Assembly: GCF_034424215.1 (NCBI RefSeq)
Contig: NZ_CP139960.1
Location: 496,001 to 560,000, forward strand
Length of the DNA stretch: 64,000 nucleotides
Reading direction: 5' to 3'
Origin: Niabella yanshanensis
GTDB taxonomy: Bacteria > Bacteroidota > Bacteroidia > Chitinophagales > Chitinophagaceae
In this document: in pieces, positions 1-64,000 of the stretch
How the letters are laid out: every line of letters starts with the position of its first letter
Position numbering within the stretch: position 1 is the stretch's first letter
Position numbers and translations under genes: made by a program
The notes under the pieces: generated by a model
The model's database searches: none
Seen by the model: the letters and a program-made list of their open reading frames with translations, nothing else
What the model was told of the DNA's origin: nothing

Positions 1-1
1 T

Positions 2-1918
2 GGCTTGCATACCATCTTTCCTATTCCATTAGGCCAGGCAGCTTCCTTTGACGATGAGCTGGTAAAAAACGCCGCCCATATAGCGGCCGTAGAGTCCCGT
101 GAAAAGGGTATTAACTGGACTTTTGCGCCGATGCTGGACATCAGCCGCGATCCAAGATGGGGAAGGATCGCTGAAAGTTTGGGTGAAGATCCCTACCTGG
201 CGGGGCGTTTAGGAGCAGCTATGGTGAGGGGATTCCAGGGTAATACATTATCGGATCCTACTTCTATTGCTGCTTGTTTAAAACATTTTGTTGGCTATGG
301 CGCGGCCGAAGGCGGCAGGGATTATAATAGCACTAATATACCCATTCACCTGTTACGTAATGTTTACCTGGAGCCTTTCAGGAAATCAGTGGAAGCGGGC
401 GCTGCTACCGTAATGACTTCTTTCAACGACAACGATGGTGTACCTGCTTCGGGAAACAGCTTTCTCCTGAAACAGGTGCTGCGGAAAGAATGGAAGTTTG
501 ATGGATTTGTGGTTTCAGACTGGGCATCTATGTCGGAGATGATCCCGCATGGTTTTGCTGCGGATAGAAAGGAAGTAGCTTCGCTTTCAGCCAATGCGGG
601 GCTGGATATGGAGATGGTAAGCCAAACCTATATCCAGAACTTATCCCAATTGGTCAAAGAAGGAAAAGTACCCATTCAAACCATTGATGAACTGGTTAAA
701 AATATTCTTCGCATCAAATTTCGCATGGGATTGTTTGAGAATCCTTTTGCGCCCATCGGTGACCCAGGCAAAACCTACTCGCAGGCGCATTTAGCCGCAG
801 CAAGAGAAGCAGCTATTAAATCGGCGGTTTTATTAAAAAATAATAACCAGCTATTACCGCTTGACAAGGGTAAAAAGATTGCAGTGATTGGCCCTATGGC
901 CGACGCACCGCATGACCAGATGGGCACCTGGGTTTTTGATGGACAGAAAGAACATACCATAACACCTGTCAAAGCTCTACAAACCGAATACACGCATATT
1001 AACTATGTATATGAACCCGCACTGGCATTCAGCAGGGATAAAAATAAAGCCCGTTTCGAAAAAGCGGTGGAGGCTGCAAAACAAGCCGATGTTGCGGTTG
1101 TTTTCCTGGGAGAGGAATCTATTCTCTCGGGCGAAGCGCATTCTTTATCCAATATTAATTTGATAGGCGTGCAATCAGATTTGCTGGCAGCGCTGCAGGC
1201 TGCTCATAAGCCGGTTGTACTGGTAGTGATGGCAGGCCGTCCATTAACGATTGAGCGGGATCTGCCCAATGCCGATGCGGTCTTATATAATTTTCATCCC
1301 GGTACCATGGGCGGGCCTGCTATTTTAGACCTGCTTTACGGGAAAGCTAATCCGGGTGGCAAATTACCCGTTACGTTTGTGCGCGAAGTAGGTCAGATCC
1401 CGATGTACTATAATCATAATAATACCGGCAGGCCAGGCCCTAAAAACCCAATGAAACTGGATGATATTCCACTGGAAGCCAAACAGAGCTCCCTGGGCAA
1501 TAGTTCTTTCTACCTAGACTCGGGAAGAGACCCTCTTTTCCCGTTTGGCTATGGTCTTTCTTACACCAGCTTTGTGTATACAGACCTGAAACTTTCGGCG
1601 GATAAGATACAACCGGGGCAAAAACTGGCAGTGTCGGTAACATTAACCAATTCCGGTAAATATGAAGGCACTGAAATAGCACAATTATACGTCCAGGATA
1701 TTGTTGGATCGATAGCCCGCCCGGTTAAAGAATTAAAAGGGTATCAAAAGATCAGTTTACAACCAGGGGAGTCAAAAAAAGTGATATTTGAATTGAGCGC
1801 CGGGGATTTGGCTTTCTACGGTTTAGATCTTATAAAGAAATCTGAAAAAGGATTGTTTAATGTATGGGTAGGAGGTAATAGCGACTCAGGGCTGAAATCT
1901 TCATTTTCTTTGCAATAA
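2..1918 (+). CDS. bglX: Beta-glucosidase, glycoside hydrolase family 3 (5' end outside window)
   Basis: BglX-like GH3 enzyme that would release terminal glucose from beta-gluco-oligosaccharides, probably in the periplasm. The frame is open to the left edge, so the signal peptide and roughly the first 100 residues of the family are missing; the TTG at 5 is an internal codon. Visible are ISRDPRWGR and KHFVGYG of the barrel, the nucleophile Asp in VVSDW (codon 518-520), the alpha/beta sandwich domain in the middle third, and a C-terminal fibronectin-III-like domain (about the last 90 residues, with GTEIAQLYV). It precedes the regulator and GH5 gene on the same strand, so it belongs to the beta-glucan locus. 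Family assignment is firm; exact linkage preference cannot be read from sequence. Confidence 0.95.
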   Translation, partial: GLHTIFPIPLGQAASFDDELVKNAAHIAAVESREKGINWTFAPMLDISRDPRWGRIAESLGEDPYLAGRLGAAMVRGFQGNTLSDPTSIAACLKHFVGYGAAEGGRDYNSTNIPIHLLRNVYLEPFRKSVEAGAATVMTSFNDNDGVPASGNSFLLKQVLRKEWKFDGFVVSDWASMSEMIPHGFAADRKEVASLSANAGLDMEMVSQTYIQNLSQLVKEGKVPIQTIDELVKNILRIKFRMGLFENPFAPIGDPGKTYSQAHLAAAREAAIKSAVLLKNNNQLLPLDKGKKIAVIGPMADAPHDQMGTWVFDGQKEHTITPVKALQTEYTHINYVYEPALAFSRDKNKARFEKAVEAAKQADVAVVFLGEESILSGEAHSLSNINLIGVQSDLLAALQAAHKPVVLVVMAGRPLTIERDLPNADAVLYNFHPGTMGGPAILDLLYGKANPGGKLPVTFVREVGQIPMYYNHNNTGRPGPKNPMKLDDIPLEAKQSSLGNSSFYLDSGRDPLFPFGYGLSYTSFVYTDLKLSADKIQPGQKLAVSVTLTNSGKYEGTEIAQLYVQDIVGSIARPVKELKGYQKISLQPGESKKVIFELSAGDLAFYGLDLIKKSEKGLFNVWVGGNSDSGLKSSFSLQ

Positions 1919-2042
1919 TAGTACTTAACCCGGCATTGTATAGAAAATGTCCAATGACAAACGGAATCTACCATAATTTATAAGTGCATACGAAACGGGT
2001 TTCTGAAATGAATATATTTACCACCGTTTGAGAAATAAGCCA

Positions 2043-4943
2043 ATGGTCGATCATAAATATTACGGTTTCTTGCTGCTTTGCATTTTAATAGCAGGGTTGC
2101 CCTGCCGCGCACAAAATGTAATCGGGAATCCTTCCATCATAAACTATTCAAAAAAATCATACAAAGGAGGTAACCAGAACTGGGATATTGACCAGGATGA
2201 AAGAGGCGTGATGTATTTTGCAAATAACAACGGACTGCTCACTTTTGACGGAGTTTATTGGCAAACCTATCAATTACCCAATGGAATTGCGTTGCGTTCC
2301 GTTATGGTTGCTAAAGACGGGAATATTTATGTTGGTGGTCAGGGGCAGATTGGCTATTTCAAAGCAGATGCACAGGGGAGGCTGGCTTATCACTCATTAA
2401 ACCCGTTACTATCACCGGAGGACAATACTTTTACTGATGTCTGGAACATTTGTGAGAAAGATAACGCTGTTTTTTTTAGAATCAATTCAAAAATATTTGT
2501 CCTCAACAAGGGCAAGATAGAGGCCTATGCCAGTAATTATTGGTCTTTCCTGGGTGAAGCCGGAAAGGACATAATTGCCCATAACGCTAACCGGGGGCTT
2601 TTGATATTTGAGAATGGAAAGGATTGGAAGCCCCTACCTTTCGGGGACCGACTGCCGGCGGGCGCAGCAGTACGTTCTATCATACCATTTGGCACAGACT
2701 CTCTTCTGATTGCTACCCAGCAATTTGGTTTTTTTATTCTCGATCATAAAGGACTTAGTTCTTTTGGTACACCGTCCATCAGAGAAGTGGCAACTCAAAG
2801 CATCTACCAGGCACTTCAGTTGCCCGACAAAAACTTCCTGGTTGCTACCCGGCTGGGAGGCTGCTACGTGATTGATCGCAAGGGTCACTTACTTGAAAGA
2901 ATTACTATCAATGAAGGGCTGCAAAGCCAGAACACCCTTTCTGTAAAAGCTGACCGGGAAGGTAATATCTGGCTAGGACTGGATAATGGCATAGACGTGG
3001 TGAATTATACCGATGCCATTAAACATATTTTCCCCGAAAAAGAAAATCATAACACCGGTTTCGCGGCTGCCGTATATCATCAGTATTTATACCTGGGCAC
3101 TTCTGCTGGTGTGTATCGTACCCCCTTGTCAATGGAGCCCGACATTAGCAGAAACCAGGGCCGGTTTGAGCTTGTGAAAAATTCAAAAGGTGAAGTATGG
3201 GGGCTTTCAGTTGTTCACAATAAATTATTTATCGCACATGCTTCCGGCGCCTATTATGTTAATAATGGCGAGGCAGTTTTGATTGATAACAGTATAGGCT
3301 ATTGGGGTTTTCAGCCCTATGGTAACTCAAAACAAATACTTGCCGGAACCTACAATAGTATCAGCTTCCTGGAGGAGGCAGGTAGTAAGATACAACGCAG
3401 CGCAGGCTTGATTTCCAGCGAATCGGCCAGGTTTGTAGTTCAGCACAATGGCGTAATCTGGATAGCGCATCCTTATAGAGGGGTCTTTCGTGTGGTACGC
3501 GATGCACAGGGGAAATTGGAAGCGAAACCCTATACAGATAAAGAAAGGGTGATCAGCAATAACAATAACCGGATATTTAAGATAGCGGGTAAGCTGATCC
3601 TGGCAGACGACAACGGCATTTTTGAGTATAATAGTAATAAAGATAAATTTATACGTTCGGTATATTTTGAGAAAATGTTTGGTAAAACCCTGGTCAATTA
3701 CCTGCAGGAAGACCGGTATGAAAATATCTGGTTCACCCAGGGAAAGAAAATCGGCGTAGTTGATAAATCTTCTGGCTTCTCCCGCAAAACCTATTTTACT
3801 GAGCTGGAAGATAAGTTCACCTTTAATTTTGAACATATTAATGTTGTGGACAGCAATAATGTATTCATTGCTGCCGAAAAAGGTTTTTTTCATTTAAACC
3901 TCAGGTCTTATAACAATAAGAGAAAGAAGCCGGTAGTACATATCAGAAGCGTAAGAACCCGGATCAATGAAAACGATAGTTTACTGTATGGAGGGTATAC
4001 AGACGGCACTGAAAGTCCTTTGATTCAATACAGTAAATCGGGCATTATGCTAAGCTTCAGTGCCCTTGAATATAGCCACCCGGATGACGTGGAATATAGC
4101 TATCAACTGGAGGGATTCGATCAGCAATGGTCTGCTTGGGGAGAAAAAACGGAAAAAGAATTCAGTAATCTTCCCGCAGGCAAGTATACATTCCGTGTAA
4201 AAAGCAGGATAGGAGGTGAAGAGTCAGCGCCGGCTGTGTATCATTTTATTATTCTTCCGCCCTGGTATCAAACCTGGTGGGCTATTGTTTTATACGTTTT
4301 TGCCGGAATCGGCTTATTGTGGCTACTCTTAAAATACCAGCGGCAACGTGATTTTAAAGAGCAGCAGAAAAAGTTACTGCAACAAAAGCGGGAGCACGAA
4401 GAAAAGCAGCGCACCCTTGAGTTGAGACATGAACTGGAAGTGCAGGAAAATGAAAAAAAGATTATCCAGCTTACAGCTGATAAGCTACAATCAGAGTTAG
4501 ACCACCGCAATAAAGAGCTCGCCTCGTCCGCAATGAACCTGGTCAGGAAAATTGAAGTAATGTCCACTTTAAAAGAAAGCCTGCAGTCGTATAAAAACAT
4601 GCCTGATACTGAAAAATCAGGAAAAGAGTTTCAAAAAATCATTAAGACAATTGATAAAGAATTAGATCAGCAACAGGAGTGGGAGCAGTTTGCTTTTCAT
4701 TTTGATAAAGTGCATAATAATTATCTGCAGCATTTAAAAGACAGCTACCCTTCCTTATCTGCCAACGATCTCAAGCTTTGCGCTTACCTGAAATTGAATA
4801 TATCTACCAAGGAAATCGCACAATTGATGAATATTTCCGTTCGTGGTGTTGAAACCGCCCGGTTCAGATTACGTAAAAAGTTCCTTCTGCCCGGCGATGT
4901 GCACCTGGCTGATTTTTTGATCCGTTTTGAAGGGCCAGCATGA
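2043..4943 (+). CDS. Membrane-spanning propeller/Y_Y_Y sensor with C-terminal LuxR-type HTH
   Basis: One-component transmembrane regulator. A signal peptide (about residues 1-24, ending CRAQ) precedes a long periplasmic beta-propeller with repeated blades such as DREGNIWLGLDNGI. A Y_Y_Y domain follows near residues 650-740 (YSYQLEGFDQQW), then one membrane helix at about 745-766, a charged coiled coil (770-900) and a C-terminal LuxR-like helix-turn-helix at about 905-948 (LNISTKEIAQLMNIS). No histidine kinase or receiver domain is present, so it is not a classical hybrid two-component system. I chose ATG 2043 over an in-frame TTG at 2028 because it gives a normal signal peptide. Its position between GH3 and GH5 makes it the likely sensor of the locus; the inducer is unknown. 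Confidence 0.9.
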   Translation: MVDHKYYGFLLLCILIAGLPCRAQNVIGNPSIINYSKKSYKGGNQNWDIDQDERGVMYFANNNGLLTFDGVYWQTYQLPNGIALRSVMVAKDGNIYVGGQGQIGYFKADAQGRLAYHSLNPLLSPEDNTFTDVWNICEKDNAVFFRINSKIFVLNKGKIEAYASNYWSFLGEAGKDIIAHNANRGLLIFENGKDWKPLPFGDRLPAGAAVRSIIPFGTDSLLIATQQFGFFILDHKGLSSFGTPSIREVATQSIYQALQLPDKNFLVATRLGGCYVIDRKGHLLERITINEGLQSQNTLSVKADREGNIWLGLDNGIDVVNYTDAIKHIFPEKENHNTGFAAAVYHQYLYLGTSAGVYRTPLSMEPDISRNQGRFELVKNSKGEVWGLSVVHNKLFIAHASGAYYVNNGEAVLIDNSIGYWGFQPYGNSKQILAGTYNSISFLEEAGSKIQRSAGLISSESARFVVQHNGVIWIAHPYRGVFRVVRDAQGKLEAKPYTDKERVISNNNNRIFKIAGKLILADDNGIFEYNSNKDKFIRSVYFEKMFGKTLVNYLQEDRYENIWFTQGKKIGVVDKSSGFSRKTYFTELEDKFTFNFEHINVVDSNNVFIAAEKGFFHLNLRSYNNKRKKPVVHIRSVRTRINENDSLLYGGYTDGTESPLIQYSKSGIMLSFSALEYSHPDDVEYSYQLEGFDQQWSAWGEKTEKEFSNLPAGKYTFRVKSRIGGEESAPAVYHFIILPPWYQTWWAIVLYVFAGIGLLWLLLKYQRQRDFKEQQKKLLQQKREHEEKQRTLELRHELEVQENEKKIIQLTADKLQSELDHRNKELASSAMNLVRKIEVMSTLKESLQSYKNMPDTEKSGKEFQKIIKTIDKELDQQQEWEQFAFHFDKVHNNYLQHLKDSYPSLSANDLKLCAYLKLNISTKEIAQLMNISVRGVETARFRLRKKFLLPGDVHLADFLIRFEGPA

Positions 4944-5313
4944 ATGGGCTACTCATCGGCTTCCTGTGTAAGGTTCAAAAATCAGAACTCATCCATAGGT
5001 TTCAGATTGATGGTGACGGAACCCGGCCTGCAGAATTTCGGCAAAGATGTTGATCCTGCTTTCTGATGAATAAAATACCAATGGTGTGCCCCTAAATAAA
5101 AAATACACATACAAAAAATTGATTTTCAATGCATTTTTTCTTACCTGAAGCATTTTTGACGTAGCTGATTTTTTGGAAAAGCATGAAACCTCCGGCAAAT
5201 TTGTAGGCTCTAAATAGTCTTTAATCTTTTAGATGATTATACCATTTTAAACCTGAAGTTAAAAGACACTATAAAAAAGGTATCCACGGGATGCCATAAG
5301 AAAATCTAACGAT
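4944..5313. promoter_or_regulatory. 370-bp non-coding gap upstream of the GH5 enzyme operon
   Basis: No credible gene is seen; the only minus-strand frame here lacks any recognisable feature. The gap separates the regulator from the run of glycoside hydrolase genes and is the natural place for a regulated promoter. A TTTG at about 5199 precedes an AT-rich stretch, but no clean TAnnTTTG box at the correct distance was found, so the promoter itself is not placed. Confidence 0.35.
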
Positions 5314-7071
5314 ATGATGATAAAGTTTGTCAGAGGACTGCTGCTGTTTACTACGAGTTGCTTATGGACTTCCTATTCAATGGGCCAGGGCTTTTTGAAA
5401 GCCGATGGTAAGAAGATAGTGGACGAAAGTGGCAAGGAAATTATTTTAAGGGGAATGGGATTAGGCGGCTGGATGTTACAGGAAGGCTATATGTATGGCT
5501 TAAGCGCTTTGGGACAACAATATCGTATCCGCGAAAAAATAGAAGCTTCCGTTGGTGCGGAAAAAGCAGAGCAGTTTTATGAGCGATGGCTGACAACACA
5601 TACAACGCGGAAGGATATTGACGCATTGGCTGCTTTGGGATTTAATTCTATAAGGCTTCCCATGCATTATGCTTTATACACGCTACCCGTGGACAAGGAA
5701 CCAATTGCTGGAAGCGATACCTGGCTGGAGAAAGGTTTTGCACTCACCGATAGTTTACTAAAGTGGTGTAGCGCCAACAAAATATACCTGATTCTCGATC
5801 TGCACGCAGCACCCGGCGGCCAGGGAAATGACCTTGCTATTTCGGACCGCGACCCATCAAAGCCCTCATTGTGGCAAAGTGAAGCTAACCAAAAAAAGAC
5901 CATTGCTCTTTGGACCAAGCTGGCCGCACGTTATGCAAATGAGCCCTGGATGGGCGGATATGATATATTGAACGAAACCAACTGGGGATTCCAGGATGAA
6001 AAAGATACAAGAGGCACCAACGAGCAACAGAATATTCCTTTGAAAAAACTTTCGCAGGAGATTACCAGGGCCATAAGAGAAGTGGATAAAAGGCATTTGA
6101 TTATTATAGAAGGAAATGGTTTTGGAAACAACTACAAGGGTATGCTTCCGCCATGGGATGATAACATGGCCTTAAGTTTTCATAAGTATGGAAATTTTAA
6201 TACGGTGAACACCATTCAGCATTTCCTGGACCTGAGAGATCAGTACAATATTCCTTTATGGCTGGGCGAATCCGGTGAAAATTCTAATACCTGGTTCAGA
6301 GAGGCTATAAAACTATGTGAGGATAATGGGATTGGATGGGCCTGGTGGCAGCATAAAAAGATGAACATTAATAATCCCTTTGAAATAAAAAAGCCCGAGG
6401 ATTATAACAGGTTGCTGGCTGATTGGTCGGGTAAAGGGCCGAGGCTGTCTAAAGAGGAAGCCTGGAATATCCTGGAAGAATGGCTGTACAATACCAGGTT
6501 GGAAAACAATATTTTTCACGCAGATGTTGCCGATGCCATGTTCAGGCAGGTACAATTTAATACGGCTGTACCTTTTAAAAAGCATGTATTAAATAACGGT
6601 GCAACCACTATTCAAGCGGTGGATTTTGATATGGGGCCGCAGCGGGTAGCCTATTTTGACAGGGATACCGCAAGCTACCATTATACACCGGGCGTTAATA
6701 CAGCCGGTAACCGCGGATGGACATACCGCAATGACGGTGTTGATATCAAAATGGAAAATAATGAGCCCTATATTTTTCATATACAGGATGGCGAATGGCT
6801 TCAATACACTATTTCTGTAAAAGCCGGCGGCAATTATCAATTTGCTTTTCGTACCAGGTCTGATAGTACAGGAGGGTCTTTAACCATCCTGGATAATGAA
6901 AAAAAACTAACCGGGGTTGTACTTCCGGTTACCAATCCGAAAAAATGGACCCGCACGCAAAGCACACCGGTACGATTAACAAAAGGCATGCACCGGTTAA
7001 AAATATATGCAGACAAAGGCGGATTTGAGTGGGTTGATTTCAGCATCTCCGAGCCATTGAAACAAAAATAA
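5314..7071 (+). CDS. GH5 endo/exo-glucanase with C-terminal carbohydrate-binding module
   Basis: Secreted retaining glycoside hydrolase of family 5. A signal peptide covers residues 1-25 (ending SMGQ). The barrel runs from about residue 28 to 400 and starts with LRGMGLGGWM, a phrase typical of exo-glucanase-like GH5 proteins. The acid/base Glu is residue 221 in DILNETNWG, and the nucleophile Glu is residue 319 in LWLGESGEN. Residues about 430-580 form a beta-sandwich module resembling CBM6 (FHIQDGEWLQYTISV). It is the first gene of the enzyme run and is followed 46 bp later by GH30. The context points to a beta-glucan substrate; cellulose, laminarin-type and beta-1,6-glucan cannot be told apart by eye. 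Confidence 0.9.
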   Translation: MMIKFVRGLLLFTTSCLWTSYSMGQGFLKADGKKIVDESGKEIILRGMGLGGWMLQEGYMYGLSALGQQYRIREKIEASVGAEKAEQFYERWLTTHTTRKDIDALAALGFNSIRLPMHYALYTLPVDKEPIAGSDTWLEKGFALTDSLLKWCSANKIYLILDLHAAPGGQGNDLAISDRDPSKPSLWQSEANQKKTIALWTKLAARYANEPWMGGYDILNETNWGFQDEKDTRGTNEQQNIPLKKLSQEITRAIREVDKRHLIIIEGNGFGNNYKGMLPPWDDNMALSFHKYGNFNTVNTIQHFLDLRDQYNIPLWLGESGENSNTWFREAIKLCEDNGIGWAWWQHKKMNINNPFEIKKPEDYNRLLADWSGKGPRLSKEEAWNILEEWLYNTRLENNIFHADVADAMFRQVQFNTAVPFKKHVLNNGATTIQAVDFDMGPQRVAYFDRDTASYHYTPGVNTAGNRGWTYRNDGVDIKMENNEPYIFHIQDGEWLQYTISVKAGGNYQFAFRTRSDSTGGSLTILDNEKKLTGVVLPVTNPKKWTRTQSTPVRLTKGMHRLKIYADKGGFEWVDFSISEPLKQK

Positions 7072-7117
7072 TTGGCTTCGTTGGATCGGTACCTTTTAAA
7101 ATTCTTAAATAAATTGT

Positions 7118-8560
7118 ATGAATTACAAACGGAATATAGCTGCTTTTAGTGTAATTGCATTAGTTTCTATTTATGCCCAATGCAATAAGTCTGGCAGTCC
7201 GGGTGCCGGTGCACCACTGCCTTCGTTTGAATCAGATGGCTCTTTAGCGGTTTGGGTAACCAAGGCTGATTCATCAGTATTATTAAAAAAAGTAAATACC
7301 ATCCGGTTTTCGCCAGGAACTGCAACTACTGCAGCTATACAGGTAGACAGTAGCCAGGCATTTCAGGGAATAGATGGTTTTGGATACACATTAACCGGGG
7401 GTAGTGCTACCTTGATCAACCAGCTTAGTGCTCCTGTAAAAGCTGCTTTGCTGCAGGAGCTTTTTGGTAATGATGAAAATAGCATTAGTATTAGCTACCT
7501 GCGGGTGAGTGTTGGCGCTTCTGATCTGGATCCGGCAGCTTTTAGCTATAATGATCTGCCTGCGGGTCAAACCGATGTGCAGCAGGATCAATTCAGCATT
7601 GCTCCCGATAAAAAAGACCTGGTACCGGTATTGAAAAGCATCCTGGCTATTAATCCCAAAATAAAAATACTGGCATCGCCCTGGAGCCCGCCAGCCTGGA
7701 TGAAGGATAATGGCGCTACCAAGGGAGGAAGCCTTAAACGGGAATATCATGCATCCTATGCTCAATATTTTGTAAAGTATATACAGGCAATGAAAGCAGA
7801 GGGGATTGCTATAGATGCCCTAACTATCCAGAATGAGCCTTTGCATCCGGGAAATAATCCAAGCTTATTAATGCTCGCAGATCAGCAAAGAGATTTTATC
7901 AAAGAAGCCCTGGGACCCGCTTTTAAAGCTGCTGATATCAAAACAAAAATTATTTTATACGACCATAACCTCGACAGACCAGATTATCCCATCAGTATAC
8001 TCAATGATCCGGAGGCCAAAAAATATATTGATGGTTCGGCCTTTCACCTCTATGCAGGTAATGTAAATGCGATGAGCCAGGTGTATAATGCCCATCCTGA
8101 TAAGCGCCTCTACTTTACAGAGCAATGGACAGGCTCTACAGGCAATTTCAATGGCGACCTGAAATGGCATGTTAAAAATGTGGTTATAGGTACTATGAAA
8201 AACTGGAGCCGGGTGGCCCTTGAATGGAACCTGGCCAGCGACCCGGCTTACAGGCCCCATACACCAGGTGGTTGTACACAATGCAAAGGCGCCTTAACCA
8301 TTAATGGAAACCAGGTAAACAGGAATGTGGGTTATTATATTATTGCACATGCATCCAAATTTATACCGGATGGATCGCGGCGCGTTTCGAGCACCGAGCT
8401 TGACGGCTTATCAAATGTTGCATTTGTAACTCCGCAGGGTAAGAAAGTGCTGCTGGTACTTAATGAGCAAAATATGGATAAAGCTTTTAACATCAATTTT
8501 AATGGTCAACAGGCTTCCTATACCATCACTGCCAATACGGTGGCCACCATAGTGTGGTAA
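7118..8560 (+). CDS. GH30 glucosylceramidase-like beta-glucanase, lipoprotein
   Basis: Family 30 glycoside hydrolase, probably an endo- or exo-acting beta-1,6-glucanase by analogy with GH30_3 enzymes in Bacteroides. The N-terminus has a hydrophobic stretch ending IYAQC, consistent with a lipoprotein, possibly at the cell surface. Family motifs are ASPWSPPAWMKDN, the acid/base Glu at residue 240 (TIQNEPLHPG) and the nucleophile Glu at residue 335 (YFTEQW). The last 90 residues form the side beta-structure common to GH30. It shares these motifs with the next gene, so the two look like diverged tandem paralogues. The 46-bp spacing from GH5 and from the next gene supports a single operon. Confidence 0.9.
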   Translation: MNYKRNIAAFSVIALVSIYAQCNKSGSPGAGAPLPSFESDGSLAVWVTKADSSVLLKKVNTIRFSPGTATTAAIQVDSSQAFQGIDGFGYTLTGGSATLINQLSAPVKAALLQELFGNDENSISISYLRVSVGASDLDPAAFSYNDLPAGQTDVQQDQFSIAPDKKDLVPVLKSILAINPKIKILASPWSPPAWMKDNGATKGGSLKREYHASYAQYFVKYIQAMKAEGIAIDALTIQNEPLHPGNNPSLLMLADQQRDFIKEALGPAFKAADIKTKIILYDHNLDRPDYPISILNDPEAKKYIDGSAFHLYAGNVNAMSQVYNAHPDKRLYFTEQWTGSTGNFNGDLKWHVKNVVIGTMKNWSRVALEWNLASDPAYRPHTPGGCTQCKGALTINGNQVNRNVGYYIIAHASKFIPDGSRRVSSTELDGLSNVAFVTPQGKKVLLVLNEQNMDKAFNINFNGQQASYTITANTVATIVW

Positions 8561-8607
8561 CATATCACTACTCAACTTTTATTACATCAGCAATAAATAT
8601 TCTTTTA

Positions 8608-10044
8608 ATGAGCAAATGGATCTCACTATGTACCGTCTTTGTATGCCTGGCTGCAAATGCACAACAGGCGCCGCTGTCCGAAAGAACGGTTACTATTTTC
8701 ACAACAGCGGAAAATTCTAAAGAAAGGATTACTAAAACCGCTTCTGGCAAAGGATTTTCGCCCATGGAGCAGCCTAAAGAAACAGAGGTTTGCATTTTTG
8801 TAGACCCTTCTAAAACCTTTCAAAAATTTGCAGGTATCGGAGGCGCTATTACCGATGCTTCTGCAGAGACCTTTGCCAAACTCTCAAAAGATAAGCAGCA
8901 GGAATTGTTGACAGCCTATTACGATTTAAACAATGGAATCGGTTATTCGCTGGCAAGAACCAATATCAATAGTTGTGATTTTTCCAGCGACATGTATACC
9001 TATGTAAAAGATAACGATATAACGTTGAAGAGTTTTGATATCACGCATGACAAGCAGTTTAAAATCCCGATGATCCAACAAGCTATATCAGCTGCCGGTG
9101 GCCAGCTTAATTTATATGTAAGTCCCTGGAGTCCCCCCGCCTGGATGAAAGACAATAATAATATGCTTACAGGAGGTAAACTGCTGAAACAATATTATCA
9201 GTCCTGGGCCAACTATTATATAAAATACATTAACGCGTTAAAGCAGGAGGGTGTGCCGGTTTGGGGTCTTTCCGTACAGAACGAACCTATGGCAACACAG
9301 CGCTGGGAAAGCTGTATTTACACGGCTGAAGATGAAGCGGCTTTTATCAAAACAGCCCTGGGACCCGCTTTGCAAAAAGCCGGTATGAGCGATAAAAAAC
9401 TGATTATTTGGGATCACAACCGGGACCTGATGTACCAGCGCGCCAGCGTTACTTTAAAAGATCCGGCCGTTGCTAAGTATGTTTGGGGTATTGGATTTCA
9501 CTGGTACGAAACCTGGACGGGTAGTGATATGATGTTTGACAACCTGAAAAGGACAGCCGAAGCCTTTCCCACCAAGAACCTGATATTTACCGAGGGTTGT
9601 AAAGAAAAGTTTTCTATGGATAGCATCCATAACTGGAGCCTGGGAGAGCGGTATGGTATTTCCATGATCAATGACTTTAATGCAGGTACGGTTGCCTGGA
9701 CAGACTGGAATATACTCCTGGATGAAAACGGCGGCCCCAATCATGTGGGTAATTTTTGCTTTGCACCGGTACATGCCCATACTAAAAACAATGAGCTGAT
9801 TTATACCAGTGCCTACTATTATATCGGTCATTTCTCGAAGTTTATTCGTCCCGGGGCCCAACGTGTTATAGCGGCAGCCAACCGAACCAACCTGTTAACC
9901 ACCGCATTCAAAAATCCTGACGGAACCATTGCTGTCATTGTTATGAATAAAGGCAATGAAGCATTAACCTATAATTTATGGATGGCCAATCATGCGGTTG
10001 CGGTGCAGTCGCCCGCACATTCTATTCAAACAATTATCCTGTAG
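8608..10044 (+). CDS. Second GH30 beta-glucanase, secreted
   Basis: Second GH30 enzyme of the tandem pair. I chose ATG 8608 because it opens directly into a signal peptide (MSKWISLCTVFVCLAANAQQ), whereas the frame upstream overlaps the preceding stop codon and has no such feature. Motifs include SPWSPPAWMKDN, the acid/base Glu at residue 226 (SVQNEPMATQRW) and the nucleophile Glu at residue 329 (LIFTEGCKEK). Unlike its neighbour it carries no lipobox, so one enzyme may act in the periplasm and the other at the surface; that split is inference. Its stop codon lies one base before the GH9 start codon, so the two are probably translationally coupled. Confidence 0.92.
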   Translation: MSKWISLCTVFVCLAANAQQAPLSERTVTIFTTAENSKERITKTASGKGFSPMEQPKETEVCIFVDPSKTFQKFAGIGGAITDASAETFAKLSKDKQQELLTAYYDLNNGIGYSLARTNINSCDFSSDMYTYVKDNDITLKSFDITHDKQFKIPMIQQAISAAGGQLNLYVSPWSPPAWMKDNNNMLTGGKLLKQYYQSWANYYIKYINALKQEGVPVWGLSVQNEPMATQRWESCIYTAEDEAAFIKTALGPALQKAGMSDKKLIIWDHNRDLMYQRASVTLKDPAVAKYVWGIGFHWYETWTGSDMMFDNLKRTAEAFPTKNLIFTEGCKEKFSMDSIHNWSLGERYGISMINDFNAGTVAWTDWNILLDENGGPNHVGNFCFAPVHAHTKNNELIYTSAYYYIGHFSKFIRPGAQRVIAAANRTNLLTTAFKNPDGTIAVIVMNKGNEALTYNLWMANHAVAVQSPAHSIQTIIL

Positions 10045-10045
10045 T

Positions 10046-11827
10046 ATGAAGAAATGGTTAGTCTTCTTTGCAACTTATCTTTTTTGCTTTCACAACTTTG
10101 GCGCAAATGCAGGTACTATTGAGATCTTTATTAACCAGGTAGCCTATGAACAAAATGGATATAAAACGGGCATTATCAAAACAGGCAGCCCGGTTAAAAG
10201 CCGTACCCATTTTGAATTGCTTGAAAAGAGCAGCCGGAAATTGGTGTTTAGCGGTTTATTACCAGCCTCAGAACAGGTAAAAGATTGGTCTGTTAATGAT
10301 TGGTATACTGTTGCCGATTTTTCTGCTTTCAAAACGCCGGGGACTTATTGCCTGGTAGTGAGGCTTGATGGTAACGTGGACAGTTCTTGTCATTTTTCCA
10401 TTCAGCGTAATGCGCTGCCCGCTATAGGCATACCCGCTATACTACAGTTCTTCCAGGGCCAGAGAGCCAACTCCCCCGAAGAACTGGGAGCCGATCGGCA
10501 TGTACTTTTGTACGGATCAGATAAAAGGGTGGATCTCAGGGGCGGCTGGTGTGATGCTTCGGGCGATGTCAGCAAATACTTCTCTCACCTGGCTTATACC
10601 AATTTTATGCTACCCCAGCAAATACCGATGGTGACCTGGTCATTTATAAATACTGCAGAGCAGCTGCCGGATTTTATACAGAAGGCCGGCATAGAAGACG
10701 CATTTAAGGACGAAGCTTTATATGGCGCTGATTATTTACTACAATCGCTTGCCGAAGAGGGATATTTTTATATGACACTGTTTTCTTACTTCAAAAAGGA
10801 CCCCGAAGAAAGAAGGGTAGTGGGCCTTTTGGCCGATAGTAAAACCACCTCCGATTACCAGTGTGCATGGCGAGAGGGGGCCGGGATGGCCATAGCAGCC
10901 CTGGCGAGAATATCCAGGTGGAACAAGAATAGAGATTATACTTCCGCTCAATATCTTGCCGGAGCAGAAAGAGCATTTGCGCATGTAGCCGTAAACAACT
11001 TAAAGTATGCAGATGATGGTAAAGACAATATCATCGATGATTATTGTGCGCTCATGGCTTCCAGTGAGCTCTGGATGGCTACCGGCAAGCCAATTTATCA
11101 GGCAGAAGCAAGACAAAGAGCTGCCAACCTGAACAAGCGCTTGTCCCCCACGGGCTACTTTATAGCCGATGATAAAAACAGACCTTTCTGGCACGCCGCT
11201 GATGCGGGTTTGCCGGTTGTGGCATTGGTACGTTACCTGGATATTGAAAACGATGCGAACCTGCGGAATCGTGCATTGGCAACCATTAAAAGGGCAGTAG
11301 ACTATAACCTGAAGGTAACGGAGGCTACAGTCAATCCCTTCGGTTATGCCCGTCAGCATTTCAGTTCAGGTGGTGTTGTCCGATCAGGCTTTTTTATCCC
11401 GCACGACAATGAGAGCGGATGGTGGTGGCAGGGCGAGGATGCCCGGCTGGCATCACTTACAGCGGCGATGATTGCGGGCGGTCGCCTGGTGTACCCCGCT
11501 AACAATGAATGGGGCGCTCAAGCTGAGATTGTAAAGTATGCATTCAACCAGGTATCGTGGATACTCGGGAAAAATCCTTATGGAATGTGTATGATGTATG
11601 GCTATGGTCATAAAAATGTGCCTTATATGGCGTCGATGTATGGCCACGGCTCAGGCAAAGGCGGCATATCAAACGGAATCACTGGCAAAGACGGTAACGC
11701 CGATGGAACAGGCATCGATTTTAAAGTAGCGGATAATGGAAACGAATGGCGATGGAGCGAGCAATGGATCCCGCATACCGGCTGGTTTTTGCAGGCTGTT
11801 ACTGCTTTAGCGCCGCGTGAAAAATAA
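10046..11827 (+). CDS. GH9 glucanase with N-terminal Ig-like cellulase domain
   Basis: Inverting family 9 hydrolase with the CelD_N layout. After a signal peptide (start MKKWLVFFATYLF) comes an Ig-like domain of about 90 residues (INQVAYEQNGYKTGII), followed by the alpha/alpha-barrel. GGWCDASGDVSKYFSH near residue 165 corresponds to the usual GGWxDAGDxxKY, with the catalytic-base aspartates and one extra residue. The acid Glu is likely in the C-terminal NEWRWSEQW stretch, which departs from the common NEVAINWNA form. ATG 10046 was chosen because it lies one base after the GH30 stop and begins a signal peptide. It extends the operon's enzyme set to endo-type beta-1,4 or mixed-linkage glucan cleavage. 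Confidence 0.88.
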   Translation: MKKWLVFFATYLFCFHNFGANAGTIEIFINQVAYEQNGYKTGIIKTGSPVKSRTHFELLEKSSRKLVFSGLLPASEQVKDWSVNDWYTVADFSAFKTPGTYCLVVRLDGNVDSSCHFSIQRNALPAIGIPAILQFFQGQRANSPEELGADRHVLLYGSDKRVDLRGGWCDASGDVSKYFSHLAYTNFMLPQQIPMVTWSFINTAEQLPDFIQKAGIEDAFKDEALYGADYLLQSLAEEGYFYMTLFSYFKKDPEERRVVGLLADSKTTSDYQCAWREGAGMAIAALARISRWNKNRDYTSAQYLAGAERAFAHVAVNNLKYADDGKDNIIDDYCALMASSELWMATGKPIYQAEARQRAANLNKRLSPTGYFIADDKNRPFWHAADAGLPVVALVRYLDIENDANLRNRALATIKRAVDYNLKVTEATVNPFGYARQHFSSGGVVRSGFFIPHDNESGWWWQGEDARLASLTAAMIAGGRLVYPANNEWGAQAEIVKYAFNQVSWILGKNPYGMCMMYGYGHKNVPYMASMYGHGSGKGGISNGITGKDGNADGTGIDFKVADNGNEWRWSEQWIPHTGWFLQAVTALAPREK

Positions 11828-11858
11828 TGGCATTTCTTGTCAAACAAAACTTAAATAA

Positions 11859-12623
11859 ATGAAGACATTGCTTGCCTTTCTCTTATGGGGCCTGTTGCTG
11901 GCGGAAATAAAAGAGGCTCCGCCAGCGCCTCCCGTCAAAGCCAAAGTCCTGGTACTAACCGAGCGTGGCGGTGGTCATGAGGGCTTTGTTGCTGCCGCTT
12001 TAGAATGGTTAAAATCATTTTCTGAAAAAAACAGGTTGGAGCTGAAGGTGATCAACCATCCGCGCGAAATAGAAAATGACTCTTTAAATGCCTATCAGCT
12101 TTTTATACAACTCAATTATCCACCGTATAACTGGACACCTAAAACAATGGCTGCTTTTGAAAGGTATATCGACCAGGGCCAGGGGGCATGGATCGGTTTT
12201 CATCATGCCACTTTGCTGGGAGAATTTGATGGCTATCCTATGTGGAATTGGTTCTCTGATTTCATGGGCGGCATCCGCTTCAAATCCTATATAGCCCAAA
12301 AAGCTACCGGCAATGTAATAATAGAAGCTGCCCGTCACCCCGTGATGAAAGGATTACCCCATATGTTCTCCATCCCGGACGATGAGTGGTATATATTTGA
12401 TAAAAATCCACGACCTAATGTTAGAGTGTTGGCAACGGTAGATGAGTCCAGCTATCAACCCGCATCCGATATAAAAATGGGTGATCATCCGGTCATCTGG
12501 AGTAATAGTAAAAAGAAAGCTAAAAATGTTTATTTTCTGATAGGCCATAGCGCTTCGCTGGTCGCCACACCGGCTTTTACACAAATGTTTGCTAATGCTA
12601 TCCGGTGGGGATTAAAGAAATAA
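11859..12623 (+). CDS. ThuA-like domain protein (first of two)
   Basis: Protein of the ThuA (trehalose utilisation-like, class-I glutamine-amidotransferase-fold) family. A short hydrophobic N-terminus suggests export. The core starts at KVLVLTERGGGHEGFV and includes GAWIGFHHATLL and HPVMKGLPHMF, typical of ThuA proteins of about 250 residues. The family has no settled reaction. In rhizobia ThuA acts with ThuB in conversion of trehalose through 3-keto sugars, and in Bacteroidota ThuA genes often sit in glycan loci. It lies 31 bp after GH9 and 60 bp before a second ThuA gene. A role in processing a modified glucose unit is inference only. Confidence 0.85.
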   Translation: MKTLLAFLLWGLLLAEIKEAPPAPPVKAKVLVLTERGGGHEGFVAAALEWLKSFSEKNRLELKVINHPREIENDSLNAYQLFIQLNYPPYNWTPKTMAAFERYIDQGQGAWIGFHHATLLGEFDGYPMWNWFSDFMGGIRFKSYIAQKATGNVIIEAARHPVMKGLPHMFSIPDDEWYIFDKNPRPNVRVLATVDESSYQPASDIKMGDHPVIWSNSKKKAKNVYFLIGHSASLVATPAFTQMFANAIRWGLKK

Positions 12624-12683
12624 ACCATTCCCCTTTTGCAGACCGCAACCAATTATCCATTCAATTTAAATATAAACATCAAA

Positions 12684-13469
12684 ATGAAAACAAGAATTTC
12701 ATGGATTGTAACGATTGCTTTGGTAAGCGTTTCGATTATTGCAGAAGCGCAACGGTATCCTCGTTTTAAAGTACTGGCTTTTTACAATAAGCATGTGGAG
12801 CGCGCTCATGTTGAATTTGCAGACGATGCTATTAAATTCTTCAAGGGATTGACCATCGGTAATGGCTTTGTATTTGATACCACCAGCCGTATGTCCGATC
12901 TTACTGAGGAAAAGATCAAAGACTACCAGCTGCTGATGATGATCAACGATTTTCCCCATAGTACTGAACAAAGGAAGGCGTTCGAAAGGTATATGGAAAA
13001 TGGTGGTGGATGGTTAGGCTTCCATGTAGCTGCTTATAATGACCGCAGCACTAACTGGCCCTGGTTTGTAAACTTCCTGGGAGGAAGTGTATTTAACCGT
13101 AACAGCTGGCCTCCCTTACCAGCCAAACTGGTGATAGAAGACACTAAACATCCGGTAACAAAAGCGTTGCCGCCGACTTTTATTGCTCCGCTGAACGAAT
13201 GGTACCAATGGAAACCCAGCCCACGTGACAACAAAAAAGTAAAAGTATTGGCCAGCTTATCTGTTGACAATTATCCTTTGGGGCTCAAAGATATTTTGCC
13301 GGATGGAGACACCCCGGTAGTATGGACCAATACCGATTACCGCATGATCTACCTCAACATGGGGCATGGTGACAATATTTTCTCTGATGCTACCCAAAAC
13401 AAATTAATTATCGATGCTTTTCGATGGGTGGTAGCCAACGATAAAAAGGGAGATCCATTTAAAAAGTAG
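12684..13469 (+). CDS. ThuA-like domain protein (second of two)
   Basis: Paralogue of the preceding gene. ATG 12684 gives a clean signal peptide (start MKTRISWIVTIALV, ending AEAQ), so a TTG start 48 bp upstream is rejected. ThuA features are KVLAFYNKHVERAHVEFA, GGWLGFHVAAYN and HPVTKALPPTF. The two copies are clearly diverged, so they probably have distinct roles and are not a recent duplication. The gene ends four bases before the next start codon, which indicates co-transcription with the DUF5009-type membrane protein. Confidence 0.85.
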   Translation: MKTRISWIVTIALVSVSIIAEAQRYPRFKVLAFYNKHVERAHVEFADDAIKFFKGLTIGNGFVFDTTSRMSDLTEEKIKDYQLLMMINDFPHSTEQRKAFERYMENGGGWLGFHVAAYNDRSTNWPWFVNFLGGSVFNRNSWPPLPAKLVIEDTKHPVTKALPPTFIAPLNEWYQWKPSPRDNKKVKVLASLSVDNYPLGLKDILPDGDTPVVWTNTDYRMIYLNMGHGDNIFSDATQNKLIIDAFRWVVANDKKGDPFKK

Positions 13470-13473
13470 AACC

Positions 13474-14673
13474 ATGACGCATACAACTCCTTCTTCGGGC
13501 AGGGTCTTCTCCATCGACATCATGCGGGGCATAACGCTCTGCCTGATGCTATTTGTTAATGATCTGTTTGAACCGGGTGTACCAGCCTGGATGGTTCATA
13601 CCAAAGCTGAAACAGATGGCATGGGATTAGCGGACTGGGTATTTCCCGGCTTCCTTTTTATGGCCGGGCTTTCCATTCCCTATGCTATGGCCGCCAGAAA
13701 GAAAAAAGGAGATAGCTCATTCAAATTACTGTTACATGTATTGTTTCGCTCCGCCAGTTTATTGATCATCGGCATTTTAATGTTGAATGGCAGCAGGGTT
13801 AATGAAGCGTTAACAGGCATGCCCGAGCTATTATGGAAAGTGTTGATGTATATGGGGGTATTCCTGGTATGGAACGCTTATCCCCGAAAGAAAGGTTTAC
13901 GACCCCTGTTTGTAGTACTGCAATTACTCGGACTCACCTTATTAATTTACCTGGTATTTATTTTTAAAGCTGGCTCTCCTGAAGATGTGAGATGGCTGGA
14001 AACCGGATGGTGGGGTATCCTGGGACTCATTGGTTGGGGGTATCTTACTGCGGCATTAGTGTATTTGTTAATCGCAGATCGGCTGTCTTTCGCGGTGCTA
14101 TCATGGATGTTGTTTGTGATTTTAAATATGCTGTCTCAAGCAGGTATATTTCATATAGGTGGTCTCGCAGGTCGGATATTGGGTGTGGTGCTTAATGGCA
14201 ACGTTCCTTCTATTGTACTGGCCGGTTTAACCATTGGCATATTAATCAAACAACAAAAGGAACAAAAGAACCAGTTATTAAAATGGCTCATACTTACGGG
14301 AACTCTGTCACTTATCGGCGGTTTTGTACTCCGCAATTGGTTTATTATTTCCAAGATCTATGGTACGCCCAGTTGGGCCATGCTTTGCAATAGCATTAGC
14401 ATACTGTTATTTACCCTTGTATATTATTGTACGGATATATTGAATAAGGTAAAGTGGGCCTGGCTTTTTAATATTGCCGGAAGAAATTCGCTAACGACTT
14501 ACCTGGCCCCGGATCTTATATATTTTGCCTGCTGGGGTTGGAGCATTCCACTGTTTTTCTACAAACAAAACCAAAGTATGATATTGGCTGTTGGTGGTTC
14601 GGTTGCCTGGACTATTGTAATGGTGTTGTTGGCTCATGCATTGTCCAGGATTTATATAAAGCTAAAATTATAA
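13474..14673 (+). CDS. DUF5009/NagX-type multi-pass membrane acyltransferase-like protein
   Basis: Integral inner-membrane protein of about ten helices related to heparan-alpha-glucosaminide N-acetyltransferase (HGSNAT/NagX, DUF5009). The N-terminal signature is SIDIMRGITLCLMLFVND followed by DWVFPGFLFMAGLSIPYA, as in this family. The C-terminal part (NIAGRNSLTTYLAPD) also matches. Family members move acetyl groups from cytosolic acetyl-CoA to a sugar on the far side of the membrane, but many Bacteroidota members are uncharacterised. Together with the ThuA pair it suggests that the locus handles a modified or acetylated glucose unit; this is inference. It is the last gene of the enzyme operon and is followed by a long non-coding gap. 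Confidence 0.82.
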   Translation: MTHTTPSSGRVFSIDIMRGITLCLMLFVNDLFEPGVPAWMVHTKAETDGMGLADWVFPGFLFMAGLSIPYAMAARKKKGDSSFKLLLHVLFRSASLLIIGILMLNGSRVNEALTGMPELLWKVLMYMGVFLVWNAYPRKKGLRPLFVVLQLLGLTLLIYLVFIFKAGSPEDVRWLETGWWGILGLIGWGYLTAALVYLLIADRLSFAVLSWMLFVILNMLSQAGIFHIGGLAGRILGVVLNGNVPSIVLAGLTIGILIKQQKEQKNQLLKWLILTGTLSLIGGFVLRNWFIISKIYGTPSWAMLCNSISILLFTLVYYCTDILNKVKWAWLFNIAGRNSLTTYLAPDLIYFACWGWSIPLFFYKQNQSMILAVGGSVAWTIVMVLLAHALSRIYIKLKL

Positions 14674-15559
14674 TAAGTCGGCTTTTATATATTTACAATA
14701 ACCGGTAAGAAAAAGCCGTTGCTGATAGTTAGTGCGTGTTTGGCTGATCGCCCGCAAGGCAAATAAGGTAATGTGCACCACCAATCGAATTATTTAATCC
14801 CGGGCCAGGTAAACCCTCTACCTGAAAACAATATGCTTTGTCTGTATTAAATTAGGTTTCCTTGTTTTTTATCTACACCTGAACCCATCTACTGTTTATC
14901 AGCTAACAACTTCAACCGGCAGGATACCCCGATAGGTTAAGTAAACAACCGCGTATTCTCGTAAAATGATATAGGCGTAGTTAAAAAAGTGCACATATTA
15001 CATTATGTAATTGATAATCAATAATTAAATTTTCCGTTAACGTATTTTTAACGTAGTGCTTTTTTTGGAATCAGTCCCTTGGAAAACCAAATTTGTACCT
15101 GACTTTTAACGATAATGCTTTGTCAGAAACTGTTGATGCCAACGCTTCCTTCCTGATGATCCGTTTAACGGCAGGAAGAGGATGGTTGCCATATGCAGTA
15201 ATGCTTGCACAATAATTTTTATATGAAAAGGATAATACCGATATGATCCGGCAAGGAGAAATTAAAGCCGGTAGATAATTGCTTGTTTAAAGTTCCGAAT
15301 TCATAACCTGGAAGTAAGGCCTGAGCACCCGATCAGGTGCCGGTTATCACCAAAAGCGAAGCGCCATGCTGTCACTTATGCTGCTGGATAGGAACTACCA
15401 TTAATAAACCAAAATTGAGAAAATGAGAAAAAAACAAAAATGAATTGCCCTTCCGATGAACCACCGGTCTGCATAGTCCAGATCGTTTGCATTGCTTAAG
15501 CTAAACTTTTTAACAAAAAAATGTAAAGAATCACTTTACAAGTACAAACACAGGAAATT
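14674..15559. promoter_or_regulatory. 886-bp non-coding gap before the SusC/SusD operon
   Basis: Long gap without a recognisable gene. It contains a paired CGGCTTTT/AAAAGCCG just after the membrane-protein gene (about 14689-14733), which may be a weak terminator, a small palindrome TTGGAAAACCAA at 15078-15089, and AT-rich tracts. A frame of about 50 codons ending at the TAA near 15213 has no start context or known similarity. The length points to a long SusC leader or an eroded gene. The promoter of the transport operon should lie here, but no exact TTTG/TAnnTTTG pair was found. Confidence 0.35.
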
Positions 15560-18500
15560 ATGTTTTATAAGGTGTATGCTGATTTAAAAAAGCGAAAAAC
15601 AAAAAGAACGCCCCATGTGTTCTTTCGGATTTTTCTTCCAACGCTGCTGCTATTTACAGTTGCCTCCTGTATGCAGGAGGTACATGCTAAAAACGGAGTG
15701 ATCAAAATAAACGGCGGACCCATTCCGCCTTCGGTATCCAAAATCAACCTTAAAACAACCTTTCGGTTACTGGATATAGTAGGGCGCGTTACTGATACTT
15801 CGGGTATTGCATTGAGCGACGTTACAGTAACTGTTAAAGATACCCGTATAGGTACAGCCACCAATTCTTCGGGACAGTATTCGTTATCTGATGTTAACGA
15901 AACTGCCACCCTGGTATTTTCTTATGTAGGCTATACCAGCCAGGAAATACCCGTTGAGGGTAGGAATCGTATTGATGTGGTCATGCGAACGGTGGAGGAC
16001 AGTTTAAATGCGGTGATCATTAATGTAGGTTATGGGCGTCAGCGCAGAGAGTTTTTAACCTCTTCTGTAAGTACCGTATCGGGCGCCGAGCTGGTTAAAG
16101 CACCCGTGCCCAATATCAGTACAGCATTAAAGGGCCAGCTGGCCGGCCTGGTAGCCATCCAGAGCTCAGGTAAACCGGGTTCGGATGGAGCTTCTTTAAA
16201 TATTCGCGGTACGGGTACCTATACCGGCCAAACAGCCCCCCTCATAATGGTGGATGGAATTGCCAGGGATACCTACGATGATATTGATCCTAATGAAGTG
16301 GAAACAATCAGCATTTTAAAAGATGCTGCCGCAACATCTGTTTTTGGTGTAAGAGGGGCTAACGGTGTTATTCTCATTACTACCAAACGTGGCCAAAACA
16401 GTACATCGCCCTCCATTAACTTTACGGGCCAAACCGCACGTTCCTCTTTTACTAATTTACCACGCTTTGTTAATTCTTATGAATATGCCACCTTATTGAA
16501 TGAACAGGCATTGGGCGATTATTGGGTAAAGCACGCAAAGGACCCGGATATAAAAACCTGGGAGGACTTTGTCAGGAAACGTGACGCCAACTGGCGCAGC
16601 GATGGGGCAATCAATTTTACTGACAATGACCTTCGCTATTTTCAAAATGCCCATACACCCACTTTAGCAAACGGAGAACGTAATCCCTGGTATGACCCTT
16701 ACTTTCACCCCGATACGGACTGGAAGAAAATGCTGTTCAGAGACGCTACCAGCACATCCCAGGCTAATGTAAACATGCGGGGAGGGAGTAAGGCCATGCG
16801 GTATTTTGTGTCGTTAGGCTACTTAAGCCAGGATGGGTTGTTCCGTACCGACTATATGGCCTATGATAAAGACATGCAATTTAACAAGAAGCGTTATAAC
16901 CTGCGTGGGAACCTGGACTTTGATGTTACTGAAGATTTTAAGATCGAACTCAACCTGGGTACACAGTTTGTAACCATCGGCGGAATGGATAATGACGCTT
17001 ATATCTGGGAGAAAAGAATTCTATGGGCTTTCCCTATGAGCTCACCCGGTTTGGTAAATGGCAAATACGTGGTTCCGCTTAGCGCTAATGGCGACGACCG
17101 TTATAATCCGATGTATGCCACTGAGAATTCAAATTATTGGAACAAAACGAATAACAGTATTTTAAATTCTGCCATCAATGCTACTTACAAGCTCGATAAA
17201 ATCACTCCGGGTTTGCAGGTTCGTGTAATAGGTTCTTACGATAGTTATTTTGCCAGCAGAAGTTATGGTCGCTACCTGCCTTTATTATATGATATGCGTC
17301 CCAATCCGAATGGCGATCCGCTCGATCCTATTTTATCCCAGCGTAATGAACTACAGCCGCCCAGCATCAACGCCGATTTCTTCCTGGGTAAATGGCGTAA
17401 AATGTATCTAGAAGGAACCATCAATTATAACCGGAGCTTCGGCAAACATGCGGTTGCCGGTATGCTACTGGCCAACAGGGAAAAACGCTTCGATCCCAAC
17501 CTGCAGTTTCAATTACCCGCAGGTTACCAGGGTACTACAGGGAGATTGGGCTATAATTATAATGGCAAGTATCTTTTTGAATATGCCGTTACTTATAACG
17601 GATCTGAAAATTTTCCTGAAGGTAAACGTTATGGATTATTTCCTTCTTATTCCGGGTCGTGGATCATAAGCAACGAAAAATTCTACCAGAAAAATGATAT
17701 ACTCAATTTCCTGAAATTGCGCGGATCTTATGGAGAAGTAGGTAATGACCGTATTGGAGGAGCCCGGTACCTGTATTTACCCGATACCTGGAAAAACAAT
17801 ACAGGATATACTTTTGGCGATCGTAATACAGCGCGTTATATCAATGGGGTAGATGAAGCTGCATTAGGAAATCCGAATGTAACCTGGGAAGTATCAAAAG
17901 AAATAAACCTGGCGCTGGATACCCGTTTTTTCAGGAGTAAGCTCTCGGTAACCTACGAATATTTTATAAGAAACCGTTCGAATATCCTTTCTTACAGGGG
18001 AACCGTTCCCGCTATTGTTGCAGCAAACCTGCCTCCTTATAACCTGGGTAAAGTAAAGAGCTGGGGACATAACTTCGAAGTGCGTTACAATGAAAATATT
18101 GGCGAATTCAACTTCTTTTTAAATGCCAATGGCGCTATACAGCGAAATGAAATCATTTATCGTGATGAAGCTGTATTTCCCGGCCTGGAATACCAGGCTT
18201 CCACAGGCAGGCCTAATGGCCAGCAGCTATTGCTAACAGCTGATGGTTTGTACACTTCCTGGTCGCAGTTGTATGCCATTGACGGTAATGGAAATCCTAT
18301 TCTTTCTCAACCTGTGCGCGCATTAAAAGATGGTAATCCGTATACAGATATCAACGGTAACCCGGTGTATATAAAAGACCTGGGCTATGGCGGGCGTGCT
18401 TTACAGCCCGGTGATATTCGTCTTATCGACGTGAACGGCGATGGACTCATCAATGAAAAAGACCGCGTAAGGCAGGGATATTCAACTGCTCCTGTTTATA

Positions 18501-18976
18501 GCTATGGAGTAACGCTAGGTTTCCGTGTGAAAGGATTTGATGTGTCAGCCCTTTTCGCGGGCATGGCGGGCGTAGCCAGGGGCGCTATGAACACCTATCA
18601 CTTCGACAAGCAGCAGGCGCTGTTTGAGGTAGATATGTACCGCTTCAGCCTGGATCGTTACAACAGCGGTGAAAAGATACTTTTTCCATCGCCCAGCTAT
18701 GATAAAGGCGCTTCCGGATTTGGCGCCGAGAATGCTGGCAACACTTATTTCCTGGTCAATACTTCTTATACACGGCTACAAAATATGACTATCGGTTACA
18801 CGCTTACAAAAGCTTTTATGACGCGTTTAGGTGTGAAATCGGCCCGTATTTATATAAACGGAGACAATCTGTACACCTGGTCAAAGGCAAAGATCTGGGG
18901 GGACCCGGAAAATCTCGGGAACCAGGGCTACCCCCTGTACAAGACTTATAACATGGGTATCAACCTGAATTTCTAA
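15560..18976 (+). CDS. SusC/RagA TonB-dependent outer-membrane transporter, full length
   Basis: TonB-dependent transporter importing oligosaccharides across the outer membrane. A basic N-terminus and hydrophobic stretch (residues 20-42) form the export signal. A carboxypeptidase-D-regulatory-like domain follows at about 70-150 (GRVTDTSGIALSDVTVTVKD, FSYVGYTSQEI), then a TonB-box-like AVIINVGYG near 153-161 and the plug with ILKDAAATSVFGVRGANGV. The beta-barrel ends in an aromatic residue (GINLNF). At 1138 residues it has the normal family length. Its partner SusD starts about 50-140 bp downstream. It leads the transport operon of the beta-glucan locus. Confidence 0.95.
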   Translation: MFYKVYADLKKRKTKRTPHVFFRIFLPTLLLFTVASCMQEVHAKNGVIKINGGPIPPSVSKINLKTTFRLLDIVGRVTDTSGIALSDVTVTVKDTRIGTATNSSGQYSLSDVNETATLVFSYVGYTSQEIPVEGRNRIDVVMRTVEDSLNAVIINVGYGRQRREFLTSSVSTVSGAELVKAPVPNISTALKGQLAGLVAIQSSGKPGSDGASLNIRGTGTYTGQTAPLIMVDGIARDTYDDIDPNEVETISILKDAAATSVFGVRGANGVILITTKRGQNSTSPSINFTGQTARSSFTNLPRFVNSYEYATLLNEQALGDYWVKHAKDPDIKTWEDFVRKRDANWRSDGAINFTDNDLRYFQNAHTPTLANGERNPWYDPYFHPDTDWKKMLFRDATSTSQANVNMRGGSKAMRYFVSLGYLSQDGLFRTDYMAYDKDMQFNKKRYNLRGNLDFDVTEDFKIELNLGTQFVTIGGMDNDAYIWEKRILWAFPMSSPGLVNGKYVVPLSANGDDRYNPMYATENSNYWNKTNNSILNSAINATYKLDKITPGLQVRVIGSYDSYFASRSYGRYLPLLYDMRPNPNGDPLDPILSQRNELQPPSINADFFLGKWRKMYLEGTINYNRSFGKHAVAGMLLANREKRFDPNLQFQLPAGYQGTTGRLGYNYNGKYLFEYAVTYNGSENFPEGKRYGLFPSYSGSWIISNEKFYQKNDILNFLKLRGSYGEVGNDRIGGARYLYLPDTWKNNTGYTFGDRNTARYINGVDEAALGNPNVTWEVSKEINLALDTRFFRSKLSVTYEYFIRNRSNILSYRGTVPAIVAANLPPYNLGKVKSWGHNFEVRYNENIGEFNFFLNANGAIQRNEIIYRDEAVFPGLEYQASTGRPNGQQLLLTADGLYTSWSQLYAIDGNGNPILSQPVRALKDGNPYTDINGNPVYIKDLGYGGRALQPGDIRLIDVNGDGLINEKDRVRQGYSTAPVYSYGVTLGFRVKGFDVSALFAGMAGVARGAMNTYHFDKQQALFEVDMYRFSLDRYNSGEKILFPSPSYDKGASGFGAENAGNTYFLVNTSYTRLQNMTIGYTLTKAFMTRLGVKSARIYINGDNLYTWSKAKIWGDPENLGNQGYPLYKTYNMGINLNF

Positions 18977-19118
18977 AAGAGTAAAAGTCCTGTCAAAAAA
19001 AAGATTGTCTGATTTTTAAACTTAGCAAATGAAACGAAATATATATAATCCGCACAACAATTTTATAAACAAAGGTAGTTGGGGTATTACTTCCGGATCG
19101 GGTGATTTACCGGTGAAA

Positions 19119-20963
19119 ATGAAAGCGAAACACCTGCTTTGGGCAGCAGTTATTGTGATAAGCGCTTCCTTAATGTCTGTAAGCTGCAATAAAGATTTCC
19201 TGGAGAAACCCAATGGAGGGACGTTTACTGTTGATACCGTATTCAGTACCCAGATTAATGCGGACATGGCAGTTGCCCGCATGTATAATCTTTGTATCCC
19301 CTCCTGGTTTCCCCGCGATAATGGTAACGAAATGCCGCGCCCGGATATGTTAACCGATGCCGTTTATTATATCTATCCAACCTATAGTTGGGTAGGATTA
19401 ACGAATAATGCAGCGGCTTATACCACCGGTAACCAAACTGCCGATGGAAATGTGGACCGGGGCGGCTTTGGCAGCCACTACTCGGGAATTCGCCAGGCCA
19501 ATATTATTTTAAAAAAGATTGACGAAGTAAACGATGCTTCCCAGTTATGGAAGGACCAGGTAAAGGGGCAGGCTTTATTTTGTCGTGCCTTCCAGCACTT
19601 TGAGCTGTTTCGCCAATATGGTGGTATCCCCATTGTTGTAGAACCGCTGGATGGTACCAAGCAACTGGATGTACGTCGAAGTGCTGTAAAAACAGTAACG
19701 GATAGTATTGTAAGCTGGTGCGATAAAGCTGCTGCTTTACTACCGGCTACCTGGGGACCTGCAGACTTTGGCCGCGTAACCAGTGTTGCAGCTAAAGCGC
19801 TTAAAGCGCGTATGTTATTATACGTGGCCAGCCCGTTATACAATACGCCTTCAAATATGGCGGCTGAAATTGCAGAAGCCCGTTATGGAGATGGCCGGGA
19901 TTCAGTGCTGGCTTATCCTAATTATGATAAGGAACGGTGGAAGCTTGCAGCTGATGCATCAAAAGATGTGATTGATGCGGCTGTTGCTGCCGGCGGCGCA
20001 TTATACCAGACCGGCAAGGCCGAAACCACACCCAGAACTGATAATTTCGAGGGATTGGGTGATTACGAGGCTGTGTTTAATGTATATGCCAACAGCGAGT
20101 TGATCCTGGTAAACACCGCTCACATGTGGGTTGCTAATAACGGGTGGTTATTTGGCAAATACCTGATGTCCAAAGTAAGAATGGGGGCCTGGGCGGTTAA
20201 AAATAATGTACCCATAGAATTTGCCCAATTATATGAAAAAAGAGATGGTACCAAATGGACCATACCATTAACCGCAACCGGCAACGACTTTACCACCTGG
20301 ATCCAGGAACAAAATTTGGATCCTCGGTTTTATCAGACATTTACCTATGATGGCATGTGGTACAATAGCCAGATCGGTACCATTCCATACTATATAGGCG
20401 ACGGTGGTAAATCACCCACTACAGATTACGGGCGTAGTGATGCAGGTGAAGATGGTTATGCGCTGGAAACCTATAAATATGTAGCACGTATCAACAACCG
20501 CGATGATCGCAATTTCGCCTGGACCATTTTTCGCCTGGCAGAATTTTACCTGAACTATGCCGAAGCGATGAATGAGTATGCAGGTCCAGCCGGGCTACCG
20601 ACTACCTATCTGAACATGATCCGCAAAAGAGCTGGCATGCCCGACAAAAATCCCTCAACTGTAGAAGCTTTCAGGGAAGCCATACAAAACGAGAGATCTG
20701 TTGAATTATCTTATGAGGGACACCGGTTGAATGATTTGCAACGCTGGTTAAAAGCTTATGCTACCCTCAACGTAGCCTTACACGGTTTTCAAACCAGGGC
20801 TAACAATAGCTCGGGTACGCTGCAACGCAACTGGAAGATCGTTTCATTTATGAACAGGGTTTGGCCTAAAAAGTACTATTACCTCCCTTTCCCTAATGCA
20901 CAGGTTAGTAATAATTATCTGGGAGACGGCGCATCCTGGCTGGGACAAAACCCCGGTTGGTAA
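19119..20963 (+). CDS. SusD/RagB family surface glycan-binding lipoprotein
   Basis: Lid partner of the preceding SusC. Starting at ATG 19119 gives a standard lipoprotein signal with the lipobox SVSC and Cys at residue 23; an in-frame ATG at 19029 would add 30 polar residues before the signal and is less likely. SusD-type helices are seen in the N-terminal half (QALFCRAFQHFELFRQYGG, TPR-like), and the C-terminal half has FRLAEFYLNYAEAMNEY and ERSVELSYEGHRLNDLQRW, which are strong family motifs. It binds glycan at the cell surface and closes over the SusC barrel. It is followed by a second SusC/SusD pair, so the locus carries two import complexes. Confidence 0.93.
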   Translation: MKAKHLLWAAVIVISASLMSVSCNKDFLEKPNGGTFTVDTVFSTQINADMAVARMYNLCIPSWFPRDNGNEMPRPDMLTDAVYYIYPTYSWVGLTNNAAAYTTGNQTADGNVDRGGFGSHYSGIRQANIILKKIDEVNDASQLWKDQVKGQALFCRAFQHFELFRQYGGIPIVVEPLDGTKQLDVRRSAVKTVTDSIVSWCDKAAALLPATWGPADFGRVTSVAAKALKARMLLYVASPLYNTPSNMAAEIAEARYGDGRDSVLAYPNYDKERWKLAADASKDVIDAAVAAGGALYQTGKAETTPRTDNFEGLGDYEAVFNVYANSELILVNTAHMWVANNGWLFGKYLMSKVRMGAWAVKNNVPIEFAQLYEKRDGTKWTIPLTATGNDFTTWIQEQNLDPRFYQTFTYDGMWYNSQIGTIPYYIGDGGKSPTTDYGRSDAGEDGYALETYKYVARINNRDDRNFAWTIFRLAEFYLNYAEAMNEYAGPAGLPTTYLNMIRKRAGMPDKNPSTVEAFREAIQNERSVELSYEGHRLNDLQRWLKAYATLNVALHGFQTRANNSSGTLQRNWKIVSFMNRVWPKKYYYLPFPNAQVSNNYLGDGASWLGQNPGW

Positions 20964-20999
20964 CCCGTAAACATTTACACAATTCTAATTTAATATCAA

Positions 21000-23861
21000 A
21001 TGATACAAAAATATAGACCTCTGCTTGCTGTATTGGGCTGGTTATGCAGTGTGGGTGTTGCCAAGGCACAGACAGTTACTGCGAACGGAACCGGACAGGA
21101 GCAGTTTAAAGACAGCACGGAATTGAACCGCCTGGTGGACCTGGGTTTACGAAAAGAAAAAAACTGGAGAAACACAGCGGCCACTTTTACACTTTCGGGC
21201 AAAGAGCTTGAAAAAATGTTCTCAGGCAACTTACTCAATACATTACAGGGCCGCATTCCCGGCCTTACCGTTAACACGGGTTCGGGCGAGCCAGGATATG
21301 ATAATCCTAACCTGTTTATGCGGGGCAGAACCACCTGGAATAGTGGTGCCGCTCAACAGCTGATTTTATTGGACGGCTTCCAGGTGGATCTGAATGCCCT
21401 CAGCGCTTTTTCACCTTACGAAATAGAGTCGATTACACTTTTGAAAGATGCAGCAGCAACCGCCATATACGGTTTACAGGGTGCTTCAGGTGTTATTAAT
21501 GTAGCTACCAAAAAAGGAAGGGTATCATCTAAAAATGAATTAACCATCAATGCCCGGTATGGTATACAAACTCCGGTCAAATTACCTGAAGTAATGAATG
21601 CCTACGATTATACCCGGTTGTATAACCAGGCACTGGCCAACGATGGATTACCACAAAAATATCCCAATCCCGATTTGTATAAGGTCTCCAATGATCCTTT
21701 TCACCCCAACGTAAACTGGTACGATGAATTGCTGAAGAAGAACTCTGCGATTCAGAATTATAACCTGTCTTTCAGGGGTGGCAACAGGACAGCACGTTAC
21801 TATGTTTTGATGGATTACATGAATTACGACGGGTTATATAAAAATGCCACTGCTATCAATAAAGATTTTGGAACCAACGCCAAATACAGTAAGATCAATT
21901 TAAGGGCAAACGTAGAATTAGATCTAACCAAAAGCCTTTATGTGGCGGCTAATGTGTCGGGTATTATTGAAGACCGTAATACTCCTTCAGGCTTTACGGC
22001 TTCGCAGGTTTTTGATAACCTGATGCGTATTCCCGCAGCAGCCTTTCCCGTAAAAAATCCCAATGGCACCTGGGGCAACAGCTCAGTATACAATTTCAAT
22101 CCAATACAGCTGTTACAACAAAATGGCATATACAGCGCGCACACCCGTACCATTCAAACCAATTTTAAAGTACGGGAAAAACTGGACCTGATCACCCCGG
22201 GCCTGGCAGCAATTGGCGGTGTCTCATTTAATAACCAATATACCGGTACCCGGCAAACATTGTATTCGGTTATGTCTTACGAATTGCTGAAAGATAATAA
22301 TGATCAGCCCATTTTAGACGGTGGTGGTAATCCTACTTATCGTACTATTGGTACCAATACACCTCAAACCACTAATGAAGGTGGAAACGGGCATTGGAAC
22401 CGTAATACCTTCCAGGCGGGGTTGGACTATAACCGGGGCTTTGGTAAAAATACATTTAGCGGCATGTTGCTGGGCAGGAGAGTAAACTATACCCGTATCG
22501 GCCAGACCTATGCGGTAAGGGTACAGGGAATAGCAGGCAACTTTACCTACGATTACGATAAAAAGTACATCGTTGATTTTAGCTCATCTTATATGGGATC
22601 TGCCGATTTCGCTCCGGGCAATAAATATGGTTTCTTCCCCGCATTAAGTGCAGGATGGATATTGTCCAATGAAGATTTCCTTAAGCATAATGAAGTGATC
22701 AACTTCCTGAAATTGAGGGCTTCTTATGGTAGCGCCGGTAGTATTAATGATGCCTACCGCTTCCTGTACCAGGAACGTGCCGGTGGGGCGTCGGGCTGGA
22801 TCACCGGAACCAGCAATACCGGGCGCGGCGGTATGGCCATCGGCGCTTTTGCCAACCCGGATGCTACCTGGGAATTAAAGAAAACCCTGAACATAGGAGT
22901 GGAGGCTACCTTATGGGATAAGTTGTCGGCAACTATAGATGTCTTTAGCGAAACACGTAGCGGTATTTATGAAATCCCTTATGCTAATGTAGCAGCCTAC
23001 ACAGGCTTCAACCTGCCTTACCTGAATACAGGTAAAGTAAATAATAAAGGTTTTGAAGCCGCGCTTACCTACAATAACCAGGCCGATGCATTCAAATACT
23101 TTGTTACGGGCACTGCCACTTTTGCCAGAAATAAGATCATAGAGAAATCAGAAACCGCACAACCTGCCGACCGCCTTTATGAAAGAGGATTTGCTATTGG
23201 CCAGGTTAAGGGCCTGGTATTCGACGGCTTTTACCAGTCATCAGACTTTGAAGCAAATGGTAACCTGAAACAGGGTATAACTACTTCCTCCTATGCACAG
23301 GTAAGGCCCGGTGATCTGAAATTTAAAGACCTGGACGGTAATGGTGTGATCAATGAGTATGATCGTGCACCCTGGGGATATAATAATGTTCCTGAAGTTA
23401 CACTGGGATTTAACCTGGGCTTCAATTACAAGGGGTTTGATTTCAGCGCATTCGTACAGGGAGTGATGAACCGTACCATCAGCATGCTGGGTGCTGCGTA
23501 TAATTACACGCATCCCTTTGTAAACAATAATAATATTTCTGTATTCTCCAATAATGCCTGGACTCCGGAAACAGCTGCTACAGCAACTTCGCCCAGGCTG
23601 TCCACCCTGGCCAATCTAAACAATAATGTGGGTGCCGATTTCTGGTTCCGCAATGGCAATTTCTTTAAACTGCGCAGTATCGAATTGGGATATACCATAC
23701 CGCAGACGGGAGTATTAAAGAAGGTGGGCGCCATACGGGTATTTGCTAACGGAACCAATTTGTTTGTGTCCAATATGATCGACGGACTGGAACCTGAGAA
23801 CCTGTCAATGGGTTATCCGGTGACCAAAGTGGTGGATTTTGGATTTAATGTAAAATTTTAG
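21000..23861 (+). CDS. SusC-type transporter lacking the N-terminal regulatory domain
   Basis: Second TonB-dependent transporter of the operon, 953 residues. A signal peptide (ending AKAQ) leads almost directly to the plug domain: only about 35 residues lie before TFTLSGKELEKM, and no carboxypeptidase-like domain is present. No clear TonB box is visible either; RLVDLGLRKEK occupies the place where AVIINVGYG stands in the first SusC. The plug retains GRIPGLTVNTGSG and LLKDAAATAIYGLQGASGVI, and the barrel is complete to its aromatic end (FNVKF). It lies 36 bp after SusD 1 and 21 bp before SusD 2. It may form a variant import complex or be energised differently; the latter is inference. Confidence 0.92.
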   Translation: MIQKYRPLLAVLGWLCSVGVAKAQTVTANGTGQEQFKDSTELNRLVDLGLRKEKNWRNTAATFTLSGKELEKMFSGNLLNTLQGRIPGLTVNTGSGEPGYDNPNLFMRGRTTWNSGAAQQLILLDGFQVDLNALSAFSPYEIESITLLKDAAATAIYGLQGASGVINVATKKGRVSSKNELTINARYGIQTPVKLPEVMNAYDYTRLYNQALANDGLPQKYPNPDLYKVSNDPFHPNVNWYDELLKKNSAIQNYNLSFRGGNRTARYYVLMDYMNYDGLYKNATAINKDFGTNAKYSKINLRANVELDLTKSLYVAANVSGIIEDRNTPSGFTASQVFDNLMRIPAAAFPVKNPNGTWGNSSVYNFNPIQLLQQNGIYSAHTRTIQTNFKVREKLDLITPGLAAIGGVSFNNQYTGTRQTLYSVMSYELLKDNNDQPILDGGGNPTYRTIGTNTPQTTNEGGNGHWNRNTFQAGLDYNRGFGKNTFSGMLLGRRVNYTRIGQTYAVRVQGIAGNFTYDYDKKYIVDFSSSYMGSADFAPGNKYGFFPALSAGWILSNEDFLKHNEVINFLKLRASYGSAGSINDAYRFLYQERAGGASGWITGTSNTGRGGMAIGAFANPDATWELKKTLNIGVEATLWDKLSATIDVFSETRSGIYEIPYANVAAYTGFNLPYLNTGKVNNKGFEAALTYNNQADAFKYFVTGTATFARNKIIEKSETAQPADRLYERGFAIGQVKGLVFDGFYQSSDFEANGNLKQGITTSSYAQVRPGDLKFKDLDGNGVINEYDRAPWGYNNVPEVTLGFNLGFNYKGFDFSAFVQGVMNRTISMLGAAYNYTHPFVNNNNISVFSNNAWTPETAATATSPRLSTLANLNNNVGADFWFRNGNFFKLRSIELGYTIPQTGVLKKVGAIRVFANGTNLFVSNMIDGLEPENLSMGYPVTKVVDFGFNVKF

Positions 23862-23882
23862 AACAACGTTGAATTATCAGCC

Positions 23883-25574
23883 ATGAAAAGAAATAAATTA
23901 ATCGTTCAACTTTTAGCTGCTGTCCTGTTTCTTTCTTCCTGTGAAAAAGATTTCATGACAGTAAACAGGGTAGATGCCTTTATTCCCTCCGATCAGTTTT
24001 ATACCAATTACAACTATGCACAACAGGCCGTATGGAATGTATATAGCTATCTTCCCAATGGCTTATCCTCGCTTAATTATGAAGCTATTACCGACAATGC
24101 CGAAGCCACTAACGTAACGGACCTGTCCAATGTATTTAACCAGGGCGTATGGAACCAGTATGTTAACCCGGATGATGTATGGAGTAAAAATTTCAATGCT
24201 ATTCGTGCAGCCAATCTGTACCTGGAAAATAAGGATAAGGCAGATATTGAATATATCAAAAACCGCATCGTAACCAGCGATTCTACTCCCTATTTCAATG
24301 CACGCAATAATGTGAAGTTTATGGAAGGGGAAGTGCTCTTTCTGAAAGCTTATTTTTACCTGGAGCTCATCAAACGGTATGGTGGCGTTCCTGTTTTAAG
24401 GGAGGCCTTCGAATACAAATCGGAGGATTGGAAGAATGTACCGAGGAATACGCTGGACGAATGTGTGAAATACATTGTGGAGTTGTGTGATGCAGCTTCA
24501 GCTATTATCCCGCAAAACTTAAGTAGTTACTCCTGGTACGATGTAGGCCGTGTAACTTACGGCGCCATCAAAACTTTGAAAGCAAAAGCATTACTGTATG
24601 CCGCAAGCCCCCTGTTTAAAGGGGCCGGCACTACAGCTACCTGGGAAGATGCTGCAATAGCCTGCAATGATGTTATTGCATTAAATGCCTACACACTCGA
24701 CGCCAATTATAACAATGTATTTGGTGCCAATGCGCTTAGCTCAAAAGAAATGATCTTCTTCAGGCAGTATGGTAATAACAATTCAGTAGAATACGCCAAC
24801 TTTCCCATCAGCTTCCAGGGATCCAATGGAAACAGCGTAACGCCTACACAAAACCTGGTTGATCAGTTTGAAGTGCTGATCAAAGATGGTTCGGGCGCTA
24901 TTACAGGTTCCAGGCCTTTTAGCTGGTCGAATGCTGATGATGCTGCTAACCCCTATGCCAACAGGGACCCCCGTTTAAATAATACGGTTATTTTAAATAA
25001 CACCAGTTTCTCAGGCGCAGTTATTGAAACCTTTGATGGGGGAGCCGCCGGGTTTCCCAAATTGAATGCTACAAAAACAGGTTATTATTTAAAGAAATGG
25101 GTGAATCCTTCTGTCAACCTGGTCACCAATACCAGCGCGGTTCATACCTGGGCCTATTTCCGGTACGGGCAACTGCTATTGGATTATGCGGAGGCCGCTT
25201 TTAACGCGTATGGAGCAGATGGTAAACCCTCCGGTGCTTCTTTAACGGCGCTGCAGGCTCTCAACCTGGTGCGTGCGCGGTCAACAATGCCGGCGCTTAG
25301 CTCCAGCCAGCTCAACCAGGCCAGTATCGAGCATGAGCGTAATGTAGAAATGGCCTATGAAGATCAACGTCTTTGGGATGTAAGACGCTGGAAAAAAGGA
25401 AATACCTATTTCAACCAGCCTGTAAACCGTATCAAAATAACTAAAACAGGTACCGGTTTTACTTACCAGGTCAACAAATTAGAAGACCGGAGGTTTGATC
25501 CCAAAATGGATTGGTATCCTATTCCACAGGATGAAATTGTTAAAACAGGTTGGACACAAAATTCTGGATGGTAA
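23883..25574 (+). CDS. SusD/RagB family lipoprotein, second copy
   Basis: Lipoprotein partner of the short SusC. The signal peptide ends in lipobox LSSC with Cys at residue 20. SusD motifs include GEVLFLKAYFYLELIKRYGGVP in two overlapping parts, GQLLLDYAEAAFNAYG and ERNVEMAYEDQRLWDVRRW. At 563 residues it has normal length and is well diverged from the first SusD. It starts 21 bp after its SusC, and the glycan-binding lipoprotein follows after 33 bp, so all three should be co-transcribed. Confidence 0.93.
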   Translation: MKRNKLIVQLLAAVLFLSSCEKDFMTVNRVDAFIPSDQFYTNYNYAQQAVWNVYSYLPNGLSSLNYEAITDNAEATNVTDLSNVFNQGVWNQYVNPDDVWSKNFNAIRAANLYLENKDKADIEYIKNRIVTSDSTPYFNARNNVKFMEGEVLFLKAYFYLELIKRYGGVPVLREAFEYKSEDWKNVPRNTLDECVKYIVELCDAASAIIPQNLSSYSWYDVGRVTYGAIKTLKAKALLYAASPLFKGAGTTATWEDAAIACNDVIALNAYTLDANYNNVFGANALSSKEMIFFRQYGNNNSVEYANFPISFQGSNGNSVTPTQNLVDQFEVLIKDGSGAITGSRPFSWSNADDAANPYANRDPRLNNTVILNNTSFSGAVIETFDGGAAGFPKLNATKTGYYLKKWVNPSVNLVTNTSAVHTWAYFRYGQLLLDYAEAAFNAYGADGKPSGASLTALQALNLVRARSTMPALSSSQLNQASIEHERNVEMAYEDQRLWDVRRWKKGNTYFNQPVNRIKITKTGTGFTYQVNKLEDRRFDPKMDWYPIPQDEIVKTGWTQNSGW

Positions 25575-25607
25575 GTGTTAAGCATTAATTTTTTAAAAGA
25601 TACTCGT

Positions 25608-26642
25608 ATGAATAACAAGCTTTCATTAGCATTTTTAGGGATGGCATGCTCCGTAATAGCCTTGTTTACCGGCTGTAAGCAGGATGCACTTATAGGTGAA
25701 CGGGTTCCCGAAACAGGGAAAGTGTATTTTGGACTGGCAGACAGTTCAGGCACAAAGGGCATTAATGGCGTAAGTAGCTGGTCACAGGATACAGTTGCCA
25801 AAACAGTAACGATTGCCGCCGCTATCTACCGGGGTGGGTTTACAGAATTAGCGCCGTTTACAGTAAAAATACAGGCAGATAACAGTGCCGTGGATAAATT
25901 AATCAGTGCCGGTAAATTGCCTGCGAATACGGTAAAGCTTGCTACCACGGACTATACATTAGATGAATCAGCAACAATTGAGTATAAGGATGGTGTGATG
26001 AAAGGAATGGTACTGCCTGAAATTAAGATGTCGGCTTTAAACGCCAACCAGGGTAAGTATATAGCCCTGGGTCTCTCTATTGCATCTGCGGAGCGTTTTG
26101 GCATCAATGAATCCCGTAGCAAAATTGTGGTTTATGCCAACGTAGATTCTTTAATGGATGCCATCATTCCTCCCAAAAACCAAATTGTAAATGATGCCTG
26201 GCAGGTGCTGAAGATTGCCAATAATGATAATGTAACGGCAACACCTGCGTCCAACGGGTCATTTGTTTTTGCAGGCGGCAGCGGCGGCCATATCGGCATT
26301 TACCAGGCTGTAGATGTACAGGCCGGCAGAAAATATTCATTCACTTTTAACGTAAAGGGAACCGGCGCTACCGATACCTGGTTCGAAGTATATATTGGCT
26401 ATGGCGCACCTGTTACCGGCGTAGACTACAACGAGGGCGGCGTTAGAATGGGTTTAAATACCTGGACCGGTTGTGGTAAAACAGCTTTTGATGACCTGCT
26501 GTCTAAAGTAGGATGCGTAGGTTCAGGCCCCATTTTTACAGCACCTGCTACGGGCAAAGTATACCTGGTGATCCGAACAGGTGGTACTAACCTGGGCGCC
26601 GGCGGCATTACTGCTTCGAAGTTTGTATTTATCCGGCAATAG
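25608..26642 (+). CDS. Surface glycan-binding protein-like lipoprotein (DUF1735-type N-terminus)
   Basis: Lipoprotein with Cys at residue 23 (FTGC) in the position where Bacteroidota loci encode a surface glycan-binding protein. An N-terminal Ig-like region resembles DUF1735/BT_3987-type domains (VPETGKVYFGLADSS, LPANTVKLATTDYTL). The C-terminal 150 residues form a jelly-roll-like sugar-binding fold (GGHIGIYQAVDVQAGRKYSF). ATG 25608 was chosen over a GTG at 25575 because it opens the lipoprotein signal. It is the last gene of the transport operon, directly before a strong terminator. It probably captures glycan at the surface for the SusCD complexes; the domain naming is tentative. Confidence 0.78.
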   Translation: MNNKLSLAFLGMACSVIALFTGCKQDALIGERVPETGKVYFGLADSSGTKGINGVSSWSQDTVAKTVTIAAAIYRGGFTELAPFTVKIQADNSAVDKLISAGKLPANTVKLATTDYTLDESATIEYKDGVMKGMVLPEIKMSALNANQGKYIALGLSIASAERFGINESRSKIVVYANVDSLMDAIIPPKNQIVNDAWQVLKIANNDNVTATPASNGSFVFAGGSGGHIGIYQAVDVQAGRKYSFTFNVKGTGATDTWFEVYIGYGAPVTGVDYNEGGVRMGLNTWTGCGKTAFDDLLSKVGCVGSGPIFTAPATGKVYLVIRTGGTNLGAGGITASKFVFIRQ

Positions 26643-26667
26643 CTATAATATTCAAAACACTTTTAGG

Positions 26668-26699
26668 AATGGGATGTCAAAATTGGCATCTCATTTTTT
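26668..26699 (+). terminator. Rho-independent terminator of the SusCD operon
   Basis: An inverted repeat with arms GGGATGTCA and TGGCATCTC (two G-T wobbles), extended by AAT/ATT, is followed by six T residues. It lies 26 bp after the stop codon of the glycan-binding lipoprotein, marking the end of the utilisation locus. Confidence 0.85.
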
Positions 26700-26803
26700 C
26701 TTAAGGTCAGACGCCTACTATATCGGAGTACAGGTAATTACTTTATATTGTAAAGCCTTATGTAAAGATTTTTTAAATTGGAAGTGAATGGCCGTAAATA
26801 TGC

Positions 26804-29008
26804 TTATTGAAGTATCACTTCTTTAGCCTTCTCCAATATCTCATCCCTGCCTGCAATTATCCCTTGTACAGTAGGCCGTACAATAATATCTGGTATAATC
26901 CCTGTTCTTTGTGTCGGGCTTCCATCAGGATAAAATATGCCAATGCCGCTAAACCTGGTTTTTAGATAGCCCGGAAGTATGATCTCAGAAACATTTCCGT
27001 CCGCACCCGCTGAAGGTGTACCAATAACCATACAGTTAGGGGCGGCCCTATAAGCCATGGCATGATATTCTGAAGAACTTTGCGTGGTTTCATCAATTAA
27101 CAGCACTACTTTTCCCCGGTAGTAATCGGATCTGACATTTCCTGTTTTAAATGGAGCGGCAAAAGAGAAAGAACCAGGATTGTGGATATCGGGTACCAGG
27201 ATTTTCACAAATGGTTTTAGTTCTGGCAACAGGAATTCCGGAAGTGTATATATCAGGTAATCTGATGGGTAATTTCTTAAGTCGATAATAATACCCCTGG
27301 CTTCTTTAAACTGTTCAAAAACCGCTGCGAGATCCCTGGTTTTAAGTTTTCCATGATCAATATAGCCAACTTTATTTTCCACCCATTTGTAAGGTATATT
27401 TAGCATACTGAATTCTTTCGGGGTCTGAAACGTTCCCGGATCGTAGCTCGATACCATTTTCTGCTTTTGTTTACCATTTCTAATAATGTCCACGCTGAGT
27501 ATAGAATCATTGGTTCTTACCAGACTTCCGGCAATATCTCTTAATTGTGTCCAATTGTTTGAGGCGGGTGTATAGGCTCTTAGCCTATTCACAATAGTTT
27601 CAACAGCCTTACCGTTTATTTTAACCACTATATCACCTATTTGAAGATCGTTTTTTTGAGCAAGGGTTTCGTCTGAAAAACCGGTAACAACCGGCTGGTT
27701 ATTGATAAATTTAAGCCTGACAGGGAATTGCCTGTTACCTAAAAAATTGTGTATAGCATAATCAAAGTCAAAAAAAGCATGCGAATCATGTATTTGGCCA
27801 GCCAGTTCAAGCAAGCTAAGCTTATAGGCTAATTCATTTTTTGCACTTAGAAATTTAGGAATATATTTTTTTAAGATTGCTTTCCAATCGGTGCCGATAT
27901 CGTTTTTGTAAGGGAAAAAATACTGGATAATATTCCAGTAGCGGTATAAAGCTAAAAGCCGGTATCCGTCGTCTGTAAAAGGCATCTGCATATAGGGGCG
28001 TTCATGCTCTATACTCACATTAGAAGCACGCCCTTTACTTACATAGTACTGGCTTTCAGTTGAAATTTCTGCTTTACTCAGATTTAGCAATACGCTTTGA
28101 AGATTTGCTGAAAAGCCCGACTGCTTAATCCAGCTTAAGTCAGGTTGTATACTAATACTATCGGTGACTGCTCTTTTAGTGGCTTTAGGTACCTTACCTA
28201 GTGTATCGATCCAGTTTAATAAAATGTCATCTCTTTTACCGGCCTGAGCCTTTAGCAATTCAGGCAACACTCTAAACAATTCATAGTCCCAGTTATAATC
28301 TCCTTTAATTACATTCGGGTGCCGATATTTTAAATATCCCCATACCAGGCCCAATTGATACAAAGTGTGAATAGTGCTGCTATCGCTATCATTTATCGTT
28401 ACCAACGATCCCCTGTCAAATTCACGATCGTCTTCGGCGGGAGCAGTTACCATAGGTTGCAATTCCGAAATATCTTTTCCATCTATAGATATTTTAAGAT
28501 CATCCAGCCACATTTTTCCTTTGCCTACTAACATGCCTCCCAAAACAATCTTATCCGTTTTTTCAGGATCCAGGGGAAGCGTTATCCGGTACTCAGTCCA
28601 ATCGGTAGTACCTTTCGCTCCTCTTTTGTGCATATTGTCAAAGGCTATATAAGGATCGATGCGCATCCATAATCCGGCATAGCCATCCGTCACATTTTCG
28701 GTTTTTATAAATCCAGAAAATGTAATACTATCACCTGCATATTTTTTTGTTATGAAGCGTGCCCAGGTACTAAACTGCGGCTTTCCGCCTTCGAACGCAA
28801 TGGAAGCAGAGTAGTCTCCAGATCGGAAAATCCGGGAGTCCAGTTTTGCCGTATACACAGTACTATCGTTGAGCGTATACCCCTTCCAGCCGATAGCAGA
28901 ATCCTGGTAAATGTCTTCAAAGCCCAGGTTGTAGCCGCCAGATTGCCGGGGAGATTTACATGAAAAAAGAGAGCAAACAAACAACAGGATAAATAAAAAT
29001 GATCTCAT
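26804..29008 (-). CDS. S41-family peptidase lipoprotein with PDZ-like domain
   Basis: Predicted lipoprotein (Cys 17 in LFSC) with three parts. An N-terminal beta-sandwich covers about residues 25-180 (GKMWLDDLKISIDGKD). A central helical and PDZ-like region follows (DLQIGDIVVKINGK), and the C-terminal S41 tail-protease fold carries GYIDHGKLK, GIIIDLRNYPSDYL and LIDETTQSSSEYHAMAY, where the serine after the TTQ motif is the expected nucleophile. It ends with GIIPDIIVRPT, usual in S41. A paralogue with the same architecture lies at 41357-43576. Its substrate is unknown. It is convergent with the glycan locus and probably not part of it. Confidence 0.88.
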   Translation of the reverse strand: MRSFLFILLFVCSLFSCKSPRQSGGYNLGFEDIYQDSAIGWKGYTLNDSTVYTAKLDSRIFRSGDYSASIAFEGGKPQFSTWARFITKKYAGDSITFSGFIKTENVTDGYAGLWMRIDPYIAFDNMHKRGAKGTTDWTEYRITLPLDPEKTDKIVLGGMLVGKGKMWLDDLKISIDGKDISELQPMVTAPAEDDREFDRGSLVTINDSDSSTIHTLYQLGLVWGYLKYRHPNVIKGDYNWDYELFRVLPELLKAQAGKRDDILLNWIDTLGKVPKATKRAVTDSISIQPDLSWIKQSGFSANLQSVLLNLSKAEISTESQYYVSKGRASNVSIEHERPYMQMPFTDDGYRLLALYRYWNIIQYFFPYKNDIGTDWKAILKKYIPKFLSAKNELAYKLSLLELAGQIHDSHAFFDFDYAIHNFLGNRQFPVRLKFINNQPVVTGFSDETLAQKNDLQIGDIVVKINGKAVETIVNRLRAYTPASNNWTQLRDIAGSLVRTNDSILSVDIIRNGKQKQKMVSSYDPGTFQTPKEFSMLNIPYKWVENKVGYIDHGKLKTRDLAAVFEQFKEARGIIIDLRNYPSDYLIYTLPEFLLPELKPFVKILVPDIHNPGSFSFAAPFKTGNVRSDYYRGKVVLLIDETTQSSSEYHAMAYRAAPNCMVIGTPSAGADGNVSEIILPGYLKTRFSGIGIFYPDGSPTQRTGIIPDIIVRPTVQGIIAGRDEILEKAKEVILQ

Positions 29009-29234
29009 AATGTATATAGTTGGTTAGTCAATACAGTTCGTTCACGCAAGGAAGGCCGCAACACACAAGTATGATCGATCTCCGGCCTACTTCACCGATG
29101 CCTGTGCAACTTATGTGTTTATAACAATAAATATATTGATATATCTAAAAGTAAGGTGTTGATGGTTAGCTAATATTTTCTTAATGCTTGAGCTATATTA
29201 CCAATAAGCAGCCTATAAAAAATTATTGTTGCTA

Positions 29235-29265
29235 TTGGAAGTGCTGACTGAAAATGATAAGTTTG
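29235..29265 (+). promoter_or_regulatory. Bacteroidota-type promoter for the 41-residue peptide gene
   Basis: TTG at 29235-29237 and TAAGTTTG at 29258-29265 are spaced by 20 bp, matching the Bacteroidota TTTG / TAnnTTTG promoter. Transcription would start near 29272, leaving a leader of about 18 nt before ATG 29290. Confidence 0.6.
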
Positions 29266-29289
29266 CTACTCATTTAAAGCCCCTTACAC

Positions 29290-29415
29290 ATGAAACCTCT
29301 AAACAATACTGTGCTGGCAGTAAAAAAGCAGTGGATTGCTCCGGAAATTACAACCATTCAAATCAATGGTAACGGTGTTGCCGGCTTCGATTTTGCCAGT
29401 GAACAAGAGAGCTGA
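29290..29415 (+). CDS. Small 41-residue peptide, RiPP-precursor-like
   Basis: Short gene starting MKPLNNTVLAVKKQWIAPEI and ending FASEQES before TGA. The KKxWxAPEI-T block followed by a Gly/Asn-rich tail resembles leaders of small Bacteroidota peptides and of lasso-type precursors (K-x-W-x-x-P-E pattern). No modifying enzyme, protease or transporter of a lasso or lanthipeptide pathway is encoded nearby, so it would be an orphan. The matched promoter just upstream supports that it is a real gene. No function is assigned. Confidence 0.5.
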   Translation: MKPLNNTVLAVKKQWIAPEITTIQINGNGVAGFDFASEQES

Positions 29416-29475
29416 CAAATGCCCGGCTAGCAGATTGGTGCCTGATAAATCATTTTATCTGCAAATTATTTAGTA

Positions 29476-29483
29476 TACATTTG
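29476..29483 (+). promoter_or_regulatory. Promoter -7 box for the exonuclease/GIY-YIG gene
   Basis: TACATTTG matches TAnnTTTG and lies 21 bp before ATG 29505. A TTTT run at 29453-29456, 19 bp upstream, can serve as a weak -33 element. Confidence 0.45.
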
Positions 29484-29504
29484 CTAAATTTTTGAGCGAT
29501 AATT

Positions 29505-30896
29505 ATGGAGTATGCCATTGTAGATATTGAAACTACGGGAGGTAACGCAGGTTTGGGCAGTATAACCGAAATTGCAATACGCATTTTTAATGGCAACCAG
29601 GTTATCGACAGTTATGAAACACTGGTAAAACCGCTTCATTCCATTCCGCCTTATGTAGCATCGCTTACAGGCATCAATGATGACATGGTAGCCAATTGCC
29701 TCCCTTTTGCCGACATCGCCAAAGATGTTTTTACTATGCTGGAAGGCAGAACCTTTGTGGCGCATAATGTCAATTTTGATTATTCTTTTCTGAAACATCA
29801 CCTGGGTAGCGCAGGTTACCACTATGCGGCTCCCAAATTGTGCACGATCCGGATGAGCCGGAAGATCAGGCCGGGCCTGCCTTCTTACAGCCTCGGAAAT
29901 TTGTGCGACGCGCTGGATATCAGCATAGCAGGCAGACACAGAGCAGGTGGCGATGCAGATGCCACAGCCCTGCTGTTTTCAAAACTGCTGGCATGGGACC
30001 TCGACGGGGTTATTCCGGCCATGTTAAATGAAGTGGCAGAAGAAAAGCAATTACCCGCAGCGCTGCGAAACGATTTTGACGGGTTACCTAACACGCCCGG
30101 CGTTTACTATTTCTATAATGACAGTGACGAAGTCATTTATATCGGTAAAGCCCGGGATCTGAAAAAGCGGGTAGGACAGCATTTTGCCATACACAGTCCC
30201 AACCGCAAGGGCTCTAAATTCGCAAAAAAGGTAGCGCGCATCAGTTATGAAGCCTGCGGAACTGAACTGATGGCTTTAATACTCGAAGTGCTGGAGATTA
30301 AACGGGTTTATCCAAAATATAATACCGCCCTGAAAAAGTATGAAGCAAAGGCGGGTCTTTTTGTTTATGAAGATGAGAATGGCTACCAAAGGATGACCAT
30401 CGCCAAAGCAAAAAAGGGATACCAGCCCGTGCAGGTATTTACAACCAGGCAGGGAGGCATGAACAAATTGCGTGAGCTATCCAGGCGTTATGGTTTATGT
30501 GCTTCGCTATGCCGCCTAAGCAGCTGCGAGCTTTGCGACCTGGTAGATAAGCAAAAGGATCTGCTGTGCACCGCCAACCAGGCTCCGGATGTCTATAATC
30601 AAAAAGTAGAGCGGGCACTCTCTTTTCTGAAAAAAGACGAGCAGGGATTTTATATTATGGACAAGGGAAGACATGCGGGGGAAAAGAGCTGTATCTGGGT
30701 GGAGAACGGGCAGTTTTACGGTATGGGGTACATCGATAATGATGCAGACATTTATTCTCTAAACGATGTAAGGGATAGTCTTACCCGTTACCCCGGCGAT
30801 CATTATATTATGCAGCTGATCATTTCCTATGTATGTAAATATCCCCGTAAAGTGGCGCCCATAACAGGTAAGCCGGTCTCCGCTGAATGGGATTGA
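29505..30896 (+). CDS. DnaQ-type 3'-5' exonuclease fused to a GIY-YIG nuclease domain
   Basis: Two nuclease domains in one chain. Residues 1-165 form a DEDDh exonuclease like DNA polymerase III epsilon, with VDIETTGG, HNVNFDYSFL and HRAGGDADAT carrying the catalytic acids and His. Residues about 195-275 form a GIY-YIG domain as at the N-terminus of UvrC and Cho (PGVYYFYNDSDEVIYIGKA, KRVGQHF). The C-terminal part has a Cys cluster (CASLCRLSSCELCDL), a possible metal site. The same fusion is known in other bacteria as a Cho-like or epsilon-like protein with a proposed repair role. It faces away from the S41 gene and converges on DedA with a one-base gap. Confidence 0.9.
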   Translation: MEYAIVDIETTGGNAGLGSITEIAIRIFNGNQVIDSYETLVKPLHSIPPYVASLTGINDDMVANCLPFADIAKDVFTMLEGRTFVAHNVNFDYSFLKHHLGSAGYHYAAPKLCTIRMSRKIRPGLPSYSLGNLCDALDISIAGRHRAGGDADATALLFSKLLAWDLDGVIPAMLNEVAEEKQLPAALRNDFDGLPNTPGVYYFYNDSDEVIYIGKARDLKKRVGQHFAIHSPNRKGSKFAKKVARISYEACGTELMALILEVLEIKRVYPKYNTALKKYEAKAGLFVYEDENGYQRMTIAKAKKGYQPVQVFTTRQGGMNKLRELSRRYGLCASLCRLSSCELCDLVDKQKDLLCTANQAPDVYNQKVERALSFLKKDEQGFYIMDKGRHAGEKSCIWVENGQFYGMGYIDNDADIYSLNDVRDSLTRYPGDHYIMQLIISYVCKYPRKVAPITGKPVSAEWD

Positions 30897-30897
30897 T

Positions 30898-31497
30898 TTA
30901 AGAGCCCGCCGGTTTTCTCATGGTTTTGATCACTTTTATGATCAGCGGTATGGTTACTACCAAAAGAAATACTGCAATAATATATTTCAGCCAGGGTTGT
31001 AAAAAGGGAACACTACCCATTAAATATCCGGTTAGTACAAATGTCAATATAAAACCCGCTGATCCTATGGTGCTCAATATAATGAACCGTTGAATCTTTA
31101 CTTTTATGATGCCTGCCAGAACAGGGGCAAAACTGCGAACAATCGGTAAAAAGTAACTGCCTGCTATAGCCATTGAGCCGTGCTTTTTGTAAAAATCTTC
31201 TGTAGAACTCAAATAACTGCGGCGAAAGAAGCGGGATTCTTTTCGGGAATAAAAGAACTTACCGGTACTGCGCCCGATACCATAACCTGTAATGCTTCCC
31301 GCGACAGCCGACGCAATTAACAGCACGCAAACAACCGGCAGGGATGGTAACAGGTCTTCTTTTGCAGAAATCAATCCAACCGAAAACAATACTGCGCCAA
31401 TAGGCAAAAAGAAACAAAAAAATAGACCGATGGAACCGAATACCAACAGGCATATCACTACCAGTCCTCCATATCTGATGATTGATTCAGCGTCCAT
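30898..31497 (-). CDS. DedA family membrane protein
   Basis: Small multi-pass inner-membrane protein of the DedA/SNARE-associated (VTT) superfamily, linked in other bacteria to lipid-carrier flipping and envelope homeostasis. Motifs are FFLPIGAVLFSVG, SITGYGIGRSTGKFFYSR and YFLPIVRSFAPVLAGI, the last holding the conserved Arg, with FxxR and G residues typical of the family. Length (199) is normal. The first copy of the 367-bp tandem repeat begins only about 6 bp upstream of its start codon, so its promoter must lie inside that repeat. Confidence 0.9.
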   Translation of the reverse strand: MDAESIIRYGGLVVICLLVFGSIGLFFCFFLPIGAVLFSVGLISAKEDLLPSLPVVCVLLIASAVAGSITGYGIGRSTGKFFYSRKESRFFRRSYLSSTEDFYKKHGSMAIAGSYFLPIVRSFAPVLAGIIKVKIQRFIILSTIGSAGFILTFVLTGYLMGSVPFLQPWLKYIIAVFLLVVTIPLIIKVIKTMRKPAGS

Positions 31498-31503
31498 AAT
31501 TTT

Positions 31504-32236
31504 CCAGGTATTGCATTAATAATATCATATGCTAAAAAGTATAACCGCTAAGCTACTGCATTCGCTTAATAGAAACAGTATTTATACCGTTTTAATGCAA
31601 TGCAGAGAAGTAGGGTGCAATTCAAATTTTCGCTAAAGTTATGCGGCCCGAAGTGCCCGCCCGTGGCGGTACGCCCGCCTGACCGGACGGGCAGGGACGG
31701 GGAAGCATCTCAATAGCAGAGATCTTCCCGGTACAGAGGCATCGATCATTAATATATCGCTGCGATGCAGCTCTACTGTCTTTATGAGTATTGTTTTACT
31801 AATATATTGCAGCTACGCTGCTTTAGTATCATGATCATTGCCGCGTAGCAGCATCGTATCAATAGAGGCTCCAGGTATCGCATTAATAATATCATATGCT
31901 AAAAAGTATAGTCGCTAAGCTACTGCATTCGCTTAATAGAAACAGTATTTGTACCGTTTAATGCAATGCAGAGAAGTAGGGTGCAATTCAAATTTTCGCT
32001 AAAGTTATGCGGCCCGAAGTGCCAGCCCGTGCCGGTACGCCCGCCTGACCGGACGGGCAGGGACGGGGAAGCATCTCAATAGCAGAGATTTTCCCGGTAC
32101 AGAGGCATCGATCATTAATATATCGCTGCGATGCAGCTCTACTGTCTTTATGAGTATTGTTTACTAATATATCGCCGCTACGCTGCTTTTATTATCGTGA
32201 TCATTGCCGCGTAGCGGCAATATATTAATAGAGTCC
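31504..32236. repeat. Tandem duplication of a 367-bp non-coding unit
   Basis: Two direct copies, 31504-31870 and 31871-32236, differ at only a few positions (about 95 percent identity by eye). Each unit holds a GC-rich inverted repeat (GCCCGCCTGACCGGACGGGC), then AT-rich segments with mini-hairpins such as GCTGC-GAT-GCAGC and GCAGC-TAC-GCTGC. Another such hairpin, GCTGC-ATA-GCAGC, lies just downstream near 32263. No reading frame is conserved. The unit may be a structured RNA, a MITE-like element or a DedA control region; nothing in it decides between these. Confidence 0.85.
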
Positions 32237-32296
32237 ATAATAATTCGTTAGCTACCAGAGCTGCATAGCAGCGAGATATTCTATTATATAAGTATA

Positions 32297-32304
32297 TTAA
32301 TTAA
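32297..32304. repeat. Putative target duplication, left (TTAATTAA)
   Basis: TTAATTAA directly abuts the left inverted repeat and recurs at 35669-35676 next to the right one. Eight bases is the duplication length reported for the IS1595 family. Because the word is a palindrome, it could instead belong to the inverted repeat. Confidence 0.6.
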
Positions 32305-32327
32305 CGCACCTATATACTTGAATGTAC
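32305..32327 (+). repeat. Left terminal inverted repeat
   Basis: 23 bp running from CGCACC to GTAC, an exact reverse complement of 35646-35668. Pairing continues outward through TTAATTAA, making 33 bp of perfect inverted identity (32295-32327 with 35646-35678). Confidence 0.85.
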
Positions 32328-32363
32328 TAGATGCTATTTTTTAAAAGATATGTATACAACGCA

Positions 32364-32391
32364 CAAAAAAAGAGGTATTAAAAATACCTCT
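32364..32391 (-). terminator. Terminator of the exported passenger gene
   Basis: Read on the minus strand, the hairpin AGAGGTATT/AATACCTCT is followed by seven T residues, 23 bp after the stop codon of the gene at 32414-33280. Confidence 0.8.
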
Positions 32392-32413
32392 CTAATTTAT
32401 AACAATGTCATAC

Positions 32414-33280
32414 TTATTGCTTTTCAGCAGCTGATTCTACCAGCATGAAAAACATTTTAATAAATTCAAGAATATCTGCTTCATATTTAAGTTGAAATTC
32501 TTCAGTATATTTAGTAGGCTTTCTGTTTATAATAGTATAGTTAAAGCCTTCTACAGGAAATAATGCATCAAATTTATCTGTTTTTGGATTTTTCCCTTTG
32601 AAATAATCATCCTCAATTATAAATTCTCTATAGCTATCATTATTCTCTAAACAATCTCTCTTTAAATAAATTAGTTTTCCATTTTTAGTTTTCATATCAT
32701 ACTTACAAAAACCATTTTCAGAATTAATTATTCCGTCATAATCTTTAAAAACTCCATTCGAGTTAAATAAATCTTGTGATGCCAATGCTTTTGGTTTATT
32801 ATCCCATACTAATTGGTTGTCCTTGTAATATTTCATTTGTCCATTAGACCACCACGTTAAACCATTATCACCAAAATATCCATTTTTTATCCAATTTGGA
32901 GATTTTGTACCTGGGGCAATTTCCATACAATACATTATAACATCATTATCTCTAAGTAGAAACAGCATTTTAGGAATACCTCCTTCATAAGCAATTTTTA
33001 CTCCCTCTTGAATATTTCCGTTGTATTGTGTTATATCTTTTATTCCTATAACTCTTCCAAACGAAATAATATTGTTTTGTATTATTGGTCGTTTCTTATG
33101 TAAAAATTCTACTAATTTTTTAGGAAAGTATTTTAAAGTATATCCGTTATAATGTTCAGTCACATATTGTGAAGAAATCCATTCTGGAAGTTTTGGTATC
33201 TCTGTTTTTTGTGCATTGCAAAATAGTGATAACAGAATAAAAAGTCCTAACATTAGTGTAGGAACAAAAATCTTTTTCAT
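32414..33280 (-). CDS. Exported protein of unknown function, transposon passenger
   Basis: 288 residues with a signal peptide (start MKKIFVPTLMLGLFIL, ending FCNAQ). I do not recognise the family firmly. The middle contains NGQMKYYKDNQLVWD-like text recalling the short repeats of YwqK-type proteins (MORN-like 'NGQ...YY'), and the body is rich in Lys, Asn and aromatic residues. Codon use is strongly AT-biased, like the other genes in this transposon. It has its own downstream terminator. A role as an envelope or immunity-type cargo is speculation. Confidence 0.6.
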   Translation of the reverse strand: MKKIFVPTLMLGLFILLSLFCNAQKTEIPKLPEWISSQYVTEHYNGYTLKYFPKKLVEFLHKKRPIIQNNIISFGRVIGIKDITQYNGNIQEGVKIAYEGGIPKMLFLLRDNDVIMYCMEIAPGTKSPNWIKNGYFGDNGLTWWSNGQMKYYKDNQLVWDNKPKALASQDLFNSNGVFKDYDGIINSENGFCKYDMKTKNGKLIYLKRDCLENNDSYREFIIEDDYFKGKNPKTDKFDALFPVEGFNYTIINRKPTKYTEEFQLKYEADILEFIKMFFMLVESAAEKQ

Positions 33281-33572
33281 TAAATGATTTTGAATTTTTT
33301 ATTCTTCCCAGACCCAAAGAAGGAATTGATAAAATGAAGAAGCGTGGGTACTGCTAACAAATTTTATCTAACGGGCTCTGGTAAGCCTAGGACTAAAATA
33401 AGTAACAGACCCACGCTATAATGTATATAGCGCAGGATCAGTTAACCTATTTCTCGTCCTGTTAAATTTACCAGATTCGTTAGAGAGAAAAAGTTAAACG
33501 CCTTCTATGTATTGTAATATGTTCGGTATTCTAATACCTTGGCGCAAAATTACTTATTTGTCTTTTAGTTTT

Positions 33573-34493
33573 CTATAAAATGTATGGATGTAATAGTTCT
33601 GAATATGTGAGTCTATTGCGTGCTAAACCTAAAAATTGAACAAGCCGTTCACCATCAAACATTTCTCTTGTATTATATCTATACGCAAATTCTTCGCAAT
33701 ATTTAGGTAAATGTTTGGCGCTTACTAAATGATAAATACCGATAATACCTCGTTTTAACTGGCTCCAAAAGCTTTCTATTGAGTTTGTATGATATCCATT
33801 CTCGACATAAATTCCCTCACTATGTTTTACTACTTTATGGATAAAATCACGATTAAGCCCCTTATAACCAAGCCATCCATCAGTTACAATAGTTGCACCT
33901 TTTGTTATAAGGTTGTATATGATAGTTTTTAGGACCTTACCACTAGCGTTAGGTATTACCTTAGCTTTGACTTTACCAGCAGATAATAATCCCATTACTG
34001 GTGTTTTAGTTAGGCTTCTGCCTTGAGTTCCTTTCCTTCTTCCACGACTTTTACCACCAACATACGTTTCATCTATCTGTATTTCATCTTGAAATTCAAC
34101 ATCTATCTGATCTTCACAGTTATACCTTATTCTATGCAACATGAACCAGGCAGTCTTCTGTGTAACATTTATATCTTTATGTAATTGCACACTGCTTATA
34201 CCTTTCTTATGAGCCAAAAAGATATAAATAGCTAAGAACCATTTTTTCAATGGGACATGAGAACCTTCAAACATTGTTCCCAATCGTACAGTAAACCTTA
34301 AACGACAGTCTTTACATTTATATAGACCAGTAAATACTCCATTATTTGTTAGCTTATAATGGCTTTCATTGATACTTCCGCAATGATAGCAGGTTGGTAT
34401 GTTATTCCATCTTAGTTTTTCAAGATATAATCGACAATCTTCTTCAGACTGTAAGGTGTCCATCAAATGAATTATCGATTTAAAATATAACAT
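33573..34493 (-). CDS. IS1595-family transposase (ISXO2-like DDE)
   Basis: 306-residue transposase. An N-terminal zinc ribbon (CYHCG ... CKDC, residues about 36-60) is followed by a helical DNA-binding part (HKDINVTQKTAWFMLHRIR) and the DDE/ISXO2 catalytic core. Core motifs are QIDETYVGGKSRGRRKG (first Asp), TDGWLGYKGL (second Asp) and GYHTNSIESFWSQLKRGI with HxxxSxE near the third acidic or amide residue. The frame is intact and probably active. It is the only recombinase inside the 3.36-kb element. A hairpin terminator upstream (34577-34599) shields it from read-through. Confidence 0.92.
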   Translation of the reverse strand: MLYFKSIIHLMDTLQSEEDCRLYLEKLRWNNIPTCYHCGSINESHYKLTNNGVFTGLYKCKDCRLRFTVRLGTMFEGSHVPLKKWFLAIYIFLAHKKGISSVQLHKDINVTQKTAWFMLHRIRYNCEDQIDVEFQDEIQIDETYVGGKSRGRRKGTQGRSLTKTPVMGLLSAGKVKAKVIPNASGKVLKTIIYNLITKGATIVTDGWLGYKGLNRDFIHKVVKHSEGIYVENGYHTNSIESFWSQLKRGIIGIYHLVSAKHLPKYCEEFAYRYNTREMFDGERLVQFLGLARNRLTYSELLHPYIL

Positions 34494-34570
34494 TATAACA
34501 GGTAATAACTTAGTTATAAGTATTATACTGCCGCGAACGTCTTTCGTTTCATTTTTGAAATATTTTTTAC

Positions 34571-34599
34571 AAAAAAACCTCCGCTTATTAAACGGAGGT
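34571..34599 (-). terminator. Hairpin terminator upstream of the transposase
   Basis: On the minus strand CCTCCG/CGGAGG (arms 34593-34598 and 34578-34583, extended by A/T) is followed by seven T residues. It would stop minus-strand transcription arriving from the right before the transposase, a common protective feature of insertion sequences. Confidence 0.75.
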
Positions 34600-34847
34600 A
34601 AAATCTACATTTCAAATATGGATTATATTTAAAATGTCTTATTTTTGTTAGACACAGATAAAGGATGATAAACAATGTAGGTTAAAATAAAAACTAATCC
34701 CGTTCATTAAGAAGGATATATAAATCGAAAACCTTTGACGAAAGAGTGAGAATCAGACGTCTTGTGAATCAAACTTTATCAATATAGAATATGTATATAA
34801 TACTTTAATATATTTTAAGATTTCATTGATTTTAAAAAAATAAAGCC

Positions 34848-35054
34848 ATGTCTTTCAAACCAATACCAGGATATTTAATAGTAAAAACTATTGATGATGC
34901 TACGATTTTCATTAATCCAATCAATATTGAATCTATTATAGGGGATAATGATACACATGGTTCTATTATATCACTTGTTAGCGGTAAAGAGATAAAATCA
35001 AAAGACTCACCTACTGCTTTGGGTAGCGATTTGAAACTATTAGAAAATAACTAA
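34848..35054 (+). CDS. Small protein of unknown function (68 aa), transposon passenger
   Basis: Short soluble protein starting MSFKPIPGYLIVKTIDDATI. Not recognised. The beta-strand-rich pattern with ISLVSGKEIKSKDSP could fit a small single-domain fold. It is AT-rich like its neighbours and lies between the transposase and a 99-residue gene on the same strand, separated by 79 bp. Confidence 0.5.
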   Translation: MSFKPIPGYLIVKTIDDATIFINPINIESIIGDNDTHGSIISLVSGKEIKSKDSPTALGSDLKLLENN

Positions 35055-35133
35055 CACATATTTTAAGTGTAGTAATAAACTGATTGATTATCAGCTATTT
35101 TATGTATTTTAGTAGTAGTTAAACATTTATCCT

Positions 35134-35433
35134 ATGAACGACCCTATTGAACTTGATCAAGATAATAGAAGATATCCTAAAAATGGAGCTATTTCTTTAT
35201 CTAATATAGAAAAAGTCAGTTTTTCAGATTTAAGGCTAAATAATGCTACAATACAGGCTCATTTTGTTAAGCTAGATTTTGGAGAAGAACAAATAGCGAA
35301 TCTATCTGAAGACCAATCAATTGTACTCGACTACCCTATTGATTTTAAAAGTCTCTACTTTACAATAAAGCTTATTGATGGAGAACAAGGAAGAGCATCA
35401 CTTATTTGTAAGCCATTCAACAGGAGGGTTTAA
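35134..35433 (+). CDS. Small protein of unknown function (99 aa), transposon passenger
   Basis: Starts MNDPIELDQDNRRYPKNGAI and contains IEKVSFSDLRLNNATIQAHF. Not recognised; predicted soluble and beta-rich. Its 3' end overlaps the convergent 77-residue gene by 36 bp, an unusual tail-to-tail overlap. Both frames read as protein-like, so either may be real. Confidence 0.45.
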   Translation: MNDPIELDQDNRRYPKNGAISLSNIEKVSFSDLRLNNATIQAHFVKLDFGEEQIANLSEDQSIVLDYPIDFKSLYFTIKLIDGEQGRASLICKPFNRRV

Positions 35434-35631
35434 TGTAATCAAAGAGGAAACACTTAAATATTTACCTTCTATCAATTTTTTATCTTTTGGTTTTGTAAGA
35501 GGATCATAAAATCTAGTCATATCAAAAGACTCAACTCTTTTTGAAAGAAGATCATCTTTTTCAAAATAATGCAATTCTGTATCTTCTGGTAGTTCAAGAA
35601 GCATTCTTGCGAATTCGTGTGCATTTATCAT
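35398..35631 (-). CDS. Small protein of unknown function (77 aa), transposon passenger
   Basis: Starts MINAHEFARMLLELPEDTEL, a phrase seen in small bacterial proteins of the 'LLxLPxDxEV' type that occur in mobile elements. It lies just inside the right inverted repeat, and its 3' end overlaps the plus-strand 99-residue gene by 36 bp. Function unknown. Confidence 0.5.
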   Translation of the reverse strand: MINAHEFARMLLELPEDTELHYFEKDDLLSKRVESFDMTRFYDPLTKPKDKKLIEGKYLSVSSLITLNPPVEWLTNK

Positions 35632-35645
35632 TATTTATGTTTTTG

Positions 35646-35668
35646 GTACATTCAAGTATATAGGTGCG
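35646..35668 (-). repeat. Right terminal inverted repeat
   Basis: Exact reverse complement of 32305-32327. Its outer end touches TTAATTAA (35669-35676), which contains the stop codon of the Arr-fusion gene. Confidence 0.85.
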
Positions 35669-36412
35669 TTAATTAATAATAGCTCCCTTATTTTTTGCCA
35701 GTTTTTTATCCCATTCTTCTTTTTCTTCTTTTGTTAGTTTTTCCCAATTGCTAACTTCTCCGATTATTTTCAAAGGTGCTTCACTGCGATAGGAGCGGGT
35801 AGGATTACCCGGAAATTTTTTATCGGTAACATTCGGGTCATCCTCAAAACTGCCGGTTGGCTCAATAATGTATACGCGTTCAGCACCTTCTCCCTTGGCC
35901 AAAGCAGCGGCAAGCCCCGCGCCATCCATTAATGCGGTGAAATAAATATGGTTCATAACTATTTCAGCCTGGTAATTCGACCGTCCACCGGCAACCAGCA
36001 AGTCGCCGGTTTGTAAGTCAGCTTTGGTACCATGATAAAAAGGCCCCTCGTCTTTTAGCTGGCTTTTGAGCGCGACAGCCCGTTCTTCATTGGCCCTGGC
36101 TTTGTCCTTATCTCCCAGGGCTTCATAACACCGGGCCATATCCCGGTATAAAGACGGTAATGCAGTTTGTACAGAAACGCTATCCGCTTTCTTTCCGGCC
36201 CCCAAAGCCTTATCCAGCCATTTTAATTGCGCATGAGGATCTGCCTCATGCCTGCCGGCCAAATGAGCGACTATAAATTTTTCAAAATCGTTGGTGGCTT
36301 CTTGCCAAGCCTGCAGCAGTAATTGGCGGGCTTCTTCCGGTTGGCCTTTTGCGTCGGCGGCCATGGCCTGCAAGCAACGTTGAATAACGGGATTGCTAGG
36401 ACTAAATTCCAT
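35669..36412 (-). CDS. arr: Rifamycin ADP-ribosyltransferase (Arr) with N-terminal TPR domain
   Basis: Residues about 10-118 form tetratricopeptide-like helices (LYRDMARCYEALGDKDKARAN). Residues about 121-240 match Arr enzymes, which move ADP-ribose from NAD+ to rifamycins: GPFYHGTKADLQTGDLL with His 127, IYFTALMDGAG with the Tyr, EPTGSFEDDPN with the Asp, and FPGNPTRSYR. All three residues known to matter in Arr are present. Typical Arr is about 140 residues, so the TPR half is an addition. It lies 6 bp after the MarR gene in one operon. Its stop codon TAA is inside the TTAATTAA at the transposon boundary. Rifamycin inactivation is likely; another ADP-ribosylation target is possible. Confidence 0.88.
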   Translation of the reverse strand: MEFSPSNPVIQRCLQAMAADAKGQPEEARQLLLQAWQEATNDFEKFIVAHLAGRHEADPHAQLKWLDKALGAGKKADSVSVQTALPSLYRDMARCYEALGDKDKARANEERAVALKSQLKDEGPFYHGTKADLQTGDLLVAGGRSNYQAEIVMNHIYFTALMDGAGLAAALAKGEGAERVYIIEPTGSFEDDPNVTDKKFPGNPTRSYRSEAPLKIIGEVSNWEKLTKEEKEEWDKKLAKNKGAIIN

Positions 36413-36418
36413 AGTTGA

Positions 36419-36904
36419 CTATTTAGATGGGGTGGAGGATTTTATTTTTTTGACCGGGTTCATGCCTTCAGTAGTGGCTGTCATAAGTGCAATAGCTTTT
36501 TCAAAATAGCAGGCAATAATCTTTTTTTCCTTATCAGAAAAAGATGCGATCAATTGCTGCGACTCATTACTGAAGGTTTTATATAATGGTTTCAGCAAGG
36601 CCGTTATTTTTACGGTATCCGGTATAATCAACACCTTTCGCCTGTCGGTGGTGTCATATTGCCGGCTTACCAGCTTTTTCTTCTCAAACCGGTCTATCAA
36701 ACCTGTAACAGCGCCGGTAGTAAGTCCGGTTAAAACGGCCAGCTCACCGGCAGTCATGCTACCCCTGGTAATAAAAAATCCGAGGTATTTTTGATCTGTT
36801 CCAGAAAGACCCGCCTTCGCCGCCATCCGCTCATGCATTTGTAAAGAAGTATAGGCATACAACTGGCTGAGTTGCTGTAGTTGAGCAATTAACGATTCAG
36901 TCAT
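36419..36904 (-). CDS. MarR-family transcriptional regulator
   Basis: 161-residue winged-helix repressor. The HTH and wing are seen at about residues 45-100 (MTAGELAVLTGLTTGAVTGLIDRFEKKKLVSRQYDTTDRRKVLI), with DRR at the wing tip as in MarR proteins. MarR proteins bind small phenolic or drug-like ligands and repress their own operon. It is the first gene of a two-gene operon with arr, so it probably controls rifamycin or stress-related induction. It is divergent from the AlkB-like gene, and the shared 238-bp gap contains inverted repeats that could be its operator. Confidence 0.9.
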   Translation of the reverse strand: MTESLIAQLQQLSQLYAYTSLQMHERMAAKAGLSGTDQKYLGFFITRGSMTAGELAVLTGLTTGAVTGLIDRFEKKKLVSRQYDTTDRRKVLIIPDTVKITALLKPLYKTFSNESQQLIASFSDKEKKIIACYFEKAIALMTATTEGMNPVKKIKSSTPSK

Positions 36905-36932
36905 TTATCTTGTTTATTAATTATCTTAGTTG

Positions 36933-36940
36933 CAAAGATA
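36933..36940 (-). promoter_or_regulatory. Promoter -7 box of the marR-arr operon
   Basis: Minus-strand TATCTTTG fits TAnnTTTG, 29 bp upstream of the MarR start codon. A -33 TTTG at the usual distance is not evident. Confidence 0.45.
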
Positions 36941-37020
36941 TTTATTTAGTCCTAATTTTCGACTCTGTTTTTTTAATGTGGTATTGACTTTCCTAATGAT
37001 GAGTTCTGGAAAACTAATTT

Positions 37021-37042
37021 ATTTAGTAAATAATTGCTAAAT
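37021..37042. promoter_or_regulatory. Candidate MarR operator
   Basis: ATTTAG and CTAAAT arms (37021-37026 and 37037-37042) form an AT-rich inverted repeat of the size bound by MarR dimers, between the divergent marR-arr and alkB-like genes. A related half-site, TTTAGTCCTAA, lies near 36945. Assignment is by pattern only. Confidence 0.35.
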
Positions 37043-37142
37043 TATTTGTGATTGTCGGGTTTTAGAAATACCTTGCATCATAGTGTGTTTATGGGGCGTT
37101 GCCTTTACAATACCCATGCACCTCCCACTTAATAGGCTTTTC

Positions 37143-37739
37143 ATGCAGCAAAAATTATTCGACGATACGGATCAGTTTGATTTACCCCTGGACTTATTGT
37201 CTTATATACCGGGTTTTATCAGTCCTGAGGAAGGTAATGACCTGCTCCGGTTATTATTACAAACGGTTCCCTGGCAGCAGCATAAAGAAATAATGTACGA
37301 TCGCGAAGTGGTAACGCCGCGTCTTTCAGCATGGTATGGCGATACAAGAAATGATGGGGGTAAAACACAGGCTCAGCAATGGCTGCCTGAGCTGTATAAC
37401 TTAAAAGAGCGGATTGAACGGTTTAGCGGGGAACGGTTCCAGGGTGTTTTGCTGAATTATTACCGCGATGGTAACGATTCTGTAGCCTGGCATGCAGACA
37501 GGGATACGATTCCCGGTGTTAAAACCGCTATAGCTTCGTTAAGCATAGGGCAGGAGCGCCTGTTTGATTTTCGCCATCAAAAGGATCATTCTAAAAAGCA
37601 TGCGATATTGTTGCAGCATGGATCTTTACTATTAATGCAGCCTGACTTGCAAAAAGAATGGGAGCACCGCATTGCCAAATCAACTTTCCCGATGAGGGCT
37701 CGTATTAATATGACCTTTAGAAAAGTAATGGATCAGTAA
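37143..37739 (+). CDS. alkB: AlkB-like 2-oxoglutarate/Fe(II) dioxygenase
   Basis: Predicted oxidative demethylase of alkylated nucleic acid bases. ATG 37143 (MQQKLFDDTDQF) gives 198 residues; longer in-frame starts add an unlikely hydrophobic tail. The core has the iron ligands in WHADRD (HxD), a distal His near WEHRIAK and Arg residues in RINMTFR that bind 2-oxoglutarate. LNYYRDGNDSVAWHAD and SLSIGQERLF are typical of the AlkB/ALKBH2-3 group. It is divergent from MarR and followed 54 bp later by a GHKL ATPase. Role in alkylation repair is well supported by family. Confidence 0.9.
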   Translation: MQQKLFDDTDQFDLPLDLLSYIPGFISPEEGNDLLRLLLQTVPWQQHKEIMYDREVVTPRLSAWYGDTRNDGGKTQAQQWLPELYNLKERIERFSGERFQGVLLNYYRDGNDSVAWHADRDTIPGVKTAIASLSIGQERLFDFRHQKDHSKKHAILLQHGSLLLMQPDLQKEWEHRIAKSTFPMRARINMTFRKVMDQ

Positions 37740-37793
37740 GCATAGTTCCGCGGAGCCCCGTTATTTGATATAGTTGAATAAAAAAGGATAGCA

Positions 37794-39077
37794 ATGGAAA
37801 AGAAGGTTAATGTAAATAACACAGGTATCGACTCAGCCGGTTTAACTGCTGATTACATGCAGGCTATTGCTGAATTTATATGGAATGGTTTTGATGCCGG
37901 TGCAACGGCCATCCATATCGATTTCGAAAGTAACGAATTGGATTATATCAGTTCTTTATCCGTTACGGATAATGGCGAAGGTATTAACAGGGCTACCATT
38001 GACGAAAGTTTTGGCAGTTTTATGGACTCTATGAAAAGAGCCGGTTTTCAAAAAACATCATCCCGTTTAAAAGGGAACAAAGGAAAGGGCCGGTTTTCCT
38101 TTGCAGCATTTAGCGGCCGTACCAGCTGGCATACCCGGTATGCCGATCCGCAATCAGGCCATATCATGGAGTATGCCATTACGGTTAAAAGTAGTTCTAA
38201 AGATCGTTTTGAGTTTGGTGAGCCGCGTCTTTCTCCACAGCATACAACAGGTACTACCGTAAGCTTTCACGATCTGTTTGATGTTACGGCCTATTCTTTT
38301 TCTTCTCCTGATTTTATCAACTTCCTGGGTCGCGAGTTTGGCTGGTTCCTTTTTTTAAATAAGGATAAAGCTTGCAGCATTTATATTAACGATGACCCCG
38401 TTCGCTTCGATCATTTAATGGCGCAGCAGGAAGTGCTGCTGATACCGGTGGCAGATGATGATAAAGAAACGCTTTTTAAAGCCACTTTTATCCGCTGGGC
38501 TCAGAAGATCGGGGACAAGTTTTATTTCTATTTTTTAGATAGTAAGCAGAAGGAAGTAGTAAAAGAGCTGACCTCGTTTAACAATAATGCCATTGGTTTT
38601 TATCATAGTGTTTATGTAGAGTCGCCCTTTTTCGATGATTTTAATGCCAACGATAAGGAGCAAAGCCTGAACCTGTTTGATACCCATTCCAGTCACTCAC
38701 CGGTGTTCAAAATATTACAGCATCGCCTGCACAGCCTGGTGGGAGAGAAACAGAAGGATTTTGTAAAATTGCAGGCAGCAGATGGACTTATTGCGAGCTT
38801 TGAGAAAACAGGCCTTTTTCCAAAATTTACTGATGAGGAGCAGGAGGCAAAGGAAGACCTGGTTAACGTATTGAAAGCCATTTACACTATGGAGCCCCGG
38901 CTATTCATGGCCCTGGGTAAGGAGCAGCAGAAAATGAGCATTGGCTTTATTCACCTTTTGCTGAAAAGCAATAAAAGGCAGGACATAGCCCATCTGTTGG
39001 CACAAACGATAAAGCTTTCCGTTGAAGAGCAACATGCTTTGCGCATGATTTTAAAGAGGCAGGCTGTGGCGGTGTAG
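37794..39077 (+). CDS. Stand-alone GHKL (Hsp90/MutL-type) ATPase-domain protein
   Basis: 427-residue protein with a Bergerat ATP-binding fold. The N-box is EFIWNGFDAGA, the G1 box TDNGEGI and the G2 loop KGNKGKGRFSF (residues about 25-110). A transducer-like half follows, and the C-terminus is helical with no nuclease, kinase or known effector domain. Similar orphan GHKL proteins occur in Bacteroidota and in some defence loci, but none of the usual partners is present here. Its closeness to the AlkB-like gene (54 bp, same strand) suggests co-expression. Function unknown. Confidence 0.75.
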   Translation: MEKKVNVNNTGIDSAGLTADYMQAIAEFIWNGFDAGATAIHIDFESNELDYISSLSVTDNGEGINRATIDESFGSFMDSMKRAGFQKTSSRLKGNKGKGRFSFAAFSGRTSWHTRYADPQSGHIMEYAITVKSSSKDRFEFGEPRLSPQHTTGTTVSFHDLFDVTAYSFSSPDFINFLGREFGWFLFLNKDKACSIYINDDPVRFDHLMAQQEVLLIPVADDDKETLFKATFIRWAQKIGDKFYFYFLDSKQKEVVKELTSFNNNAIGFYHSVYVESPFFDDFNANDKEQSLNLFDTHSSHSPVFKILQHRLHSLVGEKQKDFVKLQAADGLIASFEKTGLFPKFTDEEQEAKEDLVNVLKAIYTMEPRLFMALGKEQQKMSIGFIHLLLKSNKRQDIAHLLAQTIKLSVEEQHALRMILKRQAVAV

Positions 39078-39161
39078 CCGTGCATCGTTAGCTTTTATTT
39101 AAACCGGGAACAGTAACATACACGACATGTTCACCGGCGGAGAAAGGGTTGGCCACGAATT

Positions 39162-39360
39162 CCAGCTTTTTGTGAAAACAAAATGATTTTGAAATACAAC
39201 TTAGTAAATTTCCAGCACTTTCAGAAGAAGCCTTTTGTGTAAATGGAGCTATGAGCCCTTCACGAATTCTGGTTGGAATGTATAAATGCCTTGTTGACGC
39301 AAGGCATTTGTTGATTTAATTGGTGATTCTGTAAATTCAGAAATCCCGAACAGAATAATA
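39162..39360 (+). ncRNA. Putative bridge RNA region of IS110 copy 1
   Basis: IS110-group elements encode a bridge RNA in the non-coding left end upstream of the transposase, and this region is of the right size and place. It contains a perfect 9-bp hairpin (AATGCCTTG/CAAGGCATT, 39285-39308), a second small hairpin TTCTG/CAGAA (39327-39342), and the words CACGAATTC (39261-39269) and GTGTA (39237-39241). These match, or are complementary to, the element's target and junction. Loop assignment is not established. Confidence 0.5.
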
Positions 39361-40767
39361 ATGAACATAAAGATACATTCCCTGAGGGATTTTTCAATTT
39401 TAAAATTTGTCAAGATGGAAAAACTTTCGATGGAAATTGTAAATCCGCATGCAGCAGGTATTGACGTGGGATCTCGCTTTCACATGGTAGCTGTAAGCCA
39501 AAGCGAACAAGGAGTAAAAACGTTCGGCGTTTATACTGAAGACCACCAGTCGATGATTGGTTGGCTTAAAGACCATCAGGTGAATAGTATTGCAATGGAA
39601 AGCACGGGTAGTTACTGGCAAACCTTATTTAGCGCTTTACAGGTAGCAGGCTTTGAAGTTATCCTGGTCAATGGCCGTCATACAAAGAACATTAAAGGTC
39701 GAAAAACTGATGTTCAGGATTGCATGTGGATACAAAAGCTGCATAGTTTAGGTCTGTTAAGCGGCAGCTTTCTACCGGATCATTTTACAGATCAGTTAAG
39801 GACCTATTATAATCACCGGCAGCACCTGATTGAGCAAATGTCAAAATATACTAATAAACTTCAAAAGTCTTTTAGATTAATGAATATTCGATTAGACGTT
39901 GTATTGAATGACATTACAGGCAAATCCGGCAGAGCTATTATAGAAGCCATTCTTAATGGACAAAGAGACAGTATAGAGTTAGCTAATCTTGTAAACGGTC
40001 GGGTGAAAAAAAGTAAAGTTGAAATAGCCCAATCACTACGGGGCAACTGGAGAGATGACCTGCTCTTTGAGATTAAAGAATGCCTGGATTTATATGATAT
40101 ATATCATTCAAAACTTATAGCATGTGATGAGGCTTTAAATGATATATTAATTGTTGCAGAACCACATCCCAATCATATAATACAATCTCAGGTAAAAAAA
40201 ACCAGATCCAAGCATGCTCCTTTATTTGATATCCAGAAGATCGCCTATTCTTATTACGGCACCAATCTCTTTGAAATTCCGGCAATAAGCTATAACACTA
40301 TTCTTTGCTTGCTTACACATATAAGTAAAAAGGATTTTGATAAGTTTCCTACCGTTAAGCATTTTACCAGTTGGCTAAGGTTGGCGCCCGATACAAAAAA
40401 GACTGGCGGGAAAGTTATAAGTAGCAGAACTCCTAAAGGCAAAAACATAACTGCACTTGCTTTGAGACAAGCAGCCAATAGTATAGGGAACATGAAGGGT
40501 CATTACCTGTCCCATTTTTTCAAAAGAGTCGCATATAAAAAAGGACGAAGTTCCGCAATTACTGCTACCGCGAGAAAACTAGCGGCTATCATTTATCAAA
40601 TGATTACCAGGCAACAGCCCTATCTGCCATCAGACATTGACGCACTTGAGCAAAAGCAAAAAAAACAAAAAATTAAAAACCTAAAATCTCAATTCAAAAA
40701 ACTAAATCTGGATAAAAATGAAATATTAGATATTCTTACAAGTGGTTCATTGTCACCAAATTTCTAA
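39361..40767 (+). CDS. IS110-family transposase (RuvC-like DEDD recombinase), copy 1
   Basis: 468 residues. The N-terminal RuvC-like DEDD domain shows GIDVGSRFHMVAV (Asp), AMESTGSYW (Glu) and RKTDVQDCMWIQ (two Asp). A coiled-coil linker of about 150 residues follows, then the C-terminal Transposase_20 domain (FEIPAISYNTILCLL, FTSWLRLAPDTKKTGGK, LRQAANSIGN), where the nucleophilic Ser of the family lies after the GGK motif. ATG 39361 is used; a start at the second or third Met is possible. The frame is intact and identical to copy 2, indicating recent transposition. Confidence 0.95.
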   Translation: MNIKIHSLRDFSILKFVKMEKLSMEIVNPHAAGIDVGSRFHMVAVSQSEQGVKTFGVYTEDHQSMIGWLKDHQVNSIAMESTGSYWQTLFSALQVAGFEVILVNGRHTKNIKGRKTDVQDCMWIQKLHSLGLLSGSFLPDHFTDQLRTYYNHRQHLIEQMSKYTNKLQKSFRLMNIRLDVVLNDITGKSGRAIIEAILNGQRDSIELANLVNGRVKKSKVEIAQSLRGNWRDDLLFEIKECLDLYDIYHSKLIACDEALNDILIVAEPHPNHIIQSQVKKTRSKHAPLFDIQKIAYSYYGTNLFEIPAISYNTILCLLTHISKKDFDKFPTVKHFTSWLRLAPDTKKTGGKVISSRTPKGKNITALALRQAANSIGNMKGHYLSHFFKRVAYKKGRSSAITATARKLAAIIYQMITRQQPYLPSDIDALEQKQKKQKIKNLKSQFKKLNLDKNEILDILTSGSLSPNF

Positions 40768-41071
40768 ATTGTTGTACAGAATACACGAATAGTTACACCA
40801 ACAGCGCGAAGCACCTCTATTTACACCTCTGTGTTCTGATCCTGCGGATTCCATGGGCTAGCTACCACCCAGGCCGTTGTTTCGACTAAGCGAAACAAAG
40901 TGAAGCGCACGGAGAAACCTCCAATACAAGCCGACTCTCGCCCCATAACGGGAGACCCTTCCCTTTCGTTGATATTTTCGCCGATGAACCTTCCAAGTTT
41001 ATGCTGTTGGCCTTTGTCTGTGGCTAAAAAGCACCAGAATCGATAATAAGCAGTATAGTTATTATTCCTTT

Positions 41072-41117
41072 ATTCGTGTATCTGTGGCATTATTTAGTTA
41101 GCCACAGATACACGAAT
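41072..41117. repeat. Palindromic GCCACAGATACACGAAT repeat pair
   Basis: ATTCGTGTATCTGTGGC (41072-41088) and its exact reverse complement (41101-41117) are separated by a 12-base AT-rich spacer, forming a 17-bp hairpin. Each arm is an unoccupied version of the site used by the IS110 elements. Confidence 0.9.
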
Positions 41118-41212
41118 GATGGGCTTAGTTTGTAGTGATAAAAACCAACAGGGGCTCCCTTCATGCATTTCGTTGCGCTTCACTTAATCGGAATGACGAT
41201 TGGGAAGGAGCT

Positions 41213-41298
41213 TCTACCTTCGGTGGCTTTTACCAAAGAATTGTTGGGGTATTCAGCTATTTTATACGTAGCTTGTTAGTGAGAAACATCAAAAGGGG
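41213..41298 (+). repeat. GTTGGTG double-hairpin repeat, copy A (diverged)
   Basis: Degenerate member: TTCGGTGGCTTTTACCAAAGAA, then the conserved middle ATTGTTGGGGTATTCAGC, then a decayed second hairpin ending CATCAAAAGGGG. Same order as the fuller copies at 46490 and 47323. Confidence 0.7.
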
Positions 41299-41356
41299 CC
41301 AAAAACAACAGCAATGGTGATAGAGGAAATAAAATTGTTTTATATATTCGAAAAAC

Positions 41357-43576
41357 GTGAAAAAATTAATCCAACTGTTTTTGTTAGCACTCCTTGTATG
41401 GTCCTGTCAATCACCACGAACGGTTGATAGGTACAACCTGAATTTTGAGCAACCTATTAATAGTGGGGTAAACAATTGGAGAGCGATAAACAGGACAGAT
41501 AGCTCGCGTTATAAAGTTTCTTTAGATTCTGCCGTTGCTAAAGAAGGCAAATATGCTGCGGCAATTTCTTTTGAAGGAGGACTCCCTGATCGAACAGGAT
41601 GGGTTTATACTATTAATGACACTTTTAAAGGAGATAGTATAATGCTTACCGGTTATGTAAAAACACAAAATGTCATGGATGGTCAGGCAGCATTATGGCT
41701 TAAGGTTAGTTCGAATGGAGCTTATGACGACATGCATAAAAGAGGATTAAAGGGCACGAATGACTGGACAAAATGTAGTATCACACTTCCCCTGTCTTCA
41801 GAAACAGAAACTAAGATAGTTTTTGGGGGCATGCTTCGGGGAAGAGGCAAAATGTGGATGGATGACCTTAAAATAACTATTGATGGAAAAGACATATCCT
41901 CGCTGACCCCGATCGAGAAATTGCCTGCAGATAAAGACTATGCGTTCGATTTGGGCGACACTACTAAGATAGGCGCCTTAGACGAAGACAAAATAAACCA
42001 CCTGTATCATTTGGGCCTTATCTGGGGATATTTGAAATACCATCACCCGGCCATCATACAAGGAAAATACAATTGGGATTATGAATTGATCAGGATCTTA
42101 CCTAAATTTCTTAATGCTGCAAAAAATGAAAAAGATGCTTTGCTCCGCCAATGGATTCACAGCATGGGGGCGTTGGGAGTAGGTACTGCTAATGATAACA
42201 GGAATAACGACAGTGTTACTATAAAACCAGATCTATCCTGGATCACCACCTCTGGTTTTTCGAAGGACCTAATTTCGCTATTACAAAAAACAGGGGGAGT
42301 CAATGGTATTTGTGATAAGCAATATTATGTTGCAAAAACAGCTCTGGGAAATCCAGTTTTTAAAAATGAGCGCGCCTATGATAACTTCCCCTATCCGGCT
42401 GATGGGTTTCGGATATTGGCTTTATTTCGATATTGGAATCTGGTGCAATATTTTTTTCCTTACCGGAACATTATGGGTGAAGATTGGAAGATCGTTTTAA
42501 AGCGGTTTATCCCTAAATTTTTAAATGCCCAAAACGAGCTGGAATACCAATTAACTGCCCTGGAACTGGCTGCGCATACAGGTGACGGGCATGCGTTCTT
42601 CAATTATCACGAAAAAATCAACAGGTATTTTGGAGCCAACTATCTGCCTGTAAAACTCAGGTTCATCGAAAATAAATTAGTGGTAACAGGCCTCGATCAG
42701 GGTCCTTCCATTAAGGACGATATACGATTGGGTGATGTGATTTCTAAAATAGGTACTATTTCAGTGGAGAAGAAGATAGAGATGTATTCTAAATATTTTC
42801 CAGCACCCAACAAAGCTGCACAGCTTAGGTATATGGCTGAAGGGTTGGTTAGCAGAACTAACGATTCCATTGTTAATGTAGAGGTGATAAGGGACGGCAA
42901 AAGATTAAACAAAACAGTGCATGCTTATGGAAAGGATAAATTAAAATTTGAAAAATTTAGTTTTTATAGCAAGTCATATAAATGGATTAACCACACCATC
43001 GGGTACATTGATAATAGTACATTAAAGAAGGCAGATCTGGAATCCATGTTTACACAGTTTCAGCATGCAAAGGGGTTAATCATTGACCTTAGAAACTATC
43101 CTGCAGAGAATTTAATGCAGGCGGTACCGGATTATCTTTTATCGGAGCCGAAAGCGTTTGTAAAAATGTCGGCGCCCGATTTTTGTAGGCCCGGCAGTTT
43201 TTATTTTCGATCCGCAGAGAAAACAGGCAATGAGCACAAAGGGCTTTTTAAGGGAATTCTTGTATTGCTAATTGATGAAACTACTCAAAGCGCGTCAGAG
43301 TATCATGCTATGGCATATAGCACTTATCCCAATTGTGTTATAATAGGCAATAACTCGGCGGGTACAGACGGGATGGTTTCTGAGTTTTCTCTTCCCGGAA
43401 ACCTGAAAACACGTTTTAGCGGAGTGGGTATTTATTATCCTGACGGAAAACCAACGCAGCGTGTAGGTATTCAACCTCATATTATGGTGAAACCAACTAT
43501 ACAGGATATTAGAAATAAGCGGGACATAGTATTGGATAGGGCCATTGAATATTGTAAAAAAAAATACAGGAAATAA
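41357..43576 (+). CDS. S41-family peptidase lipoprotein, paralogue
   Basis: 739-residue lipoprotein (Cys 17 in VWSC) with the same architecture as the gene at 26804-29008. It has an N-terminal beta-sandwich (GKMWMDDLKITIDGKD, residues about 25-180), a PDZ-like region (DIRLGDVISKIG) and an S41 catalytic domain (GLIIDLRNYPAENL, LIDETTQSASEYHAMAY, GVGIYYPDGKPTQRVGI). The start is GTG 41357, directly at the signal peptide. The two paralogues are similar along their whole length, so duplication of a complete gene is likely. This copy is bracketed by two inverted identical IS110 elements, so it could be inverted or mobilised with them. Substrate unknown. Confidence 0.88.
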   Translation: MKKLIQLFLLALLVWSCQSPRTVDRYNLNFEQPINSGVNNWRAINRTDSSRYKVSLDSAVAKEGKYAAAISFEGGLPDRTGWVYTINDTFKGDSIMLTGYVKTQNVMDGQAALWLKVSSNGAYDDMHKRGLKGTNDWTKCSITLPLSSETETKIVFGGMLRGRGKMWMDDLKITIDGKDISSLTPIEKLPADKDYAFDLGDTTKIGALDEDKINHLYHLGLIWGYLKYHHPAIIQGKYNWDYELIRILPKFLNAAKNEKDALLRQWIHSMGALGVGTANDNRNNDSVTIKPDLSWITTSGFSKDLISLLQKTGGVNGICDKQYYVAKTALGNPVFKNERAYDNFPYPADGFRILALFRYWNLVQYFFPYRNIMGEDWKIVLKRFIPKFLNAQNELEYQLTALELAAHTGDGHAFFNYHEKINRYFGANYLPVKLRFIENKLVVTGLDQGPSIKDDIRLGDVISKIGTISVEKKIEMYSKYFPAPNKAAQLRYMAEGLVSRTNDSIVNVEVIRDGKRLNKTVHAYGKDKLKFEKFSFYSKSYKWINHTIGYIDNSTLKKADLESMFTQFQHAKGLIIDLRNYPAENLMQAVPDYLLSEPKAFVKMSAPDFCRPGSFYFRSAEKTGNEHKGLFKGILVLLIDETTQSASEYHAMAYSTYPNCVIIGNNSAGTDGMVSEFSLPGNLKTRFSGVGIYYPDGKPTQRVGIQPHIMVKPTIQDIRNKRDIVLDRAIEYCKKKYRK

Positions 43577-43718
43577 ATAGATATTTAGCAGCCCTAAGGG
43601 AAATCTAAATAAACATCAGACGCTAATCACTGACCTGCCAGTATCATGTTTTTACCGCCGGGGCGGACAGGTGTGATTAAAATACAGGCTCACGTCTTCG
43701 TCGGTGTTTTTTGCGCCA

Positions 43719-43741
43719 TCGTTGGTGTTTTTCACCAACGA
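43719..43741 (+). repeat. GTTGGTG hairpin repeat, copy B (first hairpin only)
   Basis: TC-GTTGGTG-TTTTT-CACCAAC-GA, a perfect 9-bp stem. It is preceded by a diverged half-copy (CGTCGGTGTTTTTTGCGCC) and, near 43650, by a phrase (ATGTTT.TACC..GGCGGACA.GTGTG) that recurs near 46262. Confidence 0.8.
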
Positions 43742-43831
43742 ACTTTTTGGTGCGCCTCCGGACTGGTTACTGCAACATGGGGGCTTTATGTATCTTGCAG
43801 TTGTTATTGACCATAGTAAATAATGTGATCT

Positions 43832-44440
43832 ATGAAAAAGAAAGGTTTAATAGCAATCTGGGTAGGTTGGTGCCTCCTGCAGCCGGTGCTGTATTTTTTT
43901 GGCGATTTATTGACAGATATTATGGCATTGCTGATACTGGCACCGCTGTTCTTTATTCTTTTGATAATACAGCTGGTGAAGCTAATAAAAGAAATGCCGG
44001 GTGTAAGCGGGCTCAGGATCGGGAAGCTATTGAGTTTTATCCTGCTGCTTTTTCTAACCACTGCGCCCTGGATCGTTCAAAATGTAATGGAGCGGATCGA
44101 TTGGGTGATCTTATACAATAAGAGAAAGGAGATTGTACAACAGGTTAAAAAAGGACAACTGAAACCCAACCAGGGGTGGAGCAGCAGCCTTTGTAAACTT
44201 CCGTTTGCTTTACCGGTTGTGTCTGACGGGGGCAACGAAATCCAGATTTACCGCAACAAGAGTAATAATGCACTAACTGTTGAATTTTGGACATTCAGGG
44301 GAATGCCTGATGGTGGTTCGCGGTCTTTTGTGTATTCGGAAGATGTAGCCGAAATAAGCGGGATGGACAAAAAGGTCGCCCAACAGCCTGGAAAAAATCG
44401 TAAAATACAGGACGGCTGGTACTGGCTTACGGATGAGTAA
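43832..44440 (+). CDS. Membrane protein of unknown function (202 aa)
   Basis: Three hydrophobic helices occupy the first 90 residues (ILAPLFFILLIIQLVKLI, LSFILLLFLTTAPWIV). A soluble C-terminal domain of about 110 residues follows (QIYRNKSNNALTVEFWTF, DGWYWLTDE). The family is not recognised. The C-terminal part has the look of a small single-domain protein rather than an enzyme. It lies alone between two repeat copies inside the IS110-flanked segment. A longer overlapping frame starting at 43711 in another phase has no domain features and was not chosen. Confidence 0.6.
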   Translation: MKKKGLIAIWVGWCLLQPVLYFFGDLLTDIMALLILAPLFFILLIIQLVKLIKEMPGVSGLRIGKLLSFILLLFLTTAPWIVQNVMERIDWVILYNKRKEIVQQVKKGQLKPNQGWSSSLCKLPFALPVVSDGGNEIQIYRNKSNNALTVEFWTFRGMPDGGSRSFVYSEDVAEISGMDKKVAQQPGKNRKIQDGWYWLTDE

Positions 44441-44453
44441 AGAGGCTTCTTCC

Positions 44454-44477
44454 TTCGTTGGTGTTTTCACCCATGAA
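44454..44477 (+). repeat. GTTGGTG hairpin repeat, copy C (truncated)
   Basis: TTCGTTGGTG-TTTT-CACCCATGAA, a decayed first hairpin about 26 bp from the end of IS110 copy 2. Confidence 0.6.
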
Positions 44478-44522
44478 GCTACCGTGCTATTTTCCTTTAA
44501 TCAGTGTATTCTGTACAACAAT

Positions 44523-45929
44523 TTAGAAATTTGGTGACAATGAACCACTTGTAAGAATATCTAATATTTCATTTTTATCCAGATTTAGTTTTTTGAATTG
44601 AGATTTTAGGTTTTTAATTTTTTGTTTTTTTTGCTTTTGCTCAAGTGCGTCAATGTCTGATGGCAGATAGGGCTGTTGCCTGGTAATCATTTGATAAATG
44701 ATAGCCGCTAGTTTTCTCGCGGTAGCAGTAATTGCGGAACTTCGTCCTTTTTTATATGCGACTCTTTTGAAAAAATGGGACAGGTAATGACCCTTCATGT
44801 TCCCTATACTATTGGCTGCTTGTCTCAAAGCAAGTGCAGTTATGTTTTTGCCTTTAGGAGTTCTGCTACTTATAACTTTCCCGCCAGTCTTTTTTGTATC
44901 GGGCGCCAACCTTAGCCAACTGGTAAAATGCTTAACGGTAGGAAACTTATCAAAATCCTTTTTACTTATATGTGTAAGCAAGCAAAGAATAGTGTTATAG
45001 CTTATTGCCGGAATTTCAAAGAGATTGGTGCCGTAATAAGAATAGGCGATCTTCTGGATATCAAATAAAGGAGCATGCTTGGATCTGGTTTTTTTTACCT
45101 GAGATTGTATTATATGATTGGGATGTGGTTCTGCAACAATTAATATATCATTTAAAGCCTCATCACATGCTATAAGTTTTGAATGATATATATCATATAA
45201 ATCCAGGCATTCTTTAATCTCAAAGAGCAGGTCATCTCTCCAGTTGCCCCGTAGTGATTGGGCTATTTCAACTTTACTTTTTTTCACCCGACCGTTTACA
45301 AGATTAGCTAACTCTATACTGTCTCTTTGTCCATTAAGAATGGCTTCTATAATAGCTCTGCCGGATTTGCCTGTAATGTCATTCAATACAACGTCTAATC
45401 GAATATTCATTAATCTAAAAGACTTTTGAAGTTTATTAGTATATTTTGACATTTGCTCAATCAGGTGCTGCCGGTGATTATAATAGGTCCTTAACTGATC
45501 TGTAAAATGATCCGGTAGAAAGCTGCCGCTTAACAGACCTAAACTATGCAGCTTTTGTATCCACATGCAATCCTGAACATCAGTTTTTCGACCTTTAATG
45601 TTCTTTGTATGACGGCCATTGACCAGGATAACTTCAAAGCCTGCTACCTGTAAAGCGCTAAATAAGGTTTGCCAGTAACTACCCGTGCTTTCCATTGCAA
45701 TACTATTCACCTGATGGTCTTTAAGCCAACCAATCATCGACTGGTGGTCTTCAGTATAAACGCCGAACGTTTTTACTCCTTGTTCGCTTTGGCTTACAGC
45801 TACCATGTGAAAGCGAGATCCCACGTCAATACCTGCTGCATGCGGATTTACAATTTCCATCGAAAGTTTTTCCATCTTGACAAATTTTAAAATTGAAAAA
45901 TCCCTCAGGGAATGTATCTTTATGTTCAT
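44523..45929 (-). CDS. IS110-family transposase, copy 2
   Basis: 468 residues, identical in translation to the protein encoded at 39361-40767, with the same DEDD residues and Transposase_20 domain. The gene is intact. Full identity of two copies about 5 kb apart implies a very recent event, since even synonymous differences are not seen. Confidence 0.95.
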   Translation of the reverse strand: MNIKIHSLRDFSILKFVKMEKLSMEIVNPHAAGIDVGSRFHMVAVSQSEQGVKTFGVYTEDHQSMIGWLKDHQVNSIAMESTGSYWQTLFSALQVAGFEVILVNGRHTKNIKGRKTDVQDCMWIQKLHSLGLLSGSFLPDHFTDQLRTYYNHRQHLIEQMSKYTNKLQKSFRLMNIRLDVVLNDITGKSGRAIIEAILNGQRDSIELANLVNGRVKKSKVEIAQSLRGNWRDDLLFEIKECLDLYDIYHSKLIACDEALNDILIVAEPHPNHIIQSQVKKTRSKHAPLFDIQKIAYSYYGTNLFEIPAISYNTILCLLTHISKKDFDKFPTVKHFTSWLRLAPDTKKTGGKVISSRTPKGKNITALALRQAANSIGNMKGHYLSHFFKRVAYKKGRSSAITATARKLAAIIYQMITRQQPYLPSDIDALEQKQKKQKIKNLKSQFKKLNLDKNEILDILTSGSLSPNF

Positions 45930-46128
45930 TATTATTCTGTTCGGGATTTCTGAATTTACAGAATCACCAATTAAATCAACAAATGCCTTGCGTCAACAAG
46001 GCATTTATACATTCCAACCAGAATTCGTGAAGGGCTCATAGCTCCATTTACACAAAAGGCTTCTTCTGAAAGTGCTGGAAATTTACTAAGTTGTATTTCA
46101 AAATCATTTTGTTTTCACAAAAAGCTGG
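45930..46128 (-). ncRNA. Putative bridge RNA region of IS110 copy 2
   Basis: Exact counterpart of 39162-39360 upstream of the second transposase, with the same AATGCCTTG/CAAGGCATT hairpin (45982-46005). Because the two regions are identical, both elements should share one target specificity, in line with their identical 13-bp target cores. Confidence 0.5.
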
Positions 46129-46489
46129 AATTCGTGGCAATAAAATATAGTGTGTATGCTAACGCAGTAAGAACAATCGCACCACTATAATGGCCACAGA
46201 TGCACAAATAATATGGGAGATGTATACGGAATCTATGTAACTCTTCATCACAAATACTATGTTTCTACCCCACGGCGGACAAGTGTGGTGAAAATACACC
46301 TGTGTTTGTGTCGTCACTTTCACTAAGGAACCGAAAACTTTAGCCACGAATGCACTAATTATTACGCCAAGCCTGAATACAGCTCTTATTTCCGCCCTTG
46401 TTGTGCTTTCCGCTACCAGATGAGTGAAGTAATACCTATGCACAGTTGATGAAAGACACCAATGGTCGCAAAATGCCCGTCTCATGCCA

Positions 46490-46568
46490 TCGTTGGTGTT
46501 TTTCACCAACGAATTGTCGGGGTATTCAGCTATTTATACTAAGCCTGTTGGTAAAAACTACCAACAGG
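46490..46568 (+). repeat. GTTGGTG double-hairpin repeat, copy D
   Basis: Full unit: TC-GTTGGTG-TTTTT-CACCAAC-GA (46490-46512), the middle ATTGTCGGGGTATTCAGC, then CCTGTTGGT-AAAAACT-ACCAACAGG (46544-46568). Confidence 0.9.
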
Positions 46569-46613
46569 GACTCAAAGAACACCTTATGGCAAAATACCGG
46601 CCTTTATCCTTTG

Positions 46614-46621
46614 TATTTTTG
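46614..46621 (+). promoter_or_regulatory. Promoter -7 box for the GNAT gene
   Basis: TATTTTTG fits TAnnTTTG. Transcription near 46628 would leave no leader for ATG 46630 and about 20 nt for ATG 46648, favouring the second start. Confidence 0.4.
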
Positions 46622-46647
46622 TAAGGCAGATGCTAAATTGCTTCATA

Positions 46648-47289
46648 ATGCCAATAGTCGAACGCCATCTTATTGAACAATGGCTGCGGGCCTGGTGCCT
46701 GTCGCGCCGCCTGCCTTTGCCTGTGCCTTACGGATCTGGGTTTAAGGTGGAGGTAGGGTATCCTGATCAACAGGCCCGTTATGTATTCCCTAGTTTTAGT
46801 GAAGAAGTTATTGCCCTGGCGGAGACCATTCATGAACCGCATATCTTTCTTAAGATCTGTAATGCGCCACCTAACCTTTCTGCATTATTGCCCGGGCGCT
46901 GGGTGGTACAGCCGGAAGCCGCTATGATGAGTTGTTTCCACCCCATGAGGGGTGTCATGCCTGCTTTACCGGCGGGCTATATACCGGAGACCGAACAGTA
47001 CCCGGCAACGCAGGTATTACGGATCATTTGCCGCGAAAGCCTGGAGCTGGCTGCTGTGGGCCGCCTGGTTATTACAGGCGATCTCGCGGTATACGATCGC
47101 ATCTGTACTACGGCCGCTCACCAGCGAAAAGGCCTTGCCACCATTTTGATGCGCGAGCTGGAAAACCTGGCGCTGACACAGGGGGTAAGCAAAAACCTGC
47201 TGGTGGCTACTGCCGAGGGCAGGCTTTTATACGAAAGAATGGGCTGGAGCCTGTATTGCCCTTATAGCTCTGTGGTGATACCAGGCTGA
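46648..47289 (+). CDS. GNAT-family acetyltransferase
   Basis: 213-residue protein with a C-terminal GNAT fold: VYDRICTTAAHQRKGLATILM carries the acetyl-CoA loop (QRKGLA for QxxGxA), and LLVATAEGRLLYERMGW is the usual last strand and helix. The N-terminal 100 residues are family-specific and contain GRWVVQPEAAMMS. Members acetylate small molecules or proteins; the substrate here is unknown. ATG 46648 is preferred to 46630 on promoter spacing. It is a single gene bounded by repeat copies D and E. Confidence 0.82.
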   Translation: MPIVERHLIEQWLRAWCLSRRLPLPVPYGSGFKVEVGYPDQQARYVFPSFSEEVIALAETIHEPHIFLKICNAPPNLSALLPGRWVVQPEAAMMSCFHPMRGVMPALPAGYIPETEQYPATQVLRIICRESLELAAVGRLVITGDLAVYDRICTTAAHQRKGLATILMRELENLALTQGVSKNLLVATAEGRLLYERMGWSLYCPYSSVVIPG

Positions 47290-47322
47290 CGGTCTTTTGA
47301 TCTTATATTCGTGCCTCTTGCT

Positions 47323-47404
47323 TTTGTTGGTATTTTTCACCAACGAATTGTCAGGGTATCCAGCTTTTGTTATATTAAGCATGTTGTGAGAAACGCCAAC
47401 AGGG
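47323..47404 (+). repeat. GTTGGTG double-hairpin repeat, copy E
   Basis: TTTGTTGGT-ATTTTTC-ACCAACGAA, the middle ATTGTCAGGGTATCCAGC, and a second arm ATGTTGTGAGAAACGCCAAC ending in AGGGG. It lies 33 bp after the GNAT stop codon, where it could also work as a terminator. Confidence 0.85.
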
Positions 47405-47563
47405 GCGCAAAACCACGAAGGCCTGGTTCTTCGGCTGTGTCTTATTTATTGAATCGATCTTACCTTTGCCGGTGTTTTCACGAGCAAATGATTAGCAGCT
47501 GATAATAACACCAACTACAATGTAAAAACGATTATATTAGAGAACTCTAATCAGGCAAACTAT

Positions 47564-48208
47564 ATGGGCTGGAAAGCATCTATGATCATCATCCATCAGC
47601 CGGGAGAAGTGGATCACCGGGAATTATTGAAACGGCTGGGTTTTATCAACCTCAATAAAATAGCAGGCTTAGATGTAGCGTCCGCGATCTACCCGCGTGA
47701 AGAAGAAATTTATATAGGCAATTACAAAAACAACCTGCTAATTTGCGAGGGCAGCCTGCCCTATACATTTTTCAATCAGCAACCGCCCTTCATCGAAGAA
47801 TTGCTGACCCATCTTTTCCCGGATAAGGAAATAGCGGTTATTGTGCTGCATAACGTAGTAAATCTTTGGGGCTTTTCCATTATTAGAAATGGTAAACGAA
47901 TAAGGACAAGGGCAGGAGAATATACCGGCAATGTTATCGATTTCGGCACACCCCTAAAAGAAGAGGAGTACCTGCTTAGTAAATCTTTTATCGACGAGGA
48001 AACCGGCGAAAGAATGTACCTTTTAGATGGCTGGAAAGAACCCTGTACTGAAGATGCTACAGGAGAAGAACTTGTTTTTTCGGTATGCTCCAGGTACTTT
48101 GGCCAAAAGCTGGATGAAGCTGATGAGCTGTTTGATACTGAATTCACCGGATATGAAGTGGCAAAAAACCTCCCCGCCGGGCCTAAGCCCTGGTGGAAAG
48201 TTTGGTAA
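47564..48208 (+). CDS. Protein of unknown function (214 aa), possibly DUF6928-like
   Basis: Soluble 214-residue protein starting MGWKASMIIIHQPGEVDHRE. The opening and the YPREEEIYIGNYKNNLLICEG segment recall DUF6928-type proteins, but I am not certain. No catalytic motif is visible; the C-terminus ends in PKPWWKVW. It lies alone between repeat copies E and F. It could be an immunity-type or stress orphan, but no partner gene is present. Confidence 0.55.
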   Translation: MGWKASMIIIHQPGEVDHRELLKRLGFINLNKIAGLDVASAIYPREEEIYIGNYKNNLLICEGSLPYTFFNQQPPFIEELLTHLFPDKEIAVIVLHNVVNLWGFSIIRNGKRIRTRAGEYTGNVIDFGTPLKEEEYLLSKSFIDEETGERMYLLDGWKEPCTEDATGEELVFSVCSRYFGQKLDEADELFDTEFTGYEVAKNLPAGPKPWWKVW

Positions 48209-48239
48209 AAGAATACGTTTCGGCCTCGGCGGTCGAGCC

Positions 48240-48313
48240 TTAGTTGGTGTTTTTCACCAACGAATTGCCAGGCCAGCTTTTTTATACTCAGCCCGTTGGT
48301 GGAACGCCAACGG
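48240..48313 (+). repeat. GTTGGTG double-hairpin repeat, copy F
   Basis: TTA-GTTGGTG-TTTTT-CACCAAC-GAA (48240-48264), a shortened middle, then CCGTTGG-TGGAACG-CCAACGG. It begins 31 bp after the preceding stop codon. Confidence 0.85.
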
Positions 48314-48412
48314 CGATTCAAAAGATCTGCAAACGGAGTTTCCTGGAATGTGCGGTTTAACGCTTCCCAATCTTAAATATTGCCTTGTTTTTATTATTTT
48401 ATACTGATTGGG

Positions 48413-48443
48413 GCAATTGGTCAACAGCCTGTTGACCAATTGC
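48413..48443. repeat. 31-bp perfect palindrome
   Basis: GCAATTGGTCAACAG and its exact reverse complement meet around a single central C. A further GGTTGACCAA follows at about 48475. It is related in sequence (GTTGaCC) but not identical to the GTTGGTG family. It could act as a bidirectional terminator or protein-binding site between the convergent genes 47564-48208 and 48589-49104. Confidence 0.8.
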
Positions 48444-48588
48444 AAAATACAGCTAATAAAATAAGTCAAAAACCGGTTGACCAAATTTTCACCGATCACC
48501 CTGCTGACTTTAAGCAGGAGCTTATTGATAATAAACCTAAAAAAGCCCAATTGCGCGGGGGCCGGGTTTGTGTTCGTGCATATCCTAG

Positions 48589-49104
48589 CTATAGCCAGGT
48601 TACGGCGCCGGTATTTTTATCGATGCGAAATGCCTTCCAGCCTCCGGGCGGATCAAATTCTCCCTTACCCGATAGTGTTGCTGCTTCAAACGTATCGATT
48701 ACCACACCATCTATAGCCAGTTCTAAATTCGCCCATAGGATATGCCCGGTTTTATCAATACAATAGACACCGCAGGAATCAGTCACGTAAAAAAACTGAT
48801 CGTTATAATAAAGATGTCCGAAATAGTCATTTACTTTTAGCACTTGCAGCGGCTTATTATCAATTGTATCAAACAGGTAAAAATGCTCCTGGTGCCCTAC
48901 AGCTAATAAATGATCTGCTGCTAACGCCTCCCGGAAGGGGCTGCATTGTATTAGATACCGTATTTCATAAATGACATTTTGCTGGTTATTATTACCAGCG
49001 AGCAGGAATTGATGATGAGGGTAATTAGAAGAGGTGACGCCTGAAATCAGCACGGGGCTGGTATAAATGTCAGGAGGGATGGTGTTGATAAATTGAATGG
49101 TCAT
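48589..49104 (-). CDS. Protein of unknown function (171 aa), propeller-blade-like
   Basis: Soluble protein starting MTIQFINTIPPDIYTSPVLI. Repeated short beta-segments such as LLAVGHQEHFYLFDTIDN and YYNDQFFYVTDSCGVYCID recall WD40/PQQ-type blades, but at 171 residues it would be only part of a propeller. Not recognised further. It lies 42 bp upstream of the next minus-strand gene and may be in one operon with it. Confidence 0.5.
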   Translation of the reverse strand: MTIQFINTIPPDIYTSPVLISGVTSSNYPHHQFLLAGNNNQQNVIYEIRYLIQCSPFREALAADHLLAVGHQEHFYLFDTIDNKPLQVLKVNDYFGHLYYNDQFFYVTDSCGVYCIDKTGHILWANLELAIDGVVIDTFEAATLSGKGEFDPPGGWKAFRIDKNTGAVTWL

Positions 49105-49146
49105 GCTATGAGTGAGGTAATATTAATACTTAAAATCATTATAACG

Positions 49147-49515
49147 TTACTCTTTCTTTTTCATGATCAGAACAATACCCGAAGTTCCGCCGGAACCCAT
49201 GTAGTTGAAATTTTGATCCTGTGTCTGAACCAATTCAAATTTTTGCTCCGACATGTAATTTAAAATGGCAGCGTAGAATTTTTTGTTGGCTAATGTTTCG
49301 GAAAGCTCTTTGGCCACCTTAATTTGTTCTGGTTGGTCTCCCAGGTCAACTTCTACTTTTAGCTTTTTGGAAAACGGCTTACCCTCAACTGAAATATAGG
49401 CATAAGAATAAACTGAATTGGTCGGCTGGCTATTGTTTTCTTTTGTTTGCATTTCCTGACTGTGAGCCGTAAAACCAGCAGCAACCATAAGCAGCATAAT
49501 AAAAAATATTTTCAT
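49147..49515 (-). CDS. Exported protein of unknown function (122 aa)
   Basis: Small secreted protein with signal peptide (start MKIFFIMLLMVAAGFTAHSQ). I use ATG 49515 because it opens the signal and because a promoter -7 box (minus-strand TATATTTG, 49539-49546) lies just upstream of it, inside the longer frame. The mature part has a two-strand, helix, two-strand look (AYISVEGKPFSKKLKVEVDL, FELVQTQDQNFNY) reminiscent of DUF4177-type small domains. Function unknown. Confidence 0.6.
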   Translation of the reverse strand: MKIFFIMLLMVAAGFTAHSQEMQTKENNSQPTNSVYSYAYISVEGKPFSKKLKVEVDLGDQPEQIKVAKELSETLANKKFYAAILNYMSEQKFELVQTQDQNFNYMGSGGTSGIVLIMKKKE

Positions 49516-49538
49516 AACAGCATTTTTAAAGTGTTGTA

Positions 49539-49546
49539 CAAATATA
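49539..49546 (-). promoter_or_regulatory. Promoter -7 box of the exported 122-aa protein gene
   Basis: Minus-strand TATATTTG matches TAnnTTTG, about 23 bp upstream of the chosen ATG. The -33 element is weak. Confidence 0.45.
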
Positions 49547-49582
49547 TTTTTTAATGCTAACAATAAATGGCGGAAGAAAAGG

Positions 49583-49609
49583 ACTGAGGTCGCGAGCGGA
49601 TTCGAACCA
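49583..49609 (-). other. tRNA 3'-end-like fragment
   Basis: On the minus strand GGTTCGAATCCGCTCGCG matches the T-loop (TTCGAAT), 3' T-stem and acceptor of a tRNA, followed by ACCTCA. The 5' part of a tRNA is absent: the T-stem partner is mismatched and no anticodon arm precedes it. This is a short remnant, the kind of scar left where an integrative element uses a tRNA gene. Confidence 0.4.
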
Positions 49610-49725
49610 TTCAATTACCAGTTTCATCGTCTAGTCCATCACCATTTTATTAAATCTGACAAACCATGATGATAACTCTTAATGACGCTTACGGTTTCCC
49701 GTACTCTTGATTTGTTTGAGTTTAA

Positions 49726-49733
49726 TAGGTTTG
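49726..49733 (+). promoter_or_regulatory. Promoter -7 box of the exported 186-aa protein gene
   Basis: TAGGTTTG matches TAnnTTTG, 27 bp before ATG 49761; a TTGATTTG stretch upstream (from 49707) is somewhat too close for an ideal -33. Confidence 0.45.
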
Positions 49734-49760
49734 CTTGAATATTAAAACAAACCACGCATT

Positions 49761-50321
49761 ATGATAAGAAAATTAATGATCCTAAGTGCCGTACTATTTT
49801 ATGGTAGCGTTGCTTTTTCACAAGAGGTGAAAAACGACGTCGATGGGACCAAAACAAAGATGGACGCCTTCGTGTCAAAAACAGGGACAATTACCAAATT
49901 TGTTGACACAAAATTACCAAATCTTAGAACTTCACTTGGAGGCTTTGCTACAACAAGAATAAGGAAACTCACTAGCGGTTCAACATCTGCATACTTTTAT
50001 CAAATTGTAAAAGGGGGGTCTTATGGTAGTAATACTGCTTCAATTGAATATTCTGACTTAGGTGAAATTATCAATGCATTAAAATTGCTTAAATCGGAAG
50101 TAGATAAAGACATAGCTTCTAAGCCTGATTATCTTGAAAATAAATTTATTACTGTAGACGGCTTTCAAATTGGTTATTATATTAGTAATGAGAAACCAAC
50201 CTGGTATATAAAACTAGAAAGCTATGGTTCAGATAATACTATTTACTTGAAGAGTGGAGATGACATAGAAGTTCCGTTTATTGAAGCTAAAGCCAAAATT
50301 GAAGAGCTTAAAAAAGAATAA
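49761..50321 (+). CDS. Exported protein of unknown function (186 aa)
   Basis: Signal peptide (start MIRKLMILSAVLFYGSVAFS) followed by a 165-residue mature protein rich in Lys and Ser, with LGEIINALKLLKSEVDKDI as a helix and FQIGYYISNEKPTWYIKLES as beta-strands. No family recognised. More AT-rich than the glycan-locus genes. It is divergent from the exported 122-residue gene, with a tRNA-like fragment between them. Confidence 0.6.
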   Translation: MIRKLMILSAVLFYGSVAFSQEVKNDVDGTKTKMDAFVSKTGTITKFVDTKLPNLRTSLGGFATTRIRKLTSGSTSAYFYQIVKGGSYGSNTASIEYSDLGEIINALKLLKSEVDKDIASKPDYLENKFITVDGFQIGYYISNEKPTWYIKLESYGSDNTIYLKSGDDIEVPFIEAKAKIEELKKE

Positions 50322-50712
50322 ATAGGAGGGTTTGAATTGGATATTCGGTCCTACCTTTTTGTGAAGTTTTTCTACAGCACCTGCTCAAACATCCCTACAA
50401 CCTTTAAACTATACAGCTCCGATCCCGAAAGTTGAATGTCGCTATAACCTTCAGCATTTGTTAGGGTTGTCAGCGTTATCGTTTCATGTTCCTAGCCTTC
50501 GTCGTTCACGGCCTTGGTACTTTGGTATCACGCCTTCGTTGGTGTTTTTCACCAACGAACCTTTAGGCCTAATGCTGCTTTAACCATGAGCCATTAACAA
50601 CTACCGAGTTAATATAAGGAGTAAGTTTTGATAAGTTTGCCTGTTGGTGAAAAACACCAACAGGGGCCCAACTATTAATGCCGATTTTGAAGTGATTTGT
50701 AGCTAAGATATC
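50322..50712. other. 391-bp gap between convergent orphan genes
   Basis: Holds repeat copy G, whose two hairpins are pushed 80 bp apart by non-repeat sequence. No coding frame is supported. Confidence 0.6.
50535..50664 (+). repeat. GTTGGTG double-hairpin repeat, copy G (split)
   Basis: First hairpin at 50535-50559, 10-bp arms around TTTTT. Second hairpin CCTGTTGGTG/CACCAACAGG at 50640-50664, 10-bp arms around AAAAA. Both stems are perfect, and the stem cores are identical between the two hairpins. Confidence 0.9.
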
Positions 50713-51345
50713 TTACGTTTTACCAAAATCACTTAGAAATTCGATAATAGGCCTTCGATACTCCCAATCCTTCTCGTTGATCTCAATTTCCTTTTTCTCG
50801 GTATTGATATTAAGGAATACCTCTGAATAAAGGTCTTCATCGTATTCTTCGAGAAACAGTTTTAGCTTGTAGTAGCCACTTTTGTCGAGATTGACCGGTG
50901 TTTCATTTAAAGAGAAGGCTGTAACGGATAAAGGTTGCAGCCGAAATGCGTTAACGGTGTGTCGACCGTAAATTTCGGCCAATGCCTTTACAAAGGCATC
51001 ACTTTCGGCACCCATTGAACGGATATGGACTGATTGACGAGCGGTGCCGGAGTTTACATTGGGCTTACCATCTACTATGCCGGCACCAATACTCGAATTC
51101 ACTTCGATCTGTAATCCTACAACTTGTTCTTTATACAGGCCCTTAACGGTATAAATATGAGAAGAATCTGTTTTTTGATCTTTCACGATTTTCAGGAAAA
51201 CATCATTCCAGCCATCTGCGGGGTTTATACGTGTGGTAATCTCTTCAAGCTCGATAGTATCATTTGCAGCAGGGCTACTATGACTACTGTCGCAGCTGTA
51301 GAGAAAAGAGAATAAGGTCATATATAGTATTATCCGTTTGATCAC
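50713..51345 (-). CDS. Lipoprotein of unknown function (210 aa)
   Basis: Predicted lipoprotein with Cys 18 in LYSC. The mature protein contains GWNDVFLKIVKDQKTDSSH and VYKEQ-like beta segments, and is acidic near the C-terminus (EEYDEDLYSEVFL). Family not recognised. It begins two bases after the stop codon of the XRE regulator on the same strand, so it is very likely expressed with it. Confidence 0.65.
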   Translation of the reverse strand: MIKRIILYMTLFSFLYSCDSSHSSPAANDTIELEEITTRINPADGWNDVFLKIVKDQKTDSSHIYTVKGLYKEQVVGLQIEVNSSIGAGIVDGKPNVNSGTARQSVHIRSMGAESDAFVKALAEIYGRHTVNAFRLQPLSVTAFSLNETPVNLDKSGYYKLKLFLEEYDEDLYSEVFLNINTEKKEIEINEKDWEYRRPIIEFLSDFGKT

Positions 51346-51347
51346 AT

Positions 51348-51782
51348 CTACCGCCTCGTATGCTCCAATATCGCCTCCAGCGTCCTAATCGTCTGTTCCT
51401 TCTCCTTTAACCAACGCTCGTATAATTGTTTGATCTCCTCTATAGATTCCAGCCATTTTTCCATCGGATTAATGTTGTAGGTAGGATAGTGGTTGTATAA
51501 TGCCGGGCCATGCATTACCGCATTGTCATTATTATTTATGTTATTGGATATTATATTAATCGCCTGTTCCTCATCAAAATTCTGTATAGCTTCCACCGGT
51601 ATTTTAAGGGCAGTGGCTACATCTTTGAGTATAGCGGCATCCAGGGTTTCCTTCTGCTCTAAAAGGGATATCTTTTTCTGGTTCCAATCTTCACCAAGTT
51701 CAGATGCCAGAGCTTCCTGTTTCATGCCCAACATTTCTCTAAAGCGTTTTACATTGCGGCCTTCGTGTATTTTCTTTTCCAT
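51348..51782 (-). CDS. XRE-family helix-turn-helix regulator
   Basis: 144 residues. An HTH_3-type DNA-binding domain occupies residues 8-65 (VKRFREMLGMKQEALASELG ... ISLLEQKETLD), followed by an Asn-rich linker (NIISNNINNNDNAVM) and a C-terminal coiled coil (EKWLESIEEIKQLYERW). It heads a two-gene operon with the 210-residue lipoprotein. Its upstream region is homologous to those of the KilA-N and ORF6N genes, so it may control all three. Confidence 0.88.
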   Translation of the reverse strand: MEKKIHEGRNVKRFREMLGMKQEALASELGEDWNQKKISLLEQKETLDAAILKDVATALKIPVEAIQNFDEEQAINIISNNINNNDNAVMHGPALYNHYPTYNINPMEKWLESIEEIKQLYERWLKEKEQTIRTLEAILEHTRR

Positions 51783-51804
51783 CGTTCATGGGTTTTATGC
51801 TTTT

Positions 51805-51920
51805 CAAAAATAGGTTATTTATTAGCAATTAGGGTAGTATAAATATATGTAAATTATGCTATGGGTGGTATAAAATATCCGGCTATAACCAGCCCGCCTT
51901 GGGTTAGTTCATGCTCCCGC
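51805..51920 (-). promoter_or_regulatory. Shared upstream region, XRE copy
   Basis: Upstream of the XRE gene. On the minus strand TTGCTAATAAATAACC precedes TATTTTTG (51805-51812, a TAnnTTTG box). Further upstream, TATAAATATA (from about 51839) and a GCTAT/TATAAAATA.CCGG block have clear counterparts upstream of the KilA-N and ORF6N genes. Confidence 0.55.
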
Positions 51921-51924
51921 GTAT

Positions 51925-52776
51925 CTATCCATTCTTACCATCATCTTTACTTCGGTTCAACCTTTTTATGGTTTTACTTTCAAGCAGCGATTTCATTTGT
52001 GTGATGGCTACCTGGTTGAGTTGGAGCAGTCTTTCAGCCTGCGGCAGTCCTCTCGCTATCAACAAAGCATTAATGCTTTCCATATTGCTTAATACTACGA
52101 GCTGCTCTAAAGTGGCGTAATCTCTTATATTGCCGGTTTGCCCGGGATTATTATCGCGCCATTCTTTGGCGGTAATGCCGAAAAGAGCCATGTTTAATAA
52201 GTCGGCTTCGCTGGCATACACAAAACCGGCTTGCTGCCAGGTAATGGCTTTAGGAATTAAATTTTCCTTTATGGCGTCGGTGTGAATCTGGTAGTTGATC
52301 TTGGAAATGGTTCTTTGTAAACTCCACTCCAATTTTAAACGGCTATTCTCATCCTCTTTCAGGCGTTGGAACTCCTTTATAAGGTAAAATTTAAATTCCG
52401 CACTCAACCATGTGGCAAACTCGAAGGCAATATCCTTATGGGCAAAAGTGCCTCCGTACCTCCCGGTCTTTGAAATAATTCCAATAGCATTTGTACTTTC
52501 GATCCAACGCTTGGGTGTCAGTGAAAAACTGTTGGACCCGGACATATTTTTAATTCCATCGAATTCGATGGAATTAAAACCCGTATTATTAAAGGTCTCC
52601 CACAGACCGATAAATTCAATGGTACTGCGATTTCGCATCCAGTTTTGAAGAATATAATCGCTCCTTTCAGCATCACGATATCTTGCTATATCAGTCAGGG
52701 AAATGTAATCATGCTGATTGTCTTGATACAATACAATATCAAGGCCTTTAACATGTATTTTTTTATTTTTTGACAT
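51925..52776 (-). CDS. KilA-N domain protein
   Basis: 283 residues. The KilA-N DNA-binding domain covers about residues 1-125 (DYISLTDIARYRDAERSDYI, NWMRNRSTIEFIGLWE, GRYGGTFAHKDIAFEFATWL). A C-terminal helical part follows with SLQRTISKINYQIHTDAIK and TLEQLVVLSNMESIN. KilA-N proteins are common in phages and bacterial mobile regions and usually bind DNA; stand-alone forms of this length are frequent in Bacteroidota. It shares its upstream region with the XRE and ORF6N genes on the same strand. Its specific role is unknown. Confidence 0.9.
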   Translation of the reverse strand: MSKNKKIHVKGLDIVLYQDNQHDYISLTDIARYRDAERSDYILQNWMRNRSTIEFIGLWETFNNTGFNSIEFDGIKNMSGSNSFSLTPKRWIESTNAIGIISKTGRYGGTFAHKDIAFEFATWLSAEFKFYLIKEFQRLKEDENSRLKLEWSLQRTISKINYQIHTDAIKENLIPKAITWQQAGFVYASEADLLNMALFGITAKEWRDNNPGQTGNIRDYATLEQLVVLSNMESINALLIARGLPQAERLLQLNQVAITQMKSLLESKTIKRLNRSKDDGKNG

Positions 52777-52910
52777 AGGTATAGTTGGTGTTCAATTAGT
52801 AGGTGATATTACTTCCAAAACGAGGTTGTCGATTAGCAAACCTGCTCTTATAAATATACGGAAAATCGCTATATGATCGCGTATAATACCGGGCTAATAA
52901 GTAGTTTACC
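52777..52910 (-). promoter_or_regulatory. Shared upstream region, KilA-N copy
   Basis: Next to the start codon both this and the ORF6N copy read CATAGGTATAGTTG (plus strand). They share GATTAGCAA, TATAAATATAC and ACCGGGCTAATAAGTAGTTT in the same order. The block TTGCTAAT..AACC..TTTTG (minus strand) also occurs before the XRE gene. Confidence 0.7.
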
Positions 52911-52959
52911 GGCCGGGAGACTGCAATTTGGGTTTGGATAGATTCCACCTGTCAGGCTA

Positions 52960-53505
52960 TCATGGTTCCTTATTATAATTTTTAAACCCGATAACATTTC
53001 TTCGGGCGGGTTGGGTTTGTTTTTCTATCAACTCTTTCAGTACGGCAAAAATATTGTCAATATCGCGGGTATTGTTTTTTACTTCTTTTTCCAGTTGGGC
53101 TAATTGCAGCAAAATGTCTTTATGAGTAAGGGCATATTCTCTAAGCCGGGTAAAAACACGGATGATGCGGATATTGACTTCTATAGCTGTTTTGCTATTG
53201 AGTATGCTCGAGAGCATCGCTATCCCTTGCTCGGTAAACACATTAGGCTTGTAGCGCGCACCTCCCCAACTTGAGGTCACAAATTGTGACCTCAAGTTTT
53301 CCCATTCTTTTTCGGTAAGGGTAAACATAAAATTTTTAGGAAAACGCTCTGCATTTCGTTTAACACTTTGATTAAAGACCTTGGTTGTTACCCCATACAT
53401 CTCAGCTAGGTCTCGGTCGAGATTCACTTTTTGCCCGCGAATAATGCGGATGTGGTTGAGTATCTTTTGTTCTGCTACCAGGGTTTGTAGTGTTGCTTTT
53501 GCCAT
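52960..53505 (-). CDS. ORF6N domain protein
   Basis: 181 residues. The ORF6N domain lies at about residues 12-100 (NHIRIIRGQKVNLDRDLAEMYGV, KVFNQSVKRNAERFPKNFMF, YKPNVFTEQGIAMLSSILNS), followed by a helical tail. The domain is phage-derived and proposed to bind DNA or act as an anti-repressor-like regulator. It lies next to a KilA-N gene, with which it shares about 130 bp of upstream sequence. Confidence 0.9.
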   Translation of the reverse strand: MAKATLQTLVAEQKILNHIRIIRGQKVNLDRDLAEMYGVTTKVFNQSVKRNAERFPKNFMFTLTEKEWENLRSQFVTSSWGGARYKPNVFTEQGIAMLSSILNSKTAIEVNIRIIRVFTRLREYALTHKDILLQLAQLEKEVKNNTRDIDNIFAVLKELIEKQTQPARRNVIGFKNYNKEP

Positions 53506-53650
53506 AGGTATAGTTGATGTTAGGTTAGTGAGTTATTTTACTTTCAAAACCGGGTTATTGATTAGCAAGTCTGCTACTATAAATATACCTAATATATGCT
53601 ATACGTTGTGTAAAATACCGGGCTAATAAGTAGTTTACCAGGGTACACTA
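53506..53650 (-). promoter_or_regulatory. Shared upstream region, ORF6N copy
   Basis: Closest match to the KilA-N copy: start-proximal CATAGGTATAGTTG, then TTGATTAGCAAGTCTGC, TATAAATATAC, TAAAATACCGGGCTAATA and AGTAGTTTACC. It ends near the divergent gene at 53681. Confidence 0.7.
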
Positions 53651-53680
53651 TTGCAATTTTGGGTAATAAAAATAACCATT

Positions 53681-54247
53681 ATGCAAACACCCACATGCAA
53701 CCCCGATGTTTTTGAAACCCAATGCTGGGCCTACCGCACCATCAGCCACCCGCAGCAGCTGCTGGCCGAAAGCTTTGATTATATGACCATCGGCCGTTTT
53801 CGTAAATATATCCAATGGATGCTGGAGGCGGCTGCCCGACCAAGCATCTGCCGCAAAGAAGAGCCGGGCCAGATAATGGCGGCCTTCCAGGTGATCAACT
53901 CAGTAATATTAGCAGGAGAAGCTTTGCTGCAACAGCATCAGGTAGGAGAGGAGCCACAACCCCAAAACGCCGACCTATCCCTCCCAAAGCTTCGCCTGCT
54001 GGGCCGCAAGGACAAGGCTGACCCATATCGTGTGTTCCGCCGTTTTTTTAAATATCAATCTGCCTCCCTATGGAAGCAGGACCTGAACCGCGCCCTGGGC
54101 TATGCATTGAGCAGCGCCGCAGTAGATAATACGATGAACCTGCTGCCGGTGTATTGGCATATTACCTGCCTGGTTGAGGCGGCATGGGTAGTGCATTTGA
54201 GGGGGAAGGCTGCGGTGCAGCCTGTAGCGGCTTTGCAGAGTGCATGA
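53681..54247 (+). CDS. Four-helix protein of unknown function (188 aa)
   Basis: ATG 53681 (MQTPTCNPDVFETQCWAY) is used; ten extra upstream residues are possible. The protein is helical with CRKEEPGQIMAAFQVINSVI and WKQDLNRALGYALSSAAVDN. It has no recognised motif, but the arrangement of aromatic residues with acidic and basic helices is like small uncharacterised Bacteroidota regulators. The gene is divergent from ORF6N and shares the 175-bp gap containing the conserved upstream block. Confidence 0.55.
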   Translation: MQTPTCNPDVFETQCWAYRTISHPQQLLAESFDYMTIGRFRKYIQWMLEAAARPSICRKEEPGQIMAAFQVINSVILAGEALLQQHQVGEEPQPQNADLSLPKLRLLGRKDKADPYRVFRRFFKYQSASLWKQDLNRALGYALSSAAVDNTMNLLPVYWHITCLVEAAWVVHLRGKAAVQPVAALQSA

Positions 54248-55029
54248 TAACGATAAGAAGGACGCCTTATTTTTGATATTTGTCAGAGCATATTGATAAA
54301 AGGGTTCGAGTAATATCGGTAAGTATTTTAGTTTCTTTCGAACCTTTTTGCTTGTCCAAAAAGGTTCCCAAAAAAGACCCCCGGCGGCACTTACCGGCCT
54401 GCCGCCGGGAAGGGTGCTACTATCAACCATGAATATAGTGGTTTGTCCGCCCCACTGTACTTACCGTGTTAGGGCGGACGCTGATCTGTGAATATCTATG
54501 CTTAATTATCTAAAGCGTTTATTCATTGTAGGGTTCTGAATATTTGATGATGACAATGCGAACGGATGCCAAGCGGCCTTGAAAAAATTGCGTTAAGAAA
54601 ACAAATGAAGTAAGCCGTTAAAAAGCCGCCACTGTCCGAGCCCGTGGTATTTTATTAACTTTTTTGCTTCCACGGGGCGAGTTTGGCGGGTTTAGGCTTA
54701 CAAAATTGTTTTTAGCAAATTTTTTCAGAGCCTTGACTTTTTTTGTTACTTTTTTGTGTTAAGACAAAAAAGTAAGGCAAAGAATTAGCGTTTATAAAAA
54801 AATGAAAGGCTCTTCAAATAACAACCTCTGCTATGTTAACCTTCAACACAACAAACAGCTCCCGCGCGGATAGTGGGAGGGAGAACACCTACAATGGATA
54901 GCGGCATCAAACTCCGTATGAGGAGATCCCTCCCGCGCTTCGTTTCACTTCGCCTGGTCGGGATGACGACAAGAAAGGAAACATCGAACCGGGAACCTTT
55001 GAGATATGCCCGCGCAACCCGCAACTTTA
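54248..55029. other. Repeat- and hairpin-rich gap (about 780 bp), no gene seen
   Basis: Four strong perfect hairpins: GAACCTTTTT/AAAAAGGTTC (54340-54367), CCCGGCGGC/GCCGCCGGG (54380-54409), GTCCGCCC/GGGCGGAC (54445-54479) and TTACTTTTTTG/CAAAAAAGTAA (54746-54775). A CTTCGTTTCACTTCGCC phrase near 54937 is related to one near 41170. No protein-like frame was found. Confidence 0.65.
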
Positions 55030-55061
55030 TTTGTTGCCTTTAATTGCACATTGTATGTTTG
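55030..55061 (+). promoter_or_regulatory. Bacteroidota-type promoter of the TauE/SafE gene
   Basis: TTTG at 55030-55033 and TATGTTTG at 55054-55061 with a 20-bp spacer, an exact match to the Bacteroidota consensus. A transcript starting near 55068 favours ATG 55104 over an upstream in-frame GTG. Confidence 0.7.
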
Positions 55062-55103
55062 AAGGGATAGGCTTATGTGTTAGTTATAAGCTACAGCAAA
55101 ACT

Positions 55104-55865
55104 ATGGAGGTATCATTACTATTGTTTGCTTCGGGCCTGCTGGCCGGTGCTATGAACGCTATTGCAGGCGGAGGCTCTTTTGTGAGTTTCCCGGTATTAC
55201 TTTCAACCGGTATGCCGCCCGTTACGGCTAATGCTTCTAATACAGTAGCGCTGTTGCCGGGTAGTTTGGCCGGGGCATGGCAGTATAGAGCATATGCGGG
55301 CAACTTGCGGGGTATCTCCTTAATAAAAATGATCCTCCTCACAACGATAGGCGGCGGAGCAGGAGCCTTATTACTGTTGTACACGCCGCCATCGAAGTTT
55401 ACCATCTTTATTCCCTGGCTGCTTTTAATAAGCTCTTTAACCTTTGCGTTTGGCAGAAGGCTGGGCAATTATATTCGCAAAAAGCAACAGATCAACCAGG
55501 CTACTGTTATAACAGGCCAATTCTTATTAGGTATTTACGGGGGCTATTTTGGCGGGGCGGTTGGCATTATGATGATGGCCGTATGGAATATATTTGGCAT
55601 GACGGATATTAAACAGATCAATGCCAACAAAAACTTACTGGTGGCTGCAGCCAATGCGGTGGCCGCTATACTGTTCATCATAGCCGGAAAAATTGCCTGG
55701 TACGAAACCGCTATTCTTATAGTAGCAACAGTACTGGGTGGTTACGCGGGTGGCTATTATAGTAAGCGCATTAACGCAGTATTGCTGAGAAATATCATCA
55801 TCGTTTTTAATTTTATGATCACCGCTATGTTCTTTGTAAACACCTACCTGCTTACCACATCTTAA
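55104..55865 (+). CDS. TauE/SafE-family membrane transporter
   Basis: About eight membrane helices, 253 residues from ATG 55104. The first helix carries the family signature GLLAGAMNAIAGGGSFVSFP, and the repeat half has LLGIYGGYFGGAVGIMMM. TauE/SafE proteins move sulfite, organosulfonates or other small organic anions across the inner membrane; the substrate here is not predictable. A clean promoter sits upstream. It is a single gene, ending 98 bp before the histone-H1-like gene. Confidence 0.9.
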   Translation: MEVSLLLFASGLLAGAMNAIAGGGSFVSFPVLLSTGMPPVTANASNTVALLPGSLAGAWQYRAYAGNLRGISLIKMILLTTIGGGAGALLLLYTPPSKFTIFIPWLLLISSLTFAFGRRLGNYIRKKQQINQATVITGQFLLGIYGGYFGGAVGIMMMAVWNIFGMTDIKQINANKNLLVAAANAVAAILFIIAGKIAWYETAILIVATVLGGYAGGYYSKRINAVLLRNIIIVFNFMITAMFFVNTYLLTTS

Positions 55866-55963
55866 CTTAAACCCGTTAAAACTTAACATTGGAAGTTCAA
55901 AACTTAACATTGAAATTGATGATAGTCTGTTAATTTTATATTATTAAATTGTTATCAATAGTT

Positions 55964-56362
55964 ATGGCGAAAAAATCGAAAGACCAGGCAGAGTCACCAA
56001 AAAAATTAATACAGGATAAAATTGCTAAGCATTTATTACAGGAGTTTCAGCAGCTGGAAACCTTAACAGGCAAAAAAGAGTTTGCGAAAAGATTAAAGAA
56101 AGCTGCAAAGATCATTACCCAGGGTTTGGAATTTAAAGAAGCGACTAAAGAAGACCTGGCAGCAGCAACAAAACCTGAAGCGGATGCAGCTAAAAAGCCG
56201 GCACCGGCAAAACCTGCCGCGAAGAAAACAGCAGCACCTAAGAAACCAGCGGCAAAAAAAGTAGCTAAGAAACCGGCATCACCAAAAGCAGCAATGAAAA
56301 AGCCTGCTCGTCCGGCAGGCGGGGCATCGCCTAAAAAAACTAAGGCAAATGCAGCAGCTTAG
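55964..56362 (+). CDS. Histone-H1-like Lys/Ala/Pro-rich basic protein
   Basis: 132 residues. The first half is a predicted helical region (KLIQDKIAKHLLQEFQQLET). The second half is a low-complexity tail of Lys, Ala and Pro built from PAAKK and KKPA repeats, as in bacterial H1/Hc1-like proteins that bind and compact DNA. ATG 55964 (MAKKSKDQAESPKK) is preferred to a codon 15 bp upstream. Nucleoid association is likely from composition; no sequence specificity is expected. Confidence 0.8.
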   Translation: MAKKSKDQAESPKKLIQDKIAKHLLQEFQQLETLTGKKEFAKRLKKAAKIITQGLEFKEATKEDLAAATKPEADAAKKPAPAKPAAKKTAAPKKPAAKKVAKKPASPKAAMKKPARPAGGASPKKTKANAAA

Positions 56363-56410
56363 TTCGTTTTCCTATCTTCCTTCTAAGCTTTAACAGCATA
56401 TCTTCAGTTA

Positions 56411-56550
56411 GCCACAGATACACGAATATATTTGCAATAAAAAAGATGGCGAAAGTTCCGATAGTTACAGTACTGTCTGTCGGTAAGCTTATTGCTGGTT
56501 AATTGCAAAGTAGCATATTTCCTGTCAGGGCTTATTCGTGTATTTGTGGC
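56411..56550. repeat. Inverted pair of GCCAC..ACACGAAT repeats
   Basis: GCCACAGATACACGAAT (56411-56427) and ATTCGTGTATTTGTGGC (56534-56550), inverted with one mismatch, enclose about 106 bp. A third diverged arm, ATCCGTGTATCTGGGGC, lies at 56713-56729. The pair has the outline of a small non-autonomous element or an expanded hairpin of the family at 41072. Confidence 0.75.
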
Positions 56551-57121
56551 TTATCATTTTATAGGCTCAATAAGTACTATATAGCTCATTGTAAATAAAT
56601 CGGCACTGATAACGCAACCAGCATTCTAAGTTATCCAAGAATACACCAATGTATTTTTTTATAAAGACCTGCGGGCAGTCACAAACGACTCGTCCGAGCA
56701 TGTATAGTATTTATCCGTGTATCTGGGGCAATTAACTTTTAAGTACCGCTGACTTGATTTCTTCTGCATTCAAAATCTTACTGTAAACTTTCCCCGCTGG
56801 TTGGTGCGATCAGTAGCCTGCTGTAATGAGCCCTGCGGCAATAGTTGTAGAAAAAATACCACATACGGCCTTTTTTATAGGAAAGATTCCCGGCGTTCTA
56901 CATGATTTTTTGTAATCGTGATATTTCTGATAGGATGGATTTCAAAAATGGTCTTAATTGTACAAAACAGGCGGCTCTTGCCTGGTAAATACAAACAGCT
57001 TCATTTTAGTGACAGCAATAGTTCGAAAGAGAAATGATTTTCACTTGTATGCGCGTCCTTTGGTATAGTTGTTGAGCGGCTCTTGTAACTTAATTTTTAT
57101 GAACTGACTTAAATTTTGACT
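56551..57121. other. Rest of the non-coding gap before the DUF2383 gene
   Basis: No gene is seen. It includes the third, diverged repeat arm (56713-56729) and a TTTGGTATAGTTGTTGAGCG stretch near 57058. No exact TAnnTTTG box was located. Confidence 0.5.
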
Positions 57122-57613
57122 ATGGGGAATATGGAAGCATATGACAAAAAGGAAGCGATTGCCGATGTGATCAATGACCTGGTAAAGATCAATAACGACC
57201 GTATTGAGGGTTATGAAAAGGCAATATCTGAAATAAATAATGCCGATGGGGAAGACTTAAAACCCCTGTTTGCCGGTATGATTGCCGAAAGCCAACAGTT
57301 TAAAACAGAGCTGGAAGCTATTGTTATGATTAACGACGGCGACATTGCAAAAGGTGCCTTGTTTACCGGCAAATTATACAGGGCATGGATGGGCGTAAAA
57401 TCTGTTTTAACAGCCGGCGGCAGGCGTACTATTTTAAGCAGTTGCGAAACAGGGGAGGATGCAGTAAAAAACGCGTATGAGCAGGCCCTGGACAATGAAG
57501 AATTGCCGGAAGGAGTGAGATTATTAATTGAAGAGCAAAAGTCGATATTGCAGAAATCGCACGATACCATCAGGATTCTGCGCGCTAAGGCGGAGGCCGG
57601 ACAAAAAAGCTAA
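57122..57613 (+). CDS. PA2169/DUF2383-family four-helix-bundle protein
   Basis: 163 residues from ATG 57122 (a TTG six bases upstream is less likely). It matches the ferritin-like DUF2383 family: DVINDLVKINNDRIEGYEKAI on the first helix, GMIAESQQFKTELEAIV on the second, SCETGEDAVKNAYEQAL on the third and LLIEEQKSILQKSHDTIRIL on the fourth. Family members are stress- or stationary-phase-associated in several bacteria; their biochemical role is not settled. It is a single gene with a 5' gap of 759 bp. Confidence 0.88.
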   Translation: MGNMEAYDKKEAIADVINDLVKINNDRIEGYEKAISEINNADGEDLKPLFAGMIAESQQFKTELEAIVMINDGDIAKGALFTGKLYRAWMGVKSVLTAGGRRTILSSCETGEDAVKNAYEQALDNEELPEGVRLLIEEQKSILQKSHDTIRILRAKAEAGQKS

Positions 57614-58017
57614 TGATTGCCACCGGTAAATACGCCGGTGAAAAGAAGCTAAGCAGTGCCGTCCTTTATTTACGTGATATAATAAACAGTAACAACTTGT
57701 TTTAGCTTTTAGAATGAATGGTAATATGTCGCCTCTACGAGGCTGAATGTTCGTAAATGTATTTTTGCTCTACCATATCTTGTCCTTTCGGAACCTTACA
57801 TTGGTGATAACAATGGTGAACGGGTTCATTAGAGTTCCCCTAAGAATGGGATATTGGAAAGTTTAAACAAGTGTAACTGCCTGCTTTTGTGAATTAGTGG
57901 GATTATATTTAGTGGCAAAAGATGGTTTTTCACTATTTTCGAACGCTGATAACTCCGCCCACTCGATTGGGATAATAGCGTTTTGCTTTTCTAAACAAAT
58001 CAAAGTTGTAGTGACCC
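57614..58017. other. 404-bp gap before the signalling operon
   Basis: Contains a short inverted repeat CACCGG/CCGGTG (57620-57641) after the DUF2383 stop, without a T-tract, and AT-rich sequence. A TAGCGTTTTG near 57977 is one base off a promoter -7 box. No gene seen. Confidence 0.45.
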
Positions 58018-59487
58018 ATGATTTTAATTGTTGACGACCAGGTTGAAAATATTTACTCCTTAAATAAACTATTAAAGTCCTGGGATTTTGAAGTAGATAC
58101 GGCCCAATCGGGCGAAGAAGCTCTTAAGAAGGTATTAAAGAACGATTATGCCCTTATTATACTGGATGTGCAGATGCCGGGCATTGATGGTTTTGAGGTA
58201 GCGGAAACCCTGTCTGGTTACAGCAAAACCAAAGAGATCCCTATTATTTTTTTAACCGCAGTAAATACCGATAAAAAATTTATCACCAAAGGATATGCCT
58301 CAGGAGGCATTGACTACATTACCAAACCGGTTGACCCGGATATACTGATCTTAAAAGTAAGAACCTTTTATCGTTTATATGAACAAACCGTAGCACTGAA
58401 CGATTCGAAGGAAATTCTGAAACTGGAAATTGAAGCCCGTAAAAAAGCGCAGCAGGACTTAAATGATAAAGTGGAGCACCTGCATACCACCCTGGAGAGT
58501 TTGCCGCAGATCGCTTTCAGGGCGGATGCATTTGGCAATGTTTTTTTCGTGAATAAAAACTGGTTTGACTACTCAACCGATCCGGCGATCTATCCCGAAG
58601 TGCACCCGGATGATATTACCATGGAAGCTGTATGGGAAGACTGTATGCAACACCTGCAACCGCAGGAGGTAGAGCTCCGTATTCGCGAACTGCGATCCGG
58701 TGCGTTTCGTTTTCACCTGTTGCGAATTATACCGGTGAAAGGTGAAGGCGGTATTAAAAGCTGGGTAGGAACTTTTACAGATATTGATGATCAGAAGCAG
58801 GAAGAGCGAAAAAAGGACGAGTTTTTAAGTATCGCCAGCCATGAGCTGAAAACGCCACTCACCAGTATTAAGGCTTATATACAGTTAATAGAACGTATGG
58901 AGCATAAGCAGCCCGAAAGCAAAGTGGCCACTTATATACACCGTGCCCACGACCAGGTTTCTAAACTGGATGGCTTGATTAATGACCTGCTGGACGTTTC
59001 TAAAATTGAGAATGGTAAGCTTAAGATCAATAAAAAACCATTCGACATGGAAAAGCTGATTGCCAGCGTTGTGGAAACTATCCAGTACACGAGCGCACAG
59101 CCTGCTTTAAGAATCGAACGACAGGGCCCGTTGATCACCGGTGAAATATATGGCGATGCTTTTCGCATTGAACAAATATTGATCAACTTCTTTACCAACG
59201 CTATTAAATATTCGCCGGGGGCAGAGAAAATTGTGTTGCATACCGCAAAAGAAAACGATCATATATATATAGGGGTACAGGACTTTGGGATCGGTATACC
59301 CGATCATAAAAAGAAAAATGTATTCACCAAGTTCTATCGCGTAGAGGAATCATCCGTTCAGTTCCAGGGACTGGGCATTGGTTTATATATATGTGCCGAA
59401 ATCATCAAACAACACCAGGGTAATTATGGTGTTGAGTCAACATTAGGAGAAGGAACTACCTTTTATTTTACACTGCCAATCAGCTAA
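58018..59487 (+). CDS. Response-regulator/PAS/histidine-kinase hybrid
   Basis: 489 residues. The N-terminal receiver domain (residues 1-120) has the phospho-acceptor Asp 50 in ILDVQMPGIDGFE. A coiled linker leads to a PAS-like domain at about 155-265 (LPQIAFRADAFGNVFFVN), then HisKA with His 275 in SIASHELKTPLTSIKAY and HATPase_c to the end (FFTNAIKYSP, DFGIGIPDHKKKNVFTKF, GLGIGLYICAEI). Without membrane helices it is cytosolic and probably relays signal from a partner. It leads the operon; the next gene starts 5 bp later. Confidence 0.93.
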   Translation: MILIVDDQVENIYSLNKLLKSWDFEVDTAQSGEEALKKVLKNDYALIILDVQMPGIDGFEVAETLSGYSKTKEIPIIFLTAVNTDKKFITKGYASGGIDYITKPVDPDILILKVRTFYRLYEQTVALNDSKEILKLEIEARKKAQQDLNDKVEHLHTTLESLPQIAFRADAFGNVFFVNKNWFDYSTDPAIYPEVHPDDITMEAVWEDCMQHLQPQEVELRIRELRSGAFRFHLLRIIPVKGEGGIKSWVGTFTDIDDQKQEERKKDEFLSIASHELKTPLTSIKAYIQLIERMEHKQPESKVATYIHRAHDQVSKLDGLINDLLDVSKIENGKLKINKKPFDMEKLIASVVETIQYTSAQPALRIERQGPLITGEIYGDAFRIEQILINFFTNAIKYSPGAEKIVLHTAKENDHIYIGVQDFGIGIPDHKKKNVFTKFYRVEESSVQFQGLGIGLYICAEIIKQHQGNYGVESTLGEGTTFYFTLPIS

Positions 59488-59492
59488 ATTAT

Positions 59493-62400
59493 ATGTCCAG
59501 AAAATTGATTCGTAAGCTTCAGGTCGGATTTGGAATTTCGATGCTCATTTTACTACTGAGCTCTTCGGCTTCTTATATCAGCATCAGGGAGCAGATTAAT
59601 AACCGTACCCAGGTCATTCAAACCCAACGCACCATCAGGTCGGCCAACCAGGTATTAATGGATATGCAGAATGCAGAAACCGGCCTTAGAGGCTTTTTGC
59701 TTACGGGTACGTATAGTTTCCTCGATCCTTATTACCAGAGTGTAAAGTCGCTTCCCCAATCCATTGAAGATGCACGCGGCCTGGTTGCCAATAATGAATT
59801 ACAGGTACGGCGCATAGACAGTGTAAAAGTATTGGTGGATAGCAGCCTTCATTTAACAGAAGAGCTGATTGCACTTAAAAACGCGGGTACAATTATAAGG
59901 GTTGATCAGCTGGTGAAGGGAAAGAACCTGATGGATGCCTGCAGGATGGTGATAGGACGGTTCACTAATGTGGAAACGGCCCTGCTTCAGTTAAGAAGCG
60001 AGAAAATGCATAACAGCTCCAGCACTACCTCTATTTTTATTGTTGCTGCCGCATTAATATCCATCTTTATTACGCTATACTTCTATTTGCAGATACGTGA
60101 AGAGTTTAAGAAGCGCGAACAAATGCAGCAGGCGCTGAAACAAAAAGATGAGGATATATCGAAACGCCTGACCATCATACAGCATATAGCCCAGACGATA
60201 TCAGCCGGTGATTACTCAGTACGGGCAAGCGACGCAGAAAAAGACGACCTGGGTAGCATTGGCGCTTCGCTGAATGCAATGGCAGCATCGCTTGAAAAAT
60301 CATTTGATGAGATCAATACCAACGAATGGAAGCAGGCCGGGCTGGTAAACCTGAACGAGATAACAACAGGTAACAAATCTGAACAGGTTATTGCCAAAGA
60401 TGCGCTTACCCACCTGGTTCAATACGGCGATTGTTTAAACGGGGCGATCTATCTTTTAGATACAGGTAGTCTGCACCTGCAAAGCGCCTATGGCCTGGAG
60501 GACTATATGAAGCCGCAATATGCGCCGGGAGAGGGTATAGTAGGACAGGTATTTAGCGACAGGGCCCTGCGCCGGTTAAACAACCTGTCTGAAACAGATT
60601 TTACAGCCACTACCTCTGCGGCAGCTATTAAAGTACAAAACCTGCTTTGGCTGCCGCTTCTGGCAAAAGGCCAGTGTTTTGGTGTGATTGAATTAGGCGC
60701 TACGCATCCATTTAGCGAAGCTGATCTTGATTTTTACCAGGAAGCAGCCCGTATTATTACCCTTGAAATATTAGCGGCCAAAGCACGGAAACAGGTACAA
60801 ACCCTGCTGGAAGAAACCCAGGCCCAATCAGAAGAGTTACAAACCCAGCATTCGGAACTGGAAAACCTGAATACAGAACTGGAAGCCCAAACACAAAAGC
60901 TACAGGCCTCAGAAGAAGAGCTACGGGTACAACAGGAAGAGCTCTTACAGTCCAACCAGGAGCTGGAAGAACGCTCAAGGTTACTGGAAGAAAAGAATGA
61001 ACTGATTGCCAGTCGTAACCTGGAGGTGCAGAAAAAAGCCGAGGAGCTGGCTTTAAGCACCCGGTATAAATCGGAATTCCTGGCCAATATGTCGCACGAG
61101 CTGCGTACCCCGCTTAACTCCATTCTATTGCTGTCGAGGCTAATGGTAGAAAACGGTGATGATAACTTAAACGAAGACCAGATCGAATCGGCCCGGGTGA
61201 TACAAAGCTCCGGATCCAGCTTACTCAGTCTAATAGACGAGATCCTGGATCTGTCGAAGATAGAGGCCGGCAAAATGGAACTGGAATTAAGCGCGGTTCA
61301 TTTAAGCGTTTTGAAAAATGACCTGCAGAATATGTTTGCGCCTGTGGCAAAAGAAAAAGGACTGGATTTTTCTGTAAACCTGCATGCAGACGAAGCCGAT
61401 AAAGATATTATTACGGATAAATTGCGGCTGGAGCAGGTGATCCGCAACCTGCTGTCCAACGCACTTAAATTTACCACCCAGGGCGCTGTAAGTCTAACTA
61501 TACAACCGGCTGAACATAACACCGATTATGTACAGTTCCTGGTAAAGGATACCGGTATTGGTATTAGCCCGGAAAACCAGAAAATTATTTTTGAAGCCTT
61601 TCAACAGGCAGATGGTTCTACCCGCCGGAAGTTTGGTGGTACGGGCCTGGGACTTTCGATCAGCCGTGAGCTGGCCCGGTTACTGGGCGGTGAAATTACC
61701 GTAAACAGTACACTGGGAACGGGCAGTGAGTTTAGCTTTATTATTCCCCGGTCGAAGCATGCGGCGCCTATAAAACCGGCGCCCGAAAAAACAGCTGAAG
61801 TTGCCATTAACACGGTGGAGGAAGAACCGGTGCTGGTAAACACCAGTAACCTGGTAGTAGCCGAAATACCGGAACAGGTAGCTGATGACAGGGCTGCAAT
61901 TGCTCCAACTGACAAAGTCATACTCATTGTTGAAGACGATACCAATTTTGCCAAAGCATTACTGAAATATACACACCAGCGGGGCTATAAAGGAATTATC
62001 ATTGTAAGAGGCGACCTGGCTGCACCGGCAGCTCTTCAATATAAGCCGGCCGCCATTTTGCTGGATATACAGCTACCGGTAAAAGATGGCTGGCAGGTAA
62101 TGGATGAGATCAAGAGCAATCCCAGGACACGCCATATTCCTGTGCACATTATGTCATCGCTGGAGGTTAAAAAAGAGAGCCTGCTAAAAGGAGCGATCGA
62201 CTTTATTAATAAACCCGTGGCCCTGGAGCAGATCAGCAAGATCTTCCGTAAAATAGAAGATGCTTTGACAGGTCATCCTAAAAAAGTATTGATTGTTGAA
62301 GAGAACCCCAAACATGCCACGGCACTATCTTACTTCCTGAGCAATTTCAATATCGTATCTGAAATAAAAGATAATGTAGACGATAGCATATCTGCATTAA

Positions 62401-63086
62401 TGTCGGATAAAGTGAACTGCGTCATACTGGATATGGGAATACCTGATAAAACAGGATATGAGACCCTGGAAGCTATTAAGCAAAAGCAGGGACTGGAAGA
62501 TCTGCCTATCATTATTTTTACCGGAAAAAACCTGTCGCATGCCGAGGAGCTGAAAATAAAACAATATGCAGATTCTATCGTCATTAAAACAGCGCATTCT
62601 TTCCAGCGTATATTGGATGAAGTGGGGCTGTTCCTGCATTTGGTGGAAGAGCATAACCCGGCAACAGAAAAACGCAAGATCAACAAACTGGGATCTTTAA
62701 ACGAAGTATTGAAAGATAAAACCGTATTGGTAGCTGATGATGACGTGCGAAACATTTTTTCGCTGACAAAAACATTGGAGCAATACCAGATGAAAGTGGT
62801 ATCTACCATTGATGGTAGGGAAGCATTGATGCAATTAGAAGCACATCCTGAAACATCGATCATACTGATGGATATGATGATGCCGGAAATGGATGGTTAT
62901 GAAACCATACAACGCATTCGCAGCAAGCCTGAATATGCGAAGCTGCCCATTATTGCGGTAACAGCCAAGGCCATGACGGGAGACAGGGAACGCTGCATCA
63001 GGGCTGGGGCATCAGACTATATTTCAAAACCGGTGGACAAAGACCAGCTGCTGTCATTATTAAGGGTGTGGCTTTACGAAAACTGA
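59493..63086 (+). CDS. CHASE3 hybrid histidine kinase with three receiver domains
   Basis: 1197-residue membrane sensor. Order: membrane helix (about 12-30), periplasmic CHASE3 domain (35-175, MDMQNAETGLRGFLLTGTY), second helix (178-200), HAMP (215-275), GAF (295-425), a long coiled coil (425-525, many EELxxQ heptads), HisKA with His 535 (ANMSHELRTPLNS), HATPase (640-760), then three receivers with Asp 858, Asp 980 and Asp 1127. This is the layout of large phosphorelay kinases in Bacteroidota. The signal is unknown. Spacing to both neighbours is 5-8 bp, so the operon is tightly coupled. Confidence 0.94.
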   Translation: MSRKLIRKLQVGFGISMLILLLSSSASYISIREQINNRTQVIQTQRTIRSANQVLMDMQNAETGLRGFLLTGTYSFLDPYYQSVKSLPQSIEDARGLVANNELQVRRIDSVKVLVDSSLHLTEELIALKNAGTIIRVDQLVKGKNLMDACRMVIGRFTNVETALLQLRSEKMHNSSSTTSIFIVAAALISIFITLYFYLQIREEFKKREQMQQALKQKDEDISKRLTIIQHIAQTISAGDYSVRASDAEKDDLGSIGASLNAMAASLEKSFDEINTNEWKQAGLVNLNEITTGNKSEQVIAKDALTHLVQYGDCLNGAIYLLDTGSLHLQSAYGLEDYMKPQYAPGEGIVGQVFSDRALRRLNNLSETDFTATTSAAAIKVQNLLWLPLLAKGQCFGVIELGATHPFSEADLDFYQEAARIITLEILAAKARKQVQTLLEETQAQSEELQTQHSELENLNTELEAQTQKLQASEEELRVQQEELLQSNQELEERSRLLEEKNELIASRNLEVQKKAEELALSTRYKSEFLANMSHELRTPLNSILLLSRLMVENGDDNLNEDQIESARVIQSSGSSLLSLIDEILDLSKIEAGKMELELSAVHLSVLKNDLQNMFAPVAKEKGLDFSVNLHADEADKDIITDKLRLEQVIRNLLSNALKFTTQGAVSLTIQPAEHNTDYVQFLVKDTGIGISPENQKIIFEAFQQADGSTRRKFGGTGLGLSISRELARLLGGEITVNSTLGTGSEFSFIIPRSKHAAPIKPAPEKTAEVAINTVEEEPVLVNTSNLVVAEIPEQVADDRAAIAPTDKVILIVEDDTNFAKALLKYTHQRGYKGIIIVRGDLAAPAALQYKPAAILLDIQLPVKDGWQVMDEIKSNPRTRHIPVHIMSSLEVKKESLLKGAIDFINKPVALEQISKIFRKIEDALTGHPKKVLIVEENPKHATALSYFLSNFNIVSEIKDNVDDSISALMSDKVNCVILDMGIPDKTGYETLEAIKQKQGLEDLPIIIFTGKNLSHAEELKIKQYADSIVIKTAHSFQRILDEVGLFLHLVEEHNPATEKRKINKLGSLNEVLKDKTVLVADDDVRNIFSLTKTLEQYQMKVVSTIDGREALMQLEAHPETSIILMDMMMPEMDGYETIQRIRSKPEYAKLPIIAVTAKAMTGDRERCIRAGASDYISKPVDKDQLLSLLRVWLYEN

Positions 63087-63094
63087 GATCAGGT

Positions 63095-63469
63095 ATGCAC
63101 AAAAAAGAAAAAACCATTCTGATAGTAGACGATGACAACCGTAATATTTTTGCCCTGGAGCTGACGCTGAAGGCAAGAAAATACCGGTATATATCCTGCA
63201 CCAGCGCCGCTGAGGGGCTTCAGATACTTCGCACCAATAATACCATTGGCCTGGTGCTGATGGATATGATGATGGCCGAAATGGATGGTTATGAAACCAT
63301 CCGTATTATACGTGCCTCTGCAGAATACGCTGATGTTCCGGTTATTGCGGTTACAGCCAATGCCATGAGCGGCGACAGGGAAAAATGCCTGGAAGCAGGC
63401 GCCAACGGGTATATCTCTAAACCCATCAATGTGGACCAATTATTGGATATGATTGAAAAATGGCTATAG
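63095..63469 (+). CDS. Single-domain response regulator
   Basis: 124 residues, all receiver domain. The acidic pocket is VDDDN, the phospho-acceptor Asp 57 lies in LMDMMMAEMDGYE, and the Thr/Lys positions are in VTANAM and ISKPIN. ATG 63095 starts the domain directly, 8 bp after the kinase stop; the frame upstream overlaps the kinase and is not used. It resembles the third receiver of the preceding kinase, so it may be a relay partner. The next gene's ATG follows its stop codon immediately. Confidence 0.93.
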   Translation: MHKKEKTILIVDDDNRNIFALELTLKARKYRYISCTSAAEGLQILRTNNTIGLVLMDMMMAEMDGYETIRIIRASAEYADVPVIAVTANAMSGDREKCLEAGANGYISKPINVDQLLDMIEKWL

Positions 63470-64000
63470 ATGATAGAACCGGACATCATTAAGGACGAGG
63501 AAATGGAAATGCTGCTGAGGGATATTGCGGAACTCTATGATTACGATTTTACGCAATACACCCGCTCTTCTTTAAGAAGGCGGCTGAACCGGATATGCAT
63601 GCTGGATAAATTCACCAGCTTTGCCGAACTAAGATACCGGATCACTAAAGATGCCACTTACCTGACCCGCTTTATTGAAGAGGTTACCGTAAATGTTACC
63701 GAAATGTTTCGCGATCCCGGATTTTATAAAACCCTGCGGGATCATATACTGCCCACCCTGGGCACTCACCCGTTTATAAGAGTATGGATTGCAGGTTGCT
63801 CAACCGGTGAAGAGGCTTACTCGGTGGCCATCCTTTTAAAGGAGGCGGGGCTTTACCATAAATCGCTGATCTACGCCACCGATATTAATCCCGGTGTTAT
63901 TGAAAAAGCATCCAGGGGGATTTTCCAGGCCGGGCCCATCAAGCAGTATTCAGAAAACTATATGCTATCCGGCGGTAAGCAGGATTTTTCTTCCTACTAT
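63470..64000 (+). CDS. cheR: CheR-type protein-glutamate methyltransferase (3' end outside window)
   Basis: ATG 63470 directly follows the TAG of the response regulator, and the frame stays open to the right edge (177 codons seen). It has the CheR N-terminal helical domain (YTRSSLRRRLNRICM, FIEEVTVNVTEMFRDPGFY) and the SAM-binding start of the methyltransferase domain (RVWIAGCSTGEEAYSVAILL, YATDINPGVIEKA), all typical. CheR and often CheB genes next to large hybrid kinases are common in Bacteroidota. No chemoreceptor gene is present in the window, so the methylated partner may be one of the kinases. Confidence 0.92.
   Translation, partial: MIEPDIIKDEEMEMLLRDIAELYDYDFTQYTRSSLRRRLNRICMLDKFTSFAELRYRITKDATYLTRFIEEVTVNVTEMFRDPGFYKTLRDHILPTLGTHPFIRVWIAGCSTGEEAYSVAILLKEAGLYHKSLIYATDINPGVIEKASRGIFQAGPIKQYSENYMLSGGKQDFSSYY

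Follow-up and report, generated by a model that had tools for sequence, protein, structure and literature searches.

What are the hairpin repeats that recur between the genes at 41.2–50.7 kb of the window (by which we mean the whole 64,000-nt stretch of DNA analysed), and how did they come to lie there? The first-pass annotation offered two readings, REP/BIME units or a cassette array with a recombination site. We favor, with a probability of roughly 0.8, a GCC-tagged REP/REPIN family belonging to a Bacteroidota RAYT system, which would have spread by RAYT action and then been amplified locally.

Tagged hairpins in most gene gaps of one region

The repeat unit consists of a 5′ GCC tag and a hairpin of ~10 bp with the core GTTGGTG-TTTTT-CACCAAC, and two such REP units pointing outward make up a REPIN (a "double hairpin"). 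A scan of the window with a covariance model, trained partly on six of the window units, detected 13 units at 41.2–50.7 kb (E<=0.069). Only two other matches reached E<=1, at 2.5 kb (E 0.13) and 31.1 kb (E 0.2), both at noise level, which upholds the annotation's observation that the first 39 kb hold no copy. With up to three mismatches allowed, GTTGGTGTTTTTCACCAAC matches the window eight times, against none in 100 shuffles; the repeat is real, and chance is ruled out. An Rfam search of the window returned no family at the gathering score. Between 40767 and 50713 successive genes leave nine gaps, seven of which hold a unit, in agreement with the earlier description of a repeat in nearly every gap. 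The units and the genes named between them are as follows.

41135–41159 (−): half of a degenerate REP (right arm of hairpin 2 plus GGGGC), seen in the sequence; very weak profile match, E 8.7
41208–41303 (+): degenerate REPIN, hairpin 1 decayed, middle retained, hairpin 2 unit at 41268–41303 (−); 74% to reference, E 0.069
41357–43576 (+): inter-repeat gene (context), S41 peptidase
43711–43746 (+): lone REP unit with GCC tag, hairpin 43719–43741; 49.9 bits, E 3.3e-13, the unit belonging to the model's training set
43832–44440 (+): inter-repeat gene (context) without Pfam family, with a 43%-identical relative in the sister genome's cluster
44447–44481 (+): degenerate lone REP unit with the edge of an IS110 copy 22 nt away; 19.2 bits, E 0.0019
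46438–46473 (−): degenerate REP unit adjoining the 46482 REPIN; E 0.019
46482–46575 (+): REPIN, both hairpins intact, tagged ends outward, REP(+) 46482–46517 and REP(−) 46540–46575; E 1.7e-13 and 4.1e-7
46630–47289 (+): inter-repeat gene (context), GNAT acetyltransferase
47316–47410 (+): REPIN, REP(+) 47316–47351 and decayed REP(−) 47376–47410; E 2.6e-11 and 0.026
47458–47492 (+): degenerate lone REP unit; E 1.1e-4
47564–48208 (+): inter-repeat gene (context), DUF6928 protein
48233–48321 (+): REPIN, REP(+) 48233–48268 and decayed REP(−) 48288–48321; E 1.1e-11 and 0.031
50528–50671 (+): REPIN, both hairpins perfect, longer middle, REP(+) 50528–50563 and REP(−) 50636–50671; E 1.5e-13 and 5.9e-13

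Inverted +/− REP pairs, the arrangement of REPINs and BIMEs, were found by the covariance model at 46.5, 47.3, 48.2 and 50.5 kb, and further pairs lie at 814, 2686 and 2786 kb. The seven copies first described are less uniform than they had been drawn. Hairpin 1 is perfect or carries one change in five of them (43719, 46490, 47323, 48240 and 50535) but is degenerate in 41213 and 44454, and the full order of hairpin 1, ATTGTCGGGGTATTCAGC middle and hairpin 2, ascribed to all seven, is complete in the 46490 copy only. Hairpin 2 is decayed in the 47323 copy, as are both hairpins in the 41213 copy; the 48240 copy has a short middle and a decayed hairpin 2, and in the 50535 copy hairpin 2 is perfect and the middle is longer and different. 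The covariance model found no hairpin 2 in copies 43719 and 44454. The degenerate units at 46438 (−) and 47458 (+) had been overlooked.

The copies had also been said to alternate with single orphan genes, which holds in part: the genes include an S41 peptidase, a GNAT acetyltransferase, a DUF6928 protein and an IS110 transposase, and three genes separate the last two copies. Two identical IS110 copies, 1,635 bp each, lie in the repeat region. IS110 was considered as the mover of the repeats and set aside, the joined flanks holding no intact REP at either site.

The hairpin carries a GCC tag in a fixed register

An alignment of 35 units drawn from three genomes of one genus shows 53 hairpin cells in which both sides have changed (16.0 ± 3.7 after shuffling), and 93.1% of cells are paired, against 24.6–61.4% when the alignment is slid. 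GCC stands in the same three columns in 24 of these 35 same-genus units and is inexact in the rest. The units thus have the form by which REPtron repeats are recognized, a short hairpin whose unpaired 5′ tag is conserved, present in several copies in gene gaps, with GCC as the tag; the canonical GT[AG]G (GTAG or GTGG at the hairpin foot) was not found, GCC being there instead.

The same tag recurs beside RAYT genes of other genomes. The comparison took in 80 RAYT relatives, almost all of them labelled as Bacteroidota or subgroups of it. In 51 of these an outward-pointing GCC-tagged hairpin lies within 300 nt, in 35 cases on both sides and in 16 on one, and the other 29 have none; the count covered loops of up to 6 nt, and the tagged units of one genome outside the 80 (G014) have longer loops. 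Outward tagged hairpins within 150 nt number 41 + 45, against 4 + 4 inward ones, and their density falls to 0.02–0.05 per kb beyond 600 nt. GCC is the commonest outward trinucleotide near RAYTs (98 of 154 hairpins). In the 92 hairpins picked for GCC in any of five registers, it occupies one register only (G in 86, C in 91 and C in 89 of 92), and the stem of these hairpins is TTGTTGGTG, with a core identical to that of the window. One of the two RAYT-flanking units of G011 points inward, with TCC. Of the family genomes, 16 have a close RAYT (E<=1e-40) and 82 do not; at least three copies are present in 11 of the former and in 14 of the latter (Fisher p 7.7e-5, the best of six threshold pairs, the others giving p 0.001–0.03); the five genomes with a close RAYT that fall below three copies are all at zero.

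An intact RAYT gene and three repeat clusters

An intact RAYT gene lies at 1.61 Mb of the same genome, ringed by one REP cluster. Its product matches NF047646 at 88.8 bits (cut-off 80), carries the HUH motif NHLH and the motif YIHFNP, and has a dN/dS of 0.137 against its G009 counterpart. The predicted structure of a 94%-identical relative (pLDDT 93.8) has as its best PDB match 4er8, "REP associates tyrosine transposase" (E 5.5e-9). Hairpins with the window core flank the gene, as REPtron repeats flank the RAYT of their genome; in G000 the GCC tags face outward on both sides, and in G009 and G005 the flanking tags are partly decayed or altered. The window stretch 50536–50667 matches a profile built from the REPINs of this RAYT locus (E 8e-6). 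Tagged hairpins, inverted pairs and same-core hairpins beside a RAYT gene in the same genome bear out the REP/BIME reading. The search for a linked RAYT-like or integrase gene, which the first-pass annotation had proposed, was answered by half: the genome has a RAYT, but it is unlinked, ~1.07 Mb from the window cluster.

Across the 5.5-Mb genome the exact core GGTGTTTTTCACC occurs ten times, always within one of three clusters, namely the window cluster, that around the RAYT gene at 1.61 Mb and one at 3.38 Mb; the even scatter expected of simple terminators was not seen. The prevailing stem variants differ from cluster to cluster and are shared with the corresponding locus of the sister genome G009. 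One 3.38-Mb unit is shared in position by G000 and G009, and in G005 too it precedes the same gene, ~0.7 kb upstream there. Copy number differs between genomes, in keeping with local amplification: one G000 gap (L021 15418–15616) holds three units, and the matching G009 gap one. Beside REPs in G009 lie relatives of three window-region genes (76%, 43%, and 75% over part of one), which is too little for an empty-site test of the window cluster. No case of a precise insertion into a corresponding empty site came to light.

From the sequence evidence we infer that these units are moved by the 1.61-Mb RAYT, with GCC guiding cleavage and copies spreading locally. The guide-like GCC tag sits 5′ of a 10-bp hairpin that can form in single-stranded DNA, where this RAYT, or a lost relative, most likely bound hairpin and tag together. 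The putative transposase would have cut beside the hairpin via its HUH tyrosine, and REPIN copies would then have been pasted into intergenic DNA. Local duplication would have amplified the REPINs and would therefore explain why each cluster is dominated by stem variants of its own. Against this account stand the absence of any Y1_Tnp match near the window and 3.38-Mb clusters, the 29 RAYT relatives without a tagged hairpin in our count, the 14 genomes with three or more copies but no close RAYT, the five with a close RAYT and no copies, the same-genus units whose GCC is inexact, the inward TCC unit of G011 and the failure to find an insertion at an empty site. The guide rule for cleavage has reportedly been demonstrated in one published system; applied here, a CGCC guide would predict cleavage at G|G or G|C, not at C|T.

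Alternative explanations

Several other readings bear on the same observations. RAYT action, or recombination between REPs, might gain and lose short orphan genes together with a REPIN, yielding arrays like those of integrons or rAID but with an HUH single-strand enzyme; we consider such a gene-cassette system unlikely. What suggests it is the RAYT locus of three same-genus genomes, where 12 short ORFs, hand-picked from ORF lists (6 in L058, 2 in L020 and 4 in L059, one of them from a frame-broken gene), lie among the REPs, all on the RAYT strand and with GC contents of 0.26–0.385 against 0.40–0.49 in flanking genes. Three of the 12 exceed Pfam cut-offs for immunity families (CdiI_2, CdiI_3 and Imm7); an NCBIfam search with 10 of the short ORFs yielded no immunity name. 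Gene content near units differs between the sister genomes, and at the RAYT locus the short-ORF content varies; there G000 and G005 have in common only REP-RAYT-REP and REP pieces, and a gene neighbouring the locus sits elsewhere in G005. The edges of G000/G009 homology blocks, read by hand, fall in or <=10 nt from a REP in five of five cases in L058 (21% of positions qualify; p 4e-4) and in four of five in L020, but the 3.38-Mb locus has just 2 of its 14 edges at REPs, whichever side of the comparison is taken. Moreover, one REP interval in the L058 count depends on a weak match, homology searches tend to run on through junction repeats, and the pattern is also what homologous recombination between REPs would produce. 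In G009 the REPs also have a longer gene on the opposite strand among them. In a wider set of short genes <=1.5 kb from RAYTs (140 ORFs of 181 eligible), no immunity family was among the 25 of 83 families listed, nor among the 25 of 78 listed for the far control (140 of 190); L081 and L132, which had raised the idea, were excluded. The families listed thus lend no support to an immunity association around RAYTs in general, and we retain the idea for just one place, the RAYT locus of the three same-genus genomes. The window-cluster genes scanned contain no immunity family, and their GC is not uniformly low; that in Niabella the RAYT works with its GCC-tagged REPINs as a cassette system, in which short orphan genes, some conferring immunity to neighbours' toxins, come and go along with a REPIN, and that the window cluster is an older such array, seems to us quite unlikely.

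The cassette array in its usual form, an integron-like one with attC sites and a tyrosine integrase, fares far worse. The gene-repeat-gene order recalls it, as does the match of a sister-cluster gene (L057:10654–11049) to the Pfam family "Integron Cassette Protein Hfx_Cass5", but a PF00589 search of the genome gave only two hits over cut-off, at 1.88 and 4.31 Mb, and one sub-threshold fragment at 1.42 Mb, so that the nearest over-cut-off tyrosine recombinase is ~270 kb from any cluster. The seven repeat stretches tested contain neither GTTRRRY nor RYYYAAC, the attC R-box motif. With no linked tyrosine integrase and no attC R-boxes, we rejected this form as extremely improbable. Intrinsic transcription terminators or mRNA-stabilising hairpins of non-mobile origin would fit the placement in gene gaps, and the 43719 unit is terminator-like by scan; the other 12 of the 13 window units are not, intact hairpins carry their T run in the loop, and the three-place clustering, the inverted pairs and the hairpins flanking RAYT genes at 51 of 80 loci all speak against such an origin, which we hold to be very unlikely. 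The units may nonetheless have a host role after their spread. Compatible with our preferred reading, and possible if short of an even chance, is that each cluster once had a RAYT, since lost from the window and 3.38-Mb clusters, with units decaying by descent. The cluster-specific stem variants common to G009, the many decayed units and the 3.38-Mb unit conserved in place point in this direction, but neither a Y1_Tnp match nor a RAYT remnant was detected near these two clusters, and several window hairpins are perfect.

Comparison with known systems

REP/BIME elements with their TnpA_REP (RAYT), the REPtrons of E. coli and other gamma-proteobacteria, provide a close general likeness to the RAYT-linked family that we favor: tagged hairpins that are short and lie between genes, inverted pairs, RAYT-flanking copies and 4er8 as the best structure match. 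Whereas those REPtrons carry GTAG or GTGG and spread genome-wide, the Niabella tag is GCC and the copies are few, mostly in three clusters, a case for studying local REP spread. Among cassette systems, the rAID orphan-immunity arrays of Bacteroidales (PMC12247911) bear a possible resemblance in form to the RAYT locus only, in its co-oriented short low-GC genes, some of them for immunity, and its conserved intergenic motifs; this form is seen in the 12 picked ORFs, 3 of them in immunity families, and not in the window cluster. rAID is, however, defined by a tyrosine recombinase, and the genome-wide PF00589 search placed none near here, the RAYT itself lying within the array. Were the cassette reading true, the enzymes known to build gene arrays would be joined by a new type, an HUH single-strand enzyme filling the role that a tyrosine recombinase has in integrons and rAID arrays.

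Within Bacteroidota, the available text of PMC6006769 describes TnpA_Y1 subclass 2.6 (Bertels group 5) as mostly from Bacteroidetes, with atypical hairpins lacking GT[AG]G and no other tag stated there; subclass 2.4, also in Bacteroidetes, has GT[AG]G REPs. Our RAYT is assigned to subclass 2.6 by motifs, length and phylum: it is a Bacteroidetes RAYT of 172 aa (median 179) with NH[LIV]H, with flanking hairpins lacking GT[AG]G and with copies elsewhere, and RAYT P0001 differs in having FWER and YIHFNP where the consensus in that text has WQ and YIH[QN]NP. A tag fixed as GCC, together with a conserved stem, would give a subclass-2.6-type RAYT a defined substrate, making a poorly understood REP branch testable; the guide rule can be tested directly, since another tag should mean another cleavage dinucleotide. 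The literature, in the portions available, describes two REP superfamilies, GTAG and CGTC. CGTC-tagged REPs (8–9 bp stem, 4–5 nt loop, mostly HH dimers), which the accessible text of PMC3733652 places in Bacteroidetes among other phyla with no dedicated transposase reported, are likewise tagged short hairpins, but the Niabella tag is GCC, often CGCC, and is accompanied by a RAYT. Since the text description of subclass 2.6, in the part available, gives only atypical hairpins without GT[AG]G, the GCC tag appears to be newly defined, and its fixed register and the conserved TTGTTGGTG stem go beyond that description (PMC6006769).

Tagged hairpin pairs in three clusters

The window repeats are real and of a known kind: they are the REP units, single or paired as REPINs, of a REP-associated tyrosine transposase (RAYT), in an unusual form. 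Aligning 35 units from the N. yanshanensis genome (one contig, 5,543,186 bp) and two same-genus genomes, G009 and G005, all selected by a core at most one change away from GGTGTTTTTCACC, shows a 10-bp stem that is preceded by a GCC tag and closed by a 5-nt loop of T. The stem is paired in 93.1% of cells (at most 61.4% in slid versions), the lower stem covaries, with both-side changes in 53 cells vs 16.0 +/- 3.7 after shuffling, and the tag columns read exactly GCC in 24 units. What the first-pass annotation called a double hairpin is two inverted units with tagged ends outward, that is, a REPIN or BIME. Its first hairpin, assigned to seven copies, is intact or carries one change in five and has decayed in two; at up to three mismatches this pattern has eight window matches vs none in 100 shuffles. 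A unit model recovers 13 window units (41.2-50.7 kb, E<=0.069), six of which belong to its training set. The four weakest (E 0.019-0.069) are supported chiefly by position: three occupy the second half of a REPIN, and the fourth adjoins one. Two other window matches at E<=1 (E 0.13 and 0.2) do not rise above noise, and Rfam gives none at gathering score within the window.

Genome-wide, the model returns 23 hits at E<=0.001 (150 scored of 3,429 candidates): seven in the window cluster, seven at 1.61 Mb, five at 3.38-3.39 Mb and four at three other sites, where opposite-unit pairs are present. Fifteen of these hits belong to the training set, and four of the remaining eight lie within clusters. 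With both units of one REPIN counted as linked, the hits form 6 groups; 10,000 random placements averaged 21.7 groups and never gave fewer than 17. Exact GGTGTTTTTCACC occurs 10 times, always within the three clusters; one mismatch adds 19 matches, mostly outside them, and the backward control pattern gives 11 in all. The predominant stem variants differ from cluster to cluster, and those of each cluster recur at the matching G009 locus.

Other features of the window
35669-36904: Arr-ms (rifampin ADP-ribosyltransferase) domain protein, adjoining a MarR regulator
39152-40786 (+) and 44504-46138 (-): IS110-family copies, 1,635 bp, 100% identical, around the cluster
~41100, 46190, 46330 (also ~5710 and 6128 of L057, the G009 sister cluster): second short dispersed motif like TTAGCCACAGATGCACGAATGA, in REP-bearing gene gaps, found by eye
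51784-51885, 52795-52896, 53524-53625: three related ~100-bp stretches (repeat families D2 and D3) beside HTH, KilA-N and ORF6N genes

The ~100-bp stretches may be shared control regions of the genes beside them. A gap of 22 nt separates the second IS110 copy from a REP unit. ISPpu9, of Pseudomonas, is an IS110-like element. Its insertion in REPs is described in the excerpted text of PMC8450116.

A RAYT flanked by the same units

The genome has seven Y1_Tnp matches, and the 1.61-Mb cluster contains one of them. This 172-aa protein passes the NCBIfam REP-associated tyrosine transposase model (88.8 vs a cut-off of 80 bits) and keeps the HUH and tyrosine motifs, with a dN/dS of 0.137 against its G009 counterpart. 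The latter, 94% identical, has a predicted structure of mean pLDDT 93.8, best matched in the PDB by 4er8, a REP-associated tyrosine transposase with bound REP hairpin (E 5.5e-9). Outward GCC-tagged hairpins with a GTTGGTG core stand on both sides of the N. yanshanensis gene. In G009 a tagged unit is present on the 5' side; on the 3' side the nearest unit has decayed and the next tagged one is ~0.5 kb away. The G005 RAYT is frame-broken, with flanking tags GCC and GCT. The REPIN profile of the RAYT locus also matches the window REPIN at 50536-50667 (E 8e-6). The anatomy of REPs and RAYT and their association are what these data show.

Across the family, the pattern GTTGGTGN{3,5}CACCAAC is present in 36 of 98 genomes, and its backward control in six (one copy each in five, five copies in one). 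Among the 16 genomes with a RAYT at E<=1e-40, 11 have three or more copies, vs 14 of the remaining 82 (Fisher p 7.7e-5, uncorrected for kinship). Of six threshold pairs tried, this one gave the lowest p; the other five give p 0.001 to 0.03.

The GCC tag among RAYT relatives

We kept 80 of 214 RAYT relatives found in a named-genome scan, almost all of which carry the label Bacteroidota or that of a subgroup, and one Ignavibacteriaceae. Within 150 nt of these genes, hairpins with loops of at most 6 nt carry GCC on the outer side in 41 upstream and 45 downstream cases and on the inner side in 4 and 4, and the density of outer-GCC hairpins falls to 0.02-0.05 per kb beyond 600 nt. Both sides are tagged at 35 loci, one at 16 and none at 29; some of the untagged loci have GTTGGTG-like hairpins with other tags. 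When GCC was accepted in five registers, the 92 hairpins selected had their tag in a single one (G 86, C 91, C 89); they share a stem consensus of N-TTGTTGGTG and a T-rich loop. Outside the 80, loops exceed 20 nt in the units beside two further RAYTs: G014 has three outward tagged units, and G011 has one outward GCC unit and one gene-facing TCC unit.

Long-loop RAYT-side units in G011 and G014
L069 8728-9503, L073 4526-5495: stem present; GCC in 4/5, TCC in 1/5

At loci L139, L145 and L156, RAYT-flanking hairpins have GTTGGTC stems and carry tags that are not GCC; they may represent a guide variant that changed together with the stem. The same-genus genome G016 has a variant of its own, in which a similar tail near GATACTGCGAAAAACTTTT comes after four GGTGTTTTTCACC units (loci L064, L065, L066 and L067), whereas GGTTCGTG hairpins flank the RAYT of this genome (L032).

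Alternative readings and gene turnover

The gene-repeat-gene layout that had invited a cassette-array reading also occurs at the RAYT locus, and so is not peculiar to the window. We rejected an integron-type array: of the two tyrosine recombinases over cut-off (1.88 and 4.31 Mb), the closer one is ~270 kb from a cluster, the only sub-threshold fragment (1.42 Mb) is ~190 kb from one, and the seven repeat stretches searched hold no attC-type R-box. Terminators were rejected likewise, one of 13 window units being terminator-like. In G009, a gene adjoining two head-to-tail REPs (L057 10654-11049) has a match to Hfx_Cass5, the Pfam name for a family of integron cassette proteins.

One locus hints at gene turnover at REPs. 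Twelve hand-chosen short ORFs at the RAYT locus (G009 6, N. yanshanensis 2, G005 4) all share the RAYT strand, have a GC of 0.26-0.385 vs 0.40-0.49 in flanking genes, and differ in content among the three genomes; three score above the Pfam cut-offs of immunity families (CdiI_2, CdiI_3 and a frame-broken Imm7). A longer conserved gene on the opposite strand also stands among the G009 REPs. N. yanshanensis and G005 have only REP-RAYT-REP and REP pieces in common there, and a RAYT neighbour shared by N. yanshanensis and G009 sits in G005 at 152 kb, far from the RAYT (1,205 kb). Edges of N. yanshanensis/G009 homology blocks, read by hand, fall in or within 10 nt of REPs in 5/5 cases in G009 (21% of positions qualify, p 4e-4) and 4/5 in N. 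yanshanensis; at the 3.38-Mb locus the figure is 2/14. Around the wider RAYT set the genes look ordinary among the families listed, and the window-cluster genes scanned match no immunity family and are not uniformly low in GC, which together count against a general turnover rule. The G009 counterpart of the window cluster keeps same-variant REPs among mostly different genes.

Comparison with known REP/RAYT systems

The GCC tag is not named in the excerpted REP/RAYT accounts (PMC6006769, PMC3733652, PMC8266576). PMC3733652, as excerpted, defines the tags GTAG and CGTC, the latter without a reported dedicated transposase. In the portion available of PMC6006769, TnpA_Y1 subclass 2.6 is mostly from Bacteroidetes, with hairpins found by eye that lack GT[AG]G; GT[AG]G REPs accompany subclass 2.4, which Bacteroidetes have as well. 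The PMC8266576 excerpt reports that changing the tag changed the cleavage dinucleotide of TnpA_Mb, the same attempt having failed in two other systems; by that guide rule, a CGCC guide would predict cleavage at G|G or G|C. Movement and cutting of the present REPs we infer. rAID arrays are described in PMC12247911, in part available. What is unusual in the repeats described here is the GCC tag, now defined across many Bacteroidota RAYTs, and their tight clustering.
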